Below are positions 1 to 64,000 of a stretch of 64,000 nt of DNA, in pieces. The notes below the pieces were generated by a model. That model was not told the origin of the DNA. It saw nothing but the letters and a program-made list of their open reading frames with translations, and made no database searches. Origin of the DNA: an uncultured Pelagibacteraceae bacterium. Lineage in GTDB: Bacteria; Pseudomonadota; Alphaproteobacteria; Pelagibacterales; Pelagibacteraceae. The translations under genes were made by a program, and so were the position numbers. Location: positions 62,001 to 126,000 of the forward strand of contig CACDZF010000001.1 of the NCBI GenBank assembly GCA_902557385.1, read 5' to 3'. Positions within the stretch are counted from its first letter, which is position 1. Each line of letters begins with the position of its first letter.

Positions 1-230
1 GTCGGTGCAAATTCACCTATTTTATGACCAACCATATCCTCTGAAATTGTTAGAGGTATAAATTTTTTACCATTATAAATTAAAAAACTACACCCAACAA
101 AATCTGGGATTATTGTCGATTTTCTTGACCAAGTTTTAATTGGCTTTTTATTAGTATCCTTTTTTTGCTTATCAACTTTTTTAATTAGGCTTTCTTCAAC
201 AAATGGACCTTTCCAAACTGATCTTGCCAT
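1..230 (-). CDS. rpsS: 30S ribosomal protein S19, 3' end cut by window edge
   Basis: The reverse strand from 230 reads a protein beginning [10 protein letters not shown], the S19 N-terminus, and stays open for 76 codons to the window edge. A full S19 is about 92 residues, so roughly the last 16 are missing. S19 binds the head of the 30S subunit next to S13. The gene follows rplB after a single base, as in the S10 operon order rplB-rpsS. Confidence 0.95.
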
Positions 231-231
231 A

Positions 232-1065
232 TTATTCCTTTTTCTTCTTTCTTCTTCTTACAATATACTTATCTGTTCTTTTATTATCTCTAGTTTTTAA
301 ACCTTTTGCTGACTGACCAGTTCTTGATACAGGGTGTCTTCCGCCTGCACTTTTACCTTCACCTCCACCATGCGGGTGATCAACAGGGTTCATTACAACG
401 CCTCTAGTATGTGGCCTTCTTCCAAGCCATCTTGATCTTCCAGCTTTTCCTATTTTAATGTTTTTTTGATCAGGATTTGATAATACGCCAATTGTCGCTA
501 AAGATCTTGAGTCAATTTTTCTAACTTCACCAGATGCCATCTTGATTAAAGAATAGTTTCCATCAATGCCCGATATTGTTACTGAGGTACCTGCGGATCT
601 AGCCACTTTTCCTCCCGAGCCAGGTTGAAGTTCAACATTATGAATATCAATTCCAACTGGTATATCTTGTAAAGGCATACAATTTCCTATTTTAATCTCT
701 TTTTTACTTCCATTTATAATTTTATCTCCCACTTTTATTTTTTGTGGAGCTAAATAATATTTATGAACGCCATCTTCAAATTTAACTAACATAATGTAGC
801 ATGATCTATTAGGATCATATTCTATTCTTTCAACTGTAGCTTCCATATCAAATTTTTTTCTATAAAAATCGACGTCTCTATACATTTTTTTATGTCCACC
901 AGCTCGATTTCTTGAAGTAATACGTCCATAATTATTTCTTCCTTTTCGAGAGTTTTTTGGAGACACTAAAGATTTAAAAGGTTTACCTTTCCATAGACCT
1001 GTTCGATCAATTAAAATAGTACCTCTAGTTGATTTAGTATATGGTTTAAATGTTTTTAATGTCAT
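232..1065 (-). CDS. rplB: 50S ribosomal protein L2
   Basis: 277 residues, the usual L2 length. L2 is a primary 23S rRNA-binding protein at the peptidyl transferase centre. The C-terminal half carries the conserved [16 protein letters not shown] segment (about residues 223-238) with the histidine important for peptidyl transfer in the family, and a basic tail ends in RRRKKKKE. It sits 2 bases after rplW and 1 base before rpsS, in the S10 operon order. Confidence 0.98.
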
Positions 1066-1067
1066 TT

Positions 1068-1361
1068 CTAAATTCCAGTTGTTAGATCAATAGTTTGACC
1101 TTTTTTTAAAGTTATAATGGCTTTTTTATAACCTTTTACGTTGATCTTCCTACCTCTTGTTAATTTTTTTCTATTCTGCTTATTAATAATATTAATTTTT
1201 ACAACATTAACTTTGAAAATTTTTTCAATGTTTTTTTTAAGATTATTTTTATTTGCCTTTTTTGGAACTTTAAAAACTATTTTGTTTTGATCAGACAAAG
1301 CCGTGGATTTCTCAGTTAAAATTGGAGAATAAATTTTATCGTATAAATGTATCTTTTCCAT
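1068..1361 (-). CDS. rplW: 50S ribosomal protein L23
   Basis: 97 residues, typical of L23, a small protein at the peptide exit tunnel that docks trigger factor and SRP. The N-terminal YSPILTEKST stretch (about residues 11-20) is the family signature, and the basic central loop contacts 23S rRNA. It lies 1 base after rplD and 2 bases before rplB, so all three are surely co-translated from one transcript. Confidence 0.96.
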   Translation of the reverse strand: MEKIHLYDKIYSPILTEKSTALSDQNKIVFKVPKKANKNNLKKNIEKIFKVNVVKINIINKQNRKKLTRGRKINVKGYKKAIITLKKGQTIDLTTGI

Positions 1362-1362
1362 T

Positions 1363-1986
1363 TTATGAATATCTCTTTTCTAAATCCTTAACTGAACTTT
1401 CAGTAAAGACAATTTTTTTAAATTTAACAATATCAAATGCACTGAAGTGATTAATATCTGTAATTTTAATATTTGGTATGTTTCTTGCAGATTTATAAAT
1501 TTTATCTTTTGATTTTTTATCAAGAATTATAAGTGAGTTATTGATTTCAAATTTATTGATTATTTTACTCATTTCTTTAGTTTTTTTAATTTCATTAGTA
1601 AAGTCACTAAATATAAGTAGATTTTTTAATTTATTTTTTTCGGTGATTAAAGAAGCAATACTTAATCTTTTTTCATTTTTAGTTAATTTTCTTTTTTTGT
1701 AGGCTGACTGACCTTTTGGACCATGCGCAACACCGCCACCTACAAAAATTGGTGCTTTTCTACTTGCGTGCCTGGCATTACCGGTTCCCTTTTGTGCATA
1801 AATTTTTGAAGTTGAACCTTTTATTTCATTCTGTTGTTTGGTTTTGGCATGTCTGCCCTTATAATTTGCGTTATTTTTATATAATACATTTGCGACTAAG
1901 TTTTTATTTATATTTCCCAAAAATATTTTATCTAAAACCTCAATTGAGCTTTTTTTTCCGTCTAAGTTTAGTTTTTCTAATTTCAT
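1363..1986 (-). CDS. rplD: 50S ribosomal protein L4
   Basis: I chose the ATG at 1986, giving 207 residues beginning MKLEKLNLDGK. The frame is open 17 codons further upstream, but that start would lie inside rplC and add a Lys-rich stretch not typical of L4. The segment with KGTGNARHASRKAP and VGGGVAHGPK is the conserved extended loop that lines the exit tunnel. In many bacteria L4 also represses its own S10 operon; no leader for this is visible because the gene cluster here continues directly from fusA. Confidence 0.95.
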   Translation of the reverse strand: MKLEKLNLDGKKSSIEVLDKIFLGNINKNLVANVLYKNNANYKGRHAKTKQQNEIKGSTSKIYAQKGTGNARHASRKAPIFVGGGVAHGPKGQSAYKKRKLTKNEKRLSIASLITEKNKLKNLLIFSDFTNEIKKTKEMSKIINKFEINNSLIILDKKSKDKIYKSARNIPNIKITDINHFSAFDIVKFKKIVFTESSVKDLEKRYS

Positions 1987-1987
1987 G

Positions 1988-2698
1988 TTATTTTTTTTTC
2001 TTTTCTGGTATTTTTTTTGCTTTTTCTGCAGCTTCAATTTTTTCTAAAATAGTTAGTTTTTTAATATTTTTAGACGCTTTTTTCACCATAACTTCTGTAT
2101 TTTTTGACCCAGGTATTGAACCTTTTAAATACAATAAATTATTTTCTACATCTGATTTTATAATTTCAATATTTTGAATTGTTCTAAGTTTGTCTCCCAT
2201 ATGACCAGCCATTTTTTTCCCTTTAAAAACTTTACCTGGATCTTGCCTTTGACCAGTTGATCCATGTGACCTATGTGATACAGAAACTCCATGTGTGGCT
2301 CTAAGTCCAGCAAAGTTATGTCTTTTCATAGCTCCTGCAAAACCTTTTCCAATTGTTTTTGATTTTACATCAACAAATTTTACCTCTTTAAAAATTTCTA
2401 ATCCAAGATCATTTCCTTCTTTGTATGTCTCTAAATTTTTTACCCTATATTCCTTTAATTTTTTTTTAGGTTCTGTGTTTTTTTTTGCATAAAAGCCCTT
2501 CATAGATTTGGATAACTTTGAATTTTTAATTTTACCATAACCTAATTGAACTGCTTCATATCCACGTTTATCTTTTTGAATTACTTGTATAACTCTAGCT
2601 TTTTCCATCTTCACTACAGTCACAGGTACAGATTGACCGGATTTATAAAATTCCCTAGTCATTCCTATTTTTTTTCCTATTAAAGCTACTTCAGTCAT
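1988..2698 (-). CDS. rplC: 50S ribosomal protein L3
   Basis: 236 residues beginning [17 protein letters not shown], the L3 N-terminus. The central [20 protein letters not shown] region (about residues 123-142) is the conserved tip that reaches the peptidyl transferase centre. It is slightly longer than the usual 205-215 residues because of a lysine/glutamate-rich C-terminal tail ending in KKIPEKKKK. It sits 2 bases after rpsJ and 1 base before rplD. Confidence 0.97.
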
Positions 2699-2700
2699 AT

Positions 2701-3009
2701 TTATATTTTAATTTCTACGTCTACACCTGATGCTAAATCTAACTTCATCAATGCTTCGACTGTTTGTGGCGTTGGTTCAATTATGTCAATTAATCTTTTG
2801 TGGGTTCTTGTTTCAAATTGCTCTCTACTTTTTTTGTCAATATGTGGTGATCTTAAAACTGTATATTTTTCTATTCGTGTAGGCAGTGGAATTGGTCCTT
2901 TAATATTAGCTCCAGTTCTTTTCACTGTATTGACAATTTCCTCAGTAGATTGATCTAATATTTTATTGTCATAAGCTCTTAGTTTAATTCTAATATTTTG
3001 CTTTTCCAT
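2701..3009 (-). CDS. rpsJ: 30S ribosomal protein S10 (NusE)
   Basis: 102 residues, the normal length. It begins [20 protein letters not shown] and contains the [17 protein letters not shown] loop. S10 is in the 30S head and, as NusE, joins NusG/NusB antitermination complexes. The start codon is only 2 bases after the fusA stop codon. In most relatives tuf and an S10 promoter lie here; in this genome the str and S10 operons are directly fused. Confidence 0.97.
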
Positions 3010-3011
3010 AA

Positions 3012-5087
3012 TTATCCTGTTTTCTTTGTCACTTCATCTTGAACATTTTGTGGTACTTTAGAATAATGATCAAAAAACATTGAGTACTGAGCTCTTCCTT
3101 GAGACATTGATCTCAAGTTATTAATATACCCAAACATATTTGCCAATGGTACCATAGCTGTTATTACAGTAGCGTTACCACGTTGTTCTTGAGTGTTAAT
3201 CTGACCTCTTCTACTATTTAAGTCTCCTATTACATCGCCCATATAATCTTCTGGAGTTACTACCTCAACTCTCATAACCGGTTCTAAAAGTTTTAAGGTT
3301 CCTCTCGAACACGCCTCTTTAAAGCATTGACGTGATGCAAGTTCAAACGCCAAAACACTTGAGTCCACATCATGATGCAAACCATCAAGTATTACAACTT
3401 TGTAATCTATTATTGGAAATCCAGCTAATATTCCTGTATCTGAAACTGTTTCAATTCCTTTTTCAACTCCAGGAATAAATTCTTTAGGTATTGCTCCACC
3501 TTTAATTTTACTCTCTACTTGTCGACCTGCGCCTGGTTCTAATGGTTCAACTGATAATTTGACTCTAGCGAACTGACCTGCGCCACCACTCTGCTTTTTA
3601 TGTGTATAGTCAAATTCTGCAGCACTTTGAATAGTTTCTCTATATGCAACCTGAGGTGCTCCGATATTTGCTTCAACTTTAAATTCTCTTTTCATTCTAT
3701 CAACAATGATATCTAAATGTAATTCTCCCATGCCTTTAATTATAGTTTGCCCAGACTCTTCATCTGAGGTAACTCTAAATGATGGATCTTCTTTAGCTAA
3801 TCTACCTAAGGCTTCACCCATTTTTTCTTGGTCAGCTTTAGTTTTTGGCTCTACAGCAATTTCAATTACTGGATCAGGGAACTCCATTGGTTCAAGTAAA
3901 ACTGGAGATTCTTCATTAGCTAAAGTATGTCCGGTAATCGTATGTTTTAATCCAGCTAAGGCAACAATATCACCTGTGTTAGCTTCTTTTATATCCTCTC
4001 TTGAATTTGCGTGCATTAATAACATTCTGCCGACTCTTTCCTCTTTATCTTTTGAAGTGTTATAAATACCAGTTCCAGCTTTTATTGTTCCTGAATATAT
4101 CCTTATAAAAGTAAGAGAACCTACGAATGGATCATTCGCGACCTTGAAAGCCAAGGCTGAAAAAGGTGCATTATCTTCAAATTTCATCTCTAACTCTTCA
4201 TCAGAACCTGGTTTTGTTCCTTTGATAGAACCTATATCAACAGGGCTTGGAAGGTAGTCAACAACCGCATCCAATAAAGGTTGAACACCTTTATTTTTAA
4301 ATGCTGAGCCAGTTAAAACAGGAACAAAGTCAAAATTTAAGCATCCTTTCCTAACACATTTAATTAAATCCTCTTCTTTTATATCTTCTCCATTTAAATA
4401 TGACTCCATTAACTTTTCATCTTGCTCAACAGCGGTTTCTACTAATTCTTGTCTATATTTGTTTGCTTTTTCTTTTAAGTCATCAGGAATATCTTTAACT
4501 TCAAATTCGGCACCTAATGTTTCATCTTTCCAAATAACAGCTTTCATTTTCACTAAATCTACTATTCCTTGTAATGAAGCTTCAATTCCAACAGGAAGCT
4601 GCATCACTAATGGTTTAGCTCCAAGTCTATCTCTAATCATATCAACGCATCTGAAGAAATCAGCACCTGTTCTATCTAACTTATTAACAAAACAAATTCT
4701 TGGAACTTTATATTTGTCAGCTTGTCTCCAAACTGTTTCTGATTGAGGTTCTACACCTGCAACACCATCGAACACAGCAACAGCACCGTCAAGAACTTTT
4801 AGTGATCTTTCAACTTCAATGGTAAAATCTACATGTCCAGGTGTATCTATAATATTAATTCTATTGTCTCTCCAAAAACAAGTAGTTGCAGCCGAGGTAA
4901 TTGTAATACCTCTTTCTTGTTCTTGCTCCATCCAGTCCATTGTTGCTGCACCATCATGAACTTCACCTATTTTGTGACTTTTGCCAGTATAATAAAGGAC
5001 TCTCTCAGTTGTTGTAGTTTTTCCAGCATCTATGTGAGCCATGATCCCAATGTTTCTATATTTATCTAATTTATGAGTTCTTGGCAT
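3012..5087 (-). CDS. fusA: Translation elongation factor G
   Basis: 691 residues, standard EF-G size. The P-loop AHIDAGKTT is at residues 17-25, the switch II motif DTPGH at 81-85, and the NKLD guanine-specificity motif near 135. Domains II-V follow, with the C-terminal region ending in the domain V helices. EF-G drives GTP-dependent translocation on the ribosome. It lies 6 bases after rpsG and 2 bases before rpsJ. Confidence 0.98.
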
Positions 5088-5093
5088 AATTTT

Positions 5094-5564
5094 TTACCAT
5101 CTAAAATGAGCAAAAGCCTTATTGGACTCTGCCATCTTATGAGTATCCTCTTTCTTTTTAATTGCTGAACCTTTGTTTTGATATGCATCGTAAATTTCAT
5201 TAAAGATTTTATCGGACATTTTTTTATCTTTTCTTTTTCTAGATGCATCAATTAACCATCTTAAAGCTAATGCTTGTGACCTCTTAGATTTGACTTCGAC
5301 AGGAACTTGATAAGTAGCACCTCCAACTCTTCGAGATCTAACTTCTACAGTAGGTTTAATATTATTTATTGCTTCATTAAAAACATTTATTGGCTCTTCT
5401 TTAGCTTTTGATTTAATTTTATCTATAGCATCGTATACAATCTTTTCAGCAATTGTTTTTTTCCCATCATACATAATTGAGTTTACTAATTTAGGAATTA
5501 TTGCCGATTTATATACAGGGTCAATAACTGGAATTTTTTTTGGAGCTCTTTTTTTTCTAGACAT
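5094..5564 (-). CDS. rpsG: 30S ribosomal protein S7
   Basis: 156 residues, the usual length. The family features EVRSRRVGGATYQVPVEV (about residues 74-91) and RWLIDASRKR are present. S7 nucleates assembly of the 30S head and contacts the E-site tRNA. The gene is 2 bases after rpsL, keeping the str operon order rpsL-rpsG-fusA. The protein ends KAFAHFRW, like alphaproteobacterial S7. Confidence 0.97.
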   Translation of the reverse strand: MSRKKRAPKKIPVIDPVYKSAIIPKLVNSIMYDGKKTIAEKIVYDAIDKIKSKAKEEPINVFNEAINNIKPTVEVRSRRVGGATYQVPVEVKSKRSQALALRWLIDASRKRKDKKMSDKIFNEIYDAYQNKGSAIKKKEDTHKMAESNKAFAHFRW

Positions 5565-5566
5565 TT

Positions 5567-5938
5567 TTATTTACCTTTTTTTGCTCCATATTTTGAACGT
5601 TGTTGTTTTCTAGCTGTAACACCTTGAGTGTCTAAATTACCTCTAAGAATATGATATCTAACACCTGGCAAATCTTTAACACGGCCTCCTCTAATTAAAA
5701 CCACTGAATGTTCTTGTAAGTTATGACCTTCTCCGGGTATGTAGGAGGTTACTTCGTGTCCGTTTGACAATCTAACTCTTGCGACTTTTCTTAATGCTGA
5801 ATTTGGTTTTTTTGGTGTAGTTGTATAGACTTTAACGCAAACACCTCTTTTTTGTGGAGACTTTTCCAAAGCAGGAACCTTGTCCCGTGATTTAACTTTA
5901 ACTCTTTTTTTTCTTAACAACTGGTTAATTGTTGGCAT
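5567..5938 (-). CDS. rpsL: 30S ribosomal protein S12
   Basis: 123 residues. The decoding-centre loop [11 protein letters not shown] starts at residue 41, with lysine 43 at the position where streptomycin-resistance mutations map in E. coli, so the wild-type residue is kept. A second conserved loop [13 protein letters not shown] follows. This is the first gene of the fused str/S10 block; the promoter proposed at 6039-6066 lies about 100 bases upstream of its ATG. Confidence 0.97.
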
Positions 5939-6038
5939 AATTTAAATTTTAATAATTGTATTTTTGATGAAATAACTGACAGGTTATTTGTGGCAGCGTT
6001 TAGTACTAATGTACTACATTCCAACCAAAAATATCGCC

Positions 6039-6066
6039 AAAATACTATAGAAATTGACTTTGTCAA
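6039..6066 (-). promoter_or_regulatory. Probable sigma-70 promoter for rpsL and the str/S10 block
   Basis: On the minus strand a perfect TTGACA (6066-6061) is followed after 16 bases by TATTTT (6044-6039) in the 157-base gap between rpoC and rpsL. The same TTGACAAAGT start occurs in the rpsD promoter of this window. The -35 box also lies in a short dyad (TTGAC-AAA-GTCAA). A start site near 6032 would leave a leader of about 95 bases. Confidence 0.5.
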
Positions 6067-6095
6067 ATTAAAACGAGGTTTTTATTAGACTATTT

Positions 6096-9000
6096 TTACG
6101 TATTTACTGGGGTTTCTGAAGGTTCTATTTTTTCTTGTTCAGATAAAAATTTTTGATCATCATCCAGAGCTTTTCTATTCCAGTCATTCTTGATGGAACC
6201 TGTTCCGGCAGGAACAAGTCTACCAACTATAACGTTTTCTTTTAACCCTCTGAGCTTATCAACCTTACCTTTAATAGCTGCGTCTGTTAAAACTCTTGTT
6301 GTTTCTTGAAATGAGGCAGCAGATATAAATGACTCTGTCTGTAGAGAGGCTTTAGTAATACCCATTAGAACACGTTCACCAACAGCCGGTTTTTTGTTTT
6401 CTGACTTTAATTTTTCATTCATATCTTCAAATTTTATTCTCTCAATTATTTCACCAGGCAATAAACTTGAATCACCAGATTGTTTAACTTCAACCTTTTT
6501 CAACATTTGTCTTAAAATTGTCTCTATATGTTTGTCATTTATAACAACACCTTGTAATCTATAAACTTCTTGAACTTGGTTAACAAAATACTCTGTTAAT
6601 TCTTCTATTCCCATTATTCTTAAAATATCATGTGGTAAAGGTTGACCATCCAAAAGGTACTCTCCTTTTTTAATTTTTTCACCTTGGTTAAAGTTAATAT
6701 GTTTGCCTTTTGGTATTAAATAATTTGATGTTTCGTCGTTTTCTGAAACAATTGATATTCTTTGTTTTCCCCTTACTTCTTTACCAAATAAAACTTTTCC
6801 ATCATTTTCAGCTATTATAGCACTGTCTTTTGCTTTTCTTGCTTCAAATAACTCAGCTACTCTAGGTAGACCTCCTGTGATATCTTTTGTTTTTGATGTT
6901 TCTTTTGGAAGTCTTGCTATAACGTCCCCAGCAAATATTTTTTGACCATCTTTTACAGATAAAATTGAGTCAGGAACTAAATAATATCTTGCTTCATTAT
7001 CATCTGCTTTTTTGATAACATTACCTTTTTCATCTCTTAAAGTAATACGTGGTTTTAAATCAGTATTTTTTGATTGTGATCTCCAATCAATTACAGACTT
7101 AGAGGATATACCTGTGGTATCGTCAGTTGTTTCCTGTATTGAAACACCATCTATTAAATCAACATATCCAGCAATACCACTTTTTTCAGCAATTACGGGT
7201 GTTGTATAAGGGTCCCATTCACAAATTTTAGAATTCTTTTTAACTTTGTCTTCATTTTGAAAGAAAAGTTTTGAACCATATGGAACCTTATAAATTGCTA
7301 CCTGCATTCCCTTTTCATCTTCAATTGATATTTGAGTATTTCTACCCATTACAATAAGATTTTTTTTAGAGTCTTCTATTAAATTTGTATTTATAATTTT
7401 TATTATACCATCTGTTTTGGTAACTATTTGAGAATCTTGTTTTATCGAAGCAGTACCTCCTACGTGAAAAGTTCTCATTGTTAATTGTGTTCCTGGCTCT
7501 CCAATTGATTGTGCTGATATCATTCCAATTGCTTCACCTACGTGAACCATTTTACCTCTAGAAAGATCTCTTCCATAACTCATTGCACAAACACCTTCTT
7601 TAGATCCACATGTTATAACTGAATATACATTTATAGATTTTACTCCTGCAGCATCAATTTTTTCACAACCTGACTCATCAATCATTTGACCTTTTTTAAT
7701 AATTTTTTCCCCTGAAACTGGGTTTTTAATATCATTAGCTGCAACTCTTCCTAATGCTCTTTCTGATAATCCAACTATGACATTTCCACCTTCAATAATT
7801 TCAGTCAAATTAATACCTTTTGCTTTTCCACAATCACATTCTTTTTTAGTAACGGTCAAATCTTGAGCAACATCACATAATCTCCTAGTTAAATAACCAG
7901 AGTTTGCAGTTTTTAATGCAGTATCTGCAAGACCTTTTCTCGCACCGTGAGTTGAGTTAAAATATTCTAATGCAGTTAATCCTTCTTTAAAATTAGAAGT
8001 AATAGGAGTTTCAATAATTTCACCTGATGGTTTTGCAATCAAACCTCTCATACCTGCAAGTTGTTTCATTTGAGCTGCTGAACCTCTTGCACCACTATCA
8101 GCCATCATGAAAACTGAGTTAATTTTTAGGCCTTCGCCTGTTGTCTCTGTTGCAGAAATTCCTTTCATCATCTCTCCCGCTACTTTATCTGTACATTTTG
8201 ACCAAGCATCGACAACTTTGTTATATTTTTCACCTCTAGTAATTAAACCTTCGGAATACTGATTTTCATACTCAGCTATAAGTTTTTTGGTTTCATCAAT
8301 TAGTTGACCTTTATTTGTTGGTATTACCAGATCATCTTTTCCAAAAGAAATACCCGCTCTGAAAGCGTGTTTAAATCCTAAATCTTTTAACTTATCGCAA
8401 AAAATAACTGTTTTCTTTTGTCCGCAAAATCTAAAAACCATATCTATGACTTCAGAAACAATTTTTTTAGGAAGCAGTCTGTCAACTAAAGAAAATTTAA
8501 TGCTGCTATTTTTTGGTAAAACATTTGCGAGTAAAAATCTTCCAACCGTACTAGTGTATTTTTCTATTTTTTTATCTCCATTTTCATCAACAGTTTCAAA
8601 TCTCGATATGATTTTTGAATGAATTTTTATCTGACCTGACTCTAACGCATGTTCAATTTCTGAATTATCTACAAAATATCCTTCAATTTTATCTTCTTTA
8701 GAAGGTGCTTGTGACAAGTAATAGATTCCTAAAATCATGTCCTGACTTGGTACTATAATTGGTTTTCCATTTGATGGACTTAAAATATTGTTTGTCGACA
8801 TCATTAATACCCTAGCTTCAAGTTGAGCTTCTAAACTTAAAGGTATGTGAACAGCCATTTGATCTCCATCAAAGTCAGCATTAAATGCTGCACATGTTAA
8901 AGGATGTAATTCTATTGCATTTCCTTCAATTAACTTTGGTTCAAATGCTTGAACACCCAGCCTATGAAGTGTTGGAGCTCTATTTAAAAGTACTGGATGT

Positions 9001-10265
9001 TCTCTAACGATTAATTCAAGCGCATCCCATACAGCATTCGTTTCTTTTTCAACTAATTTTTTTGCCTGTTTAATTGTTGAAGCAAGGCCAAGTTTATTTA
9101 ATCGAGCATACAAAAAGGGTTTAAACAATTCTAAAGCCATTTTTTTTGGTAATCCACATTCGTGTAATTTAAGATCCGGGCCAACAACAATTACAGATCT
9201 TCCAGAATAATCTACTCTTTTTCCTAATAAATTTTGTCTAAATCTACCTTGTTTTCCTTTTAGCATTTCAGCCAATGATTTAAGAGGTCTTTTTCCAGTT
9301 CCAGTTATTACTCTTCCTCGTCTTCCGTTATCAAACAATGCGTCAACAGACTCTTGTAACATTCTTTTTTCATTTCTTATTATTATATCTGGAGCTTTTA
9401 AATCCATTAATCTTTTTAAACGATTATTTCTATTAATTACTCTTCTATAAAGGTCGTTTAAATCAGATGTTGCAAATCTTCCTCCATCAAGAGGAACTAG
9501 TGGTCTTAGCTCTGGTGGTATAACTGGTACAGTAGTTAAAATCATCCACTCAGGTTTTTGTCCTGTTTCCAAGAATGATTCTATTAATTTTAATCTCTTA
9601 ATAGATCTTTCCTCAGCGACTTTGGATTTTGTTTCATTGATAGCTTTAACCAATAATACTTTTTCAGATTCTAAGTCTAAAGATTTTAAAATTTCTAGTA
9701 TAGCCTCTGCTCCAATACCTGCTGTAAAAGACTCTTCGCCATATTCGTTTTGATATTTTGCAAGTTCTTCCTCGTTAATAAGCTGGTTTTTCTTTAATCC
9801 GGTTAAACCAGGCTCTATAATAATAAAATTCTCAAAATATAGGACTCTTTCTACCTCTTTCAATTTCATATCTATGGCTAAAGAAATTCTACTCGGAAGA
9901 GATTTTAAAAACCAAATATGGGCTACTGGTGTAGCCAAATTGATATGGCCCATTCTTTCTCTTCTCACATTGGATTTTGTTATTTCGACACCACACTTCT
10001 CACATATTATCCCTCTAAATTTCATTCTTTTGTATTTACCACATAAACATTCATAATCTTTTATTGGCCCAAAAATTCTAGCACAAAACAATCCGTCTTT
10101 TTCTGGTCTAAAAGTTCTATAATTTATAGTTTCAGGTTTTTTAATTTCGCCATAAGTCCATGATTTTATTTTTTCAGGGCTAGCAAGAGTTATTTTAATA
10201 CTATTAAAGTTTTGAACGTCTGATATTTCGTTGCTTTTAAATAAGTCTGTTAATTCTTTTTTCAT
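6096..10265 (-). CDS. rpoC: RNA polymerase beta' subunit
   Basis: 1389 residues, close to the 1407 of E. coli. The N-terminal zinc site is visible as Cys73, Cys75, Cys88 and Cys91. The catalytic motif [10 protein letters not shown] falls at about residues 459-468 and supplies the three Mg-binding aspartates. The second zinc ribbon (CDCGKAK and CGSKEGVC) is also present. It starts 2 bases after rpoB. The C-terminal tail is acidic and ends ETPVNT. Confidence 0.99.
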
Positions 10266-10267
10266 AT

Positions 10268-13200
10268 TTAATTTAACTCAACATTTAGTGCTAATGATTT
10301 TATTTCTTTAACTAATACGTTAAATGACTCAGGTATTCCTGACTCAAAATTTTCTTCTCCTTTAACAATGGTCTCATAAACTTTAACTCTACCTGCAACG
10401 TCATCAGATTTAACAGTTAGAATTTCTTGTAAACTGTAAGAAGCGCCATAGGCTTCAAGTGCCCAAACTTCCATCTCACCAAATCTTTGTCCTCCAAGTT
10501 GAGCTTTTCCACCTAAAGGTTGTTGTGTTACCAAACTATAAGGACCCGTAGATCTTGCGTGAATTTTATCTTCCACAAGGTGATGAAGTTTTAGCATGTA
10601 TATAATTCCAACAGTTACAGGTCTATCAAATTTCTCTCCGGTTCTGCCATCCCATAAAAAAGTTTGTCCAGAAGCAGGTAGTTTTGCAAGTTTCAACATA
10701 TCTGTTACATCACTCTCTTTAGCTCCATCAAATACAGGAGTTGAAATTGGAATACCGTTTTCTAGATTTTCACATAAATCTTTAAATTCCGTTTTATTTA
10801 ATTTATCAAGGCTTTGTTCAAAGACCTCATTACCATAAACTGATTTAAGAAAACTTGAAATTTTTTCAGTCTTTTCCACTTTTTTTTGATTTTCATCTAT
10901 TAGCTTTTTAATATTTTCACCAAACTCTTTACATGCCCATCCTAAATGAGTTTCTAATATTTGACCAACATTCATTCTGCTGGGAACTCCAAGAGGATTT
11001 AGAACAATATCAACTGGTTTGCCGTTCTCCATATATGGCATATCTTCAATTGGAACAATTTTACTTACAACGCCTTTGTTTCCATGACGTCCTGACATTT
11101 TATCTCCAGGTCTTAATCTTCTTTTTATTGCGACAAAAACTTTAACCATTTTCATTACACTTGGAAGTAAATCATCACCTTGTCTAATTTTTAAAACTTT
11201 ATCCTCAAATCTTTCTTGTATATCAAGGTTTGCTTTATTGAATTGGTCTTTAAGTTGCATTAGAGCTTCAGTTTTTTTATTATCATTTACTGAAATTTTA
11301 AATAACTCGTTAATATTTGTATTTTCAATTTTTTCAGAGGTTATTTTATCACCTGCTTCAAAGTTTTTAATTTTTTTACTTATGGTTGAATTTGATAAAA
11401 TCTGACCAATGCTTTGTTTAATGCTTCTCTCTAAAATTTCTTCCTCAACAATTTTATCTTGTTGTACTAAATCGATTTCAGATCTTTCAATTGTAATAGA
11501 TCTTTCGTCTTTTTCTATTCCATGTCTATTAAAGACTCTTACATCAACAACAATTCCACTGCTGCCACTTGGCATTTTTAAAGAAGTATCTGTCACATCT
11601 ATAGCTTTTTCTCCAAATATTGATCTAAGTAATTTTTCTTCTGGACCAGAAGCTGAGTCTCCCTTAGGTGTAACCTTTCCAACTAATATATCGCCGCCTT
11701 TAACTTCGGCTCCAATATAGACAATGCCCGACTCATCTAAATTTTTTAAAGACTCTTCATTAACATTTGGAATATCTCGCGTGATATCTTCTTCGCCTAA
11801 CTTGGTATCTCTTGCCATTACTTCATACTCCTCTATGTGAACTGAAGTAAAAACATCGTCAGTAACACATCTTTCAGATATCAAAATAGAGTCTTCAAAG
11901 TTATAACCTTGCCATGGCATGAAGGCTACCGTCACATTTTTTCCAAGTCCAAGTTCTCCTAATTTTGTTGAAGGACCATCAGCAATAATATCACCACTTT
12001 TTACTTTATCCCCAACTCTCACCAATGGTTTTTGATTGATACAAGTATTTTGGTTTGATCTTTTAAATTTTTGTAAATTATAAATATCTACTCCAGATTT
12101 AGTAAAATCAGTTTCGCTTGTAGCCTTAATTACTATTCTCTTACCATCAATTTTATCAACTACACCTTCCCTCTTAGCAACAATTGTTACGCCAGAGTCC
12201 AAAGCAACATCGCTTTCTATCCCTGTTCCAACAAGTGGTGACTCTGGTTTTAGAAGTGGAACTGCTTGTCTCATCATATTTGAACCCATTAAAGCTCTGT
12301 TTGCGTCATCATTTTCAAGGAATGGTATTAAAGATGCAGCTACTGAAACAAGTTGCTTAGGAGAAACATCTATATAATCAATATTTTCTGGTTTAGATAA
12401 AATAAAATTTAGATTTTGACGACAAGAAACTAGATCTTCTTTTATTTTACCATTTTTATCAACTTTTGAATTAGCTTGTGCAATTGTGTACTTGGTTTCC
12501 TCCATTGCTGAGAGATATTCTATATTATCTTCAACAACTCCATTTTTCACTCTTTTATATGGACTTTCAATAAAACCATATTTATTTATTTTTGCGTAAG
12601 TAGATAAACTATTTATTAATCCAATATTAGGTCCTTCTGGAGTTTCTATTGGACAAATTCTTCCGTAGTGAGTTGGGTGAACGTCACGAACTTCAAATCC
12701 AGCCCTTTCTCTTGTAAGACCTCCTGGACCTAATGCTGACACTCTTCTTTTGTGTGTAATTTCTGATAATGGATTTGTTTGATCCATAAATTGCGATAGC
12801 TGTGAAGTTGCAAAAAAATCTTTCAAAGAGACTGTTAGAGGTTTTGCATTTATTAGATCTTGTGGCATAGATGACTCAACGTCAAGCGTAGTCATTTTTT
12901 CTTTGATTGCCCTCTCCATTCTGTAAACACCTATACGAGCTTGATTTTCTACAAGTTCACCGACAGATCTAACTCTTCTATTGCCTAAATGATCAATATC
13001 ATCAACCTCATCTTTGCCATCACGTAAATCTAACATTTTCTTAATAATAGAAATAATGTCATCATTTCTTAAAATAGTAATTTTATCTGAGCATTCTAGA
13101 TTTAATCTTGAATTCATTTTTACTCTTCCAACATCAGAAAGGTCATATCTATCAGAGCTAAAAAAAAGATTATTAAAGATCTGTGCTGCTATTTCGATAG

Positions 13201-14350
13201 TTGGCGGTTCCCCTGGTCTTAAAACTTTATAAATCTCAGTTATAGCATCATTTTTAGTATCATTTTTATCATTAAAAACAGTTTGTAATAAATAAGGACC
13301 TTTATTAATTGAATTTGTAGAAGATATCTCTATTGTAAAAATCTTAGCTTCTATTAGTTTTTTTAAAATAGTTTCATTAATTTCTGTACCAATTTTAAGC
13401 ACTTCATCTTCAATTTTAATATCTTTATGAAGAAATTTTCCGTATAAAGATTCACTGCTTACATAAATTTCTTTTAATCCATCATTGAAAAGTTTTTTTG
13501 CACCTAAGAAATTAACTTTATCTCCTAGCTTTATAGTTACTTTGCCAGTTTTTGCGTCTACAACCTCTTCAGAGAAGTTTTTAGTTTTATAATTTTCTGG
13601 ATTAAATTTTGTTTTCCATTTTTTTAATTTTTCATCAAAAATAAAATTTTCCTTCTCATAAAATTCGTTGACTATATCACTTTTTGAAAAACCTAACGCT
13701 AATAACAAAGTGGATGATAAAATTTTCTTTTTTCTATCTATTCTAAAATATAACAAATCTTTAACATCATATTCAAAATCCAACCAAGATCCTCTATTTG
13801 GAATTACTCTGCAATTAAAAAGTAATTTTCCACTAGCATGTGATTTTCCTTTATCATGGTCGAAAAAAACACCAGGACTTCTGTGCATTTGATTAACTAC
13901 AACTCTTTGAACTCCGTTAGTGATAAATGTTCCACTATTTGTCATCATAGGAACTTCACCCATATAAACTTCTTGTTCTTTCGCCGACAAGATATCTTTA
14001 GTATTTGTTTCTTGATTTATATCGTAGACAACTAATCTTAATGTACATTTAAGAGCAGAAGAATAAGTTAGACCACGTTGAATACATTCTTCAGTATCAA
14101 ATTTTGGCTTTTCTAATTTGTAAGAAATATATTCTAAAGTTGCTTTATCGTTTAAATCTTCAATTGGGAAAATGCTTTTAAATACTCTGTCAAAACCTTT
14201 GGTTAGTTGGTTTGCGATATTTGGATCAAAAGATGTTAGTTCTTTGTAAGAGTTTTTTTGGACTTCAATCAGGTTAGGTATTGATAAACCTTCTTTAAGT
14301 TTTCCGAAATTCTTTCTTATATTTTTCTTTTCAGTAAAAGATAATTGCAT
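10268..14350 (-). CDS. rpoB: RNA polymerase beta subunit
   Basis: 1360 residues, slightly longer than E. coli (1342). The rifampicin-binding region is recognisable by [15 protein letters not shown] and [13 protein letters not shown]. The segment with [13 protein letters not shown] near the C-terminal third is the conserved catalytic-site lining. It is transcribed with rplL upstream (54-base gap containing a hairpin) and rpoC downstream (2-base gap). Confidence 0.99.
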
Positions 14351-14360
14351 CTATAGTATC

Positions 14361-14386
14361 TTGCTAGTTAAAAAAATAACCAGCAA
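14361..14386 (-). promoter_or_regulatory. Hairpin in the rplL-rpoB gap (possible attenuator or processing site)
   Basis: The arms 14361-14370 and 14377-14386 pair over 10 positions with one G-U pair and a six-base U-rich loop in the transcript. No U-run follows the stem, so it does not look like a full terminator. In E. coli the same gap holds an attenuator and an RNase III site that set the ratio of L12 to RNA polymerase; a similar role is inferred here from position only. Confidence 0.5.
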
Positions 14387-14404
14387 TTAATTCTTTCTTT
14401 ATAT

Positions 14405-14773
14405 TTACTTAAGTTCTACTTTTGCGCCTGCTGCTTCTAATTTAGCTTTTATTTCTTCAGCTTCTTTTTTATTAACACCAGACTTAACCTCTTTAGGAGC
14501 GCCTTCAACTAAATCTTTAGCTTCTTTTAATCCCAATGAAGTTACTGCTCTAACTTCTTTTATTACGTTAATTTTTTTATCACCTGCCGCTGTGAGCATA
14601 ATTGTAAACTCACTTTTTTCCTCTGCGGGTGCTGCGCCTCCAGCTGCGGGTGCTGCCGCAACTGCCGCTGCTGCTGTAACGCCCCATTTTTCCTCAAGTT
14701 GTTTTGAAAGTTCAGCTGCCTCAACAACAGTTAAACTTGATAAATCGTCGATAATTTTATTTAGGTCTGCCAT
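14405..14773 (-). CDS. rplL: 50S ribosomal protein L7/L12
   Basis: 122 residues. The N-terminal dimerisation helices are followed by an Ala/Pro-rich hinge (about residues 34-50) and the C-terminal factor-binding domain with [21 protein letters not shown] and [27 protein letters not shown]12 multimers on L10 form the ribosome stalk that recruits GTPase factors. It lies 23 bases after rplJ. Confidence 0.98.
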
Positions 14774-14796
14774 ATTATTTAATGTATTTGTAGGGT

Positions 14797-15306
14797 TTAT
14801 TTTTTACTTTTTTCGAGCGCTAAAATAGCGATTTTTGAAGCTGGTGCAAGTAAAATACTTGCGATTTTTTGTGCAGGAGAACGTAAAATTCCCACAATTT
14901 TGGCTCTTGCCTCATCCAAAGTAGGTAAAGTAGCGACATTTGCAACTCCGGCGACATCTAGAATCTCTTCGCCCATGATTCCACCTAGAATTTTAAGACT
15001 TTTATTTTCTTTTGAAAATTTAGTTAAAATTTTTGCTGAAGTTATAGCATCTTTTGATAAAGCAACTGCTGTTGGTCCCGTAAATAAATTAGTTAGATCT
15101 TTACATTTAGTTTCTTTCAAAGCTAATTTTGTTATTCTATTTTTTGTAATTTGAAATTTGATACCGTGTTCTTTCATTTGTTTTCTTAAATCATCTAATT
15201 GTTTAACAGTTAGACCTTGATAATGTGTAACCAAAACTGCTTCGCTATTTTGAAACTGTGCAGTCATTTCTTTAATATAATTTTGTTTTTGTCCTTTGTT
15301 CATCAT
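14797..15306 (-). CDS. rplJ: 50S ribosomal protein L10
   Basis: 169 residues, normal for L10. The N-terminal domain has [20 protein letters not shown] and [10 protein letters not shown], both typical of the family. The C-terminal helix carries the L12 dimers. The start is only 2 bases after rplA, so the structured L10 leader that many bacteria keep upstream of rplJ for autoregulation has no room here as a separate untranslated leader. Confidence 0.96.
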
Positions 15307-15308
15307 AA

Positions 15309-15998
15309 TTAAATACTTTTTGGTAATTTAAGTTTGTAGGAAACTCCCATTGAGGAAGTTATAAAAATATTTTTAATCAAATCACCTTTTACAGTATTAT
15401 TCGATTTTTCTTTTTCTAAAGTATCTAGAACTGCGTTATAATTTTTCATAAGTTTATCATCCGAAAAAGATTTTTTTCCGATACTTAGGCCAATATTTCC
15501 ATCTTTATCATTTTTAATTTCAACTTGACCTGATTTTGCATCCGTGACTGCTTTTTTAATATTATCTGTAACAGATCCAAGCTTAGGATTTGGCATTAAA
15601 CCTTTGGGTCCTAAAATTTTACCTAACTTTGATAGCTTTATCATCATTGATGTAGTGGATATAAGTTTATCAAAATTTAAATCTCCATTTTTTATTTTTT
15701 CTATAAAATCGTCACCACCAATAATATCCGCCCCCGCTTCCTTAGCATCTTTAGATTTTCCTTCCTCGCAAACTACAGCAACTTTAATTTTCTTACCACT
15801 TCCAGCAGGTAAGTTAACAACTGTTCTTAAATTAATTTCAGATTTTTTTTGTTTGTGGTTTATTTGTAAATTTAAATCAATAGATTCATCAAATTTAGTA
15901 GTGCAGTTTTTTTTAACCTCTGTCACAACGTTTTCAAAAATATTAGCTTTTAATGTTGATGTGTTTTCAGGAAGTTTTTTGAATCTTTTTGATGACAT
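15309..15998 (-). CDS. rplA: 50S ribosomal protein L1
   Basis: 229 residues, normal for L1, the mobile protein next to the E-site. The conserved KLGKILGPKGLMPNPKLGSVT segment (from about residue 126) identifies it. It begins at the last base of the rplK stop codon (15998 shared) and ends 2 bases before rplJ. L1 commonly represses rplK-rplA translation; no test of this is possible from sequence alone. Confidence 0.97.
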   Translation of the reverse strand: MSSKRFKKLPENTSTLKANIFENVVTEVKKNCTTKFDESIDLNLQINHKQKKSEINLRTVVNLPAGSGKKIKVAVVCEEGKSKDAKEAGADIIGGDDFIEKIKNGDLNFDKLISTTSMMIKLSKLGKILGPKGLMPNPKLGSVTDNIKKAVTDAKSGQVEIKNDKDGNIGLSIGKKSFSDDKLMKNYNAVLDTLEKEKSNNTVKGDLIKNIFITSSMGVSYKLKLPKSI

Positions 15999-16426
15999 TA
16001 CTCTTTTACCTCTATACCCATAGATCGTGCAGAGCCTGCAATAATTTTAACAGCTTCATCTAAATCATGTGCATTTAAATCAGCCATTTTCTTTTTTGCT
16101 ATTTCTTCAGCTTGTTTCTTTGTTATTGACGCAACAATTTGTCTTCCGGGCTCTTGTGATCCACCTTTTAACTTTGCTGCCTCTTTAATAAAGTGAGAAG
16201 CGGGTGGTGATTTAATAATAAAATCAAATTTCTTATCTTTATATACCGTGATAATAACTGGTACTGGTTTTCCCATAAAGTTTTTAGTTTTTTCGTTAAA
16301 AGCTTTACAAAACTCCATAATGTTTATTCCTCTTTGTCCTAACGCAGGACCAACTGGAGGCGCGGGATTAGCTTGGCCACCCTTAATTTGTAATTTCACA
16401 TAACCTGTTATTTCTTTTTTTGCCAT
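15998..16426 (-). CDS. rplK: 50S ribosomal protein L11
   Basis: 142 residues. The N-terminal [20 protein letters not shown] block (about residues 16-35) is the thiostrepton-site proline region of L11. The C-terminal rRNA-binding domain ends [14 protein letters not shown]11 forms the GTPase-associated centre with 23S rRNA. It shares one base with the nusG stop codon and one with rplA. Confidence 0.98.
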
Positions 16427-16956
16427 TAACTTACCTTTTCAACTTGATTATATTCCAAATCTACCGGAGTTGGTCTACCAAATATAGAAACAGAAACTTT
16501 TAGTCTAGATTTTTCTTCATCTACTCCTTCAACCATTCCACTAAACGATGCAAAAGGTCCATCTATAACCTGAACTTTTTCCCCGATATTATATTCTATA
16601 CCAGATTTTGGCTGAGCAACACCATCTTTAATCTGTCCCAATATTTTCTCTATTTCTTTGTCTGACACAGGAACTGGTATTCCTTTCGAACCTAAAAAAC
16701 CGCTAACTCTTTTAATATTTTTTATCATATGATAAATATTATTATCCATTTCACTTTTAATCAAAACGTAACCAGGAAAATATTTTTTTTTCCTCTGTAT
16801 TCTTTTTCCTCTTTTAACTTCAGTAACATCGTGGGTTGGAACAATTATTTCTTCAATTTTATCGGCAATTTTTGCTTTATCAGCTTCTTCCTTAATTAAA
16901 CTAGCAACTTTGTTTTCAAAACTTGAATGAGATTGAACTATATACCAATTTTTCAT
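16426..16956 (-). CDS. nusG: Transcription termination/antitermination factor NusG
   Basis: 176 residues. It begins [18 protein letters not shown], the RNAP-binding NGN domain, and the C-terminal KOW domain carries [22 protein letters not shown]. NusG couples RNA polymerase to Rho or to S10/ribosomes. It overlaps the secE stop by one base. Gene order secE-nusG-rplK-rplA is conserved across bacteria. Confidence 0.97.
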
Positions 16957-17147
16957 TAAAAACTTACCTTAAGTAATAAATCTAAAAAAAATTTTAAAAC
17001 TTGATCTAATAATAAAAAAAACAATGACGCTATAATTGCCATCACAACTACCATCAAAGTTCCTTGTAAAGTTTCCTTTCCAGTGGGCCATGTAATTTTA
17101 AAAGCTTCTTGTTTTACTTCTTGAATAAATTTTAAAGGGTTTTTCAT
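16956..17147 (-). CDS. secE: Preprotein translocase subunit SecE
   Basis: 63 residues, the short single-membrane-span form common outside gamma-proteobacteria. The cytoplasmic amphipathic helix KFIQEVKQEAFKITWPTGKE precedes one transmembrane segment (about residues 31-58). SecE clamps SecY in the translocon. It starts 17 bases after the 3' end of tRNA-Trp and is probably processed from the same transcript. Confidence 0.95.
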   Translation of the reverse strand: MKNPLKFIQEVKQEAFKITWPTGKETLQGTLMVVVMAIIASLFFLLLDQVLKFFLDLLLKVSF

Positions 17148-17164
17148 ATTTTTTTTTTAATTAT

Positions 17165-17240
17165 TGGCAGGAGCGGAGGGACTCGAACCCTCAGCCTCCG
17201 GTTTTGGAGACCGGCGCTCTACCAATTGAGCTACACTCCT
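17165..17240 (-). tRNA. tRNA-Trp (anticodon CCA)
   Basis: A 76-base cloverleaf on the minus strand, AGGAGTG acceptor strand pairing with CGCTCCT, anticodon loop CTCCAAA and encoded CCA end. It lies 7 bases after the tuf stop codon and 17 bases before secE. tRNA-Trp upstream of secE is a common arrangement. Confidence 0.97.
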
Positions 17241-17248
17241 ATAGAAGT

Positions 17249-18439
17249 TTACTCTATTATTTTAGTTACTACGCCAGCTCCTACCGTTCTACCACCTTCA
17301 CGAATTGCAAAGTTTAATTTTTCACTCATAGCAATTGGTGTGATTAATTTTACAGTAAATTTAGCATCGTCACCAGGCATTACCATTTCTGTTCCTGATG
17401 GCAATTCAACTTCTCCAGTAACGTCGGTTGTTCTAAAATAAAACTGAGGTCTATATTTAGTAAAGAAAGGAGTGTGTCTTCCACCCTCTTCTTTTTTTAA
17501 AACATAAGCCTGAGCTTCAAACTTGGTATGCGGAGTAACTGATCCAGGTTTACAAAGAACTTGACCTCTTTCAACATCTGTTCTTTCAACACCTCTTAAC
17601 AGTGCACCAATATTATCTCCGGCTTCACCACTGTCCAAAAGTTTTCTAAACATTTCTACACCAGTGCAGACAGATTTTTTTGTGTCTCTAATACCAACAA
17701 TTTCTATTTCTTCACCAGTTTTTATTACACCTGACTCTACTCTTCCTGTTACAACAGTACCTCTTCCAGAAATTGAGAATACGTCTTCAACAGGCATCAA
17801 AAATGGTTTGTCCTTTGGTCTATCAGGTTGTGGTATATGTTCATCAACAGCTTTCATTAATTCCATAATTGCATTTTTTCCGATAGCTTCATCTTTACCT
17901 TCAACAGCTGATAAAGCTGAACCTTTAACAATCGGAGTTTTGTCTCCAGGAAATTTATATGAAGTTAAAAGTTCTCTAATTTCCTCTTCAACCAAGTCAA
18001 TTAATTCTTTATCTTTTACTTGATCAACTTTATTTAAAAAAACAACTATTGCAGGAACACCAACTTGTCTTGCAAGTAGAATATGTTCTCTTGTTTGTGG
18101 CATCGGACCATCTGCTGCATTAACTACAAGGATTGCTCCATCCATTTGTGCTGCTCCTGTAATCATGTTTTTTACATAGTCAGCATGTCCTGGGCAGTCA
18201 ACGTGAGCATAGTGTCTTTTTTCAGTTTCATACTCAACGTGCGCAGTTGAAATTGTTATTCCTCTTTCTTTTTCTTCAGGAGCTTTATCAATTTGATCAT
18301 AAGCAACAAACTTAGCACCTCCCGCCTCAGCTAAAACTTTTGTAATAGCTGCTGTTAAAGTTGTTTTACCATGATCCACGTGTCCGATTGTACCTATATT
18401 ACAATGCGGTTTATTTCTTACAAATTTTTCTTTCGACAT
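17249..18439 (-). CDS. tuf: Translation elongation factor Tu
   Basis: 396 residues. G1 motif GHVDHGKT at residues 19-26, G3 DCPGHADY near 81, G4 NKVD near 136, followed by beta-barrel domains II and III ending VTKIIE. EF-Tu brings aminoacyl-tRNA to the ribosome. It is flanked by tRNA-Gly upstream and tRNA-Trp downstream. No tuf follows fusA, so this is the only tuf visible in the window. Confidence 0.99.
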
Positions 18440-18481
18440 TACTTTTTAACCTCAATTATATTTAACATTTATTTTAACCTC

Positions 18482-18555
18482 TGGAGCGGGTAAAGGGAAT
18501 CGAACCCTTACATCCAGCTTGGAAGGCTAGCGTTCTACCATTGAACTACACCCGC
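18482..18555 (-). tRNA. tRNA-Gly (anticodon TCC)
   Basis: A 74-base cloverleaf on the minus strand with acceptor GCGGGTG, anticodon loop CTTCCAA and encoded CCA. It lies between tRNA-Tyr and tuf, as in the classical tRNA-tuf operon. Confidence 0.96.
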
Positions 18556-18600
18556 GACACCCAAGAGTTTCACTCCATCGTTATAAAAAATTTTACTGAA

Positions 18601-18686
18601 TGGTGGAGGGGGAAAGATTCGAACTTTCGAAGACCGAAGTCAACGGGTTTACAGCCCGCCCCATTTGACCGCTCTGGAACCCCTCC
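18601..18686 (-). tRNA. tRNA-Tyr (anticodon GTA)
   Basis: An 86-base class II tRNA on the minus strand with a long variable arm, acceptor GGAGGGG, anticodon loop CTGTAAA and encoded CCA. It is the first gene of the tRNA-Tyr, tRNA-Gly, tuf, tRNA-Trp series. Confidence 0.97.
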
Positions 18687-18736
18687 TTAATTGGGGAAGC
18701 GTCCCCTAGTTCAATAAAGCTTCAAACAACAAGCGT

Positions 18737-18764
18737 TTTATATATTTTTATTATGCAATTGCAA
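18737..18764 (-). promoter_or_regulatory. Probable promoter of the tRNA-Tyr/tRNA-Gly/tuf operon
   Basis: On the minus strand TTGCAA (18764-18759) and TATAAA (18742-18737) are separated by 16 bases, followed by a GC-richer ACGCTTG discriminator as in stable-RNA promoters. The predicted start is about 45 bases upstream of tRNA-Tyr. The rest of the 131-base gap to rlmB holds nothing else I recognise. Confidence 0.45.
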
Positions 18765-18817
18765 TACGAGATTTACTGGGAAAACATGAGAAAATACGTA
18801 TAAAACTCCTATAATTC

Positions 18818-19564
18818 ATGAATAAAATGCCATTTTTTATTGTTGGTCAACATGCAGTGATTGAAGCACTTAGAAACCCTGAAAGAAAGGTATTAAGAGT
18901 ATTTTTAACTGAAGAAAGCAAAAAAAACATACATAGAAAAAATCAAAAAACAAATATTCTTAAAAATGTTAAAGTTTATTTTAAAACTAAAAAGGAATTG
19001 GACAAATACACTACAAAAGATCAAATATCACATCAAGGATATGTTGCTGAAATTGAAGAATTAGATCAACCGTTGTTAAAAGATTTTGTAAGAAATAAAA
19101 ATAATTTAACTTTAGTATGTCTTGATGAAGTTACAGATCCGAGAAATATTGGCTCACTTATAAGGAATGCTGCATCTTTTAAAATTGATGGTTTGATTGT
19201 AAAAGATAGGCACTTTCCAAAAAAAAGTAAACTTATGTATAAAGCAGCTAGCGGATGCATTGAACACATTAACATATTTCAAGTATCAAATATAAATTCT
19301 ACTTTGAAGAACCTAAAAGATAAAAATTTTTGGATTTATGGTTTTGACTCTAGTGCAAATAAAAACTTTACTGAAATTGAATGGAAGGGAAACAATATAC
19401 TTTTATTTGGATCTGAGGGTTTTGGAATGAGGCAACATACAGCTAAATATGCGGATTTTTTTGTTAGAATAAAGATCAATAAAAATGTTGAAAGTTTAAA
19501 TATTTCAAATAGTGCTGCAATTGTGTTTCATCATTTAAGCAATTCAAAAAAAAATCTTGATTAG
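18818..19564 (+). CDS. rlmB: 23S rRNA (guanosine-2'-O)-methyltransferase, SpoU/TrmH family
   Basis: 248 residues. The N-terminal substrate-binding domain starts FFIVGQHAVIEALRNPERKV. The C-terminal SPOUT knot has the three family motifs: LDEVTDPRNIGSLIRNAASF, LLFGSEGFGMR and LNISNSAAIVFHH. The family transfers a methyl from S-adenosylmethionine to the 2'-OH of a 23S rRNA guanosine (G2251 in E. coli). Assignment to RlmB rather than another TrmH-type enzyme rests on the N-terminal GQHAV motif. It is divergent from the tuf operon. Confidence 0.88.
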   Translation: MNKMPFFIVGQHAVIEALRNPERKVLRVFLTEESKKNIHRKNQKTNILKNVKVYFKTKKELDKYTTKDQISHQGYVAEIEELDQPLLKDFVRNKNNLTLVCLDEVTDPRNIGSLIRNAASFKIDGLIVKDRHFPKKSKLMYKAASGCIEHINIFQVSNINSTLKNLKDKNFWIYGFDSSANKNFTEIEWKGNNILLFGSEGFGMRQHTAKYADFFVRIKINKNVESLNISNSAAIVFHHLSNSKKNLD

Positions 19565-19593
19565 TATAAAAATAATTTATACAAGGCTTATAT

Positions 19594-19669
19594 GCCCTTG
19601 TAGCTCAGTTGGTAGAGCAATTGATTTGTAATCAATAGGTCCGCGGTTCGAATCCGTGCGGGGGCACCA
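19594..19669 (+). tRNA. tRNA-Thr (anticodon TGT), integration target
   Basis: A 76-base cloverleaf: acceptor GCCCTTG pairs with CGGGGGC using G-U pairs, the anticodon loop is TTTGTAA, and CCA is encoded. The 3' 47 bases, from the anticodon stem to CCA, recur exactly at 21286-21332, so this tRNA borders a small inserted island. Confidence 0.97.
19623..19669 (+). repeat. att-type direct repeat, copy inside intact tRNA-Thr
   Basis: 47 bases from the anticodon stem of tRNA-Thr to its CCA end, identical to 21286-21332. An identity block running from the anticodon region to the 3' end is the classical layout of tyrosine-recombinase sites in tRNA genes. Confidence 0.93.
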
Positions 19670-19732
19670 TCACTCAATAAAATCAACGTTAATTTTTTTT
19701 CAGTATTTAAGTTTTAATCAAATTTCTTTAGA

Positions 19733-19765
19733 GAGTGTGTATAGAGTGTGTATAGATTGTGTATC
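19733..19765 (+). repeat. Three tandem 11-base repeats near the island edge
   Basis: GAGTGTGTATA occurs at 19733-19743 and 19744-19754, then GATTGTGTATC at 19755-19765. The 11-base period is close to one helix turn, as in recombinase arm sites or repressor sites. They start 64 bases inside the tRNA-Thr edge. The remainder of 19670-19790 shows no gene. Confidence 0.85.
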
Positions 19766-19790
19766 AATCAAGAAGTCTTATAAATAAAAT

Positions 19791-20276
19791 TTATTTCCAC
19801 CAAGATTTAATACTATGGCTAAATTCTATAATTTTAATTTCTTCATCTTTTAAATATTTGGACATCCATTTTTTTCCCATATACCAAATCATTTGTTTTT
19901 TGGGTTTATGTAGGTCATTAAATTTATCTAAAGATAAAATAAAAATTTTTGATGAATTTTTATCATCAATAACAATTGCTAAATATGGTTTAAGTCCAAA
20001 AGCTTTGCAGGCGTTATTAATTTTTTTTGTAGTTCCTAATGTCGGTCCAATAACCATATGATCATTTTCAGTTCCTTCAGATCTAGATCTTGCTTTAACA
20101 GATATACCCATCCTTTCTGATGTATGAGGATTGTTTGCTATTAAATCTATGCCAACGTGATCAACATAGGCACATTCAAAACCATATTTTGAAAGCCAAT
20201 ACAAAACAAAGTGTTCTGCAAAATTTCCAGTTATCTTTGAGTGTCTACTACTTTTTGAAATTAAAATATTATCCAT
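19791..20276 (-). CDS. PD-(D/E)XK nuclease-like protein of the tRNA-Thr island
   Basis: 161 residues, no signal peptide. The N-terminal half fits a PD-(D/E)XK core: Glu21 in GNFAEHF, Asp44 in GIDLIA, and Lys61 in SVKARS. The usual Glu/Gln before V-K is a serine here, so catalysis is uncertain. The C-terminal half (about 95-161) has no motif I know. It lies 24 bases after the HNH gene on the same strand, so the two probably act together. The ATG at 20276 follows a short relic of a lipoprotein leader. Function in restriction or recombination is inferred from fold and neighbour only. Confidence 0.6.
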   Translation of the reverse strand: MDNILISKSSRHSKITGNFAEHFVLYWLSKYGFECAYVDHVGIDLIANNPHTSERMGISVKARSRSEGTENDHMVIGPTLGTTKKINNACKAFGLKPYLAIVIDDKNSSKIFILSLDKFNDLHKPKKQMIWYMGKKWMSKYLKDEEIKIIEFSHSIKSWWK

Positions 20277-20277
20277 T

Positions 20278-20304
20278 AACCACGATTCCTAAAAGTTTTT
20301 TCAT
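20278..20304 (-). pseudogene. Relic of a lipoprotein leader (27 bases)
   Basis: The minus strand reads ATG then codons for KKLLGIVV, matching 26 of 27 bases of the leader of the serine protease in the other island (23722-23748). Here the frame stops after 11 codons (MKKLLGIVVNG). Its ATG overlaps the TGA of the HNH gene (ATGA) and its end runs into the start of the PD-(D/E)XK-like gene. It may serve as a coupling leader peptide or be a recombination scar. Confidence 0.6.
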
Positions 20305-21191
20305 TTTTTATACTTGTTTAATCTATGATATTCTAAATACTTAAAATGTTCATTTTTAAAGTCTAATTTTATATCAGAATTAATGTTTAATTTCTCTAAA
20401 TCCTCGTCACTCAACTTATTTGATTTTATTAATTTTCCGTTTTCATCAAATGATATAAGACCAAGTTCGAAAATTTTATCTGCATTCGGTGATAGAGGAA
20501 GTCCATTAAATACATCAATTTTTTCTTTATCATCACACTTTGACCAAGGCTTAATGTGAGCTCCTATTAATAAATCTTTGTTTTGAACATCTGTTAAAAC
20601 ACATTTAACACCCCAATATTTAAATAACTGGTTTTTAAAATATTTTTGCCAAGTAGATGATCTAACATTAACTTTAAGTTTAGAATTAACACTGGATCCT
20701 GTTGGGGTATTTAAACTTTGTTCTACATAGTTTAAATTTATTTCTTCATTTTCATAATCAGTATTTAAAATTATATTAAATATTTCAGCGTTAATCTCAA
20801 AAAAATATCCTTGGTTCCCTCCTCCATCTGAATTAAAGGGACTGTATTTTTCAGGTAGATTATTTTTAATTTTATTAATTATATCATCAACGTGGATTGG
20901 ATCATCGAGTTCAATTATTTCTACATCGACTTTTCTGCCTTCTCTATCCCAAGAAGCACGTTTAAATTCTCTTGGGCAGTCAGCATCATAAGCTTTTGAC
21001 CTAACTGTAGAAATTGCTTTTATATATCTGTTGACTAAATGAATAACTCTATCACCTTCGTTAACTTCTAATAGCCTTTTATGATGATGCACTTCGTTTC
21101 CACTTTTATTCTTCTTAGGAGCCCATAGACAAGAAAGTTCTTTTTCTTCATCATAAGTATCACCTTGGAACACTAAGAAATATCTTGGCAT
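20301..21191 (-). CDS. EVE-like/HNH endonuclease (type IV restriction candidate)
   Basis: 296 residues, two domains. Residues 1 to about 110 resemble the EVE/PUA-type reader found in McrB-like and EVE-HNH enzymes: RYFLVFQGDTYDEE, LWAPK, EGDRVIHLVNRYIKAIS and a late W-REGRKVDVEI strand. Residues about 180-265 are an HNH nuclease of the HNH_2 type: CVLTD, AHIKPW (211-216), VFNGLPLSPNADKIFELG with Asn229. Enzymes of this architecture cut DNA carrying modified cytosines, typical of some phages. The role here is inferred. It is the first gene of the island operon; phased repeats at 21205-21226 lie just upstream. Confidence 0.72.
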   Translation of the reverse strand: MPRYFLVFQGDTYDEEKELSCLWAPKKNKSGNEVHHHKRLLEVNEGDRVIHLVNRYIKAISTVRSKAYDADCPREFKRASWDREGRKVDVEIIELDDPIHVDDIINKIKNNLPEKYSPFNSDGGGNQGYFFEINAEIFNIILNTDYENEEINLNYVEQSLNTPTGSSVNSKLKVNVRSSTWQKYFKNQLFKYWGVKCVLTDVQNKDLLIGAHIKPWSKCDDKEKIDVFNGLPLSPNADKIFELGLISFDENGKLIKSNKLSDEDLEKLNINSDIKLDFKNEHFKYLEYHRLNKYKK

Positions 21192-21204
21192 TAAAAAACT
21201 TTAT

Positions 21205-21226
21205 CACTGTGTTAATAGTGTGTACA
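21205..21226 (+). repeat. Two 11-base phased repeats at the far end of the tRNA-Thr island
   Basis: CACTGTGTTAA (21205-21215) and TAGTGTGTACA (21216-21226) match the 19733 unit at 7 and 9 of 11 positions. They sit 60-80 bases inside the outer 47-base repeat and also immediately upstream of the HNH gene start, so they could be recombinase arm sites, an operator, or both. Confidence 0.55.
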
Positions 21227-21285
21227 GATTTGAAATAACTTTCAATTAACGTTGATAGTATTTATCTTTTTGAATTTAGACTCTC

Positions 21286-21332
21286 GATTTGTAATCAATA
21301 GGTCCGCGGTTCGAATCCGTGCGGGGGCACCA
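21286..21332 (+). repeat. att-type direct repeat: displaced 3' part of tRNA-Thr
   Basis: 47 bases identical to the 3' part of tRNA-Thr (19623-19669), without the 5' half, so it cannot make a tRNA. The preceding base differs, which fixes the left end of identity. The next base after CCA begins the reverse-strand stop codon of NAD kinase. Confidence 0.93.
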
Positions 21333-22103
21333 CTAATTAACTTCTCTTCTTAATTGTTCAATTTTAATTTTTTTTTGAAGGCTTCTACTTTGATCATATA
21401 TAAGATTAAATTTAATTTTTTGATTAGTTTTAACAATAATATTTTTTGCATTTCTAACTTCAATATTATCAGCAACTGCACTAATTGGTCTTTTAGAAGG
21501 GTTTAAATTTTTAACAGTTATTTTTGATTTATCACTAACTATTTTTCCTTTCCATCTTCGAGGTCTAAATGGACTTATGGGTGATATTGATAATTTTTTT
21601 GAATTCAAACTTAAAATTGGTCCATGAACGGAAAGGTTATAAGCTGTACTACCAGCTGGCGTGGAAACCAACACTCCATCGGAAACTAAATTTTTAATTA
21701 CTTGTTTTGATCCATAATAAATTGATAAAGATGCTGCCTGTCTACTCTGTCTTAAAATTGAAACTTCATTAATTGCTAAATATTTTTTAATTTGATTTTT
21801 ATTATTTTTAACAGTCATTTCTAGAGGTGAAATAGTAATCATTTTAGCTTTTGATAAATTTTTTATAATATTTTTAGATGAAAACTTATTCATCAAGAAA
21901 CCATAATTACCTGAATTAATTCCATAAAATAATTTTTTAGAGTTTTTATTTTTTTTTAGTGTTTGAAGCATAAAGCCATCGCCACCAATAACTATCGTGA
22001 TATTAAATCTTTTTATTATAATTTTATTTAATTTTTTTACTAAAGCAGATTTTATACTTTTAGATTTTTTATTTTTATCAGAGATAATTTGTATTTTTGA
22101 CAT
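21333..22103 (-). CDS. nadK: NAD kinase
   Basis: 256 residues from the ATG at 22103 (MSKIQIISDK). The open frame runs 14 codons further, but that would start inside tRNA-Leu, so I reject it. The GGDG motif is at residues 40-43; INSGNYGFL, INE and LVSTPAGSTAYNLSVHGPI follow, all NAD kinase signatures. It phosphorylates NAD to NADP in the cytoplasm. The ATG is 6 bases after the CCA of tRNA-Leu, so both are likely co-transcribed. Its stop codon touches the tRNA-Thr island boundary. Confidence 0.93.
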   Translation of the reverse strand: MSKIQIISDKNKKSKSIKSALVKKLNKIIIKRFNITIVIGGDGFMLQTLKKNKNSKKLFYGINSGNYGFLMNKFSSKNIIKNLSKAKMITISPLEMTVKNNKNQIKKYLAINEVSILRQSRQAASLSIYYGSKQVIKNLVSDGVLVSTPAGSTAYNLSVHGPILSLNSKKLSISPISPFRPRRWKGKIVSDKSKITVKNLNPSKRPISAVADNIEVRNAKNIIVKTNQKIKFNLIYDQSRSLQKKIKIEQLRREVN

Positions 22104-22109
22104 CTTCAA

Positions 22110-22195
22110 TGGTGCCCTCGGCCAGACTCGAACTGGCACTCCCAAAAGGGCAAGGATTTTAAGTCCTTTGTGTCTACCAATTTCACCACGAGGGC
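22110..22195 (-). tRNA. tRNA-Leu (anticodon TAA), integration target
   Basis: An 86-base class II tRNA on the minus strand: acceptor GCCCTCG pairs perfectly with CGAGGGC, the anticodon loop contains TAA, and CCA is encoded. Its 5' half plus two upstream bases recur exactly at 23925-23965. Confidence 0.97.
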
Positions 22196-22197
22196 AT
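22157..22197 (-). repeat. att-type direct repeat, copy inside intact tRNA-Leu
   Basis: 41 bases from the anticodon loop of tRNA-Leu to two bases beyond its 5' end, identical to 23925-23965. The block extends to the 5' end, the reverse of the usual tRNA-site layout. Confidence 0.93.
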
Positions 22198-22213
22198 GAG
22201 TTATTTTCATGAG

Positions 22214-22242
22214 TATTTATGCTAATATTTATAATTGAACAA
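22214..22242 (-). promoter_or_regulatory. Probable promoter of tRNA-Leu and NAD kinase, on the island side
   Basis: On the minus strand TTGTTC (22242-22237) and TAAATA (22219-22214) are 17 bases apart, placing a start about 10 bases before the tRNA 5' end. It lies outside the repeated block, in island DNA, so the island probably supplies the promoter. Confidence 0.4.
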
Positions 22243-22267
22243 GTTTAATAAGTAAATTTTTTTTATT

Positions 22268-22300
22268 TTATCTCTCTATGTTCCAGTCATGCTCCAGTTG
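22268..22300 (+). repeat. 33-base island-end repeat, copy 1
   Basis: Matches 23767-23799 at 30 of 33 positions. Internally it holds two 11-base phased units, ATGTTCCAGTC and ATGCTCCAGTT. Possible recombinase arm sites. The short stretch 22301-22320 leads into the protease stop codon. Confidence 0.85.
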
Positions 22301-22320
22301 TCCCATAATATCCTATAAAC

Positions 22321-23748
22321 TTAATCAATATTTTTATACATAACTTTTTTTGATTTAAGACGCTCATATCTTTGAGCTGTCATGAAACAATCTAGATAAA
22401 CAGTTGCTTTTAGTATTTTTGCTCCAATATCATCTGTGGACATTTCTCTTCTGTTTGTTTGAATTGAATTAACATTATTTGCTTTAATAAACTGATGAAC
22501 AGTTGATGATTTAATCCCGAAGTTTGTTCCTTCAGGTATGGTGTCATACATCTCAAGTATTTTTTTATAATCCAATTTTGCGACTGCGACCCCAACTACA
22601 TTGCCTTTTTTATTGACTATTGGACCACCGCTATTACCAGGTTGTAGTGCAGCATCAATTTGAATATTAGAATAATTATTTGCTATTCCTGTAAGAGCGC
22701 TCACGACTCCTTTTGTGACTTTAACAGATGAGCTAACATCTTTTCCAAATGGAAATCCAGCAACATAAACATCTTCTAATAAATTTGCATCATCAATAGC
22801 TACAGGAAAAACATCATCAGGTTTGATATCTGTTTTCATTAAAGAAAGATCATTAGATCGATCAGTTGCAAGAATAGTAACAGGTGTCACTTTGCCTTTA
22901 TAATGTAGTTTTACAACATTACATGAATCAATTACATGGTTGTTGCTTAAAATATTCCCTGTATGATTAATAAAGAAGCCGGTACCTGAGCCAACCGAGT
23001 ATATTTTTTCATCATTAACTTGTTTTTCAGCTTTTTTCTTCTTGGGTTTTTTCTTCTCATGTTTCTCGTCTGTTTTTTTAGGTTTATCTTTTTCTGCAAC
23101 TATGGTTCTTTCACTAGTTATGTAAACTAAATCATCATTGATATCATATAGCGCTTTTCCTTTTTTATAATAAAACTCAATATTAGATACAAATTTTTTT
23201 CCTTGGTATCTTTTAACATTGTAATAATTTTGAAATATTTTGTTTGCATTTAATCTATTTTTTGCACAAAAAAATCTTGTTTTAAATGTTTGTTTGCCCC
23301 AACCAATCCAATCATCTAAAACTACAGAGCCATTTGGATTTTGATAGCCAAATAAGTAAGCATGCTTACCTTGAGCCCAACAATGATTCATTGCGGATAG
23401 CGGAATAATTTTTTTAAAATCTGGATATCCTATTATATTATTATATGATCCCGTCGGTCCAGGATCCAAAATTATGTAGTCTACAGATTTTGCATAAATA
23501 GAATAATCGTCAGCAAAAGTATTTTCTGGTTTCTTAGCTTTTTCTTCAGCTATACGTCTTTTTTCCTCTTCTTTTTTTGTATTAGTTTTTTTCTGATTTT
23601 GTTTTTGAGCCTCGAGGATAGCTTTTTGATTATTTGCATCTTGCTCAGCAGAAGAATAACTGCCACTTGATGGATACATGCCATAGTTAGTAGTTTCACA
23701 ACCACTTAAGATCAAACCCAGAACCACGATCCCTAAAAGTTTTTTCAT
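22321..23748 (-). CDS. Lipoprotein with trypsin-like serine protease domain
   Basis: 475 residues from MKKLLGIVVLGLILSGC; the frame also allows a start four codons earlier (23760). The leader ends in a lipobox (LSGC), so the mature protein should be a periplasm-facing membrane lipoprotein. A Lys/Glu/Gln-rich stretch that may be coiled coil follows (about 35-75), then a domain of about 150 residues I do not recognise, a Lys-rich linker near 225-245, and a DegP/trypsin-like protease domain with triad His in SNNHVID, Asp in RSNDLSLMK and Ser in QPGNSGGPIV. No PDZ domain is seen. It is the sole cargo of the tRNA-Leu island. Substrate unknown. Confidence 0.85.
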   Translation of the reverse strand: MKKLLGIVVLGLILSGCETTNYGMYPSSGSYSSAEQDANNQKAILEAQKQNQKKTNTKKEEEKRRIAEEKAKKPENTFADDYSIYAKSVDYIILDPGPTGSYNNIIGYPDFKKIIPLSAMNHCWAQGKHAYLFGYQNPNGSVVLDDWIGWGKQTFKTRFFCAKNRLNANKIFQNYYNVKRYQGKKFVSNIEFYYKKGKALYDINDDLVYITSERTIVAEKDKPKKTDEKHEKKKPKKKKAEKQVNDEKIYSVGSGTGFFINHTGNILSNNHVIDSCNVVKLHYKGKVTPVTILATDRSNDLSLMKTDIKPDDVFPVAIDDANLLEDVYVAGFPFGKDVSSSVKVTKGVVSALTGIANNYSNIQIDAALQPGNSGGPIVNKKGNVVGVAVAKLDYKKILEMYDTIPEGTNFGIKSSTVHQFIKANNVNSIQTNRREMSTDDIGAKILKATVYLDCFMTAQRYERLKSKKVMYKNID

Positions 23749-23766
23749 TATTAGAAGCATATAATA

Positions 23767-23799
23767 TTATCTCTCTATGCTCCAGTCTTGCTCCAGTTT
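23767..23799 (+). repeat. 33-base island-end repeat, copy 2
   Basis: Matches 22268-22300 at 30 of 33 positions, with phased units ATGCTCCAGTC and TTGCTCCAGTT. It lies just upstream of the protease gene start, so an operator role is an alternative. Confidence 0.85.
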
Positions 23800-23876
23800 G
23801 GAGTAATTAATTCAGTCTTATTTTGTGATATGAATTGAAATCAAAATTAAAGTTATGTGATTTTATAGGATGTTTT

Positions 23877-23906
23877 AGACTACCTTGGACTACTATGGAC
23901 TGACTT
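23877..23906 (+). repeat. Three phased 10-base repeats at the far end of the tRNA-Leu island
   Basis: AGACTACCTT, GGACTACTAT and GGACTGACTT follow each other at 23877-23906, ending 18 bases before the displaced tRNA-Leu block. The stretch from 23749 to 24045 (297 bases) holds these repeats, the att copy and the orphan promoter, but no gene. Confidence 0.65.
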
Positions 23907-23924
23907 TAACTTCTATCCCTCGCC

Positions 23925-23965
23925 TTTTAAGTCCTTTGTGTCTACCAATTTCACCACGAGGGCAT
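23925..23965 (-). repeat. att-type direct repeat: displaced 5' half of tRNA-Leu
   Basis: 41 bases identical to 22157-22197, in the same orientation. It contains the acceptor 5' strand, D arm and first part of the anticodon arm and then stops, so it is a tRNA relic. Confidence 0.93.
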
Positions 23966-23979
23966 TCATTTTTTCAATT

Positions 23980-24007
23980 CTTATATCTGTATTTATTTAG
24001 AACTCAA
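23980..24007 (-). promoter_or_regulatory. Probable orphaned original promoter of tRNA-Leu
   Basis: On the minus strand TTGAGT (24007-24002), 16 bases, then TATAAG (23985-23980), pointing into the displaced tRNA-Leu 5' half 15 bases downstream of the -10 box. If active it would now transcribe the relic and the island end. Confidence 0.4.
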
Positions 24008-24045
24008 CTTATAACTAAACATAATATATATTAATAGAATATTTA

Positions 24046-24930
24046 ATGAATCTTACAATCTTAATTATATCTTACAAGTCTATAACAAAACTAGAAAAAT
24101 GCCTTTCTTACATTGGTAATGCTCGCGAAATTATAATTGTTGAAAATTCTGACAATGCTGAGCTTAAAAGAGAAATAGAAATCAAATATAAAAACTGCAA
24201 AGTAATAATTAATAATGACAACTTGGGCTGGAGCAGAGCTGCAAATATAGGTTTGAAAAAAATTAAAACTCCATATGTTATTATATTGAACCCAGATACA
24301 CTAATTAAGCATAATCAATTTATTGAAATCGAAAATGAAATTCAAAGCTTAAATGGGAATTTCACACTTGCAACACCTTATTATGATGAATTGGTTGATT
24401 TTAATAAAAATAAAGATTTCGATAAATATTTAAACATGACAAAAATAAGCAATGATAGTGAGGCCAAAACGTCAAAAGTTGATTTAGTAAAAGGCTCTGC
24501 ACTTATAATTAATCTTGATAAATTTGAAAATCGAAAAATATATGATGAAAATCTTTTTTTCTTTTTTGAAGAAGTTGATTTATGTAAAAGAGTTAAAAAA
24601 ATGGGTGGACTTGTATACATTTTTAATAAAATTAAAATTTTACATGGTGGTGGTGGATCAGTAGATGACCCCATGACTGGCAATTACGGCAATTTTAGAA
24701 ATTGGAATTATTACTGGTCAAGATTTTACTACAATAAAAAACATTATGGTTACCTTTCCTCATTTGCTATGCATTTTTCAAAATTATTACGTTTTTTTTT
24801 CTCAACTATTATTTTTTTATTTATATCTAAGAATAAATTTAAAATGAATAAATCAAGACTTTTTGGATTATTTTCATCAATGATAGGGATAAAGTCATCT
24901 GCTAGTAAAAAAGTACTAAACAAAAATTAA
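24046..24930 (+). CDS. Family 2 glycosyltransferase
   Basis: 294 residues. The GT-A fold N-terminus MNLTILIISYKSITKLEKCL, NLGWSRAANIGLKKI and the metal-binding-type NPDT at residues 82-85 identify a GT2 enzyme; FFFEEVDLCKRVKKMGG is the usual acceptor-side acidic motif of rhamnosyltransferase-like members. A hydrophobic segment (about 246-263) near the C-terminus may anchor it to the membrane. It probably adds a sugar to a surface polysaccharide. Donor and acceptor cannot be told. It stands alone between the tRNA-Leu relic and a convergent gene. Confidence 0.85.
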   Translation: MNLTILIISYKSITKLEKCLSYIGNAREIIIVENSDNAELKREIEIKYKNCKVIINNDNLGWSRAANIGLKKIKTPYVIILNPDTLIKHNQFIEIENEIQSLNGNFTLATPYYDELVDFNKNKDFDKYLNMTKISNDSEAKTSKVDLVKGSALIINLDKFENRKIYDENLFFFFEEVDLCKRVKKMGGLVYIFNKIKILHGGGGSVDDPMTGNYGNFRNWNYYWSRFYYNKKHYGYLSSFAMHFSKLLRFFFSTIIFLFISKNKFKMNKSRLFGLFSSMIGIKSSASKKVLNKN

Positions 24931-24934
24931 AAAA

Positions 24935-24957
24935 AATTACCAATTTATTTGGTAATT
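24935..24957. terminator. Bidirectional terminator between convergent genes
   Basis: A perfect 9-base inverted repeat (24935-24943 and 24949-24957) with a five-base loop. On the minus strand it is followed by a run of eight U in the RNA, giving a good terminator for the gene ending at 24937, whose stop codon lies in the stem. On the plus strand only a weak U-run follows. Confidence 0.7.
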
Positions 24958-25380
24958 AATTTTGTAACGGGAAACAATTTTTTTTAATTTTTTTATGTCT
25001 AAATTACAATCTTTGTAACCTTCAATTATTGTATGTAAATAAGTAGAGCTTGGTTTTTGATGGTAGTATTTTTTTTGTATATAAACTAAAACTTTTTTTC
25101 CCTTTAAAATGAAAAATTCTTTTTGATAGTAATGATAATCAATACCTTCGTATATATCTAATTCTTGTTCGTCTTTTTTGCTTATATTCCAAATTGCACC
25201 GTGTACTTCAGATTTTTTATCTTTGACTATATTGGCATGTCCATAAACAGTTCTATTTGTTTTATGACTAAAACAAAGTTTGTGACCTTTTAAGATATGT
25301 TTTTTAATAAATATTGCTCCAGCACATCTATATTCCATCTGGGCGTGATTTAAATTACTGCCGTATGCAAAATATAACAT
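24937..25380 (-). CDS. Gamma-glutamylcyclotransferase-like (AIG2/GGCT fold) protein
   Basis: 147 residues. The N-terminal YFAYGSNL is the substrate-binding loop of the GGCT fold, and a YEGIDYHYY segment near residue 78 supplies the likely catalytic glutamate. Family members release 5-oxoproline from gamma-glutamyl amines or peptides. The exact substrate is not deducible. The ATG overlaps the stop of the CinA-type gene (TAATG), so they are translationally coupled. Confidence 0.8.
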   Translation of the reverse strand: MLYFAYGSNLNHAQMEYRCAGAIFIKKHILKGHKLCFSHKTNRTVYGHANIVKDKKSEVHGAIWNISKKDEQELDIYEGIDYHYYQKEFFILKGKKVLVYIQKKYYHQKPSSTYLHTIIEGYKDCNLDIKKLKKIVSRYKINYQINW

Positions 25381-26132
25381 TATTCTTTTTCAACAACTTC
25401 AATATTTTTTTCTTTTATAAAATTTTGTATCTCTGAATTGCATTGATCAATTTTATTTTGATCAGAAGATCTTAGTACTATTGCTACGCCTAATTTTCCT
25501 GCTCTAAAAAAAGGATAGCTACCAATATCAACATCTTTGTTTTTTGTTTGAACTTCTGATAAGGATTTTGCTATTTCACTTTCAACAGTTCTTAAATTTA
25601 TTGTTTGACTTAATATTGGATTGCCACCTATTAATTTATGTGAAATTCCTCCAATCATAGATTTTAAAATAGATGGAACACCAGGTAGACAAAAAACATT
25701 TTCAACATTAAAACCTGGGGCGCCACTTGTTGGATTTAGTATTAAATTTGCATCCGTAGGCATACATGCCATTTTTTTTCTTCCTTCATTAAATTCACCT
25801 GGTTTATAATATTTTTCGAGAATTGACATTGCTTCCTTGTGTGGACCATAAGTCAAGTTAAATGCTTTTGAAACTGATGAAGCGGTAATATCATCATGTG
25901 TTGGACCTATTCCGCCAGTGGTAAATATGTAATTATATTTTTTTCTAAGTTCATTTACTGTTTTAATAATAGTTTCTTCTGTATCAGGAATAACTCTTAC
26001 TTCTTGAACTTTAATACCAAGAGAATTTAACCAAATTGAAAGGGTACTTGTGTTTGTGTCTTGGGTTCTGCCTGACAAAATTTCATTGCCAATAATAATA
26101 ATTCCAGCAAATATTTCTTTTTTATTTTCCAT
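25380..26132 (-). CDS. CinA/MoaB-type molybdopterin-binding domain protein
   Basis: 250 residues, a single MoCF_biosynth domain with IIIGNEILSGRTQDTNTSTLS at the N-terminus and TTGGIGPTHDDITASSVSKAF (about residues 72-92), as in the N-terminal half of CinA. The amidase-type C-terminal half of full CinA is absent. Related proteins hydrolyse FAD or ADP-ribose; the role here is not certain. It is divergent from sfsA with only 22 bases between start codons. Confidence 0.82.
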   Translation of the reverse strand: MENKKEIFAGIIIIGNEILSGRTQDTNTSTLSIWLNSLGIKVQEVRVIPDTEETIIKTVNELRKKYNYIFTTGGIGPTHDDITASSVSKAFNLTYGPHKEAMSILEKYYKPGEFNEGRKKMACMPTDANLILNPTSGAPGFNVENVFCLPGVPSILKSMIGGISHKLIGGNPILSQTINLRTVESEIAKSLSEVQTKNKDVDIGSYPFFRAGKLGVAIVLRSSDQNKIDQCNSEIQNFIKEKNIEVVEKE

Positions 26133-26154
26133 TTACAAATATAAATAAATTATA

Positions 26155-26841
26155 ATGAAATTTACCAGTACTTTAATTAAAGGCAAATTAATCAAGCGAT
26201 ATAAAAGGTTTTTCGTAGATATAAAAGTAAATAATTCAGTCTTAACAGCTCACTGTCCCAATACAGGGTCCATGATGGGTCTATTAGATAAAGGAAATGA
26301 TGTATGGGTTACAAAAAATAATGATCCCAAGCGTAAACTAAAGTTCACTTTAGAAATGATTAAAGTAAATAAAAAACTTATTGGTGTTAATACACACAGA
26401 GCTAACAGAATAGTTGAACATGCATTAAAAAATAAACTAATTAAAGAATTTCAGTTAGTTAAAAATATAACTCCTGAATTTAAATATTCTAAAGATACAA
26501 GGTTTGATTTTTTATGTGACAAATATATAATTGAAGTCAAAAACGTTACGCTTTTAAGAAATAAAGATTTAGCTGAATTTCCAGATGCTATAACAACAAG
26601 AGGTTCAAAACACTTGGTAAATCTTATTAATTCAATTGAAAAAAATTATAAACCTTACGTCTTATTTTTAACTCAAATTCAAGGTATAAGTAATTTTAGA
26701 ATAGCTAAAGATATCGATGATAATTATTATCGAAACTATAAGATGGCAAAAAAAGCTGGCGTTAAGTTTCTAGCTTACAGATGTACTTTGAGTTCTAAAG
26801 AAATAAAAATTGAAAAAAAAATAAATATTATTGATGAATAA
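26155..26841 (+). CDS. sfsA: SfsA-family DNA/RNA nuclease-like protein
   Basis: 228 residues, the family length. The OB-like N-terminus has LIKRYKRFFVDIKVN and AHCPNTGSMMGLL, and the C-terminal PD-(D/E)XK-like domain has RFDFLCDKYIIEVKNVTL and FPDAITTRGSKHL. SfsA was named for effects on sugar metabolism in E. coli; its biochemical role is not settled. It is the first gene of the map/pur operon and overlaps map by 8 bases. Confidence 0.92.
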   Translation: MKFTSTLIKGKLIKRYKRFFVDIKVNNSVLTAHCPNTGSMMGLLDKGNDVWVTKNNDPKRKLKFTLEMIKVNKKLIGVNTHRANRIVEHALKNKLIKEFQLVKNITPEFKYSKDTRFDFLCDKYIIEVKNVTLLRNKDLAEFPDAITTRGSKHLVNLINSIEKNYKPYVLFLTQIQGISNFRIAKDIDDNYYRNYKMAKKAGVKFLAYRCTLSSKEIKIEKKINIIDE

Positions 26842-27604
26842 TTTTAAAGAAAAATTTGAAAAAATGAGAGCAGCAGGAAATCTTGCATCTAAGACACTTG
26901 ATATGTTAACCGAAAATATTAAACCTGGAATTTCAACAGATAAAATTGATAAACTTGGGTATGAGTTTATAAAAGATAATGGAGGATTTTCTGCTCCATT
27001 GTTTTATCGTGGTTTTAAAAAATCCTTATGTACATCATTAAATCATGTTGTTTGTCATGGTATACCCTCAGATAGAATTTTAAATGAAGGGGATATTATA
27101 AATATTGATGTAACTGCTATTGTTAGTGATCATCATGGAGATACCAGCAGGATGTTCTGTGTTGGAAAAACACCTGTTAAAGCAAACAATTTAATAGATG
27201 CAACATATGAAGCAATGATGAAGGCAATAAAAATACTAAAACCAAATGTAAAACTTGGTGACATAGGGCACGCAATTCAATCCCATGTGGAAGAAAAAGG
27301 TTTTTCTGTAGTGAGAGATTTTTGTGGTCATGGTGTTAACACTAAATTTCATGAAGCGCCTAACGTATTACATTATGGTGAAAAAAATACTGGGGCGGAG
27401 TTAATACCTGGAATGACTTTTACAATCGAACCAATGATTAATAGTGGAAAATATGACGTTAAAGTTCTATCTGATGGATGGACAGCTGTAACAAAAGATA
27501 AATCTTTATCTGCTCAATTTGAACATACGGTAGGAATTACTGAAAATGGTTATGAAATCTTTACAGAATCTGTTAAAGGTTATCATAAGCCTCCTTACTT
27601 ATAA
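26834..27604 (+). CDS. map: Methionine aminopeptidase, type I
   Basis: 256 residues from the ATG at 26834; a TTG three bases upstream is less likely. The five metal ligands are visible: Asp in NIDVTA, Asp in HHGDTSRMF, His in CGHGVNTKFHEAP, Glu in FTIEPMIN and Glu in FEHTVGIT. It removes the initiator methionine from nascent proteins. It overlaps the end of sfsA and lies 3 bases before purB. Confidence 0.96.
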   Translation: MNNFKEKFEKMRAAGNLASKTLDMLTENIKPGISTDKIDKLGYEFIKDNGGFSAPLFYRGFKKSLCTSLNHVVCHGIPSDRILNEGDIINIDVTAIVSDHHGDTSRMFCVGKTPVKANNLIDATYEAMMKAIKILKPNVKLGDIGHAIQSHVEEKGFSVVRDFCGHGVNTKFHEAPNVLHYGEKNTGAELIPGMTFTIEPMINSGKYDVKVLSDGWTAVTKDKSLSAQFEHTVGITENGYEIFTESVKGYHKPPYL

Positions 27605-27607
27605 TTA

Positions 27608-28900
27608 ATGATTAAAAGATACTCTAGAAAAGAACTTACTGATATTTGGTCAGAAGAAAATAAATATAGAATTTGGCTTGAGGTTGAAATAGCTGCAGCT
27701 CAGGCTATGGAAAAGTTAGGTCAAATTCCCAATGGCGTTTCTGCAGCAGTAAGAAAAAAAGCTAAAATTAATGTAAAAAGAATTCATCAAATAGAGTCTA
27801 AAGTTAAACACGATGTGATTGCTTTTTTGACCTCAGTTACAGAAAAAGTAGGAATAAAAGCTAGATATTTACATCAAGGAATGACTTCTTCGGATATTTT
27901 AGACACAAGTTTTAATATTCAGTTAGTTCAATCAGGAAAGATTTTAATACAAGATATTGATCAAATTTTAAAAGTTTTAAAGAAACAAGCAAAAAAACAT
28001 AAATATACGCCGTGCATAGGAAGAAGTCATGGTATACATGCCGAGCCTATAACGTTTGGACTTAAGCTAGCATCATTTTATGAAGAATTTAAAAGAAATA
28101 AAAAAAGACTTTTGAACGCAATTGATGAAATATCTACATGTGCAATATCTGGAGCCGTGGGAACTTTTGCAAATGTAAATCCAAAAGTCGAAAGCCATGT
28201 TGCAAAGAAACTTGGTTTAAAAGTTGAACCTATTTCAACTCAAATAATTCCTCGAGATAGACATGCTTTTTATTTTTCTACTCTAGGAATTATTGCTGGA
28301 TCAATTGAAAGAGTTGCTCTAGAAATTAGACATTTACAAAGATCTGAAGTTTATGAGTTGCAAGAATTTTTTTCAAAAGATCAGAAAGGATCTTCTGCTA
28401 TGCCACATAAAAAAAACCCTATTCTGAGTGAAAATTTAACTGGTTTGTCTAGAATTGTTAGAAGTGCAGTTGTACCTTCATTGGAAAATATTGCACTTTG
28501 GCATGAAAGGGATATTTCACACTCGAGCGTTGAAAGAAGTATAGGTCCCGACGCAAATATAACTTTAGATTTTGCACTTGTACGCTTAAAAAATATTCTT
28601 GATAAAATGATTATTTACCCTAAAAAAATGATTGAAAATTTAAATCTCACAAGAGGAGTAATTTTTTCACAAGAAGTGATGATCGAACTAACAAAATCTG
28701 GGCTAAGCAGAGAACAGTCTTATAAAATTGTTCAAAAAAATGCAAAAAGATGTTTTTCTGAAAGGTTAGATTTATTAAGTCTACTGTTAACAGATAAGTT
28801 CATAATTTCAAAAATTTCACCAAAAAAGTTAAAATCTATTTTTAACTATTCTTCTCATTTTAAAAATATTAATTTAATATTTAGAAGAGTATTTAGATAA
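27608..28900 (+). CDS. purB: Adenylosuccinate lyase
   Basis: 430 residues, the short PurB form. The signature loop [21 protein letters not shown] (from about residue 262) and [12 protein letters not shown] and [10 protein letters not shown] motifs supply the catalytic His and Ser of the fumarase/aspartase superfamily. It acts twice in purine synthesis, on SAICAR and on adenylosuccinate. Its stop codon overlaps the purC start by one base. Confidence 0.97.
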
Positions 28901-29688
28901 TGAAAAAGGGAAAAAAGTTATATGAAGGTAAAGCAAAAATTATTTACTCTACTAATAACAAAAGCCTAGCAATACAATATTTCAAAGATGACGCTACAGC
29001 ATTTAATAACCAAAAAAAATCCAAAATTGAAGGCAAGGGTGTATTAAACAATAGAATATCTGAGCATATTTTGGAAAATTTAAACCAAATTGGCATTAAA
29101 ACTCATTTGGTTAAAAGACTTAATATGCGAGAACAGATTATCAAGCTTGCAGAAATTATTCCTATTGAATTTATTGTAAGAAACATAGCATCTGGTTCGA
29201 TAACAAAAAGACTCGGTATTGAGGACGGAACTGTTTTAAAGCAACCTTTAATAGAATACTGCCTTAAAGATGACAAGCTAGGAGATCCATTAATTGCAGA
29301 AGAACACATTCTAATATTTGGATGGGCAACAAAAAAAGAAATTGAAAAAATTAAAAAAATTATTTTACGAATTAATGATTTTATGATTGGAATGTTTAGA
29401 GGTATTGGAATTAAACTTGTTGATTTTAAATTAGAATTTGGTCGTATTAAATCAAGCAATAAAAAAGATATAATACTAGCAGACGAAATAAGTCCAGATA
29501 CTTGTAGATTGTGGGACTCATTGACTGAAAAAAAACTAGATAAAGATAGATTTAGAAAAAATCTTGGTGGTTTAATACCGGCGTATACAGAAGTTGCCAA
29601 AAGGTTAGGTATTTTACATGAACAATCGAATGTAAATGCTTCTAATGTTACCAATTTAAGTTCATTTAAAAAAAAAGTTAGAAAATGA
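28900..29688 (+). CDS. purC: SAICAR synthetase
   Basis: 262 residues. It begins [15 protein letters not shown] and has [21 protein letters not shown] and [14 protein letters not shown], all PurC signatures. It joins aspartate to CAIR with ATP. It is longer than the usual 237-245 residues by a short C-terminal tail. The final ATGA overlaps purS. Confidence 0.97.
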
Positions 29689-29927
29689 AGGTTTCTACAA
29701 TAGTTACTTTAAAAAAGGATGTTTTAGATCCACAAGGAAAAGTCGTGCACCAAGCGCTTAATGGTATGGGCTTCAATAACATTAAAGAAGTTAGACAAGG
29801 AAAATATTTTGAAATTGAAATCGATGAAAAAGATAAAAAAAAAGCTGAAGAAAAAGCTGAAGAAATGTGCAAAAAACTTTTAGCTAACCTTGTTATTGAA
29901 GACTATAAAATTATTGGATCGCAATAA
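29685..29927 (+). CDS. purS: Phosphoribosylformylglycinamidine synthase subunit PurS
   Basis: 80 residues, beginning [20 protein letters not shown], with the family [17 protein letters not shown] segment. PurS bridges PurQ and PurL in the three-part FGAM synthase. It overlaps purC by 4 bases (ATGA) and precedes purQ by 6 bases. Confidence 0.95.
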
Positions 29928-29933
29928 TATATA

Positions 29934-30617
29934 ATGAATTCATCAGTGATAATTTTTCCAGGTTCAAATTGTGATAGAGACATGGATGTTGCGCTTAAAA
30001 AATTTGGTTTTAAAAACAAAATGATTTGGCATAATGATTCAGAATTGCCGAAAAATGATTTAGTAGTTCTACCTGGTGGCTTTTCATATGGTGATTATTT
30101 AAGATGTGGAAGTATGGCATCTAAATCAAAAATTATCAATTCAGTCATAAAATTTGCAAAGTCTGGGGGTTTGCTGCTAGGTATTTGTAATGGTTTTCAA
30201 ATTTTAACTGAAACAGAGTTGCTCCCGGGAGCGTTATTAAGAAATAAATATTCACAATTTATATGTAGAAACGTATTTATTAAAATAAATGAAAGTGAAA
30301 ATAACTATTTCAAAAATATTAATAAAAATATTTTAGAATTACATATAGCACATAATGAAGGTAATTTTTTTTGTTCAACTGATCAGATGAAACGTATTAA
30401 TGATAATAATCAAATTGCAGCTTTATATTGTAATAAAGATGGAGAAGTTAACGAAAAATCAAATCCTAATGGAGCTATGAACAATATAGCTGGTATATTT
30501 AATAAAGAAAAAAATATTCTTGGAATGATGCCACATCCTGAAAGAATGATAGACAAATACCTATCAGGAGATGATGGTTCTATTTTTTTTCAAAATTTAT
30601 TATCTAATTTAAAATAA
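29934..30617 (+). CDS. purQ: FGAM synthase glutaminase subunit PurQ
   Basis: 227 residues, class I glutamine amidotransferase fold. The nucleophile elbow GICNGFQIL holds the catalytic cysteine (about residue 86), and MMPHPERM near the C-terminus holds the His and Glu of the triad. It releases ammonia from glutamine for PurL. The stop codon TAA shares its last base with the purL ATG. Confidence 0.96.
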
Positions 30618-32809
30618 TGAAAGTAAACGAGTCAGTAGCATTGGAGCATGGATTAAGTAAGTCTGAGTATAAGAAAATTTGCGAATTATTAAATAAAACA
30701 CCAAATATTACTGAACTTGGAATTTTTTCAGCAATGTGGAATGAGCACTGTTCTTATAAATCATCAAGACTACATTTAAAAAATTTACCAACTGAAGGAA
30801 AAAAGGTTATTCAAGGTCCTGGTGAAAATGCTGGAGTTATTGATATAGGAGACGATGATGCAATTGTTTTTAAAATAGAAAGCCATAATCATCCTTCTTT
30901 TATAGAGCCTTATCAAGGAGCAGCAACAGGTGTTGGTGGAATAATGAGGGATGTTTTTACGATGGGTGCAAGACCAATAGCAAATCTTAACTCGATACAC
31001 TTTGGCTCACCGCGAAATAAAAAAACTAAAAACCTGCTAAGAGGAGTTGTTCGTGGAATTGGTGGGTATGGGAATTGTATAGGTGTTCCTACAATAGGAG
31101 GGCAAACGTGTTTCGACGAGTCTTACAATGGTAATATTCTTGTTAATGCTATGACATTAGGTCTGGTTAAAAAAAATAAAATTTTTTATTCAAAAGCTGC
31201 TGGAATTGGTAAACCAGTAATTTATGTTGGGTCAAAAACTGGACGAGATGGAATACACGGTGCCAGTATGGCATCTGCAATTTTTGATGAAAAAATAGAG
31301 GAAAAAAAACCAACAGTTCAGGTTGGTGATCCCTTTACAGAAAAACTTTTACTTGAAGCTTGTTTAGAACTAATGGCTGGAGAGTCGATTATAGCAATTC
31401 AGGATATGGGAGCTGCTGGTTTAACTTCTTCAAGTATAGAAATGGCATCAAAAGGAAAACTAGGAATAGAGCTAAATTTAAATAAAGTTCCCTGTAGAGA
31501 ATTGAACATGACGCCATATGAAATCATGTTATCTGAAAGCCAAGAAAGAATGCTTATAGTTTTAGAAAACGGTAAGGAAAAAGAGGCAAAAAAAATATTT
31601 GATAAATGGAATTTAGATTTTTCTGTAATTGGTAAAACAACTAATAGTAAAAAAATTGAACTTTTTTATGATGAAAAAAAAGTTGCTGATATACCTGTTG
31701 ATACATTAGTAGAAAACTCACCTATGTATGATAGAAAATGGAAAAAATCTAAATTACCTAAAAAAAATAAACTTAATAAAGATAATTTTAAAAGTTTAAA
31801 AATTTTAAACGTATTAAATAAATTATTATCAAATCCAAACATTTGTAGTAAAGAATGGATATGGGAACAGTATGATCACACAGTCATGGGTGATACTATA
31901 CAAAAACCTGGAAGTGATGCAGGTATTGTTAGAGTTCATGGAACTAATAAAGCAGTTGCAGCATCAGTGGATTCTTCAGCTTCATATTGTTATGCGCATC
32001 CATTAACTGGTGGGAAACAAGTAGTTTGTGAAAGTTGGAGAAATTTAATTTCAGTTGGAGCTGAACCTATCGCAATAACAAATTGTTTAAATTTTGGAAA
32101 TCCTGAAAAAGAGGAAAACATGGGAGAATTTGTTGAATGCGTTCAGGGAATTGGAGAAGCAAGTAAATATCTGAATTTCCCAGTGGTTTCGGGAAATGTA
32201 TCTTTTTATAATCAAACAAAAGAAGAAGGTATTAAACCAACTCCTTCAATCGGGGGTGTTGGTTTAATAAAAAATTACACAGACATGGTAACAATGGATT
32301 TTAAAAAAGTTGATAATATAGTTTTGGTTATTGGTAAAACTGAAGGTTATTTAGATCAAAGTATTTTTTCTAGGGATATTTTAAGAGTTAAAACTGGCCC
32401 TCCTCCTGAAATAAATTTATTTAATGAAAAAAATAACGGTCAAACTGTTTTAAATTTAATCAAGAAAAAATTAGTTAGATCGGCACACGATGTTTCTTTA
32501 GGTGGGATTTTAGTTGCAGTTTCAAAAATGTGTATCAAAGGCAAAAAAGGTTTAGAAATAAAAAAACCTAAAAAATTAATTAATCAGTTTGAGTATATGT
32601 TCTCAGAAGATCAAGGAAGATTTATTGTCGAAATTGAAAAAGAAAATTACAAACAAGTTAGAGAAATACTTGAAAAAAACTCTGTTCATTACGATGAACT
32701 AGGTATTGTCTTAGATAAAGACATAGTTATTGACGAAAAGACAAAAGTATCAATTGACGATTTAATCCAATCAAATAATAATTGGTTAAATAAATTTATG
32801 GAAGCATAA
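30617..32809 (+). CDS. purL: FGAM synthase large subunit PurL (small type)
   Basis: 730 residues, the small PurL that needs PurS and PurQ. The N-terminal catalytic His region [33 protein letters not shown], and [14 protein letters not shown] and LSESQERML are visible. It converts FGAR to FGAM with ATP and ammonia. It lies 2 bases before the bolA-like gene. Confidence 0.97.
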
Positions 32810-32811
32810 AA

Positions 32812-33042
32812 ATGGCAATGGATTTAAAAGAAATTGAAAAATTTATTAAAGAAGCTTTGCCAGATGCTACAGTTGATATCCAGGATTTAGCAGGAGATGG
32901 TAATCATTATTCAGCTACTATTGTTTCTTCCCAGTTTTCTGGTAAAAGTAAAATAGAGCAACATAAAATGGTTTATGCCTCTCTTAAAGGAAGAATGGGA
33001 AATGAACTGCACGCTCTTGCATTAAAAACAAAGGAAAAATAA
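32812..33042 (+). CDS. BolA-family protein
   Basis: 76 residues. It has the BolA fold pattern with AGDGNHYSATIVSSQFSGKSKIEQHKMVYASLKGRMG, including the conserved histidine near the invariant region HQ/HKMVY. BolA proteins pair with monothiol glutaredoxins to hold a [2Fe-2S] cluster. The next gene, directly adjacent, is such a glutaredoxin, which supports a joint role in iron-sulfur handling. Confidence 0.9.
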   Translation: MAMDLKEIEKFIKEALPDATVDIQDLAGDGNHYSATIVSSQFSGKSKIEQHKMVYASLKGRMGNELHALALKTKEK

Positions 33043-33375
33043 ATGAATGAAGAAACAAAAAATTTAATACAAAATGCGATAAATGATAACGAAGTTTGTT
33101 TATTTATGAAAGGTACACCAGATGCTCCTGAATGTGGATTTTCAATGGCTGTATCAAATATATTAAAAATTTTAGAAGTGAATTTTCGTGGAGTTAATGT
33201 TCTAGAAAGCCAAGATCTAAGAGACGGAATAAAAAAATTTAGCGATTGGCCAACTATCCCACAACTGTATATTAAAAAAGAATTTGTTGGCGGTTGTGAC
33301 ATTATAAAAGAAATGTATGAAAATGGAGAATTGAAAAAAAAACTTGAAGAAAGTTCGGTAAGTTTTAAAAAATAA
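33043..33375 (+). CDS. grxD: Monothiol glutaredoxin, Grx4 type
   Basis: 110 residues. The CGFS active site is at residues 31-34, preceded by the family KGTPDAPE stretch, and WPTIPQLYIKKEFVGGCDI binds glutathione. These proteins ligate [2Fe-2S] clusters with glutathione and BolA. The start follows the bolA stop codon with no gap. It is the last gene of the pur block; rpsD converges from the other side 5 bases away. Confidence 0.95.
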   Translation: MNEETKNLIQNAINDNEVCLFMKGTPDAPECGFSMAVSNILKILEVNFRGVNVLESQDLRDGIKKFSDWPTIPQLYIKKEFVGGCDIIKEMYENGELKKKLEESSVSFKK

Positions 33376-33380
33376 AATCT

Positions 33381-33998
33381 TTATCTAGAATAATATTCGA
33401 TTACGAGATTTGGTTCCATCACAACTGGGTAAGGCACTTCCTCAAACTTGGGTGTTCTAACAAATTTAACTTTTCTATTTTTTTCATCTACTTGAAGATA
33501 TTCGGGAACTTCTCTTTCTTTATTTGCTAAAGCTATATCAATTAAAGCTAACTGTTTTGATTTATCTCGTATTTCAATAGTTTCTTCTTCTTTTAGTTGA
33601 TAGCTTCCAATATTAACTTTTTTTCCGTTTACTTTAACATGACCATGATTGATTAATTGTCTTGCTCCAAAAATAGTAGTAGAAAATTTTGATCTATAGA
33701 TAACCGCATCAAGTCTTCTCTCTAATAGACCAATTAAATTTTCAGCAGTATCCCCTTTTTTCATAATTGCTTTTTTATAAACATTTCTAAATTGCGTCTC
33801 ATTCATATTTCCATAATATGATTTTAATTTCTGTTTAGCCTGTAATTGTGTGCCATAGTCTGATGGCTTAGATGATTTTGTTTGTCCGTGCTGTCCTGGG
33901 GGATAAGCTCTTGTATTAAATGGACTCTTTGGTCTTCCCCAAAGGTTTACTTTTAATCTTCTATCTACCTTGTGTTTAGAATTTAATCTTTTTGTCAT
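33381..33998 (-). CDS. rpsD: 30S ribosomal protein S4
   Basis: 205 residues. It begins [20 protein letters not shown], and the S4 RNA-binding motif is seen around [12 protein letters not shown] and [20 protein letters not shown]4 is a primary 16S rRNA binder and ambiguity-related protein. The gene stands alone after the biosynthetic block with its own strong promoter at 34012-34039. Confidence 0.97.
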
Positions 33999-34011
33999 TT
34001 AATAAATCGCT

Positions 34012-34039
34012 TTTATAGACTTACTCATAACTTTGTCAA
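34012..34039 (-). promoter_or_regulatory. Strong sigma-70-type promoter of rpsD
   Basis: On the minus strand TTGACA (34039-34034), 16 bases, then TATAAA (34017-34012). The -35 box starts right after the stop codon of the TrmJ-type gene. The predicted start lies about 8-10 bases before the ATG at 33998, so the leader is very short. Confidence 0.75.
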
Positions 34040-34747
34040 TCAGCCTTTTTTTGCAAGATTAGCAAATACACTTGATAATATGCGAGTTTCTTTTTCTGAT
34101 AACTCCATTTTATAAAAAATATTTCTAAGATTTTCTAACATTATGGGTTTTTTTTCACTTGGTTTAAAAAAATTTTTACTCTCAAGCTGAGAAATGCATA
34201 AATTTATCATTGATTGAATATCTTTTTTGGATGCAGATTTAACCTTTTGTGACTTTTTGAAGTTTGATCTTTTTAATTTAATTAAACTTGAAACTACTTG
34301 TGCCACAATAATTACACTATGGGATAAATTAAGTGATTTAAAATTTGGGTTAGTAGGTATTTGCATAGTACAATTTGCATAAACTATTTCACTGTTAGAT
34401 AGTCCTGAGGCCTCTGAACCAAATAGAAAGCCAATTTTTTTACTAAAATCTATCTTAGACAATTCATTTAAACTTATATGTTTAATATTTTTATTTCTAA
34501 ATCTAGAAGATGTAGCGATAAGGTAATCAATATTTTTTATAGAAGACTCTAAGTTTTCGTAAACTTTGCAATTTTTTATAATTTCCTTTGCGCCTACTGA
34601 TGTAGCAATAATTTTATCGTTAGGAAATGTAGGTTTTGGATTGATTACTACTAATTTGTTAAAATCAAAATTTTTTATAGCTCTAGCACAAGCTCCTATA
34701 TTTTCCGATAACTGGGGTTTGTGAAGAATAAATGTAATTGAAGACAT
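34040..34747 (-). CDS. trmJ: TrmJ-type tRNA/rRNA 2'-O-methyltransferase (SPOUT family)
   Basis: 235 residues. The N-terminal FILHKPQLSENIGACARAIKNF, the central FLFGSEASGLSN and the later LNLSHSVIIVAQ are the three SPOUT knot motifs. TrmJ methylates the 2'-OH of position 32 in tRNA anticodon loops in E. coli; the C-terminal tail of about 70 residues fits that subgroup. It overlaps the citramalate synthase stop by one base. Confidence 0.82.
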   Translation of the reverse strand: MSSITFILHKPQLSENIGACARAIKNFDFNKLVVINPKPTFPNDKIIATSVGAKEIIKNCKVYENLESSIKNIDYLIATSSRFRNKNIKHISLNELSKIDFSKKIGFLFGSEASGLSNSEIVYANCTMQIPTNPNFKSLNLSHSVIIVAQVVSSLIKLKRSNFKKSQKVKSASKKDIQSMINLCISQLESKNFFKPSEKKPIMLENLRNIFYKMELSEKETRILSSVFANLAKKG

Positions 34748-36348
34748 TAATTGCTTGCAGGAGCATTATCTTTAAATAATTTATAATCCAAACTATCAAT
34801 TAGTGCTTTAAATGAAGCATCAATAATGTTTGTTGAAACTCCTATGGTGAACCAATTTTTTCCTTTTGAATCTGTGCTTTCTATAGAAACTCTTGTTATA
34901 GCTTCTGTTCCTGTATTTAAAATTCTTACTTTATAGTCTACCAATTTAAGATCCTTTAAATACTTAGAGTATTTTGCTAATCGATCAACGTTATTTCTTA
35001 TAGCATTATCTAATGCATTAACGGGTCCATTTCCCTCACCTTCACAAACAATTTTTTCTCCATCAACTTCTAGATGAGCTTTTGCAGATGAAATTATTTT
35101 TCCAGAGGAATTTTTTTTAACAGATACATCATATTCTTTTATTAAAATATATCTTGGTATTTTGCTCATTATTCTTCTCGCTAATAGTTCAAATGATGCA
35201 TCTGCTCCATCATAGCTATAACCTATAAACTCTCTATCTTTAACCTCGCTCAGAAGTTTTTTAACTTTTGGATCATTTTCTTTAATATCAATTCCTATTG
35301 TCTTAAGCCTAGATAAAATATTTGATTTACCAGCTTGATCTGAAACGACAATGTTTCTTACATTGCCAACTTCTTCAGGACTAATATGCTCGTAAGTTTT
35401 TGGGTCTTTTTGGACAGCAGAAACATGTAAGCCTCCTTTATGAGAAAAAGCAGCAGCTCCGACATACGGCAAATGTTTATTTGGTTTTCTGTTCAATATT
35501 TCATCTAAAAGTCTTGAGCATTGGGTTAAATTCTTAATGTTGTTTTCTTTAATATTGATTTCAAATTTATCTGAAAAATCTTTTTTCAAATAAAATGTTG
35601 GTATTAAAGACATAAGATTTGCATTACCACATCTTTCACCTAATCCATTAATTGTACCTTGAACTTGTCGAACTCCAGCTAGTACAGCTGCTAAACTATT
35701 AGATACAGCATTGCCAGTATCGTTATGAGCATGAATTCCTAAATTTTTTCCAGGAATAACCTTAACAACTTCATTAACTATTTTAGTTACTTCATGAGGC
35801 AGTGTTCCGCCATTAGTATCACATAAAACTATCCATCTTGCTCCATTATCATAAGCAGCTTTTAGACAAGACATGGTATATTTTGGATTTGCTTTAAAGC
35901 CATCAAAGAAATGCTCAGCATCAAACATAAATTCTTTTTTTTCTTTAACAAAAAGTTTTGTGCTTTCGCTAATATTTTCTAAGTTTTCTTCATTCGAAAT
36001 ACCAAGAGCAACATCAACATGAAAATCCCATGATTTTCCAACAATGCATATTGCCTTAGTATTGCTATTCAAAAGGGATGATAAACCTGGATCATTATCG
36101 GCGCTTCTGCCAGTTTTTTTTGTCATACCGAATGCTGTTAAGACTGAATTTTTACATTTAACTTTTTTTTGAAAAAATTCTGTATCTGTTGGATTGGCTC
36201 CGGGCCATCCACCTTCAATATAATCAACACCTAAGTCATCTAATGATTTAGCTATCTTTAATTTATCATCAATAGAAAAATCAACACCTTGTGTTTGCGC
36301 TCCATCTCTAAGTGTTGTATCAAATATATATAATTTTTCCTTACTCAT
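34747..36348 (-). CDS. cimA: (R)-citramalate synthase
   Basis: 533 residues from the ATG at 36348; a GTG four codons earlier (36360) is less likely because the ATG forms an ATGA overlap with the cysS stop. DTTLRDGAQTQGVDF is the acyl-CoA carboxylase-like active site, with HAHNDTGNAV for metal binding and GLGERCGNA. The C-terminal LeuA-type regulatory domain is present. This subgroup condenses pyruvate with acetyl-CoA to citramalate for isoleucine synthesis without threonine. Confidence 0.9.
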   Translation of the reverse strand: MSKEKLYIFDTTLRDGAQTQGVDFSIDDKLKIAKSLDDLGVDYIEGGWPGANPTDTEFFQKKVKCKNSVLTAFGMTKKTGRSADNDPGLSSLLNSNTKAICIVGKSWDFHVDVALGISNEENLENISESTKLFVKEKKEFMFDAEHFFDGFKANPKYTMSCLKAAYDNGARWIVLCDTNGGTLPHEVTKIVNEVVKVIPGKNLGIHAHNDTGNAVSNSLAAVLAGVRQVQGTINGLGERCGNANLMSLIPTFYLKKDFSDKFEINIKENNIKNLTQCSRLLDEILNRKPNKHLPYVGAAAFSHKGGLHVSAVQKDPKTYEHISPEEVGNVRNIVVSDQAGKSNILSRLKTIGIDIKENDPKVKKLLSEVKDREFIGYSYDGADASFELLARRIMSKIPRYILIKEYDVSVKKNSSGKIISSAKAHLEVDGEKIVCEGEGNGPVNALDNAIRNNVDRLAKYSKYLKDLKLVDYKVRILNTGTEAITRVSIESTDSKGKNWFTIGVSTNIIDASFKALIDSLDYKLFKDNAPASN

Positions 36349-37706
36349 TTTAATTTCCACGTGGTTTTACCATCTTTATCCTCTATTAAAACACCTTTGT
36401 TAAGCAACTCATCTCTAATTTTATCAGATAGTTTATAATCTTTATCTTTTCTTGCTTTATCACGCTCTTTTATTTTAGATAATATTTCTTCTTCTGATAT
36501 CTCAGATTTCTCTTTTTTAAACTTAAGCCACTGATCTTTTGTTTCAGAGAGCAAACCTATAAAATTACAAGCTGTTGTAAAAATTTCTTTATCTTTAATA
36601 TTTCCTTGATGCGCTTTTTCATATAATTTGTGAATATTTGCTATAAAGCTTGGAGTATTTAGATCGTCATAAAGTGGAGCTAAGAATTCATCTGGAATTA
36701 AAACTTTATTTTTTACTTGTGTATAACAATCATACCATTTGTTTAAAGTCTTCTGGCACTCTTCAAGAAGTTTATCGTTCCAGTCTAATGGCTGTTTGTA
36801 ATGAGTGCTTATTAGGGCCAACCTTAAGACTTGACCGTTAATATTTTTTTTAAATTCTTTAATTTTTAAAATATTGCCTTGAGATTTTGCCATTTTTTCG
36901 TTCGAAATTGTAATAAATCCATTGTGTACCCAATAATTTGCAAATACATCCGTGCCATTGGCACATCTCGACTGAGCAATTTCATTTTCGTGATGAGGAA
37001 ATATTAAATCTCTTCCACCACCATGAATATCAAATTTAGTACCAAGATATTTTTTTGACATTACAGAACATTCCAAATGCCAGCCTGGCCTACCCTTGCC
37101 CCATGGGGAGTCCCAAGATGGTTCATTTTCTTTAGATGGTTTCCATAAAACAAAATCTTCTGGATTTTTTTTATTTTCTGATATTTCTACTCTGGAACCA
37201 GCAATTAACTCTTCTAAATTTTTATTTGAAAGTTTTCCATAATCTTTGAATTTTTTAACCTCAAAATAAACATGGTTATTATTTATGTATGCATAATTTT
37301 TTTTTATTAAGTCCTCTACCATTTTAACCATTAGAGGAATATTTTCAGTTGCTTTAGGTTCCTCGTTAGGTTTTTCACAATGCAAATATTCACAATCATT
37401 ATTAAAATTTAATGTTATTTTTTTTGTTAAATCTTCTATTGATATTTTTTTTTCTAAAGAAGATTGAATAATTTTATCATCAACATCTGTGATATTTCTT
37501 ATATAAGAAATTGATTTATTGCCGTATTTACATTTTAATACTTTATATAAAATATCAAAAACTACTAATGGTCTTGCATTTCCTATATGTGGATCATCAT
37601 ATACAGTTGGGCCGCAAACATACATTCCAATTTTCTTACTATTAATTGGTACAAATTTTTCTTTTTTGTTTCCAAGACTGTTTGTTAAAAAAATATCTTT
37701 ATCCAT
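36345..37706 (-). CDS. cysS: Cysteinyl-tRNA synthetase
   Basis: 453 residues. The class I signatures are DDPHIGNARP (HIGH, about residues 37-46) and EKMAKSQGN (KMSKS, near 267). Zinc ligands include the Cys in YVCGPTVYD and the HHENEIAQS region. It charges tRNA-Cys. It lies 45 bases after nadE, a gap with a 7-base AT-rich dyad (37730-37747), and overlaps cimA by 4 bases. Confidence 0.97.
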   Translation of the reverse strand: MDKDIFLTNSLGNKKEKFVPINSKKIGMYVCGPTVYDDPHIGNARPLVVFDILYKVLKCKYGNKSISYIRNITDVDDKIIQSSLEKKISIEDLTKKITLNFNNDCEYLHCEKPNEEPKATENIPLMVKMVEDLIKKNYAYINNNHVYFEVKKFKDYGKLSNKNLEELIAGSRVEISENKKNPEDFVLWKPSKENEPSWDSPWGKGRPGWHLECSVMSKKYLGTKFDIHGGGRDLIFPHHENEIAQSRCANGTDVFANYWVHNGFITISNEKMAKSQGNILKIKEFKKNINGQVLRLALISTHYKQPLDWNDKLLEECQKTLNKWYDCYTQVKNKVLIPDEFLAPLYDDLNTPSFIANIHKLYEKAHQGNIKDKEIFTTACNFIGLLSETKDQWLKFKKEKSEISEEEILSKIKERDKARKDKDYKLSDKIRDELLNKGVLIEDKDGKTTWKLK

Positions 37707-37751
37707 AACTATAGAAATATACTTTAATTTTAGATTTGTTAATCTAATTGA

Positions 37752-38489
37752 TTAGTTGGGAATCTTGCAAACTGGAATTGATTCCATTTTATGCAAGTTT
37801 AATTTTCTTATTTTTTCGTACTTTTCTCTATTTTTAGAATTAGGATTATTCATTGCTTCTTCTAATTCATTGTATTTCAATCCTAGCTGGCCAGTATCGG
37901 TTCTGCCGTCATCCCATAAACCATCGGTAGGATCTGCTTTTATTATTTCATCCAATATTTTTAGCTCTTTACCTAGCTCCCAAACCTCGGTTTTATTACA
38001 GTCTGCTATTGGAGATATATCTACTCCACCATCTCCATATTTAGTATAGAAACCAACGCCAAAATCCTCAACTTTATTTCCAGTTCCAACCACAATGCCA
38101 TTATTTGAAGAAGCTACTTGGTAAAGAGTAGCCATTCTTAATCTAGCTCGTGAATTTGCAAGACCGTGTTCATTATCAAAATCTGAGAGAGTTGATTTAA
38201 AACTATTAAATAAATTATCTAAATTAATTGTATGAGCTTTAACATTTTTAAAATTCTTAACTAACCATTCTTGGTGCTTTATACTTAAATCATGCTGTGA
38301 TTTTATCTGATTAATTGGCATAGATAAAACTATAGTATTTAATCCTGTCATTGCACTTAAGGTGCTTGATACTGATGAGTCAATTCCTCCTGATATTCCT
38401 ATTACAAGAGACTGTGCTTTTTTAGGCATAGAATTTGCATAACTCAATATCCAATTACTTATGTATTTAACTTTTTCAGAAGTTTTCAT
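37752..38489 (-). CDS. nadE: NH3-dependent NAD synthetase
   Basis: 245 residues, the short form without the glutaminase domain. The PP-loop SGGIDSS begins at residue 33, and the deamido-NAD site shows NKVEDFGVGFYTKYGDGGVDISPIADCNKTEV. It amidates nicotinate adenine dinucleotide with ammonia. It lies between DAHP synthase and cysS on one strand; no functional link is obvious. Confidence 0.94.
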   Translation of the reverse strand: MKTSEKVKYISNWILSYANSMPKKAQSLVIGISGGIDSSVSSTLSAMTGLNTIVLSMPINQIKSQHDLSIKHQEWLVKNFKNVKAHTINLDNLFNSFKSTLSDFDNEHGLANSRARLRMATLYQVASSNNGIVVGTGNKVEDFGVGFYTKYGDGGVDISPIADCNKTEVWELGKELKILDEIIKADPTDGLWDDGRTDTGQLGLKYNELEEAMNNPNSKNREKYEKIRKLNLHKMESIPVCKIPN

Positions 38490-38528
38490 TCTTTATAATT
38501 AGTTATAACAATTAAATATTACAATTGT

Positions 38529-39908
38529 TTAAGATGCCGCTCTAATCCCGTTTTTCGCGTAATTAGAATTCTTTTTAATCTCATCAGAGATCAAAAATGC
38601 AAGCTCTAATGCTTGATCTGCATTTAATCTAGGATCGCAATGTGTATGATATCTGCTTGATAAATCAGCATCAGAAATATTTTTTGCTCCTCCGGTACAC
38701 TCTGTAACATTTTGACCAGTCATTTCTATATGCAAGCCTCCTGCGTATGAACCTTCGCTTTGGTGAACCCCAAAAACATTTTTTACCTCAGAAACAACAT
38801 TGTTAAATGGTCTAGTTTTAAAACCTGTTGTAGATTTGATTGTATTTCCATGCATTGGATCACATGACCAGATAACATTAAGACCTTCTTTTTTAATACC
38901 TCTTATAAGTTTTGGTAAAAATTTTTCAACTTTATCATGACCAAATCTTGAAATTAATGTGATTTTACCTTTTTCATTTTTTGGGTTTAAAACATTACAA
39001 ATTTTTGCAATTTCATCGGGTTTTGAGGTTGGGCCACACTTGATCCCAATAGGATTCTCAATGCCCTTACAAAACTCAACATGACCACCATCTAATTGTC
39101 TTGTCCTGTCACCAATCCAAACAAAATGAGCAGAAGTATCGTGATATTCTCCAGTTGTTGAGTCAATTCTAGTCATACTTTCTTCAAATGGTAAAAGTAA
39201 AGCTTCGTGCGAAGTCCAAAAATTTACAGTGTATAATCTATTATTAAAATCAGAAGTTATTCCACACGCGTCCATGAATGCTAAAGCATCAGCAATTTTA
39301 TCTTCCAAATCTTTAAATTTTTTAGCTTGGGGACTCTTTTTTATATAATCTAAATTCCACAAATGAACTTTATTTAAATCAGCAAAACCACCTTTTGAAA
39401 AAGCTCTGAGAAGGTTTAAAGTCGAAGCTGCTTGTGAATAAGCTTTAAATAATCTTTTTGGATCAGGCTTTCTAGCTTTTTCACTAAATTCAATTCCATT
39501 TATATTGTCACCTAAATAACTTGGCAATTCTTTGCCACCTTGTATTTCTGTTGGTGCACTTCTGGGTTTGGAAAACTGTCCTGCTATTCTTCCTAGTTTA
39601 ACTACAGGTAAAGATGCTGAGTACGTTAAAATTAGAGACATTTGTAAGATAACCTTAAAAGTGTCTCTAATATTATCAGGATTGAATTCTGCAAAACTTT
39701 CGGCGCAATCTCCACCTTGTAACAAGAATGCTTTTCCATCTACAACGTTTGCAAGTTGTTGTTTTAGATGTCTTGTTTCACCAGCAAAAACTAGAGGAGG
39801 GAAACTTTTTAATTTATTTAAAACTAAATTTAAGTCCTTTTCATCCTCATATTTAGGGATGTGCTTAACAGGATAATTTTTCCAACTATTTACTTTCCAT
39901 TTTTTCAT
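38529..39908 (-). CDS. 3-deoxy-7-phosphoheptulonate synthase, class II
   Basis: 459 residues from the ATG at 39908; a TTG two codons earlier gives the longer frame. LLQGGDCAESFAEF (metal-binding Cys), RIAGQFSKPRS and HCDPRLNADQALELAF are class II (plant-type) DAHP synthase signatures. It joins PEP and erythrose 4-phosphate as the first step of the shikimate pathway. The glmS stop is 35 bases upstream. Confidence 0.95.
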   Translation of the reverse strand: MKKWKVNSWKNYPVKHIPKYEDEKDLNLVLNKLKSFPPLVFAGETRHLKQQLANVVDGKAFLLQGGDCAESFAEFNPDNIRDTFKVILQMSLILTYSASLPVVKLGRIAGQFSKPRSAPTEIQGGKELPSYLGDNINGIEFSEKARKPDPKRLFKAYSQAASTLNLLRAFSKGGFADLNKVHLWNLDYIKKSPQAKKFKDLEDKIADALAFMDACGITSDFNNRLYTVNFWTSHEALLLPFEESMTRIDSTTGEYHDTSAHFVWIGDRTRQLDGGHVEFCKGIENPIGIKCGPTSKPDEIAKICNVLNPKNEKGKITLISRFGHDKVEKFLPKLIRGIKKEGLNVIWSCDPMHGNTIKSTTGFKTRPFNNVVSEVKNVFGVHQSEGSYAGGLHIEMTGQNVTECTGGAKNISDADLSSRYHTHCDPRLNADQALELAFLISDEIKKNSNYAKNGIRAAS

Positions 39909-39943
39909 GTTCAACCTAAGAGTGTTTTACCAAAGTTTGGTAT

Positions 39944-41761
39944 TTATTCAACAGTAACTGATTTAGCAAGATTTCGTGGTTTATCTATGTCACAATTCTT
40001 CAATAAAGCTACATGATATGCCAAAAACTGTATTGGTATTGTTAAAAGAAAAGAATTAACTGTTGAATTTGTTTTAGGAATTTGGAATTTAAACCTAATA
40101 TTTTCATTCATTGTTTCTGAAGTATCATCAGTAATCATTAAAACTTTTCCACCTCTAGCAATAACCTCTTGCATATTAGAAATTGTTTTTTCAAAATATC
40201 TATCTTTAGGAGCTAAAACTACTACAGGCATTCCATTTTCGATAAGAGCAAGTGGTCCGTGTTTCATTTCTCCAGCCGCATAACCTTCGGCGTGTATGTA
40301 AGAAAGTTCCTTTAATTTAAGAGCACCTTCCATTGCAATAGGATAAGAGTATCCTCTCCCTAAATACATTGTGCCTTTAGCATTTATAAAGTCTCTTGCT
40401 ATAATTTGTATATCTTTTTGTTTGTTTAATGTTTGTTCAATAAATTCAGGTAATTTTATTAAATCCAAAATTAATTTTGAATATTCATCCTGCTTGATGT
40501 CACTTCTCTCTTTAGCTATTTTTAACGTTAACAAATAAAGAACAATCATTTGGCCAATAAATGCCTTTGTAGAGGCTACACCTATTTCAGGCCCAGCGTG
40601 AATTGGTAAAACAAAATCAGCACTTCTAGCTATTGAGCTTTCTACAACATTAACTATTCCACATGTTTTGACTTTATTACTTTTGCATTTTTCTAGGGCG
40701 GCATAAGTATCAGCAGTTTCACCAGATTGTGAGACAAATATATAAAGATCGTTTTGATTTAATTTAACTTTTCTATATCTAAATTCAGAAGCTATATCAG
40801 CCTCTACATCTAAAGATGTAAATTCCTCTATCCAATATTTTGCCATTAAACACGAGTGATACGCAGTACCACAAGCAATAAGTCTTATTTTATTAATTTT
40901 TTTTGGGTCTATTGGTAAATTATAAATATTTATTTCATTTCGGGACTTATCTAAATATTCATTAATACATTTTTTTGTTGTAGCGGACTGTTCATTGATC
41001 TCTTTTGACATAAAGTCCTTATAATCACCTTTGTCAGCTACATTATCTTCATTAGATAATTCAAAAATTTCTTTGTTTATTTTTTTTTTATTAGAATTAT
41101 AAAATTCAACTTTTTCTTTATAAAGAATACAAAAATCTCCATCATCTAGATAAGAAATTTTGTTTGTCATTGACTTAAGAGCGTATGAGTCAGATCCAAT
41201 AAAATTTTCACCATGACCATAACCTACTGCTAAAGGACTGCCTCTCCTTGCTCCAACTACTAAATTATTAAAATCTTTGAAAATAACTCCTAAAGCAAAA
41301 CTACCTTCTAATTTTTCTAATGTTTTATGAATACAATCAATTAAATCCTCTTTTTTTAAAAAGTCAGTCAACATAACAGTTATTACTTCGGTATCTGTTT
41401 GAGATTTAAATGAGTAACCTTTTTGTTTATATTCTTTTCTTAAGCTATCTGAGTTTTCTATAATTCCATTATGAACAACCGAAACCACCTCAGATGAATG
41501 AGGGTGTGCATTAACTTGATTTGGTATTCCGTGTGTGGCCCATCTAACATGACCAATACCAAGGTCACCAGTAGAAGGATTTTGAAAAAGGATTTTTTCT
41601 AAATTATCTACTCTTCCAGAACATTTTTGTTCATTTATTTGACCGTTGGAAATAGTAGATATTCCAGCAGAGTCATACCCACGGTATTCGAGTTTTTTTA
41701 AAGCACCAATAATACTTGCAGATACAGATTTATTACTAACTATTCCAACTATTCCACACAT
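39944..41761 (-). CDS. glmS: Glutamine-fructose-6-phosphate aminotransferase
   Basis: 605 residues. Cys2 (MCGIVGIV) is the N-terminal nucleophile of the glutaminase domain. The two SIS isomerase domains follow, with IACGTAYHSC and FVSQSGETADTYAAL, and the C-terminus ends RNLAKSVTVE. It makes glucosamine 6-phosphate for cell wall and LPS precursors. Its ATG shares one base with the upstream glmU-domain stop codon. Confidence 0.97.
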   Translation of the reverse strand: MCGIVGIVSNKSVSASIIGALKKLEYRGYDSAGISTISNGQINEQKCSGRVDNLEKILFQNPSTGDLGIGHVRWATHGIPNQVNAHPHSSEVVSVVHNGIIENSDSLRKEYKQKGYSFKSQTDTEVITVMLTDFLKKEDLIDCIHKTLEKLEGSFALGVIFKDFNNLVVGARRGSPLAVGYGHGENFIGSDSYALKSMTNKISYLDDGDFCILYKEKVEFYNSNKKKINKEIFELSNEDNVADKGDYKDFMSKEINEQSATTKKCINEYLDKSRNEINIYNLPIDPKKINKIRLIACGTAYHSCLMAKYWIEEFTSLDVEADIASEFRYRKVKLNQNDLYIFVSQSGETADTYAALEKCKSNKVKTCGIVNVVESSIARSADFVLPIHAGPEIGVASTKAFIGQMIVLYLLTLKIAKERSDIKQDEYSKLILDLIKLPEFIEQTLNKQKDIQIIARDFINAKGTMYLGRGYSYPIAMEGALKLKELSYIHAEGYAAGEMKHGPLALIENGMPVVVLAPKDRYFEKTISNMQEVIARGGKVLMITDDTSETMNENIRFKFQIPKTNSTVNSFLLTIPIQFLAYHVALLKNCDIDKPRNLAKSVTVE

Positions 41762-42372
41762 TATTTATTCCTTTTATAATTTTTAACTTCAACTTGAGAT
41801 GCTCTACTTAATGCTAGAGATTTTTTACTAACATTTTTAGTTATTACAGAACCTGCACCAATAACGCTACTTTCGTTAATGGTAATTGGTGCTACAAGTG
41901 AAGAATTTGAGCCTATGAAGACTTTATTTTTTATTTTTGTTTTATTTTTTTTCTCACCGTCGTAATTGCAAGTTATTGTTCCAGCTCCAACGTTAACTTT
42001 TGATCCTATTACAGTATCTCCAATATAGGATAAATGATTAACTTTAGAATCTGTTCCAACTATACTTTTTTTAACTTCAACAAAATTTCCTACTTTTGAC
42101 CCTGATTTTAAAACTGTTCCTGGTCTTAATCTTGCATAAGGACCAATGTTTACATTATTTTCTACTTTAACTTTTTCTAAATGAGAAAATGAAAAAATTT
42201 TTACATTATTCTGAATTTTTACTTTTTTTCCGATTACAACATAAGGATCAATTATTACATTTTTTCCTATTTTTGTGTCTTTAGAAAAATACACCGTTTC
42301 AGGAGCCATCATCTTCACTCCTTTTTTTAAGAATTTTTTTCTTAAATTATCTTGTAAATTTATTTGTTTCAT
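41761..42372 (-). CDS. GlmU C-terminal acetyltransferase domain only
   Basis: 203 residues. It begins at what in full GlmU is the linker after the uridyltransferase domain (LRKKFLKKGVKMMAPETVYF) and continues as a left-handed beta-helix with GPYARLRPGT, NHLSYIGDTVIG (catalytic His) and CNYDGEKKNKT. The N-terminal pyrophosphorylase domain of about 230 residues is absent, and the upstream 70 bases are non-coding. It should acetylate glucosamine 1-phosphate; UDP-GlcNAc formation must be done by another protein. The coupling to glmS supports the pathway. Confidence 0.88.
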   Translation of the reverse strand: MKQINLQDNLRKKFLKKGVKMMAPETVYFSKDTKIGKNVIIDPYVVIGKKVKIQNNVKIFSFSHLEKVKVENNVNIGPYARLRPGTVLKSGSKVGNFVEVKKSIVGTDSKVNHLSYIGDTVIGSKVNVGAGTITCNYDGEKKNKTKIKNKVFIGSNSSLVAPITINESSVIGAGSVITKNVSKKSLALSRASQVEVKNYKRNK

Positions 42373-42442
42373 TTAATAAGATTTCTTATAGTTAAGTAAT
42401 AATGTTCTTTAAGTCACAAATTATTTCTTATTAATACTTTTA

Positions 42443-43135
42443 ATGATAAAACAAAAACTTACTATTCTTTTTGATTTAGACGGTACTTTAGTTGATACAG
42501 CACCCGACTTAATGCATGCCCATAATCATGTGATGAAAAAATTTGGGTATCCAACTAAATCAAGAGAGGAAATAAAACTCTTAGCAGGCAAAGGTGCAGG
42601 TATTATGATTGGAAGGTCATTATGGGGGCAAGCAAAAAGAGAGTTAACAAAGATCACAGATGAAAAAATTAAAAAAGAAATGGTTAAAGATTTTTTAGAT
42701 TTTTACGGAAAGAATATATTGGTTGAGAGCACTCTTGTTAAAGGAGTAAAGGAATTTTTAATTTGGTGTAAAGACAATCAAATATCAATGGCTGTTTGTA
42801 CTAACAAGCAAGAACATAATGCTGTCAGTCTTCTAAAAAAAATTGGAATTTATGAATTTTTTGAATATGTGGCTGGATCAAATACTTTTGAATATTGTAA
42901 ACCAGATCCAAGGCATTTAACATCAGTAATAGAAATTTTAAACGGTGATCTTAGAAAATCATTAATGATTGGCGATAGTGAAACAGATTCAAAAGCTGCC
43001 CAAGATGCAGGAATACCTCTTATTTTATTAGAGGATGGTTATACTGAAAAAAAAGTAACTGAAATTCCTCACGATCATCTAATAAAAGATTTTATTGATA
43101 TTGAAAAAATAATATCATCTTATTTAAATGGTTGA
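42443..43135 (+). CDS. HAD-family phosphatase, phosphoglycolate phosphatase-like
   Basis: 230 residues. HAD motif I is FDLDGTLVDTAPD near residue 11, motif II is around AVCTNK (about 113), and motifs III and IV are near KPDPRH and MIGDSETDSKAA. The cap domain insertion after motif I is the class typical of Gph. Substrate assignment to 2-phosphoglycolate is by similarity only. It is divergent from the glmU-domain gene across 70 bases and overlaps the next gene by 8 bases. Confidence 0.8.
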   Translation: MIKQKLTILFDLDGTLVDTAPDLMHAHNHVMKKFGYPTKSREEIKLLAGKGAGIMIGRSLWGQAKRELTKITDEKIKKEMVKDFLDFYGKNILVESTLVKGVKEFLIWCKDNQISMAVCTNKQEHNAVSLLKKIGIYEFFEYVAGSNTFEYCKPDPRHLTSVIEILNGDLRKSLMIGDSETDSKAAQDAGIPLILLEDGYTEKKVTEIPHDHLIKDFIDIEKIISSYLNG

Positions 43136-43727
43136 TTTAAATATTTTAATTGCTTTAATAACCTTCTATTTCGTAATGTATGTTACCCCAGGACCAAATA
43201 ATGCCATGGTTCTTACATCAGGGCTTAAGTTTGGTTTTTTAAAAACTATTCCTCACATGTCAGGAATTACAATTGGTCATGTATTACAGTTAATTTTAGT
43301 ATGCCTTGGTTTGGGAAAAATCTTTCAAATATTTCCACAATTACAAAATATTCTTAAAATTTTATGTGCTCTATATCTTTTATATCTAGGTTATAAAATT
43401 ATAGGATCCTTTAGTAAAATTAAAAAAGATGACTCAAGACCCTTAAAATTTCATGAAGCTGCTCTATTTCAAATAGTTAATCCAAAAGCTTGGACTATAT
43501 CAAGTATGGCTGCATCAGGATTTTTACCAAAAGATGGGAATTTAATTTTATCTATTTTATCTATTGCAATTGTTGCTTTAATAATATGCCCATTATCAAT
43601 ATCTCCATGGGCAGCTTTCGGTTCAGCAATAAGAAATTTAGTTAGGAACAACAAAATTAAAGCATTAATTGAATATTTTTTAGCAATTTTACTTTTGATA
43701 ACAGCGATTATTATTGTATTACAGTAA
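43128..43727 (+). CDS. LysE/RhtB-family amino acid exporter
   Basis: 199 residues with about six hydrophobic segments. The N-terminal [11 protein letters not shown] is the LysE-family signature, and [13 protein letters not shown] in the second half is the usual second repeat motif. Family members export amino acids such as lysine or threonine across the inner membrane. The substrate here is not deducible. It overlaps the phosphatase gene by 8 bases and is 20 bases before prpD. Confidence 0.87.
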
Positions 43728-43747
43728 AGATATTTTTAGGAGATAAA

Positions 43748-45250
43748 TTGATAATTCATAATGTAAAAGTATATCCGTCAAAAATACACTTGCCTAAAAA
43801 AAAACAACTGGCTTGGAAATTAGCCGAAATAGCAAGTGATAATGCAAAACTAAATGTAAAATCCGTAGAAATGGTTATCAACAGAATAATTGATAATGCG
43901 TCAGTTGCAATTGCATCGCTAAATAGGAAGGCAGTTATTTCATCTAGAGAAATGGCATTAAAACATCCAAAAAACAATGGTGCAAATTTATTTGGAGTTA
44001 GTTCAAAATTAAAATTTGATTGTGAGTGGGCTGCATGGTCAAATGGAACAGCTGTTAGAGAATTAGATTTTCATGATACATTTTTAGCAGCTGATTATAG
44101 TCATCCAGGTGATAATATCCCTGCTCTAATTGCAGTAGCCCAACAAAAAAAAATTAGTGGAATAAATTTAATAAAAGGAATTATTACTTCCTACGAAGTA
44201 CAAGTTAATTTAGTCAAGGGTATTTGTCTTCATAAACATAGAGTTGATCATATCGCGCATCTTGGCCCAAGTGTAGCAGCAGGGCTTGGAACAATGCTTA
44301 AACTTAATACAGAAACTATCTACCAAGCAATTCAACAATCATTACATACAACTGTTTCAACAAGACAATCAAGAAAAGGAGAAATTTCTAGCTGGAAAGC
44401 TTTTGCACCTGCTCATGCTGGCAAATTAGCAATAGAAGCCGTGGATAGAGCCATGCGAGGTGAAGGTGCGCCAAGCCCAATATATGAAGGTGAAGATAGT
44501 GTTATAGCAAGAATTTTAGATGGAAAAAAAGCTTTGTATAAAGTGCCATTGCCAAAAAGAAATGAAGAAAAAAAAGGAATACTAGAGACTTATACAAAAG
44601 AATACTCTGCAGAATATCAAGCACAAGCATTAATAGATATTGCGAAAAAATTTAACAAAAAAATTAAAAATTTAGGTCAAATAAAAAAAATTGATATTTA
44701 TACAAGTCATCATACACATAATGTAATTGGAACGGGAGCAAATGATCCACAAAAAATGGATCCTAATGCAAGTAGAGAAACCTTAGATCATTCAATTATG
44801 TATATATTTGCTGTAGCTTTAGAAGATGCTGATTGGCACCATGTTAAATCCTATACGAGATCAAGAGCAAAGAAAAAAAGTACAATAAAAATTTGGCGCT
44901 CAATAAAAACACATGAGGATAAAAAATGGACAAAAAGATACCACGATCCAAATCCAAAAAAAAAATCCTTTGGTGCAAAAGTAGTTATTACTCTTAAAAA
45001 TGGAAAAAAAATAATTGAGCAACAATCTGTTGCTGATGCACATCCATACGGATTACGACCATTTAGAAGACAAAACTATATTAAAAAATTTCTAACATTA
45101 ACTAAAGGAATTATTAGCAAAAAAGAAAGTGAAAGATTTTTGAAAATAGTTCAAAATCTTAAAAAAGTTAAATCAGGTCAATTATCAAAGTTAAATATCG
45201 AGATAAAAAGAAGCATGATTAAAAAAAATTTAAAAAAAGGAATTTTTTAA
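43748..45250 (+). CDS. prpD: 2-methylcitrate dehydratase
   Basis: 500 residues. It starts with TTG at 43748, fixed by an AGGAG Shine-Dalgarno sequence at 43739-43743; no ATG lies near the expected N-terminus. MmgE/PrpD signatures include [30 protein letters not shown] and [10 protein letters not shown]. It dehydrates 2-methylcitrate in propionate breakdown. The stop shares its last base with the prpB ATG, making prpD-prpB-prpC a tightly coupled unit. Confidence 0.93.
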
Positions 45251-46146
45251 TGCATTTTATAGAAAAGGAACCAGGTCAAAAAAGAATTGATCTTGATAAC
45301 AAATTAAAATCTAAAAAAATTTTAAGAGTGCCTGGTGCATATAATCCTCTAACAGCAAAATTAATTGAAGAAATTGGTTATGATGCAGTTTATGTTTCTG
45401 GCGCTGTGATGGCTAACGATCTAGGTTTTCCTGATATTGGACTTACCACATTACAAGATGTAAGCACTAGATCGTATCTTATTTCTAGAGTGACAAACTT
45501 ACCAACTATAGTTGATATAGATACAGGTTTTAAATCTTGTAAGGAAACTATTGAAACTTTCGAAGAGTTTGGGATTTCTGCTGTACACATTGAAGATCAA
45601 ATTGAAAGAAAAAGATGCGGCCATCTAGATAACAAAGAATTAATTTCAACTGATGCAATGGTTAAAAAAATAAAAGAATGTGCATCAGCAAAAAAAGATC
45701 AAAACTTCAAAATTATCGCTAGATCAGATGCAAAAAGCGTTGAAGGAATTGATAAAATGATTGAAAGATGCAAAGCTTACATTGATGCTGGTGCTGAAAT
45801 AATTTTTCCCGAAGCATTACATGATGAAAAAGATTTTGAAAAAGTTAGAAAAGAGCTTTCGTGTTATTTGTTAGCTAATATGACTGAGTTTGGTAAATCT
45901 AAACTATTTAACTTCAAAGAATTAGAAAATTTTGGTTACAATATAGTGATTTACCCAGTTACCACTCAAAGATTAGCTATGAAAAATGTTGAAGATGGAT
46001 TGAGAGACATTTTTGTAAATGGACATCAAAATAATATTATTGATAAAATGCAGACTAGGAAACGATTATATGAGCTTGTTGATTATGAGAAATATAATAG
46101 TTTAGACGAAAAAATTTATAACTTCTCTACTGAGGGACATGAATAA
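45250..46146 (+). CDS. prpB: 2-methylisocitrate lyase
   Basis: 298 residues of the isocitrate lyase/PEP mutase family. The catalytic loop KRCGH is at residues 121-125 (KKCGH in most relatives). VPGAYNPLTAKLIEEIGYDAVYVSG and DIDTGFKS bind the Mg and substrate. It splits 2-methylisocitrate into pyruvate and succinate. It shares one base with each neighbour. Confidence 0.93.
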   Translation: MHFIEKEPGQKRIDLDNKLKSKKILRVPGAYNPLTAKLIEEIGYDAVYVSGAVMANDLGFPDIGLTTLQDVSTRSYLISRVTNLPTIVDIDTGFKSCKETIETFEEFGISAVHIEDQIERKRCGHLDNKELISTDAMVKKIKECASAKKDQNFKIIARSDAKSVEGIDKMIERCKAYIDAGAEIIFPEALHDEKDFEKVRKELSCYLLANMTEFGKSKLFNFKELENFGYNIVIYPVTTQRLAMKNVEDGLRDIFVNGHQNNIIDKMQTRKRLYELVDYEKYNSLDEKIYNFSTEGHE

Positions 46147-47270
46147 TGAGTGATGAAATCAAAAAAGGCTTACTCGGAATTGTAGTTGATGAAACTGAAG
46201 TTTCAAAAGTTATGCCCGAAATTAACTCACTTACTTATAGAGGTTATGCGGCTCAAGACTTGTGTGCCAAATGTAAGTTTGAAGAAGTTGCTTATCTAAT
46301 ATTAAACGGTGAACTTCCAAATAAGAAACAACTAAAAGCTTTTGAAAAACAAGAAAGAAAAGAGAGAAAACTATCTAAAACTTTGCTTGCAGATATAAAA
46401 AAAATTCCAAGAAAAGCTCATCCAATGGATGTGGCTAGAACTGTTGTTAGCATTATGGGTTTAGAGGATAGTGAGACTAAGGATAATTCACCTAAAGCAA
46501 ATTTGAGAAAAGCGATGAGAATCTTCGCGAAAACACCTGTAGCATTAGCTGCATTTTATAGAGCTAGAAAAGGTAAAAAAATAATACCCCCTAAAAAAAA
46601 CCTTTCATTTTCTGAAAATTTTTTCCAGATGTGTTTTGGGAAAGTTCCAAAAAAGGAAATTGTAAAAGCTTTTGATGTTTCATTAATTTTATATGCAGAG
46701 CACAGCTTTAATGTTTCAACGTTCACAGCAAGAACGATAACTTCTAGCTTGTCTGATATTCATGGAGCAATTACTGGTGCAATAGCCAGCTTAAAAGGTC
46801 CACTGCATGGTGGTGCGAACGAAGAAGTAATGCATATGATGAATAAAATTAAAAAACCTGAATACGCACTTAAATGGATTAACAATGCTCTAGATAAAAA
46901 AGATGTGGTAATGGGTTTCGGTCATAGAGTTTATAAAAATGGAGACTCAAGAGTTCCTACAATGAGAGATTATTTTGGAAAAGTTGCTAAAATTAAAAAA
47001 GATAAAAAGTTTGAAAAAATATATGACATTGTTGAAAAAGTTATGATTGAAAGAAAAAATATACATCCAAATGTAGATTATCCAACAGGTCCAACTTACC
47101 ATTTGATGGGTTTTGATACTGATTTCTTTACTCCAATTTTTGTTATTTCAAGAATTACAGGTTGGTCAGCTCACATTATGGAGCAACACGCTGCCAACAA
47201 ATTAATAAGACCTCTGGCAAGTTACAAAGGTAGCCAACACAGAAAAGTTATTCAATTAAATCAAAGATAA
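46146..47270 (+). CDS. prpC: 2-methylcitrate synthase
   Basis: 374 residues of the citrate synthase family, short form. Catalytic residues lie in KGPLHGGANEEVM, MGFGHRVYKNGDSR and GFDTDFFTP. Context with prpD and prpB supports propionyl-CoA plus oxaloacetate as substrates rather than acetyl-CoA. It converges on nrdB with a gap of 3 bases. Confidence 0.92.
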   Translation: MSDEIKKGLLGIVVDETEVSKVMPEINSLTYRGYAAQDLCAKCKFEEVAYLILNGELPNKKQLKAFEKQERKERKLSKTLLADIKKIPRKAHPMDVARTVVSIMGLEDSETKDNSPKANLRKAMRIFAKTPVALAAFYRARKGKKIIPPKKNLSFSENFFQMCFGKVPKKEIVKAFDVSLILYAEHSFNVSTFTARTITSSLSDIHGAITGAIASLKGPLHGGANEEVMHMMNKIKKPEYALKWINNALDKKDVVMGFGHRVYKNGDSRVPTMRDYFGKVAKIKKDKKFEKIYDIVEKVMIERKNIHPNVDYPTGPTYHLMGFDTDFFTPIFVISRITGWSAHIMEQHAANKLIRPLASYKGSQHRKVIQLNQR

Positions 47271-47273
47271 ATT

Positions 47274-48281
47274 TTAACTAAAAGCTTCTGTCCAATTTCC
47301 TTGGGTTGATGCTTTTGAATATTCTGTAGCACGTCCTTCGAAGAAGTTCATGTGCTCTACTGCATTCAACATCGTATCTAACCAAGTTAAAGGATTTTTA
47401 TCAACTTTGTAAATAGGTTCTAAGCCTAATTGAGTTAATCTTCTGTTTGCGATAAATCTAATATATTCTTTAACCTCTTGTGCTGTTAAACCTTGCATAG
47501 GACCCATTTCAAAGGCTAAATCAATAAACGCATCTTCGTGCTCGATAATTGTTCTACAAGCTTGATAAAGTTCTTTTTTAAGTTGAGGTGTCCAAATTTG
47601 AGGATTCTCATTAATAAATTCTTTAAACAACCTTATCATAGAATTGCAATGTAAAGTTTCATCACGAACTGACCAAGTAACTATTTGGCCCATGCCTTTC
47701 ATCTTATTGTGCCTTGGGAAATTTAGAAGTATCGCAAAACTTGCAAACAATTGTAGCCCTTCAGTAAAAGCACTGAACACTGCAACTGTTTTTGCTATAT
47801 CTTCTTTTGAATTAACGTTAAATCCTTGCATGTAATCATATTTGTCTTTCATCTCTTTATATTTCATAAATGCTGAATATTCAGACTCTGGCATGCCAAT
47901 AGTATCTAGAAGATGTGAATACGCTGCAATATGAACTGTTTCCATAGCCGCAAATGCTGTCATCATCATTAATACTTCTGTTGGTTTAAAAACGGTCGTA
48001 TAATGTCTTAAATAACAATTGTTAACCTCAACATCTGCTTGAGTAAAAAATCTAAATATTTGAGTTAATAAATTTTTTTCTGCTTGTGATAAGTTTTTTT
48101 GCCAATCTCTAACATCATCTCCTAAAGGAACTTCCTCTGGCAACCAATGTATTCTTTGTTGAGTTAACCATGCATCGTAACACCAAGGATATCTAAAAGG
48201 TTTATAAACAGGATTTTCTACTAATAGACCCATTTTTTTTGGTTGAATAATTTCTTGTTTTTTTTGTTTTATTACTGACAC
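47274..48281 (-). CDS. nrdB: Ribonucleotide reductase class Ia beta subunit
   Basis: 335 residues from the GTG at 48281 (MSVIKQKKQ), which has an AGGAG sequence 8 bases upstream inside nrdA; another GTG at 48290 would have none. Metal ligands and radical tyrosine fit METVHIAAY (Glu, His at +3, Tyr at +7 as in E. coli Y122) and RDETLHCNS. It holds the di-metal/tyrosyl radical cofactor. It overlaps nrdA by 10 bases. Confidence 0.93.
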   Translation of the reverse strand: MSVIKQKKQEIIQPKKMGLLVENPVYKPFRYPWCYDAWLTQQRIHWLPEEVPLGDDVRDWQKNLSQAEKNLLTQIFRFFTQADVEVNNCYLRHYTTVFKPTEVLMMMTAFAAMETVHIAAYSHLLDTIGMPESEYSAFMKYKEMKDKYDYMQGFNVNSKEDIAKTVAVFSAFTEGLQLFASFAILLNFPRHNKMKGMGQIVTWSVRDETLHCNSMIRLFKEFINENPQIWTPQLKKELYQACRTIIEHEDAFIDLAFEMGPMQGLTAQEVKEYIRFIANRRLTQLGLEPIYKVDKNPLTWLDTMLNAVEHMNFFEGRATEYSKASTQGNWTEAFS

Positions 48282-50209
48282 GATAAACACTCCTCATATT
48301 CTGGTTCATTTGGTTGTTGATTTTTTGATTTATAAACATTTGCTGTAATATCTGTTGATTTAGCATCATTAACATTTTCAGCTCTTTGTATTGATTTTGA
48401 TCTACAATAATAAAGGCTTTTTAAACCCTTTTTCCAAGCTTGAAAGTGTATCTGATGGAGCTCTCTTTTATGTACATCGGCTGGCAAAAATATATTAATG
48501 GATTGAGCTTGAGAAATGTGTGGTGTTCTGTCAGCTCCTAATTCAACTATCCATTTTTGATCTAATTCAAATGCAGTTTTAAAAACATCCTTTTCTTCTT
48601 GAGTTAAAAAATCTAAGTGAGAAATTGATCCTTGATTAGTTGTAATACTGGACCATGTCTCATCATTATCTTTATTATGTTTTGCTAACAATTTTTTCAA
48701 ATACTTGTTTCTAACATTAAAAGAGCCTGAAAGAGTTTTGTGGGTATAACTATTCGCTGCAATAGGCTCAACACCCGGCGAAGTTCCTCCACAAATTATT
48801 GAAATCGAAGCAGTTGGTGCTATTGCTGTTTTATTTGAAAATCTTTCGTTGTAACCATATTCAGCTGCATCAGGGCACGCACCTCTTTCTTCAGCTAAAT
48901 TTTTAGATGCTTGATCAACTTCCTTTTGTATATGTTCAAATATTTTTTTATTCCAAACCTTGCTCATTACTGACTCAAGAGGAATCATTTTTTGTTGAAA
49001 AAAAGAATGAAGTCCCATAACACCCAATCCAACGCTACGTTCTCTTTTGGCTGAATATTTGGCATCCGCAAACTCGTCTGGAGCTTTTTGAATAAAATCA
49101 TCTAAAACATTATCCAGAAATCTCATGACATCTTTTATAAAGTTTTTATCGTCTTTCCATTCATCATATTTTTCTATATTTAATGAAGATAAACAACAAA
49201 CTGCTGTTCTTTCTTTCCCATCTCTATCAATTCCTGTTGGTAAAGTTATTTCACTACAAAGATTAGAAGTTTTTACATTTAAACCAGCAAGTTTATGATG
49301 TTGGGGAATTTGTCTATTAACAGTATCAATGAAAATAATATAAGGTTCTCCCGTTTCAACTCTAGCTGTCAATAATCTAATCCATAAATTTCTTGCTGAG
49401 ATAGTGGATTGAATTGATCCATCTTTTGGACTTTTGAGAGCCCACTGTCCATCAGTTTCAACAGCTCTCATAAATGCATCAGTAACTAAAACACCGTGAT
49501 GTAGGTTTAGTGCTTTTCTATTTGGGTCGCCGCCTGTAGGTCTTCTCATTTCAATAAATTCTTCGATTTCTGGATGGTCAATTGGTAAATAGCATGCTGC
49601 TGATCCTCTTCTTAAAGATCCTTGGCTGATAGCCATTGTTAAAGAATCCATAACTTTTATAAAAGGAATAATTCCTGATGTCTTGCCTACTCTTCCAATT
49701 TTTTCACCTATTGATCTTAAGTTGCCCCAATAACTTCCAATACCTCCACCTCTTGCGGCAAGCCAAACATTTTCACTCCAAAGATCTAAAATTCCATTTA
49801 GGCTGTCACCTGCTTCGTTTAAAAAACAAGAAATTGGTAACCCTCTTTTTGTTCCACCGTTTGATAGAACTGGAGTTGCAGGCATAAACCATAAGTTGCT
49901 AATATAAGTATAAATTCTTTGTGCATGCAAATTGTCATCTGAATAATAACTTGCAACACGGGCAAACAAATCCTGAAAAGATTCATTCTCCCCCAAGTAT
50001 CTATCGCTTAAAGTTGCTTTACCGAAATCTGTTAGATTGGCATCTTTTGTTCTATCAATCTTAATTGTTATTCCTCTAGAATTTTGAAAAAGTTCTGTTT
50101 GATCGCTAAGTGAAAATAGATCTGGTCTTTTATCTCTAGTAGTTTCTTCTATATTTGGGCTGTATTCAGAGACAGCTTTCTTGATGGCTTGAGACAAAAA
50201 TTTGTTCAT
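48272..50209 (-). CDS. nrdA: Ribonucleotide reductase class Ia alpha subunit
   Basis: 645 residues, about 115 shorter than E. coli NrdA; the N-terminal ATP-cone is not evident, so overall activity control by ATP/dATP may be missing. SCFLN and NLCSEI supply the active-site cysteines, and the C-terminus ends CLSCQ, the shuttle cysteine pair. It reduces ribonucleoside diphosphates. A good GGGAG ribosome site precedes the ATG at 50209. Confidence 0.94.
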   Translation of the reverse strand: MNKFLSQAIKKAVSEYSPNIEETTRDKRPDLFSLSDQTELFQNSRGITIKIDRTKDANLTDFGKATLSDRYLGENESFQDLFARVASYYSDDNLHAQRIYTYISNLWFMPATPVLSNGGTKRGLPISCFLNEAGDSLNGILDLWSENVWLAARGGGIGSYWGNLRSIGEKIGRVGKTSGIIPFIKVMDSLTMAISQGSLRRGSAACYLPIDHPEIEEFIEMRRPTGGDPNRKALNLHHGVLVTDAFMRAVETDGQWALKSPKDGSIQSTISARNLWIRLLTARVETGEPYIIFIDTVNRQIPQHHKLAGLNVKTSNLCSEITLPTGIDRDGKERTAVCCLSSLNIEKYDEWKDDKNFIKDVMRFLDNVLDDFIQKAPDEFADAKYSAKRERSVGLGVMGLHSFFQQKMIPLESVMSKVWNKKIFEHIQKEVDQASKNLAEERGACPDAAEYGYNERFSNKTAIAPTASISIICGGTSPGVEPIAANSYTHKTLSGSFNVRNKYLKKLLAKHNKDNDETWSSITTNQGSISHLDFLTQEEKDVFKTAFELDQKWIVELGADRTPHISQAQSINIFLPADVHKRELHQIHFQAWKKGLKSLYYCRSKSIQRAENVNDAKSTDITANVYKSKNQQPNEPEYEECLSCQ

Positions 50210-50243
50210 TTAACTCCCTTAAATATATAACGTTTTTAGTAAA

Positions 50244-50258
50244 ACAACTACATGTTGT
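50244..50258. promoter_or_regulatory. Dyad in the nrdA leader (weak NrdR-box resemblance)
   Basis: ACAACTACATGTTGT, five-base arms around a five-base centre, lies between the predicted nrdA start of transcription and its ATG. It only loosely resembles the 16-base NrdR box and is single, while NrdR sites usually occur in pairs. Confidence 0.25.
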
Positions 50259-50277
50259 ATGCAGATTTCTTTAATAT

Positions 50278-50283
50278 ACTATA
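50278..50283 (-). promoter_or_regulatory. Possible -10 box of nrdA
   Basis: TATAGT on the minus strand, about 70 bases before the nrdA ATG. No TTGACA is seen; the place of the -35 box is occupied by the GAAC-N7-GAAC motif. Confidence 0.4.
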
Positions 50284-50300
50284 TAAATTAGAAATCAATA

Positions 50301-50315
50301 GAACATTTATAGAAC
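50301..50315. promoter_or_regulatory. Candidate alphaproteobacterial LexA (SOS) box
   Basis: GAAC, seven bases (ATTTATA), GAAC: on the nrdA strand this is GTTC-N7-GTTC, the direct-repeat LexA site known from Rhizobium, Rhodobacter and Caulobacter. It overlaps the -35 position of the proposed nrdA promoter, where a repressor would block it. Chance occurrence is possible in AT-rich DNA. Confidence 0.45.
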
Positions 50316-50365
50316 ATTACAAAAATATATCAATAAAAAAATAAAATAAATGTACATATATCAAC

Positions 50366-51811
50366 ATGGCAAATCCTATAAAAATTGATCCTCTGGGTTT
50401 TAGGGAATACGACGCAAGGTGGCTATATCCTGAGGATATAGATAAAGAAGGAATAAAACTAGTAGGCAAAGGATTTGGAACTCAAGTAACAAAAAAAAAC
50501 AAAAATCCTAAAGTAACAGTTGGCCACGACTATAGATCCTATAGTGAGGAAGTAAAAAAAAATTTTGTTGATGGCTTAATTTCAACAGGGTGCAATGTTG
50601 AAGACTTAGGTTTATGTTTATCTCCAACAGTATATTTCTCACAATTTAAATTAAATTCAGATGCAGTTGCAATGATTACGGCTAGCCACAATGAAAATGG
50701 ATGGACTGGAATAAAAATGGGTATTGAGAAAGGTTTAACACATTGTAAAGAAGAAATGTCTGAACTTAAGGATATTGTTTTAAATAAAAAGTTCTCAACT
50801 GGCACAGGTAGTTATAAAGAGATAAAAGATTTCAATACAGTTTATATAAATGAACTATCAAATAACAAAATAAAAAAAAAAATAAAAGTAGTTGCTGCGT
50901 GTGGTAACGGCACAGCAGGAATTTTTGCTCCAAAAATTTTAAATGCAATTGGTTGCGAGGTTATAGAATTAGATTGTAATTTAGACTTCAATTTTCCAAA
51001 ATACAATCCTAATCCTGAAGATATGAAAATGCTTCACGAAATAGCTAAATGTGTTAAAGAAAATAATGCAGATGTAGGTTTTGGTTTTGACGGCGATGGT
51101 GATCGCGTCGGTGTAATTGATAATAAAGGAAATGAAATTTTTGCTGATAAAATTGGATTATTAATTGCAAGAAATATCTCAAATCAATATCCAAAATCAA
51201 AATTTATAGTTGATGTTAAGTCTACCGGACTTTTCGAAGAAGATGAAATTTTAAAAAAAAATAATTGTAAAACACTTTATTGGAAAACAGGACATTCTTA
51301 CATTAAAAGAAAAGTTAATGAAGAAAATGCAATTGCTGGATTTGAAAAGAGTGGTCATTTCTTTTTTAACAAACCACTTGGATATGGTTTTGATGATGGT
51401 ATTAATTCAGCAATCCAGGTGTGCCATCTTTTAAGTAATCAAGATAAAAGTATGAATGAAATGATTGAAAATTTACCAAAAACTTTTCAAAGTCCAACAA
51501 TGGCTCCTTTTTGTAAAGATGAAGAAAAATATGGTTTAATAGATGAATTAACTAACAATATAAAAAAATTAAAAACTGATAATATGCAAATTGATGGACT
51601 GAATATTACTAAAATATTAACAGTCAATGGAATTAGATTTACTTTAGAAGATGGGTCTTGGGGTTTAATAAGAGCCTCATCAAACAAACCTTCTTTAGTA
51701 ATTGTTACTGAAAGTCCCACATCTGATAAAAGGAAAAAGGAAATTTTTAATTTTATAGATAATCTTTTGCAAAAATCAGGAAAAATTGGTGAATACGACC
51801 AAAGAATTTAA
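50366..51811 (+). CDS. Phosphomannomutase/phosphoglucomutase
   Basis: 481 residues, alpha-D-phosphohexomutase family. The phosphoserine loop is TASHNENGW (about residues 104-112), where most relatives have TASHNPxxxNG, and the metal loop is DGDGDR (about 242-247). A sugar-binding loop GFEKSGH and a C-terminal phosphate-binding domain with RASSNKPSLVI follow. It interconverts 6- and 1-phosphates of mannose or glucose for surface sugars. It is divergent from nrdA across 156 bases. Confidence 0.9.
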   Translation: MANPIKIDPLGFREYDARWLYPEDIDKEGIKLVGKGFGTQVTKKNKNPKVTVGHDYRSYSEEVKKNFVDGLISTGCNVEDLGLCLSPTVYFSQFKLNSDAVAMITASHNENGWTGIKMGIEKGLTHCKEEMSELKDIVLNKKFSTGTGSYKEIKDFNTVYINELSNNKIKKKIKVVAACGNGTAGIFAPKILNAIGCEVIELDCNLDFNFPKYNPNPEDMKMLHEIAKCVKENNADVGFGFDGDGDRVGVIDNKGNEIFADKIGLLIARNISNQYPKSKFIVDVKSTGLFEEDEILKKNNCKTLYWKTGHSYIKRKVNEENAIAGFEKSGHFFFNKPLGYGFDDGINSAIQVCHLLSNQDKSMNEMIENLPKTFQSPTMAPFCKDEEKYGLIDELTNNIKKLKTDNMQIDGLNITKILTVNGIRFTLEDGSWGLIRASSNKPSLVIVTESPTSDKRKKEIFNFIDNLLQKSGKIGEYDQRI

Positions 51812-51818
51812 CTTATAA

Positions 51819-52652
51819 TCAAATAGTAAGAAATCTATATAAAAAGACAGTTCCTACTAAATATAAAAATATTCCAAAAAATCTTTGTAGTTTTGATTTA
51901 TCAATTTTCTGAACTGTATTTGCGCCCACTCTAGCCATAACCATTGTTATTGGTATAAATATTAAAAAAGCAGGAATATTTATAAAGCCTATGCTTAATG
52001 GTAAATCAGTTTTAAGGTATGAACCCGTAATTAAAAAGCCTATTGCTCCAAATAAAGAAATTACAGAACCGATGGCAGCTGCACTACCTATTGCTTTATT
52101 AATTGGATATCCAAAGTATCTTAGGATAGGAACATTCATAACAGCTCCTCCTATCCCCATTGTTGCTGAAATAAAACCTGATACAAAACCAAGTAAAACT
52201 CTTGGCAATAAATTAAAATTTGTTTTTAATTTATTTTTTTTATCTCTAAGGTTTAATAAGTAAGCTCCGAGTAAATAAACTATTACAGTAAAGAATAATA
52301 AAAGCGATTTAGTATGCAAAATCGCTGCAAATATTGTTCCAGACAAAACTCCTATTATCACAAAAATCGCATAGTTTTTGATTACACTAAAATCAACTGA
52401 TCCATGTTTTTTGTGAGTTAAAACAGAAATTAGTGAGGTAGGAATAATTATTGCAAATGAAGTTCCAACTGCCAAATGCATTAAATAATCCTGATTTATA
52501 TTGAGACTGTCGAAAATAAAAAATAAAAAAGGAACGGTAATAAGCCCACCACCAATTCCAAACAACCCAGCAAAAAAACCTACAGGAAATGCGGTAAGAA
52601 CCATTAAAATTATGAAAAAGAAATAATCGTTTGTAAAAAATGAATCGATCAA
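51819..52652 (-). CDS. TauE/SafE-family membrane transporter
   Basis: 277 residues, with about eight hydrophobic segments. The paired family motifs are GLFGIGGGLITVPFL near the N-terminus and SATMGIGGAVMNVPIL in the second half. Such proteins are proposed exporters of sulfite or sulfoacetate or carriers of other anions. No sulfur gene is next to it, so the substrate is open. It follows dusA by 1 base. Confidence 0.88.
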   Translation of the reverse strand: MIDSFFTNDYFFFIILMVLTAFPVGFFAGLFGIGGGLITVPFLFFIFDSLNINQDYLMHLAVGTSFAIIIPTSLISVLTHKKHGSVDFSVIKNYAIFVIIGVLSGTIFAAILHTKSLLLFFTVIVYLLGAYLLNLRDKKNKLKTNFNLLPRVLLGFVSGFISATMGIGGAVMNVPILRYFGYPINKAIGSAAAIGSVISLFGAIGFLITGSYLKTDLPLSIGFINIPAFLIFIPITMVMARVGANTVQKIDKSKLQRFFGIFLYLVGTVFLYRFLTI

Positions 52653-52653
52653 T

Positions 52654-53637
52654 CTAACCTACTGATCGTGCTTGTGGTGCTAATTTAACTTTATCCATTA
52701 TATGATCAATTTTTTTTACATCCGCATCTCTAACACACATGTTTTCACTCAAATATCTTTTCCAAAAGCTTGATCCAGTTTGACCATGAAATAAACCAAG
52801 TGTATGTCTCATGATTTGATTTAATCTAGTTCCTTTTTTAGTTTCATTTTTTACATACGGAATTAATTTTTGAATAATTTCCTCTCTAGTTAAAATATTT
52901 TCGTTTTTAAATATTTCTTTTTCGATATCAGCCAATATATAAGGTGAATGATAAACTGATCTTCCAATCATAACACCATCAACTTTATCTAAATGATTTT
53001 TTATATCAGTTGTAGATGTGATCCCACCATTTATTATTATTTCTAAATCCTTAAAATCTTTTTTTAACTTATAAACCATTTCATACTTTAAAGGTGGTAT
53101 GTTTAAGTTTTGTTTGGGAGTAAATTTTCCTAACATTGCTTTTCTAGCATGAATTATAAAAGTTTTGACACCAGTTGATTTTAATAAATTTATAAAATTG
53201 AAAAGACTTTCATAATCCTCTACATCATCGTATCCAATTCTAGTTTTTACAGTAACTGGAAGTTTTGTTTTTGATTGCATTTCATTTAAGCAATCTGCAA
53301 CAAGATGTGGATCTTTAATTAGGCATGCTCCAAATTTATTTTTTTGAACTTTCTTGCTAGGACATCCAAGATTTAAATTAATTTCATCATATCCAAAATC
53401 TTCACCGATTTTTGCAGCATTTGAAAGTAATCTTGGTGATGATCCGCCAAGCTGAAGTGCTACAGGTTTTTCATCTAAGTTAAAAGATAGAAGTTTTTTC
53501 TTGTCACCTCTATCAATTGCCTCTGAAACAACCATCTCAGTATATAACAATACATTTTTGCTGATTAATCTTAAAAAGTATCTCTCGTGACGGTCTGTAC
53601 AGTCCATCATAGGAGCAACTGAAACTTTCCTATTCAT
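52654..53637 (-). CDS. dusA: tRNA-dihydrouridine synthase A
   Basis: 327 residues. It begins VSVAPMMDCTDRHERYFLRLISKNVLLYTEMV, diagnostic of DusA over DusB/C. The catalytic cysteine is in NLNLGCPSKKVQ, and the FMN site has INGGITS and VMIGR. It reduces uridines 20 and 20a in the tRNA D loop. It follows rpoZ by 22 bases. Confidence 0.94.
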   Translation of the reverse strand: MNRKVSVAPMMDCTDRHERYFLRLISKNVLLYTEMVVSEAIDRGDKKKLLSFNLDEKPVALQLGGSSPRLLSNAAKIGEDFGYDEINLNLGCPSKKVQKNKFGACLIKDPHLVADCLNEMQSKTKLPVTVKTRIGYDDVEDYESLFNFINLLKSTGVKTFIIHARKAMLGKFTPKQNLNIPPLKYEMVYKLKKDFKDLEIIINGGITSTTDIKNHLDKVDGVMIGRSVYHSPYILADIEKEIFKNENILTREEIIQKLIPYVKNETKKGTRLNQIMRHTLGLFHGQTGSSFWKRYLSENMCVRDADVKKIDHIMDKVKLAPQARSVG

Positions 53638-53659
53638 TATTATCTTTTATATTATTTTT

Positions 53660-54187
53660 TTAAGAATTTGTAGTGTCAGTTTCTTCTGAGTTTGTTTCTG
53701 AACTTTGTTTTTCAGCATCTGATATTTCGTCTAAAGAAACGTCACCTTCTTCTGTTTTCTCTTCAGCCGCTTCTACATTAGACTCCGCTGATCCTTTTAA
53801 TTCATCTAGATCTTCTTTTGAAACTTTTATTTTCTCTGGTATTTTTCTTGCTCTTTTTGAAGGAAGAATTGGAGTACCGCTTTTTGAGATCTCTCCTTTA
53901 TATAAATTTTGAAAATCATCTCCTACTTCTTCATCTTCCTCAGGATTTTCATCAATTTGCTCAATATGTTTTCTTAATTTATATACAGCACTCTCAGTTA
54001 GTTCAGAAACTTTAACATTTTTAGCAGCGATTTCTCTTAAAGAAATTACTGTATTTTTATCATTATCTCTTTCAACTGTTGGTTCAATACCTGAGTTTAG
54101 CTGAGTCGCTCTCTCTTTAGCTACCAATACTAATTCATACGGACTTTTTACTTTATCTATACAATCTTCTACTGTTACTCTTGCCAT
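53660..54187 (-). CDS. rpoZ: RNA polymerase omega subunit with long acidic tail
   Basis: 175 residues. The N-terminal MARVTVEDCIDKVKSPYELVLVAKERA and ISLREIAAKNV make up the omega core (about residues 1-75). The remaining 100 residues are mostly Glu, Asp, Ser, Thr and Lys, ending TNSEETDTTNS; omega is normally 70-130 residues. Omega helps fold and bind beta' and can carry ppGpp sensitivity. The tail is probably disordered. Confidence 0.9.
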   Translation of the reverse strand: MARVTVEDCIDKVKSPYELVLVAKERATQLNSGIEPTVERDNDKNTVISLREIAAKNVKVSELTESAVYKLRKHIEQIDENPEEDEEVGDDFQNLYKGEISKSGTPILPSKRARKIPEKIKVSKEDLDELKGSAESNVEAAEEKTEEGDVSLDEISDAEKQSSETNSEETDTTNS

Positions 54188-54229
54188 GCGAGTTGTTTAT
54201 ACCTGGGTAAATTTAAAATCAAGCTATTT

Positions 54230-55438
54230 CTATTGATATAGGGGGTTTAATTTATCCTTGATAATGAATAATAATACAATTGATAAGAAGATGTATGTTC
54301 CAGAAATAATGGAAATGTTTTCAATTGTTAAACCTTTATCGATTAAAGTCCCAAATAATGCTGTTCCAAAGGCTGTGGCAAATACCATTAAAGCTGTAGT
54401 TAAAGCCTTGATTGAGCCAATATGTTTTACTCCATAAATTTCAGCCCATGTTGAAGAGCCGAGAACGTTAGCTAAACCATTTGAAATACCAATTAAACCT
54501 AGAAAGAAAAAAGATGAAATGGGGCTTTTAAAGTAAAATAAAACTCCCGCAGATAATAAAAGAGGTATATTCATATAGATCAAAAGCTTTCTGCTTGTAA
54601 ATTTATCAATTAAAAAACCTGCTAAAAATAAAGTTATTACAGATGCAACAGAGTAGACCATAAAAGATTGAGCAATAACATATTGCCCCCACCCTTTTGA
54701 TGAAAGTATAAATGATTGATAAACAAATACACCAGTTGCAATCCAGGGCATTGCAAGCATATTCATGCATACAATATAAAATCTATAATCTTTTAAAACT
54801 TCAGATCGAGTCCAATTTTTAATGTTTGTTAATTTTTTTTCATTTTCAGATAACTCTTCACGAGAGTCAAAATTAAGTTTTTTAATTAAAATAAAAGAAA
54901 TAATGGGTAAGAAAAGTAAAATTAAAATAGATATATAAGTCCATATTAATCTCCAATCAATCACAGTTAACAAATAAATCATAAAAACAGGTAAAACAAA
55001 TTCTGCTGAAGACAAACCAAACCATCCTGTGCTTAAAGCTTTTCCTCTAGATTTTGTAAAATAGCGTGAAATAGTTGTTGTTGCTGTATGAGACATCATT
55101 CCTTGACCAGAAAATCTCATTAAAAAAATTGCAATAAAAAGAATTAATATAGAAGAAATTTTTGAAAAAAAATAACAAGAAAAAGATAAAAGCAATGTAA
55201 CCAAAAGAGCAAATTTGAAAATATTAATATCATCAATTTTTTTACCTACCCAAATAAGTAAGAAACTACTCAATAAAGTTGCTGATGCATATATTGTGCC
55301 AAATTGTCCATGTGTGATAGATAATTCATTTCTAATACTAGTATTAAAGATCCCTAAAAAAAAACTCTGTCCAAAACTAGAAAAAAATGTAAAGATAAAA
55401 CCAAATATAATTACTTTTAAACTTAATTTGTTAAACAT
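54230..55438 (-). CDS. Major facilitator superfamily transporter
   Basis: 402 residues, 12 predicted membrane segments. The start of the fold is GFIFTFFSSFGQSFFLGIFNTSIR, and the loop VGKKIDDINIFK matches the position of MFS motif A. The closest general type is the oxalate/formate-type antiporter group, but substrate is not deducible. Its ATG is 5 bases from the ATG of the divergent dehydrogenase, so promoters must overlap coding sequence. Confidence 0.85.
   Translation of the reverse strand: MFNKLSLKVIIFGFIFTFFSSFGQSFFLGIFNTSIRNELSITHGQFGTIYASATLLSSFLLIWVGKKIDDINIFKFALLVTLLLSFSCYFFSKISSILILFIAIFLMRFSGQGMMSHTATTTISRYFTKSRGKALSTGWFGLSSAEFVLPVFMIYLLTVIDWRLIWTYISILILLFLPIISFILIKKLNFDSREELSENEKKLTNIKNWTRSEVLKDYRFYIVCMNMLAMPWIATGVFVYQSFILSSKGWGQYVIAQSFMVYSVASVITLFLAGFLIDKFTSRKLLIYMNIPLLLSAGVLFYFKSPISSFFFLGLIGISNGLANVLGSSTWAEIYGVKHIGSIKALTTALMVFATAFGTALFGTLIDKGLTIENISIISGTYIFLSIVLLFIIKDKLNPLYQ
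55405..55410 (+). promoter_or_regulatory. Candidate -10 box for the dehydrogenase gene, inside the MFS gene
   Basis: A perfect TATAAT 34 bases before the ATG at 55444, located in the first codons of the opposite-strand transporter gene. No clear -35 box is visible. Confidence 0.35.
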
Positions 55439-55443
55439 TATTT

Positions 55444-56313
55444 ATGTCTTGTAAAGTTGCATTTATCGGTCTTGGGGTCATGGGTTATCCAATGGCAGGT
55501 TATATATCAAAAGGTGGACATAATGTAACTGTTTATAATAGAACAGCCTCGAAAGCTGATAAATGGTTAACTGAATATAAAGGGCAAAAAGCTGATACAC
55601 CTTCAAAAGCTGCTGATGGTGCAGATTTTGTATTTACATGTGTTGGGAATGATAATGATTTATCTGAAGTCACAATTGGTAAACAAGGAATTTATAATAC
55701 TATTAAGAAAGGTGCAGTTCATATTGATAACACAACTGCATCAGCTGATTTAGCTAGAAAATTATATAAATCATCTAAAGCTCATGGTTGGGGTTTTTTA
55801 GATGCACCTGTTTCTGGTGGCCAAGCTGGTGCTGAAAATGGTGCATTAACAGTTATGATCGGTGGTGATCAAGCTGATTTTGATAAAGCTAAAGATAAAA
55901 TTGATTGTTACAGTAAAAAAATGAAATTACTTGGTAAAGCTGGTAGTGGTCAACTTGCAAAAATGGTCAATCAAATCTGCATTGGCGGATTAGTTCAGGC
56001 ATTATCTGAAGCAATAAACTTTGGAATGAAAGCTGGTTTAAATATGGAAGATGTAATCGAAGTAATTTCAAAGGGAGCAGCTCAATCATGGCAAATGGAA
56101 AATAGATATAAAACTATGATTGATGATAAGTTTGACTTTGGTTTTGCTGTCGATTGGATGAGAAAAGATTTAAAAATTGCGATGGATGAAGCTAAAAATA
56201 ACGGTTCATTATTACCAATTACAGAAGTTGTAGATAAATATTATGCTGAAGTTCAAGCTATGGATGGAAATAGATGGGATACATCAAGCTTAATCAGAAG
56301 ATTAAGAAAGTAA
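55444..56313 (+). CDS. 3-hydroxyisobutyrate dehydrogenase-family oxidoreductase
   Basis: 289 residues. The Rossmann motif FIGLGVMGYPMA starts at residue 7, the substrate motif is DAPVSGGQAGAENGAL (about 117), and the catalytic lysine lies in GKAGSGQLAKMVNQ (about 177-181). The family oxidises 3-hydroxyisobutyrate or reduces tartronate semialdehyde with NAD(P). Which substrate is used is not clear. Codon choice looks more optimised than in neighbours, hinting at strong expression. Confidence 0.85.
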   Translation: MSCKVAFIGLGVMGYPMAGYISKGGHNVTVYNRTASKADKWLTEYKGQKADTPSKAADGADFVFTCVGNDNDLSEVTIGKQGIYNTIKKGAVHIDNTTASADLARKLYKSSKAHGWGFLDAPVSGGQAGAENGALTVMIGGDQADFDKAKDKIDCYSKKMKLLGKAGSGQLAKMVNQICIGGLVQALSEAINFGMKAGLNMEDVIEVISKGAAQSWQMENRYKTMIDDKFDFGFAVDWMRKDLKIAMDEAKNNGSLLPITEVVDKYYAEVQAMDGNRWDTSSLIRRLRK

Positions 56314-56319
56314 TACTGT

Positions 56320-56919
56320 ATGCAGCCAGCATACTATGAAAACTTAGAAGAAATTCAAAATAAGTATTGGTCTATGTTAAACGATGCTGTGACTAACAGG
56401 GGTTCACCATTTAGAATTCCAGTCTTCATGTGTGCACATCAAGATGAGATTGATGGAAGAATAGTTGTTTTAAGAAAATCAGATAGAGCAAATAACTTAT
56501 TACAATTTCACACTGATCTTAGATCTCCAAAAGTAGATATTCTAAAGAAGAATAACAAAGCTTCTTTACTTTTCTATGATAAAGAAAAAAAGATTCAATT
56601 AAGAGTTAAGGTTGATTGTGAAATCAATAATCAAAATCTAATAACAGAGGAATCTTGGAAAAAAACTCAACATATAAGTAGAAGGTGCTATTTAACTGAT
56701 AGTCCTCCGGGAACTATGTCAGAAAAACCAACATCTGGCATGATATCTAAATTAGAAGATTTTGATTATACAATGGAACAAAGTGAAGAAGGTTATAAAA
56801 ATTTTACCGTAATTAAATGTAAAATTAAATCTGTTGAATGGCTATATCTTGCAGCAAAAGGACATAGAAGAGCGAAGTTTGATTTAGAAACTAATAAAAA
56901 GGCTTGGTTAGTTCCTTAA
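56320..56919 (+). CDS. Pyridoxamine 5'-phosphate oxidase-like flavoprotein
   Basis: 199 residues of the split-barrel FMN family: RIPVFMCAHQ, RIVVLRKSDRANNLLQFHTDLRSPKVDIL and SLLFYDKEKKIQLRVK match the FMN-binding strands of PdxH-like proteins. The C-terminal catalytic part differs from true PdxH, so pyridoxal phosphate synthesis is not assured. Its stop codon interlocks with that of the convergent tautomerase gene (4 bases shared). Confidence 0.75.
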   Translation: MQPAYYENLEEIQNKYWSMLNDAVTNRGSPFRIPVFMCAHQDEIDGRIVVLRKSDRANNLLQFHTDLRSPKVDILKKNNKASLLFYDKEKKIQLRVKVDCEINNQNLITEESWKKTQHISRRCYLTDSPPGTMSEKPTSGMISKLEDFDYTMEQSEEGYKNFTVIKCKIKSVEWLYLAAKGHRRAKFDLETNKKAWLVP

Positions 56920-57359
56920 TTTTTTTCTATATTTGATAGTTTTCTTCTTAATTTTGAAGATAAATTTTTAAACCACTCACTCTCTTTACCAGACTCAGGT
57001 AAAACAGCTCCATATTCTATCATTTGTGACGGTGGTAAATCAATAATATAAACCCATACTTGAGTTTCATCTAATTTTGACTCTTTTAATAAAACATTTT
57101 TTAATTCTGATATTAATTTATCTTTTATATTTTTAGGTCTTCCTGCTCTAATTTGACCAAGCAAAAATATAGATGACTCTTTTACTTTCTTGCCTCCCAT
57201 AAAATGATTATTTTTTTTTGTTTTATTAAAAATTACTTGAGCGAAATACGTATTTGCGCCTGTAACAACATTATGAACTTTGGTAATTCCTTCTGCTAAA
57301 TTTTTTTGTTGTTTTGAGGTTAAATTAAAGTTTGAGTTTGTTACTGTATAAGTTGGCAT
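56916..57359 (-). CDS. Tautomerase-superfamily protein (cis-CaaD-like)
   Basis: 147 residues from the ATG at 57359, which gives Pro as the residue after Met (MPTYTV), the catalytic base of this superfamily. The frame is open 12 codons upstream into the neighbour gene, but that start would bury the proline, so I reject it. Length and the GRPKNIKD segment fit the double-length cis-CaaD/Tautomerase_3 group. Natural substrate unknown. It lies 5 bases after the gamma-carbonic-anhydrase-like gene. Confidence 0.78.
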   Translation of the reverse strand: MPTYTVTNSNFNLTSKQQKNLAEGITKVHNVVTGANTYFAQVIFNKTKKNNHFMGGKKVKESSIFLLGQIRAGRPKNIKDKLISELKNVLLKESKLDETQVWVYIIDLPPSQMIEYGAVLPESGKESEWFKNLSSKLRRKLSNIEKN

Positions 57360-57364
57360 AATGA

Positions 57365-57877
57365 TTAAAATATAGATTTTGAGTATTTTTTCCAATTGTT
57401 CTGGTAATGTTTAGTATTTTCAAATACAGCTTTTTTTTCTTCTTCGGTGACTTCTCTTACAACTTTTCCAGGTGAACCAATTACTAATGAATTGTCAGGT
57501 ATTTCTTTATTTTCAGTAATTAAGGCTTTTGCTCCAATGATACAATTTTTTCCAATCTTAGCATTATTCAAAATTACAGCCCCTATTCCAATCAAACTGT
57601 TATCTCCAATAGTACAACCATGTAGCATGACCATGTGTCCAACTGTTACATTTTTTCCAATTTTAAGAGGATAGCCAGGATCTGTATGCAAAACGCTCCC
57701 ATCCTGAACATTAGAACCTTCTCCAACATGAATATTTTCAATATCACCTCTTAAAGTTGCATTGAACCAAATACTTGTATTCTTTTCTAATGTTACATCA
57801 CCAATTATAGTTGCGTTAGGGGCAACCCAATTTTCGCCAGAATTTTTTGGTTTTTTATTTTCCAAATCGTAAAACAT
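57365..57877 (-). CDS. Gamma-carbonic-anhydrase-like hexapeptide protein
   Basis: 170 residues, left-handed beta-helix of hexapeptide repeats. The three zinc-ligand histidines fit LHTDPG, VTVGHMVMLHGC, as in the gamma-CA/PaaY/YrdA group. Whether it hydrates CO2 or acts on acyl-CoA is not decidable. It is divergent from the thioredoxin-fold gene with 19 bases between starts. Confidence 0.85.
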   Translation of the reverse strand: MFYDLENKKPKNSGENWVAPNATIIGDVTLEKNTSIWFNATLRGDIENIHVGEGSNVQDGSVLHTDPGYPLKIGKNVTVGHMVMLHGCTIGDNSLIGIGAVILNNAKIGKNCIIGAKALITENKEIPDNSLVIGSPGKVVREVTEEEKKAVFENTKHYQNNWKKYSKSIF

Positions 57878-57896
57878 ACTTTATATAATACTTAAC

Positions 57897-58454
57897 ATGT
57901 CATTAACCAAAACTCCAATATGTGATTTCGGAAAAAAAGCAGGCAACTTTGAATTAAAATCAACAGATAACAAAGTCATTTCACTTAATGATGTTAAAGG
58001 TGAAAATGGAACATTAATAATGTTTATATGTAACCATTGTCCATACGTGAAGGCAGTTATAGATAATATTGCAGAAGATTGTAAAAATTTAGAATCCCAC
58101 GGAATAAAATCAGTAGCAGTTTGCTCAAATGATGTAAAAAATTATCCAGAGGACTCTTTTGAAAATATGATTAAATTTTCAAAAAATCATAATTTTAATT
58201 TTCCATATCTCTTTGATGAAACTCAAGAAGTTGCAAAAAAGTATGGAGCTGTATGTACCCCAGATTTTTTTGGATACAATAAAGATTTAGAGTTACAGTA
58301 CAGAGGAAGAATGAGAGAGTTAAAAGATTTAAAACCAATAACTACTGGTGATAGTGATCTTTTTAAAGCAATGAAGGAAATTGCCGAAACTGGAAACGGA
58401 CCTAAAAATCAAATTCCAAGTATGGGTTGCAATATAAAGTGGATTAATAGTTAA
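57897..58454 (+). CDS. Thioredoxin-fold (AhpC/TSA-like) protein
   Basis: 185 residues, no signal peptide seen. The redox motif CNHC is at residues 45-48 in LIMFICNHCPYVKA, and VCTPDFFGYNKDLELQYRG contains the conserved cis-proline. This is the peroxiredoxin/ResA-like group often annotated as thioredoxin family. Partner unknown. The stop codon shares one base with the next gene's ATG. Confidence 0.85.
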   Translation: MSLTKTPICDFGKKAGNFELKSTDNKVISLNDVKGENGTLIMFICNHCPYVKAVIDNIAEDCKNLESHGIKSVAVCSNDVKNYPEDSFENMIKFSKNHNFNFPYLFDETQEVAKKYGAVCTPDFFGYNKDLELQYRGRMRELKDLKPITTGDSDLFKAMKEIAETGNGPKNQIPSMGCNIKWINS

Positions 58455-59536
58455 TGTATTTAATAGTAACGAGATCTTTCCCACCAGAAGCCGGTGGTAT
58501 GCAAAACCTGATGTGGGGTTTGACAAACGCTATTTCAAAACATTATATGGTTAAAGTATTTGCCGATCATGACGATAATAGCAAATCTTTAGACGAAAAT
58601 GTTTCTTACAGTATAGAAAGAATAGGTGGCCCTAAATTAATTAGAAAATACAGAAAAGCTTACTTGGTTAATGATTTTATAAAAAATAATAAAAACATTA
58701 AAGGGGTTATTGCTGATCATTGGAAAAGCTTAGAACTCATTAAAACAAACAAGAAAAAAATTTGTTTAATTCATTCAAAAGAAATTAATCATAAAAAAGG
58801 AAGTTTGCTTAATAAGAGAGTTTTAAAAGTTTTAAACAATATTGACTATGTAGTTTCAAATTCAAAATTTACCAAAAATCTTGCCATTAACTCTGGTGTA
58901 GATGGTAAGAAAATTATTGTAATTAACCCGGGAGTAGAACCATCAAAAGAATTAAGTAAAGAAATTTTATTTGAAGCCGAAGATATGCTTCAGCATAAAA
59001 GTCCTAGGTTGATAACTGTTTCACGACTAGAAAAACGAAAAAACCACGAAAAAATAATCATGTCCTTAAGAAATTTAAAACAACTTTATCCAAATATTAT
59101 TTATACATGTATTGGGTATGGTGAAGAGGAGGAAAATATTAAAAAATTAGTTAAAGAATTAAACCTTGAAAATCAGGTATTATTTTTAAAAAATATATCT
59201 CAAGAATTAAAAAACGCACTTTTAGCAAAATCTAATTTATTCGTAATGCCATCAGTAATTTATAAAAAATCAGTAGAAGGTTTTGGTATAGCTTATATTG
59301 AAGCTGCCCAATATGGCTTACCTTCTATTGGTGGTAAAGATGGTGGGGAAGCAGATGCAATAAAAAATAATGAAACAGGTATTATTTGTGATGGTAATAG
59401 TCTAGATGAAATTTATTCTAGTATAGATTTAATTTTAAAAAATAATTCATATAAGAATTTTGTTAACAAAACTAAAGAATTTGCTAAAAAATTTGAGTGG
59501 GACAATATTATTAAACAATATTTTAAAATATTATGA
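58454..59536 (+). CDS. Family 4 glycosyltransferase
   Basis: 360 residues, GT-B fold. The N-terminus has FPPEAGGMQNLMWGL; the C-terminal donor domain has SRLEKRKNHEKII and VEGFGIAYIEAAQYGLPSIGG, the usual GT4 EX7E motif. It transfers an activated sugar, likely to LPS or another envelope glycan. It is the first of three envelope-type genes here (58.4-61.3 kb). Confidence 0.88.
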   Translation: MYLIVTRSFPPEAGGMQNLMWGLTNAISKHYMVKVFADHDDNSKSLDENVSYSIERIGGPKLIRKYRKAYLVNDFIKNNKNIKGVIADHWKSLELIKTNKKKICLIHSKEINHKKGSLLNKRVLKVLNNIDYVVSNSKFTKNLAINSGVDGKKIIVINPGVEPSKELSKEILFEAEDMLQHKSPRLITVSRLEKRKNHEKIIMSLRNLKQLYPNIIYTCIGYGEEEENIKKLVKELNLENQVLFLKNISQELKNALLAKSNLFVMPSVIYKKSVEGFGIAYIEAAQYGLPSIGGKDGGEADAIKNNETGIICDGNSLDEIYSSIDLILKNNSYKNFVNKTKEFAKKFEWDNIIKQYFKIL

Positions 59537-59548
59537 TAATTGTAATTT

Positions 59549-59965
59549 ATGTTAGATAAATTTAATGGAATCATTTACCTTATAGTATTTTTGGTTCACT
59601 TTGCTGCTTACGCAGTTTACGCATTCAGATGTTTGTTCACTACCAAAAAGTTTGTGGATCAATACGGAATGGGGGATGGAGCAGCAATTATGACAAGGTT
59701 TTTTGGTTCTATTTTTGTTGGTTCAGTTTTAATGGCTATCTATGTAGGATTTGTAAGACCAGGTGGATTAGAAAACACTTGGGCATTCTTTAATTTAATA
59801 TTTTTGCAAAATGCTTCGGCTTTTCTTTTTGCAATATGGTCACACCAAAAAGGAAATCTAGGTACAAATAAAAAAACTTCAGTTGAGGGTGTTATTGCAC
59901 CTGGTATATTAACTTTGCTTAGTGCCATTCTCTGCTACGGCTTATCTGACAAAATTTATATTTAA
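59549..59965 (+). CDS. Small four-helix membrane protein of unknown function
   Basis: 138 residues, not recognised. Four hydrophobic segments at about 7-27, 46-66, 80-96 and 113-132. A short conserved-looking FVDQYGMGDGAAIMTRFFGS segment links helices 1 and 2. It follows the GT4 gene by 12 bases, and its stop codon interlocks with the convergent GT9 gene. It may serve the envelope, but nothing in the sequence proves it. Confidence 0.75.
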   Translation: MLDKFNGIIYLIVFLVHFAAYAVYAFRCLFTTKKFVDQYGMGDGAAIMTRFFGSIFVGSVLMAIYVGFVRPGGLENTWAFFNLIFLQNASAFLFAIWSHQKGNLGTNKKTSVEGVIAPGILTLLSAILCYGLSDKIYI

Positions 59966-60900
59966 ATTTTTTTAATTATATATTCTAAAACCTTCTCAGG
60001 GCTAAGATTGCTTAAATCTTCAACCTGTATAGCTTTAAAGTTTTCTCTCTCAATACTAACTTTATAAGCTGTCGTATGAGATCCAAATAAAGTTAAACCT
60101 TTAGAACCTAAGTGGGCTGCCATATGGGCTGGGCCAGTATCATTTGCAATGATAAAATTACTATCTTTAATTAATGAAGAAAGTTGCGAAATACCTAAAA
60201 CATTTTCATCATTTAATATACTTATTGCATTAATTCTCTTAGCTTCATCGATTTCTAGAGGCCCAGGTGCAACTAAAATTTTATATTCATCTTTGAATTT
60301 TTCTTTTATTAAATTAATTAATTCATTGTAGTAAGGCCATTTTTTAGAAGTTAAATGAGGAGAGCAAAAGGGAAATAAAACTATATATTTTTTTAAATTA
60401 TATTTTTCTTTGATTTGGTTTATTTTAGAACATGACCAATTAAAATCTGGTTTCATTGTATTTTTAGTATTTAAACCAGATGTCTTAAGCTGGTGATCAA
60501 AACGATCTAAAACTGATTTTTTATCAAATTCATCTTTATTGATACCTTTTGGTAAAGTAGTTTCTGAACTGGACCATTTTTCTAAATTTGAATTAGGAAA
60601 TAAAATTGTTTTATAAAACTTTGTTCTTGAAGAATTTTGTAAGTCATAAACCTTGATAAAATTTAATTTTTTTAGTTTTCTCATTAATGAAAAAAGGTAA
60701 ATTAAGTTAAATCTTGATAATCTTTTGTCTAAAATCACTTCATTTATAAATGGGTTTTTCTTAAATAATTCGAAATATGGATTGGTAGTTAAAAGATAAA
60801 TTTGAGAATTTTTATGGTTTTCAGATATATCTTGAATTGCCCCACTTGCTTGGGCTATATCTCCTAATGAACCATGTTTAATAATTAAAATATTAGACAT
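59962..60900 (-). CDS. Family 9 glycosyltransferase (heptosyltransferase-like)
   Basis: 312 residues. It begins MSNILIIKHGSLGDIAQASGAIQDI, the GT9 N-terminus, and the donor-site region has FIIANDTGPAHMAAHLGSKGLTLFGSH. GT9 enzymes add heptose or related sugars to lipid A core. It starts 32 bases from the divergent DUF6165-like gene and overlaps the membrane protein gene by 4 bases. Confidence 0.9.
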   Translation of the reverse strand: MSNILIIKHGSLGDIAQASGAIQDISENHKNSQIYLLTTNPYFELFKKNPFINEVILDKRLSRFNLIYLFSLMRKLKKLNFIKVYDLQNSSRTKFYKTILFPNSNLEKWSSSETTLPKGINKDEFDKKSVLDRFDHQLKTSGLNTKNTMKPDFNWSCSKINQIKEKYNLKKYIVLFPFCSPHLTSKKWPYYNELINLIKEKFKDEYKILVAPGPLEIDEAKRINAISILNDENVLGISQLSSLIKDSNFIIANDTGPAHMAAHLGSKGLTLFGSHTTAYKVSIERENFKAIQVEDLSNLSPEKVLEYIIKKI

Positions 60901-60932
60901 ATTTTAAACAACTTAACATAATATAAATTTTT

Positions 60933-61322
60933 ATGAATAAAATTCTAGTTGAGATATCAGTTGGAGAACTTCTGGATAAGATCTCTATCTTAAAAATTAA
61001 AAAAGAAAAAATCAAAGATCCTGAAAAACTTAAATTTATTGACGATGAGTATAAAATTCTACAAACACAGTTATATAATAATGTAAAATCAGATAAAAAA
61101 CTGGATGAATTGTTTGAGTCTCTAAAAAAAATAAATTCAAAACTTTGGGTAATTGAAGATGAAAAAAGATTGTGTGAAAAAAACTCAGATTTTGGTGAAA
61201 AATTTATTAAGTTTTCTAGAGATATTCATTTCTTAAATGATGATAGATCTAAAATCAAATTAGAAATAAATACTTACACTGGCTCAAAAATAAAAGAAAT
61301 TAAAGAATATACTAATTATTAA
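60933..61322 (+). CDS. DUF6165-like protein
   Basis: 129 residues, soluble, rich in Lys and Glu, probably helical throughout. The N-terminal ISVGELLDKISILKIK matches what I recall of DUF6165, a family often next to glycosyltransferases; I could not check this. No catalytic motif is visible. It is followed 8 bases later by the M24 gene. Confidence 0.65.
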   Translation: MNKILVEISVGELLDKISILKIKKEKIKDPEKLKFIDDEYKILQTQLYNNVKSDKKLDELFESLKKINSKLWVIEDEKRLCEKNSDFGEKFIKFSRDIHFLNDDRSKIKLEINTYTGSKIKEIKEYTNY

Positions 61323-61330
61323 ATTTTTTA

Positions 61331-62482
61331 ATGGCACTTCATTTTACCAAAGAAGAGTTTTTAAATAGAAAAAATAAAGTCCTTAAATCAATGAAAGAGC
61401 AAAATATAAATGCTCTATTAATTTTTAGACAAGAGTCAATGTACTGGCTAACCGGTTATGACACTTTTGGTTATGTTTTTTTTCAGTGTTTGGTTTTAAA
61501 AGATAATGGTGAAATAGTCCTGTTAACCCGAGCACCAGATTTAAGACAAGCACAAAATACTTCAAATATTGAAAATATAAAAATTTGGGTTGATAAAGAT
61601 GGTTCAAATCCAACAGATGATCTTAAGAAAATATTAGATGAATTGAATCTTAAGGGAAAAAACTTAGGTATTGAATATGAAGCTTATGGTTTAACAGGAA
61701 GAAATACTTTAAAATTAAATAAGTCTTTAGATAACTATTGTTCCATTCAAGATAAATCAGAATTAATTACTAAACTAAGAGTAGTTAAATCAAATGAAGA
61801 AATTGTACATGTTAAAAAAGCAGCTGAACTTGCTGATCGGGCCCTTGAAGAAGTTTGGAAACATGCAAAAGCAGGCGTAAGCGAATCCAAAATTCTTGCA
61901 GAAATGAATAAAGTAATTTTTGAAGGAGGTGGAGATTATCCTGCTAATGAATTTATAATTGGTTCAGGTAAAAATGCCCTCTTATGTAGATATCAAGCAG
62001 ACAAACAAATCTTATCAAACAAGGATCAATTGACTGTAGAATGGGCAGGAACTTATCGACATTACCATTCTGCAATGTTTAGAACTATACCTATCGGAAA
62101 AGCTGACCCAAAACATTCTAAAATGCATGAAGCATGTATGGAAAGCTTAAAAAATTGCGAAAGCAAATTAAAACCAGGAAACAAAATTGGAGAAGTATTT
62201 GATGTCCATGCAAAAACTTTTGATGATTTGGGTTTTAACAAATCTAGAATGAATGCATGTGGATATTCATTAGGAGCAACATTTTCTCCAAATTGGATGG
62301 ATTGGCCAATGCTATATACAGGCAACCCGTATGTAATAGAACCAGGCAATATTTTCTTTATGCATATGATATTAATGGATTCAGATAATGAATTAGCGAT
62401 GAATTTAGGTGAAACTTACCTTGTAACAAAGAATGGCAATGAAAGATTAGGTAAACAAAAGTTAGATTTGGTAATTCTTTAG
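61331..62482 (+). CDS. M24-family (creatinase/ectoine-hydrolase-like) protein lacking metal ligands
   Basis: 383 residues with the creatinase N-domain (about 10-150) and pita-bread C-domain. In the usual V-D-x-G...Y-x-S-D-x-T-R-T motif, residues about 236-252 read VEWAGTYRHYHSAMFRT, replacing both aspartates with Glu and Ala; the later metal His is a Tyr (ACGYSLG), a Glu is His, and only the last Glu (GETYLVT) remains. It is therefore more likely a metal-free hydrolase of creatinase/DoeA type than an Xaa-Pro peptidase. Its stop interlocks with the ABC permease gene. Confidence 0.8.
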   Translation: MALHFTKEEFLNRKNKVLKSMKEQNINALLIFRQESMYWLTGYDTFGYVFFQCLVLKDNGEIVLLTRAPDLRQAQNTSNIENIKIWVDKDGSNPTDDLKKILDELNLKGKNLGIEYEAYGLTGRNTLKLNKSLDNYCSIQDKSELITKLRVVKSNEEIVHVKKAAELADRALEEVWKHAKAGVSESKILAEMNKVIFEGGGDYPANEFIIGSGKNALLCRYQADKQILSNKDQLTVEWAGTYRHYHSAMFRTIPIGKADPKHSKMHEACMESLKNCESKLKPGNKIGEVFDVHAKTFDDLGFNKSRMNACGYSLGATFSPNWMDWPMLYTGNPYVIEPGNIFFMHMILMDSDNELAMNLGETYLVTKNGNERLGKQKLDLVIL

Positions 62483-63153
62483 TTAAAACTATATTTTTTT
62501 TCTAAAAATTTAATTAAATTGTGAATAATAAAAGTCATAAATAAATAAATACCTCCAGCAACAATAAATACCTCAATTGGCTTAAAAGTCGTAGAGATTA
62601 TATATTTTGCAACACCAGTTAAATCCATTAATGTCACTGTACTTGCTAAAGAAGTTCCTTTCATCATTAATATAATTTCATTACCGTATGCAGGAAGAGA
62701 TTGTCTTATAGCTACTGGTATTTGAATTTTATAAAAAATAATTTTGTTAGATATTCCCAAACTTTTTCCAGCTTCAATAATCCCTGGTTTAATAGTCTGA
62801 AAAGCAGATCTTAAAATTTCTGAAGTATATGCACCTGTATTTAAAGCAAATGCTATAATTGCACACCAATAAGGTTCTTTAAAAACGACCCATAAAAAGG
62901 TTGACCTAAAATATTCTATTTGTCCTAAACCAAAATAGATAATAAATATTTGAACAAGTAATGGTGTTCCTCTAAAAACATAAGAGTATCCATAAGCAAA
63001 TTTATTTAAAAATATATTTTTATTTAACCTAAGAATTGCAAAGAGCAGACCAATAAATAAACCAAAAAATAAAGATAAAGATAATAATTTTAACGTTACA
63101 ACAGTAGCGCTTAATAACTTTGGGAGACTGGTTATCATGAGGTTAATATCCAT
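62479..63153 (-). CDS. Polar amino acid ABC transporter permease (HisM-like)
   Basis: 224 residues, about five membrane segments. The EAA loop is visible in IEAGKSLGISNKIIFYKIQIP, and FRGTPLLVQIFIIYFGLGQ is typical of His/Glu/Asp-type permeases. Its ATG shares one base with the upstream permease stop codon, forming a permease pair. The ATPase is not in the window. Confidence 0.88.
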   Translation of the reverse strand: MDINLMITSLPKLLSATVVTLKLLSLSLFFGLFIGLLFAILRLNKNIFLNKFAYGYSYVFRGTPLLVQIFIIYFGLGQIEYFRSTFLWVVFKEPYWCAIIAFALNTGAYTSEILRSAFQTIKPGIIEAGKSLGISNKIIFYKIQIPVAIRQSLPAYGNEIILMMKGTSLASTVTLMDLTGVAKYIISTTFKPIEVFIVAGGIYLFMTFIIHNLIKFLEKKYSFN

Positions 63154-63845
63154 TAAAAGCCCCTACTATATTTAATTTCTAATCTATTAATTAACTTCAT
63201 GCTTAAAAATGTAAGTGTCAAATATAAAACTGCAGCAAATGAATAAAAGAAAAGTGGATCTCGTGTTGAGCCAGCTGCAATATATGATTGTCTCATGATC
63301 TCTACTAAACCGGTAACTGATATTAAAGATGTATCTTTTAAAGTTATTTGCCAAACATTACTCAAATTTGGAATTGCTAGTCTTAGCATTTGTGGCATAA
63401 TCACTCTAAAAAAATAAGCAAATCTTTTAAGTCCTAATACTTGTGAAGCTTCAAATTGTCCTTTATCTATAGATTGTATTGCTCCTCTAAAAACCTCTGT
63501 TGAGTATGCACCTGATATAATACCAATAGCAAATGATCCAGTTATAAATGCATTAATTTCGATATAATCATTATAACCAAAGATTGATGCCACAAACATA
63601 ACGGCACCACTTCCTCCAAAAAAAAATAAATAAATTACTAATAACTCTGGAACCCCTCTGATTACTGTTGTGTAAGAATTTCCGATAAAATTAAGGATTT
63701 TGTTTTTTGATAATTTGAGAGGAGTAAATATTAGTGCAAAAAGAAAACCTATTAACATTGCTGTTATTGAGACAGCAATAGTCATTAGAGTGGCTATAAA
63801 TAATTCATCACCCCAACCTGTTTTTCCAAATGCTAGAAGTTCCAT
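63153..63845 (-). CDS. Polar amino acid ABC transporter permease (HisQ-like)
   Basis: 230 residues, about five membrane segments. IRGVPELLVIYLFFFGGSGA and FEASQVLGLKRFAYFFRVIMP (EAA loop) identify the family. It is the first permease after the binding-protein gene, from which it is separated by a 44-base gap with a strong hairpin. The hairpin ends 7 bases before the ATG, and no ribosome site is seen, so translation may be held low relative to the binding protein. Confidence 0.88.
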   Translation of the reverse strand: MELLAFGKTGWGDELFIATLMTIAVSITAMLIGFLFALIFTPLKLSKNKILNFIGNSYTTVIRGVPELLVIYLFFFGGSGAVMFVASIFGYNDYIEINAFITGSFAIGIISGAYSTEVFRGAIQSIDKGQFEASQVLGLKRFAYFFRVIMPQMLRLAIPNLSNVWQITLKDTSLISVTGLVEIMRQSYIAAGSTRDPLFFYSFAAVLYLTLTFLSMKLINRLEIKYSRGF

Positions 63846-63852
63846 AAGACTG

Positions 63853-63875
63853 GCGACTATATATTATAGTCGCCA
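63853..63875 (-). promoter_or_regulatory. Perfect hairpin between binding-protein and permease genes
   Basis: Ten-base perfect arms (63853-63862 and 63866-63875) around a three-base loop. No U-run follows on the minus strand. Such hairpins often protect the upstream mRNA and lower downstream expression, fitting excess binding protein over permease. Confidence 0.65.
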
Positions 63876-63889
63876 AATCTAAAATTAAT

Positions 63890-64000
63890 TACATAGAAGC
63901 GTCGAAACCAAACCATTTAATAGCAATTCTACTAATGTCTCCATTTTTTCTTGCTTGATTAATGGCTTTGTTGAAAGCATTCAAGAGTTGAGTATCATCT
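63890..64000 (-). CDS. Amino acid ABC transporter substrate-binding protein, C-terminal end
   Basis: Only the last 36 codons and stop lie in the window: LLNAFNKAINQARKNGDISR followed by IAIKWFGFDASM. This matches the C-terminal helix of HisJ/GlnH-type periplasmic binding proteins (LLxxFNxAIxxxxxxG). It is upstream of the two permeases on the same strand. Confidence 0.8.

Follow-up and report, generated by a model that had tools for sequence, protein, structure and literature searches.

Related Integrative Elements

CIMEs and the ssrA islands of Dehalococcoides are described as having lost their integration genes and as moving in cis, with Dehalococcoides using a serine recombinase. They have att ends, contain no recombinase and form tandem arrays with recombinase-bearing elements at a single RNA gene. 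In these respects they resemble the mini-islands treated here, which lie on both sides of a NAD kinase gene in the window, i.e., the whole stretch of 64,000 nucleotides that was analysed from an uncultured Pelagibacteraceae bacterium, an abundant marine organism with a SAR11-type genome, and at the same sites in its relatives. Like CIMEs, the 72 repeat-bounded islands parsed have att sites of an element family on either side, and no integrase was found in 71 of the 72. Regarding the origin ascribed to CIMEs, which is loss of the integrase from an ICE or IME, the att ends are common to integrase-bearing elements and no remnants were found. Unlike CIMEs, 47 of the 72 islands are smaller than 2 kb, and in one case the arm words changed while the cargo was kept.

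Integron cassettes and CALINs are likewise small one-orientation gene packages with the recombinase located elsewhere, whereas the islands have tRNA cores and lambda-type arm sites in place of attC. MITEs share with the islands a non-autonomous nature and recognition through DNA motifs by the enzyme of another element; the islands, however, carry genes and appear to use a site-specific tyrosine integrase acting at tRNA genes rather than a transposase. PICMI-type phage satellites encode their own integrase, AlpA, a primase and Fis. The integrase-bearing elements L079 and L105, found among viral contigs, are of a similar type in possessing an integrase and a DUF5906 protein, but the mini-islands show neither gene, and the three cargo proteins of the window have no integrase or primase match. 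Finally, Tycheposons are also cargo elements anchored at tRNA genes in marine bacteria with streamlined genomes, with a tyrosine recombinase and a cited size of 4-200 kb, whereas the window islands measure 1.6 and 1.7 kb and no recombinase was found in them. The evidence presented below makes it probable that both window islands are packages of genes that move in trans and that each carries the address of a single integrase.

The Thr and Leu Units of the Window

The intact tRNA-Thr (TGT) gene (19594..19669, + strand) provides, with its 3' 47 bases, the Thr attachment core (19623..19669, +), which a repeat search found again, 100% identical, as a displaced copy at 21286..21332 (+), 1663 bases away from start to start. 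In its own genome, as far as assembled, this 3' tRNA-Thr pattern occurs in these two places only. The Thr mini-island (19670..21285, no strand applicable) has 1616 bases between the repeats, with phased repeats on the left (19733..19765, +) and on the right (21205..21227, +) that are proposed to be integrase arm-type sites, and an exact 13-base inverted pair, the left member of which is at 19682..19694 (+) and the right member at 21244..21256 (+). It carries a 161-aa ORF (19791..20276, -) without family match, containing what we take to be a nuclease-like D...K pattern, and a 296-aa ORF (20301..21191, -) for an HNH_2 endonuclease (E 7e-10), which in a second search resembled type II restriction enzymes (E 5e-18). 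The host gene nadK (21333..22103, -) separates this island from the next.

On the other side, the 5' half of the intact tRNA-Leu (TAA) gene (22110..22195, -) constitutes the Leu attachment core, with 41 bases identical between the copy in the 5' part of the tRNA (22157..22197, -) and the displaced copy (23925..23965, -), at a spacing of 1768; in the repeat search these bases are the start of an 84-base copy pair that is 79% alike overall. The Leu mini-island (22198..23924) comprises 1727 bases between the 41-base repeats, or 1729 counted from the tRNA end. Its left arm has the words GTTCCAGT and GCTCCAGT (22278..22299, +), its right arm has GCTCCAGT twice (23777..23803, +), and closer to the core lie the phased repeats GACTACC / GACTACT / GACTGACT (23873..23905, +), closely similar to those of the integrase-bearing elements L180 and L182. 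An inverted pair, ATCCTATAAA / TTTATAGGAT, was recognised by eye at 22310-22319 / 23862-23871. The single cargo ORF (22321..23760, -) encodes a lipoprotein-like protein of 479 aa with a Trypsin_2 / HtrA-type protease domain. None of the three cargo proteins of the two units (161, 296 and 479 aa) has a recombinase match. The sequence-only reading is therefore confirmed in its description of two units bounded by perfect 41-47 base tRNA repeats around nadK, with phased repeats and a short exact inverted repeat near the ends of each and no integrase in either. We judge such perfect copies of tRNA parts to be far beyond chance, and in both units the direct repeat of a tRNA part at both ends, with the tRNA restored, is the arrangement of a tyrosine-integrase-type insertion.

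One point of that reading is corrected here, in that the Thr and Leu blocks have opposite polarity. The Thr unit takes the 3' half of its tRNA, which is the usual arrangement, and the Leu unit takes the 5' half, so that the Leu element, lying upstream of its tRNA, would also need to provide a promoter. The island-borne segment immediately 5' of tRNA-Leu (22198..22242, -) is the proposed replacement promoter. By eye, a similar segment adjoins most of the tRNA-Leu genes listed, and it is unlike the stretch following the displaced Leu copy in the window. A 31-base repeat with one copy in each island (20278-20308 / 23722-23752), at first taken as a shared att sequence, was rejected as such, its copy in the Leu island being the start of the lipoprotein-like gene; other Leu islands have similar gene starts at their right-hand ends.

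Occupancy of the Two Sites in Relatives

Eighty-one loci were compared, comprising the window and 80 relatives taken, mostly by similarity order and with some short-contig genomes passed over, from 204 genomes with nadK. At the Thr site, 26 loci have an island, 21 a gap without recognised repeat and 13 no tRNA-Thr on the stretch; the site is empty in 21 of 68, with nadK 4-8 bases away in 19 and 159 bases away in two. The Leu site has an island in 37 of the 81 loci, its side having been read for at most 9403 bases, so that the survey covered elements up to about 9 kb and long ones are under-counted. Tandem island arrays occur at both sites, and other relatives have different cargo between the same repeats. 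The Thr and Leu sites are thus hot spots in these relatives, and both the empty sites and the alternative cargo that the sequence-only reading had proposed to look for are present. Of the 72 islands, 48 have a perfect displaced copy and 64 have one with at most two mismatches. At the Leu site, L034 is an empty example, with a chaC match that starts 3 bases past tRNA-Leu. The tRNA-Thr matches of L072 and L073 are, by eye, a tRNA without island arms.

Integrase Content

An integrase was detected in one of the 72 islands by phmmer and tblastn, using 21 and 32 integrases or integrase fragments as queries, respectively. The L157 integrase was not in these sets; the Thr integrases P0001 and L156, which are 73-76% like it (P0001 as reference), were, so that the outcome is unaffected. 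A PF00589 scan of the 80 relatives' whole genomes gave one match in a parsed island (G168), the same as found by phmmer and tblastn, and a search of the 81 whole stretches returned L069_L0 plus one more stretch, L051 (G202), whose 10.2-kb integrase element extends beyond the end of the sequence read and was therefore left out of the 72. Fitting integrases sit on elements of 7.7-10.2 kb, several of which turned up among viral contigs, with primase-helicase genes present in those tested.

The islands might be regarded as decayed CIME-like elements that lost their integrase, kept attL/attR and move, if at all, in cis by accretion, an idea published for Dehalococcoides and streptococci. Elements with an integrase in tandem to mini-island-type ends do exist (L180, L183), and matched arms, taken alone, could descend from an ancestor that had an integrase. 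However, tblastn at E 1e-2 revealed no integrase remnant in 71 of the 72 islands, ORFs of at least 80 aa span 0.56-0.95 of each island, and the neighbouring elements compared bear different words. Moreover, against the 26 Thr and 37 Leu occupied sites, relatives of the two integrases were found in only 13 and 5 of 300 genomes (E 1e-10), these genomes being incomplete. One cargo also remained unchanged in sequence while its att ends changed. Decay is for these reasons considered unlikely, and movement in trans is favoured over it because of the matched arm words, the integrase elements with the same words and the near-identical integrase-less cargo in divergent hosts described below.

A host XerD-like recombinase might be another source of mobility, since the search for PF00589 recombinases in the window's own genome (81% completeness) gave a XerD-like protein and no other, and proteins of similar size are present in most relatives scanned. 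The many different arm words are difficult to reconcile with a single enzyme, and the same cores and words are also used by elements that encode an integrase themselves, which makes this explanation the least probable of those considered.

Arm Words and Their Proposed Cognate Integrases

The phased-repeat word varies between islands but corresponds on the left and right sides of a single island, for which reason the phased repeats, on sequence grounds, would behave as integrase arm-type sites. Arm tests were performed on 68 of the 72 islands, after dropping the near-duplicates L141_L1, L143_L1, L146_L0 and L150_L0. The left-right score was 11.8 for own arms vs 7.5 for re-paired arms at Thr (n = 31) and 17.7 vs 9.0 at Leu (n = 37), and exact repeated 7-mers were common to both arms in 16 of 31 Thr islands (2.8 expected) and in 23 of 37 Leu islands (3.5 expected), with 0/20,000 permutations as good in all four cases. 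A control window, the Thr interior, was weakly positive (629/20,000). No exact repeated 7-mer is shared in 31 of the 72 islands; unlike arms are seen in L036_T0, L050_T0, L125_T1, L138_T0 and L145_T1, and arms were not seen in L037_L0, L055_L0, L065_L0, L065_T0, L070_L0, L134_L0 and L135_L0/L143_L1/L146_L0.

Rare integrase-bearing elements at the same core share words with particular mini-islands, counting hand-checked pairs only, as the automatic cognate list is loose. The L180 word GTACTGG is that of L033_L0 and L126_L0, the L182 word GTGCTGG that of L045_L0, L060_L0, L141_L0 and L143_L0, and the L181 word TTTCTAG that of L119_L0, L124_L0 and L141_L1. The word GTTGCAG of the Thr element L157 is found in the left arm of L137_T0 and, by eye, of L125_T0, their right arms having GTTGCCA instead.

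In the closest pairs, the integrases themselves vary with the word. Those of L180 and L182, with different words, are 52-66% identical in stretches of residues 1-150 and 94-96% beyond, whereas those of L079 and L109, with the same word, are 91-97% identical in the N-terminal portion (1-150) and 93-96% beyond. The L100 integrase, with a different word, is 63-85% identical to those of L079/L109 over stretches of 1-150 and 93-99% beyond. The L105/L181 integrases, with unlike words, are off this pattern (72-74% over 1-110, 53% over 111-150, 49% and 69% beyond). A predicted structure has strands at 80-88 and 91-99 and a helix at 107-121 in the N-terminus; Foldseek ranked a lambda Int structure first and retrieved the arm-type binding domains of HAI7, HPI and P4-like integrases (probability 1.00, E 0.06-0.21). 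These comparisons show that, in the closest integrase pairs, divergence lies mainly in the N-terminal domain, predicted to be arm-binding-like, when the word differs.

The sequence-only reading had given a temperate phage as an example of a source of the integrase. The pelagiphages HTVC105P and S35-C6 do have the exact 41-base tRNA-Leu core next to an integrase gene, but their flanks show no island words (by eye, three phages compared), and the HTVC105P integrase, of 297 aa, is of another type. With the core in common and both flanks and integrase different, the pelagiphages compared were rejected as helpers, a role that is highly improbable for them. The pelagiphage records gave no match to the Thr core, with 25 hits at 85-87%, 18 of them annotated phage tRNA-Thr genes.

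An integrase bearing the window's own Thr or Leu words was not found in the genomes and viral contigs searched, and no viral contig had the Thr words. The Leu word pair is present in 4 of 399 genomes, in all four within about 6.3 kb of nadK, where no integrase is known. Sixteen viral contigs with the GCTCCAGT pair were rejected, their GC content being 48-62% and the core missing; they look unrelated.

Proposed Mode of Mobility

Genome-streamlined SAR11 bacteria are thought to hold few recognisable mobile elements. In the proposed mechanism, the islands would be non-autonomous integrative elements, lacking a recombinase and consisting of one or two cargo genes enclosed by the two parts of a full lambda-type attachment site. 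The tRNA core would be the site common to mini-islands and larger elements, and the phased words of 8-11 bp found in each arm would be the address that a single kind of tyrosine integrase recognises through its arm-binding N-terminal domain. This integrase would be supplied by larger elements (~7.7-10.2 kb) that have the core and word in common with the mini-island. Wherever it is active in a cell, the mini-island would be excised in trans as a circle and, after transport between cells in some vehicle, would enter an unoccupied core of tRNA-Thr, whose 3' half it restores, or of tRNA-Leu, whose 5' half and promoter it restores. Because both arms adjoin in the circle as one contiguous module of ~280 bp, a single replacement of this module would suffice to re-address the cargo to another integrase. 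The suggestion of cargo-only elements moved in trans thus gains support, the recombination in trans itself being what we infer. More tentatively, and with somewhat less than even confidence, SAR11 could have a pool of re-addressable cassettes in which the core serves as a dock for all, the arm word as the private address of one integrase N-terminal domain, a swap of the ~280-bp att-module as the way to a new helper, and in which the address domain is the part of the integrase that diversifies fastest.

A population of small cassettes that lack an integrase and occupy two tRNA genes would form an overlooked channel of accessory-gene exchange in SAR11, which searches keyed to integrase genes would miss. 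Matched arm words would allow prediction, from sequence alone, of which integrase should move which island, and the words would offer a naturally occurring set of arm sites together with the divergent arm-binding domains that go with them.

Cargo

Three divergent hosts have a near-identical cargo of 2.6 kb (L057_L0, L124_L0 and L141_L1), with 3-6 differences over 2205 middle positions, whereas the host nadK genes are 77-79% identical; the att ends and the word changed and the cargo was kept. This comparison shows that one cargo has recently spread between divergent hosts. Homologous recombination between tRNA-flanked hot spots, with passive arm words, could in principle swap cargo, and some Thr islands are chimeric, as L057_T0 and L138_T0, which are 97% alike over 912 bases and different in the remainder. 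Yet in the L057/L124/L141 set the similarity stops before the adjoining nadK, the att ends have diverged further than the cargo, and recombination of this kind leaves the left-right word matching unexplained, so that it is considered very unlikely; exact island-only transfer with diverged flanks is represented by one triple so far.

In all, 147 island ORFs of at least 110 aa were scanned, yielding 118 Pfam and 57 PADLOC families, the first 25 of each being inspected. Trypsin_2 was matched by 4 of the 147 ORFs, and 136 of the 147 have the same orientation. In L135_L0, L143_L1 and L146_L0, the islands noted above for their lack of visible arms, the cargo is on the other strand; these three may be chromosomal DNA between old repeats and were kept among the 72.

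The tRNA-Thr/nadK/tRNA-Leu Locus

The window belongs to a SAR11-type genome (G000; 39 contigs totalling 0.96 Mb, completeness 81%), in which tRNA-Thr (19594-19669, forward strand), nadK (21333-22103, reverse strand) and tRNA-Leu (22110-22195, reverse strand) stand in a row. As the sequence-only reading had proposed, two repeat-bounded units lie beside nadK and neither encodes an integrase. The Thr unit (1616 bases, between tRNA-Thr and nadK) is bounded by a perfect 47-base repeat of the 3' part of the tRNA and carries ORFs of 161 aa, with no family assignment, and 296 aa, an HNH_2 protein resembling type II restriction enzymes. Its Leu counterpart (1727 bases, upstream of tRNA-Leu) is bounded by a perfect 41-base repeat of the tRNA 5' part and carries a 479-aa ORF for a lipoprotein-like product with a trypsin/HtrA-type domain.

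The two elements have opposite polarity, the Thr element following the 3' end of its tRNA and the Leu element preceding the 5' end, so that the latter would have to supply a promoter. By eye, a segment of about 45 bases is alike beside most tRNA-Leu genes listed, different in L034, L071, L116, L131, L148, L153 and L155, and, at the window tRNA-Leu, unlike the stretch following the displaced copy. This fits a replacement promoter brought by the Leu element. A 31-base near-copy (94%) links 20278-20308 with 23722-23752, the latter being the start of the lipoprotein-like gene; several other Leu islands (e.g., L033_L0, L045_L0, L049_L0) have variants of this start at their right ends, and a recycled secretion start common to cargo genes may be involved.

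Occupancy of the Two Sites in Relatives

nadK was present in 204 of 300 genomes of the genus. Its surroundings in 80 of these, in stretches no longer than 19.5 kb, gave 81 parsed loci together with the window. At tRNA-Thr, 26 loci had an island, 21 were empty (tRNA-nadK distance of 4-8 bases in 19 and 159 in two), 21 had a gap without a recognised repeat, and in 13 the tRNA was absent from the stretch. At tRNA-Leu, an island was found in 37 loci, the next conserved gene followed with no intervening repeat in 22, the stretch showed no repeat in 21, and the tRNA was absent in one. Both sites were empty in L034, and two-island tandem arrays occurred at Thr and Leu sites alike. The search of relatives suggested with the sequence-only reading thus yielded both empty sites and other cargo, meaning that the islands are not fixed.

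Altogether, 72 repeat-bounded islands were recovered, 31 at tRNA-Thr (583-5682 bases, median 1307) and 41 at tRNA-Leu (879-7737 bases, median 2068), with 47 shorter than 2 kb. The displaced tRNA copy was exact in 48 and had at most two mismatches in 64.

Integrase Content and Cargo

When PF00589 was run against the 80 relatives, 58 genomes had matches, a single one of which fell inside a parsed island (L069_L0, 7737 bases, in G168). The remaining matches were mostly open frames of about 307-326 aa, roughly one per genome. The sole PF00589 recombinase found in G000 (G000:C13:4543-5082) is XerD-like; most relatives scanned have roughly one recombinase of similar size each. Since PF00589 is blind to the most divergent integrases, phmmer and tblastn searches were added, with 21 and 32 integrase or integrase-fragment queries, respectively, each set also containing one nadK; the 522-aa integrase of L171 has no Pfam match. 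Both methods identified the 545-aa integrase of L069_L0 as the only one among the 72 islands, and tblastn detected no integrase remnants in the other 71. The Leu side was read no further than 9403 bases, and this count therefore leaves out longer elements; a 10.2-kb integrase element of G202, which starts in stretch L051, lies outside the 72.

The cargo is diverse. ORFs of at least 110 aa number 147, of which 136 are oriented toward the intact tRNA; pilin-type N-terminal (methylation) motifs are present in 21 and trypsin-like proteins account for four, with HNH and restriction-modification-like proteins and further types among the others. L033_L1 (5645 bases) contains ten consecutive ORFs of 102-191 aa, which may represent pilin-like arrays. 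The larger Thr island L136_T0 (5682 bases) has GAAGTGAATTTG repeats at both ends in the absence of the usual end sequence; it holds seven ORFs of at least 80 aa, with no integrase found among them.

Matched Arm Words

In typical islands, as judged by eye, a short word recurs every 10-11 bases or so, in two or three copies, at comparable distances from the tRNA-derived core repeat. These arm words, proposed as arm-type integrase sites, vary between islands, with the left and right ends of one island agreeing. Mean local left-right scores were 11.81 for own pairs versus 7.46 for other pairs at Thr (n = 31), and 17.73 versus 8.98 at Leu (n = 37); in neither case was the own-pair score reached in 20,000 permutations, a statistic that ignores kinship among islands and uses arm windows set after inspection of the ends. 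The left-right signal was much weaker in control windows beside the arms, the observed mean being reached in 629 (Thr interior), 2906 (Leu interior), 15,613 (Thr core-proximal) and 1543 (Leu core-proximal) of 20,000. An exact repeated 7-mer was common to both ends in 16 of 31 Thr islands (2.8 expected on re-pairing) and 23 of 37 Leu islands (3.5 expected), which no re-pairing of 20,000 matched. The ends of 31 of the 72 islands have no common exact word.

The words of the window are GCTCCAGT at tRNA-Leu and GTGTATAG at tRNA-Thr. The Leu word pair was found in four of 399 genomes, G000 included; the listed positions place two copies in each of the other three, separated by 885, 1171 and 2990 bases, in keeping with one copy at either end of an element. 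A further Leu-site type (L047_L0, L052_L0, L137_L0, L150_L0) has a different end layout, with ACTACACTAG at both ends, and no integrase was found in these four islands.

Integrase-Bearing Elements at the Same Cores

The Leu core is also present in viral contigs, among them L079, L100, L105 and L109, each with an integrase of 545-549 aa adjoining the core. The ends of the 7.8-kb contig L079 overlap across the core, indicating a circular or tandem form of about 7.7 kb. A DUF5906 primase-helicase is encoded in L079 and L105 (the two checked), and a RusA-like protein in L079 (the one checked). Cellular genomes likewise have elements with an integrase at tRNA-Leu (L180-L183; about 7.7-10.2 kb); records with relatives of the elements comprise five labelled "uncultured Pelagibacteraceae" and one Pelagibacterales SAG. 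Such integrases have few relatives: at E 1e-10, those of the Leu type occurred in five of 300 genomes and those of the Thr type in 13, two of these close (73-76%).

The ends of L180-L183 are laid out like those of mini-islands, the core-proximal right repeats of L180 and L182 being closely similar to mini-island ones. Their words equal those of particular mini-islands: GTACTGG in L180 (GTACTGGT), GTGCTGG in L182 (GTGCTGGT) and TTTCTAG in L181, which is the L069_L0 element. At tRNA-Thr, 328-aa-type integrases are carried by L074 (GCGGACA) and, beside nadK in G248, by L157 (GTTGCAG), whose integrase is cut off by the contig end; two Thr mini-islands have GTTGCAG on the left and GTTGCCA on the right. 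Automatic cognate assignment was loose because short words (e.g., CTAGTTT) match several elements, and the named word pairs alone are reliable. Neither the 399 genomes, searched for the Leu word pair, nor the viral contigs searched yielded an integrase that goes with the window's own words.

Differences between integrases, compared in few pairs, may point to an N-terminal address domain. L180 and L182, whose words are one base apart, have identities of 52-66% across segments of residues 1-150 and of 94-96% in the remainder. L079 and L109, with identical words, are 91-97% identical over 1-150. The L100 word is one base off that of L079 and L109, and its identity to both is 63-85% over 1-150 and 93-99% beyond; 13 of 55 L079-L100 differences fall at residues 81-104, mostly in predicted strands 80-88 and 91-99. 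L105 and L181 are an exception (72-74% over 1-110, 53% over 111-150, 49% and 69% beyond). The integrase model (pLDDT 79, pTM 0.43) is unreliable in domain placement, so local structure alone was used. The top Foldseek match in the PDB was a lambda Int structure; arm-type binding domains from the HAI7, HPI and a P4-like integrase were listed too (probability 1.00, E 0.06-0.21, TM by target 0.63-0.71); these matches would fall on the integrase N-terminus.

Proposed Re-Addressing and Mobilization in Trans

The same 2.6-kb integrase-less island occurs as L057_L0, L124_L0 and L141_L1, in hosts with nadK identities of 77-79%. Between L057_L0 and L124_L0 there are 48 differences over 2615 positions, of which 14 fall within the first 98, 29 within the last 144 and five between, and the word changes at both ends from GCTACTAGT to GTTTCTAGT; L141_L1 resembles L124_L0, with a single copy of each word at its left end. 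Because the island ends would be contiguous through the core in a circle, one replacement would suffice to re-address the cargo, and this one case would reflect such a replacement or two separate events. The L057_L0 att module is 87% identical to that of L147_L0, which has different cargo, versus 84% to that of L124_L0. No outside donor of comparable kind for the L124_L0 module was found among the 41 Leu islands.

Taken as sequence comparisons, these data suggest that the islands probably carry cargo only and are mobilized in trans by integrases selected through the arm words. Between cells they might travel packaged alongside satellite-like helpers, or after excision as a composite with a neighbour in tandem. 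Related themes are CIMEs and accretion (PMC5704250), 15 ssrA islands without integration modules in Dehalococcoides (PMC3146451), the helper-dependent MITEs and CALINs (PMC11389934), PICMIs (PMC10803314) and tycheposons (via citation in PMC10872708). Among the literature matches listed, which comprise titles and abstract openings and little subscription literature, none describes SAR11 mini-islands that lack an integrase and have matched arm words.

Other Viral Contigs

Sixteen viral contigs (L193-L208; GC 48-62%) have several TGCTCCAGT repeats each and no tRNA-Leu core, with an integrase-like ORF on two. In L090 (5129 bases), the tRNA-Leu core and a left end of mini-island type (GTACAGGT twice) precede ORFs that are, by eye, PhoH-like and myophage-like; no right end was found, and the contig may be chimeric or represent a phage, either with a mini-island inserted or with an att end of this kind. 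In L082 and L110 the Leu core adjoins phage-like DNA, L082 also having the tRNA-Leu upstream segment, and these are perhaps prophage ends at the Leu core.
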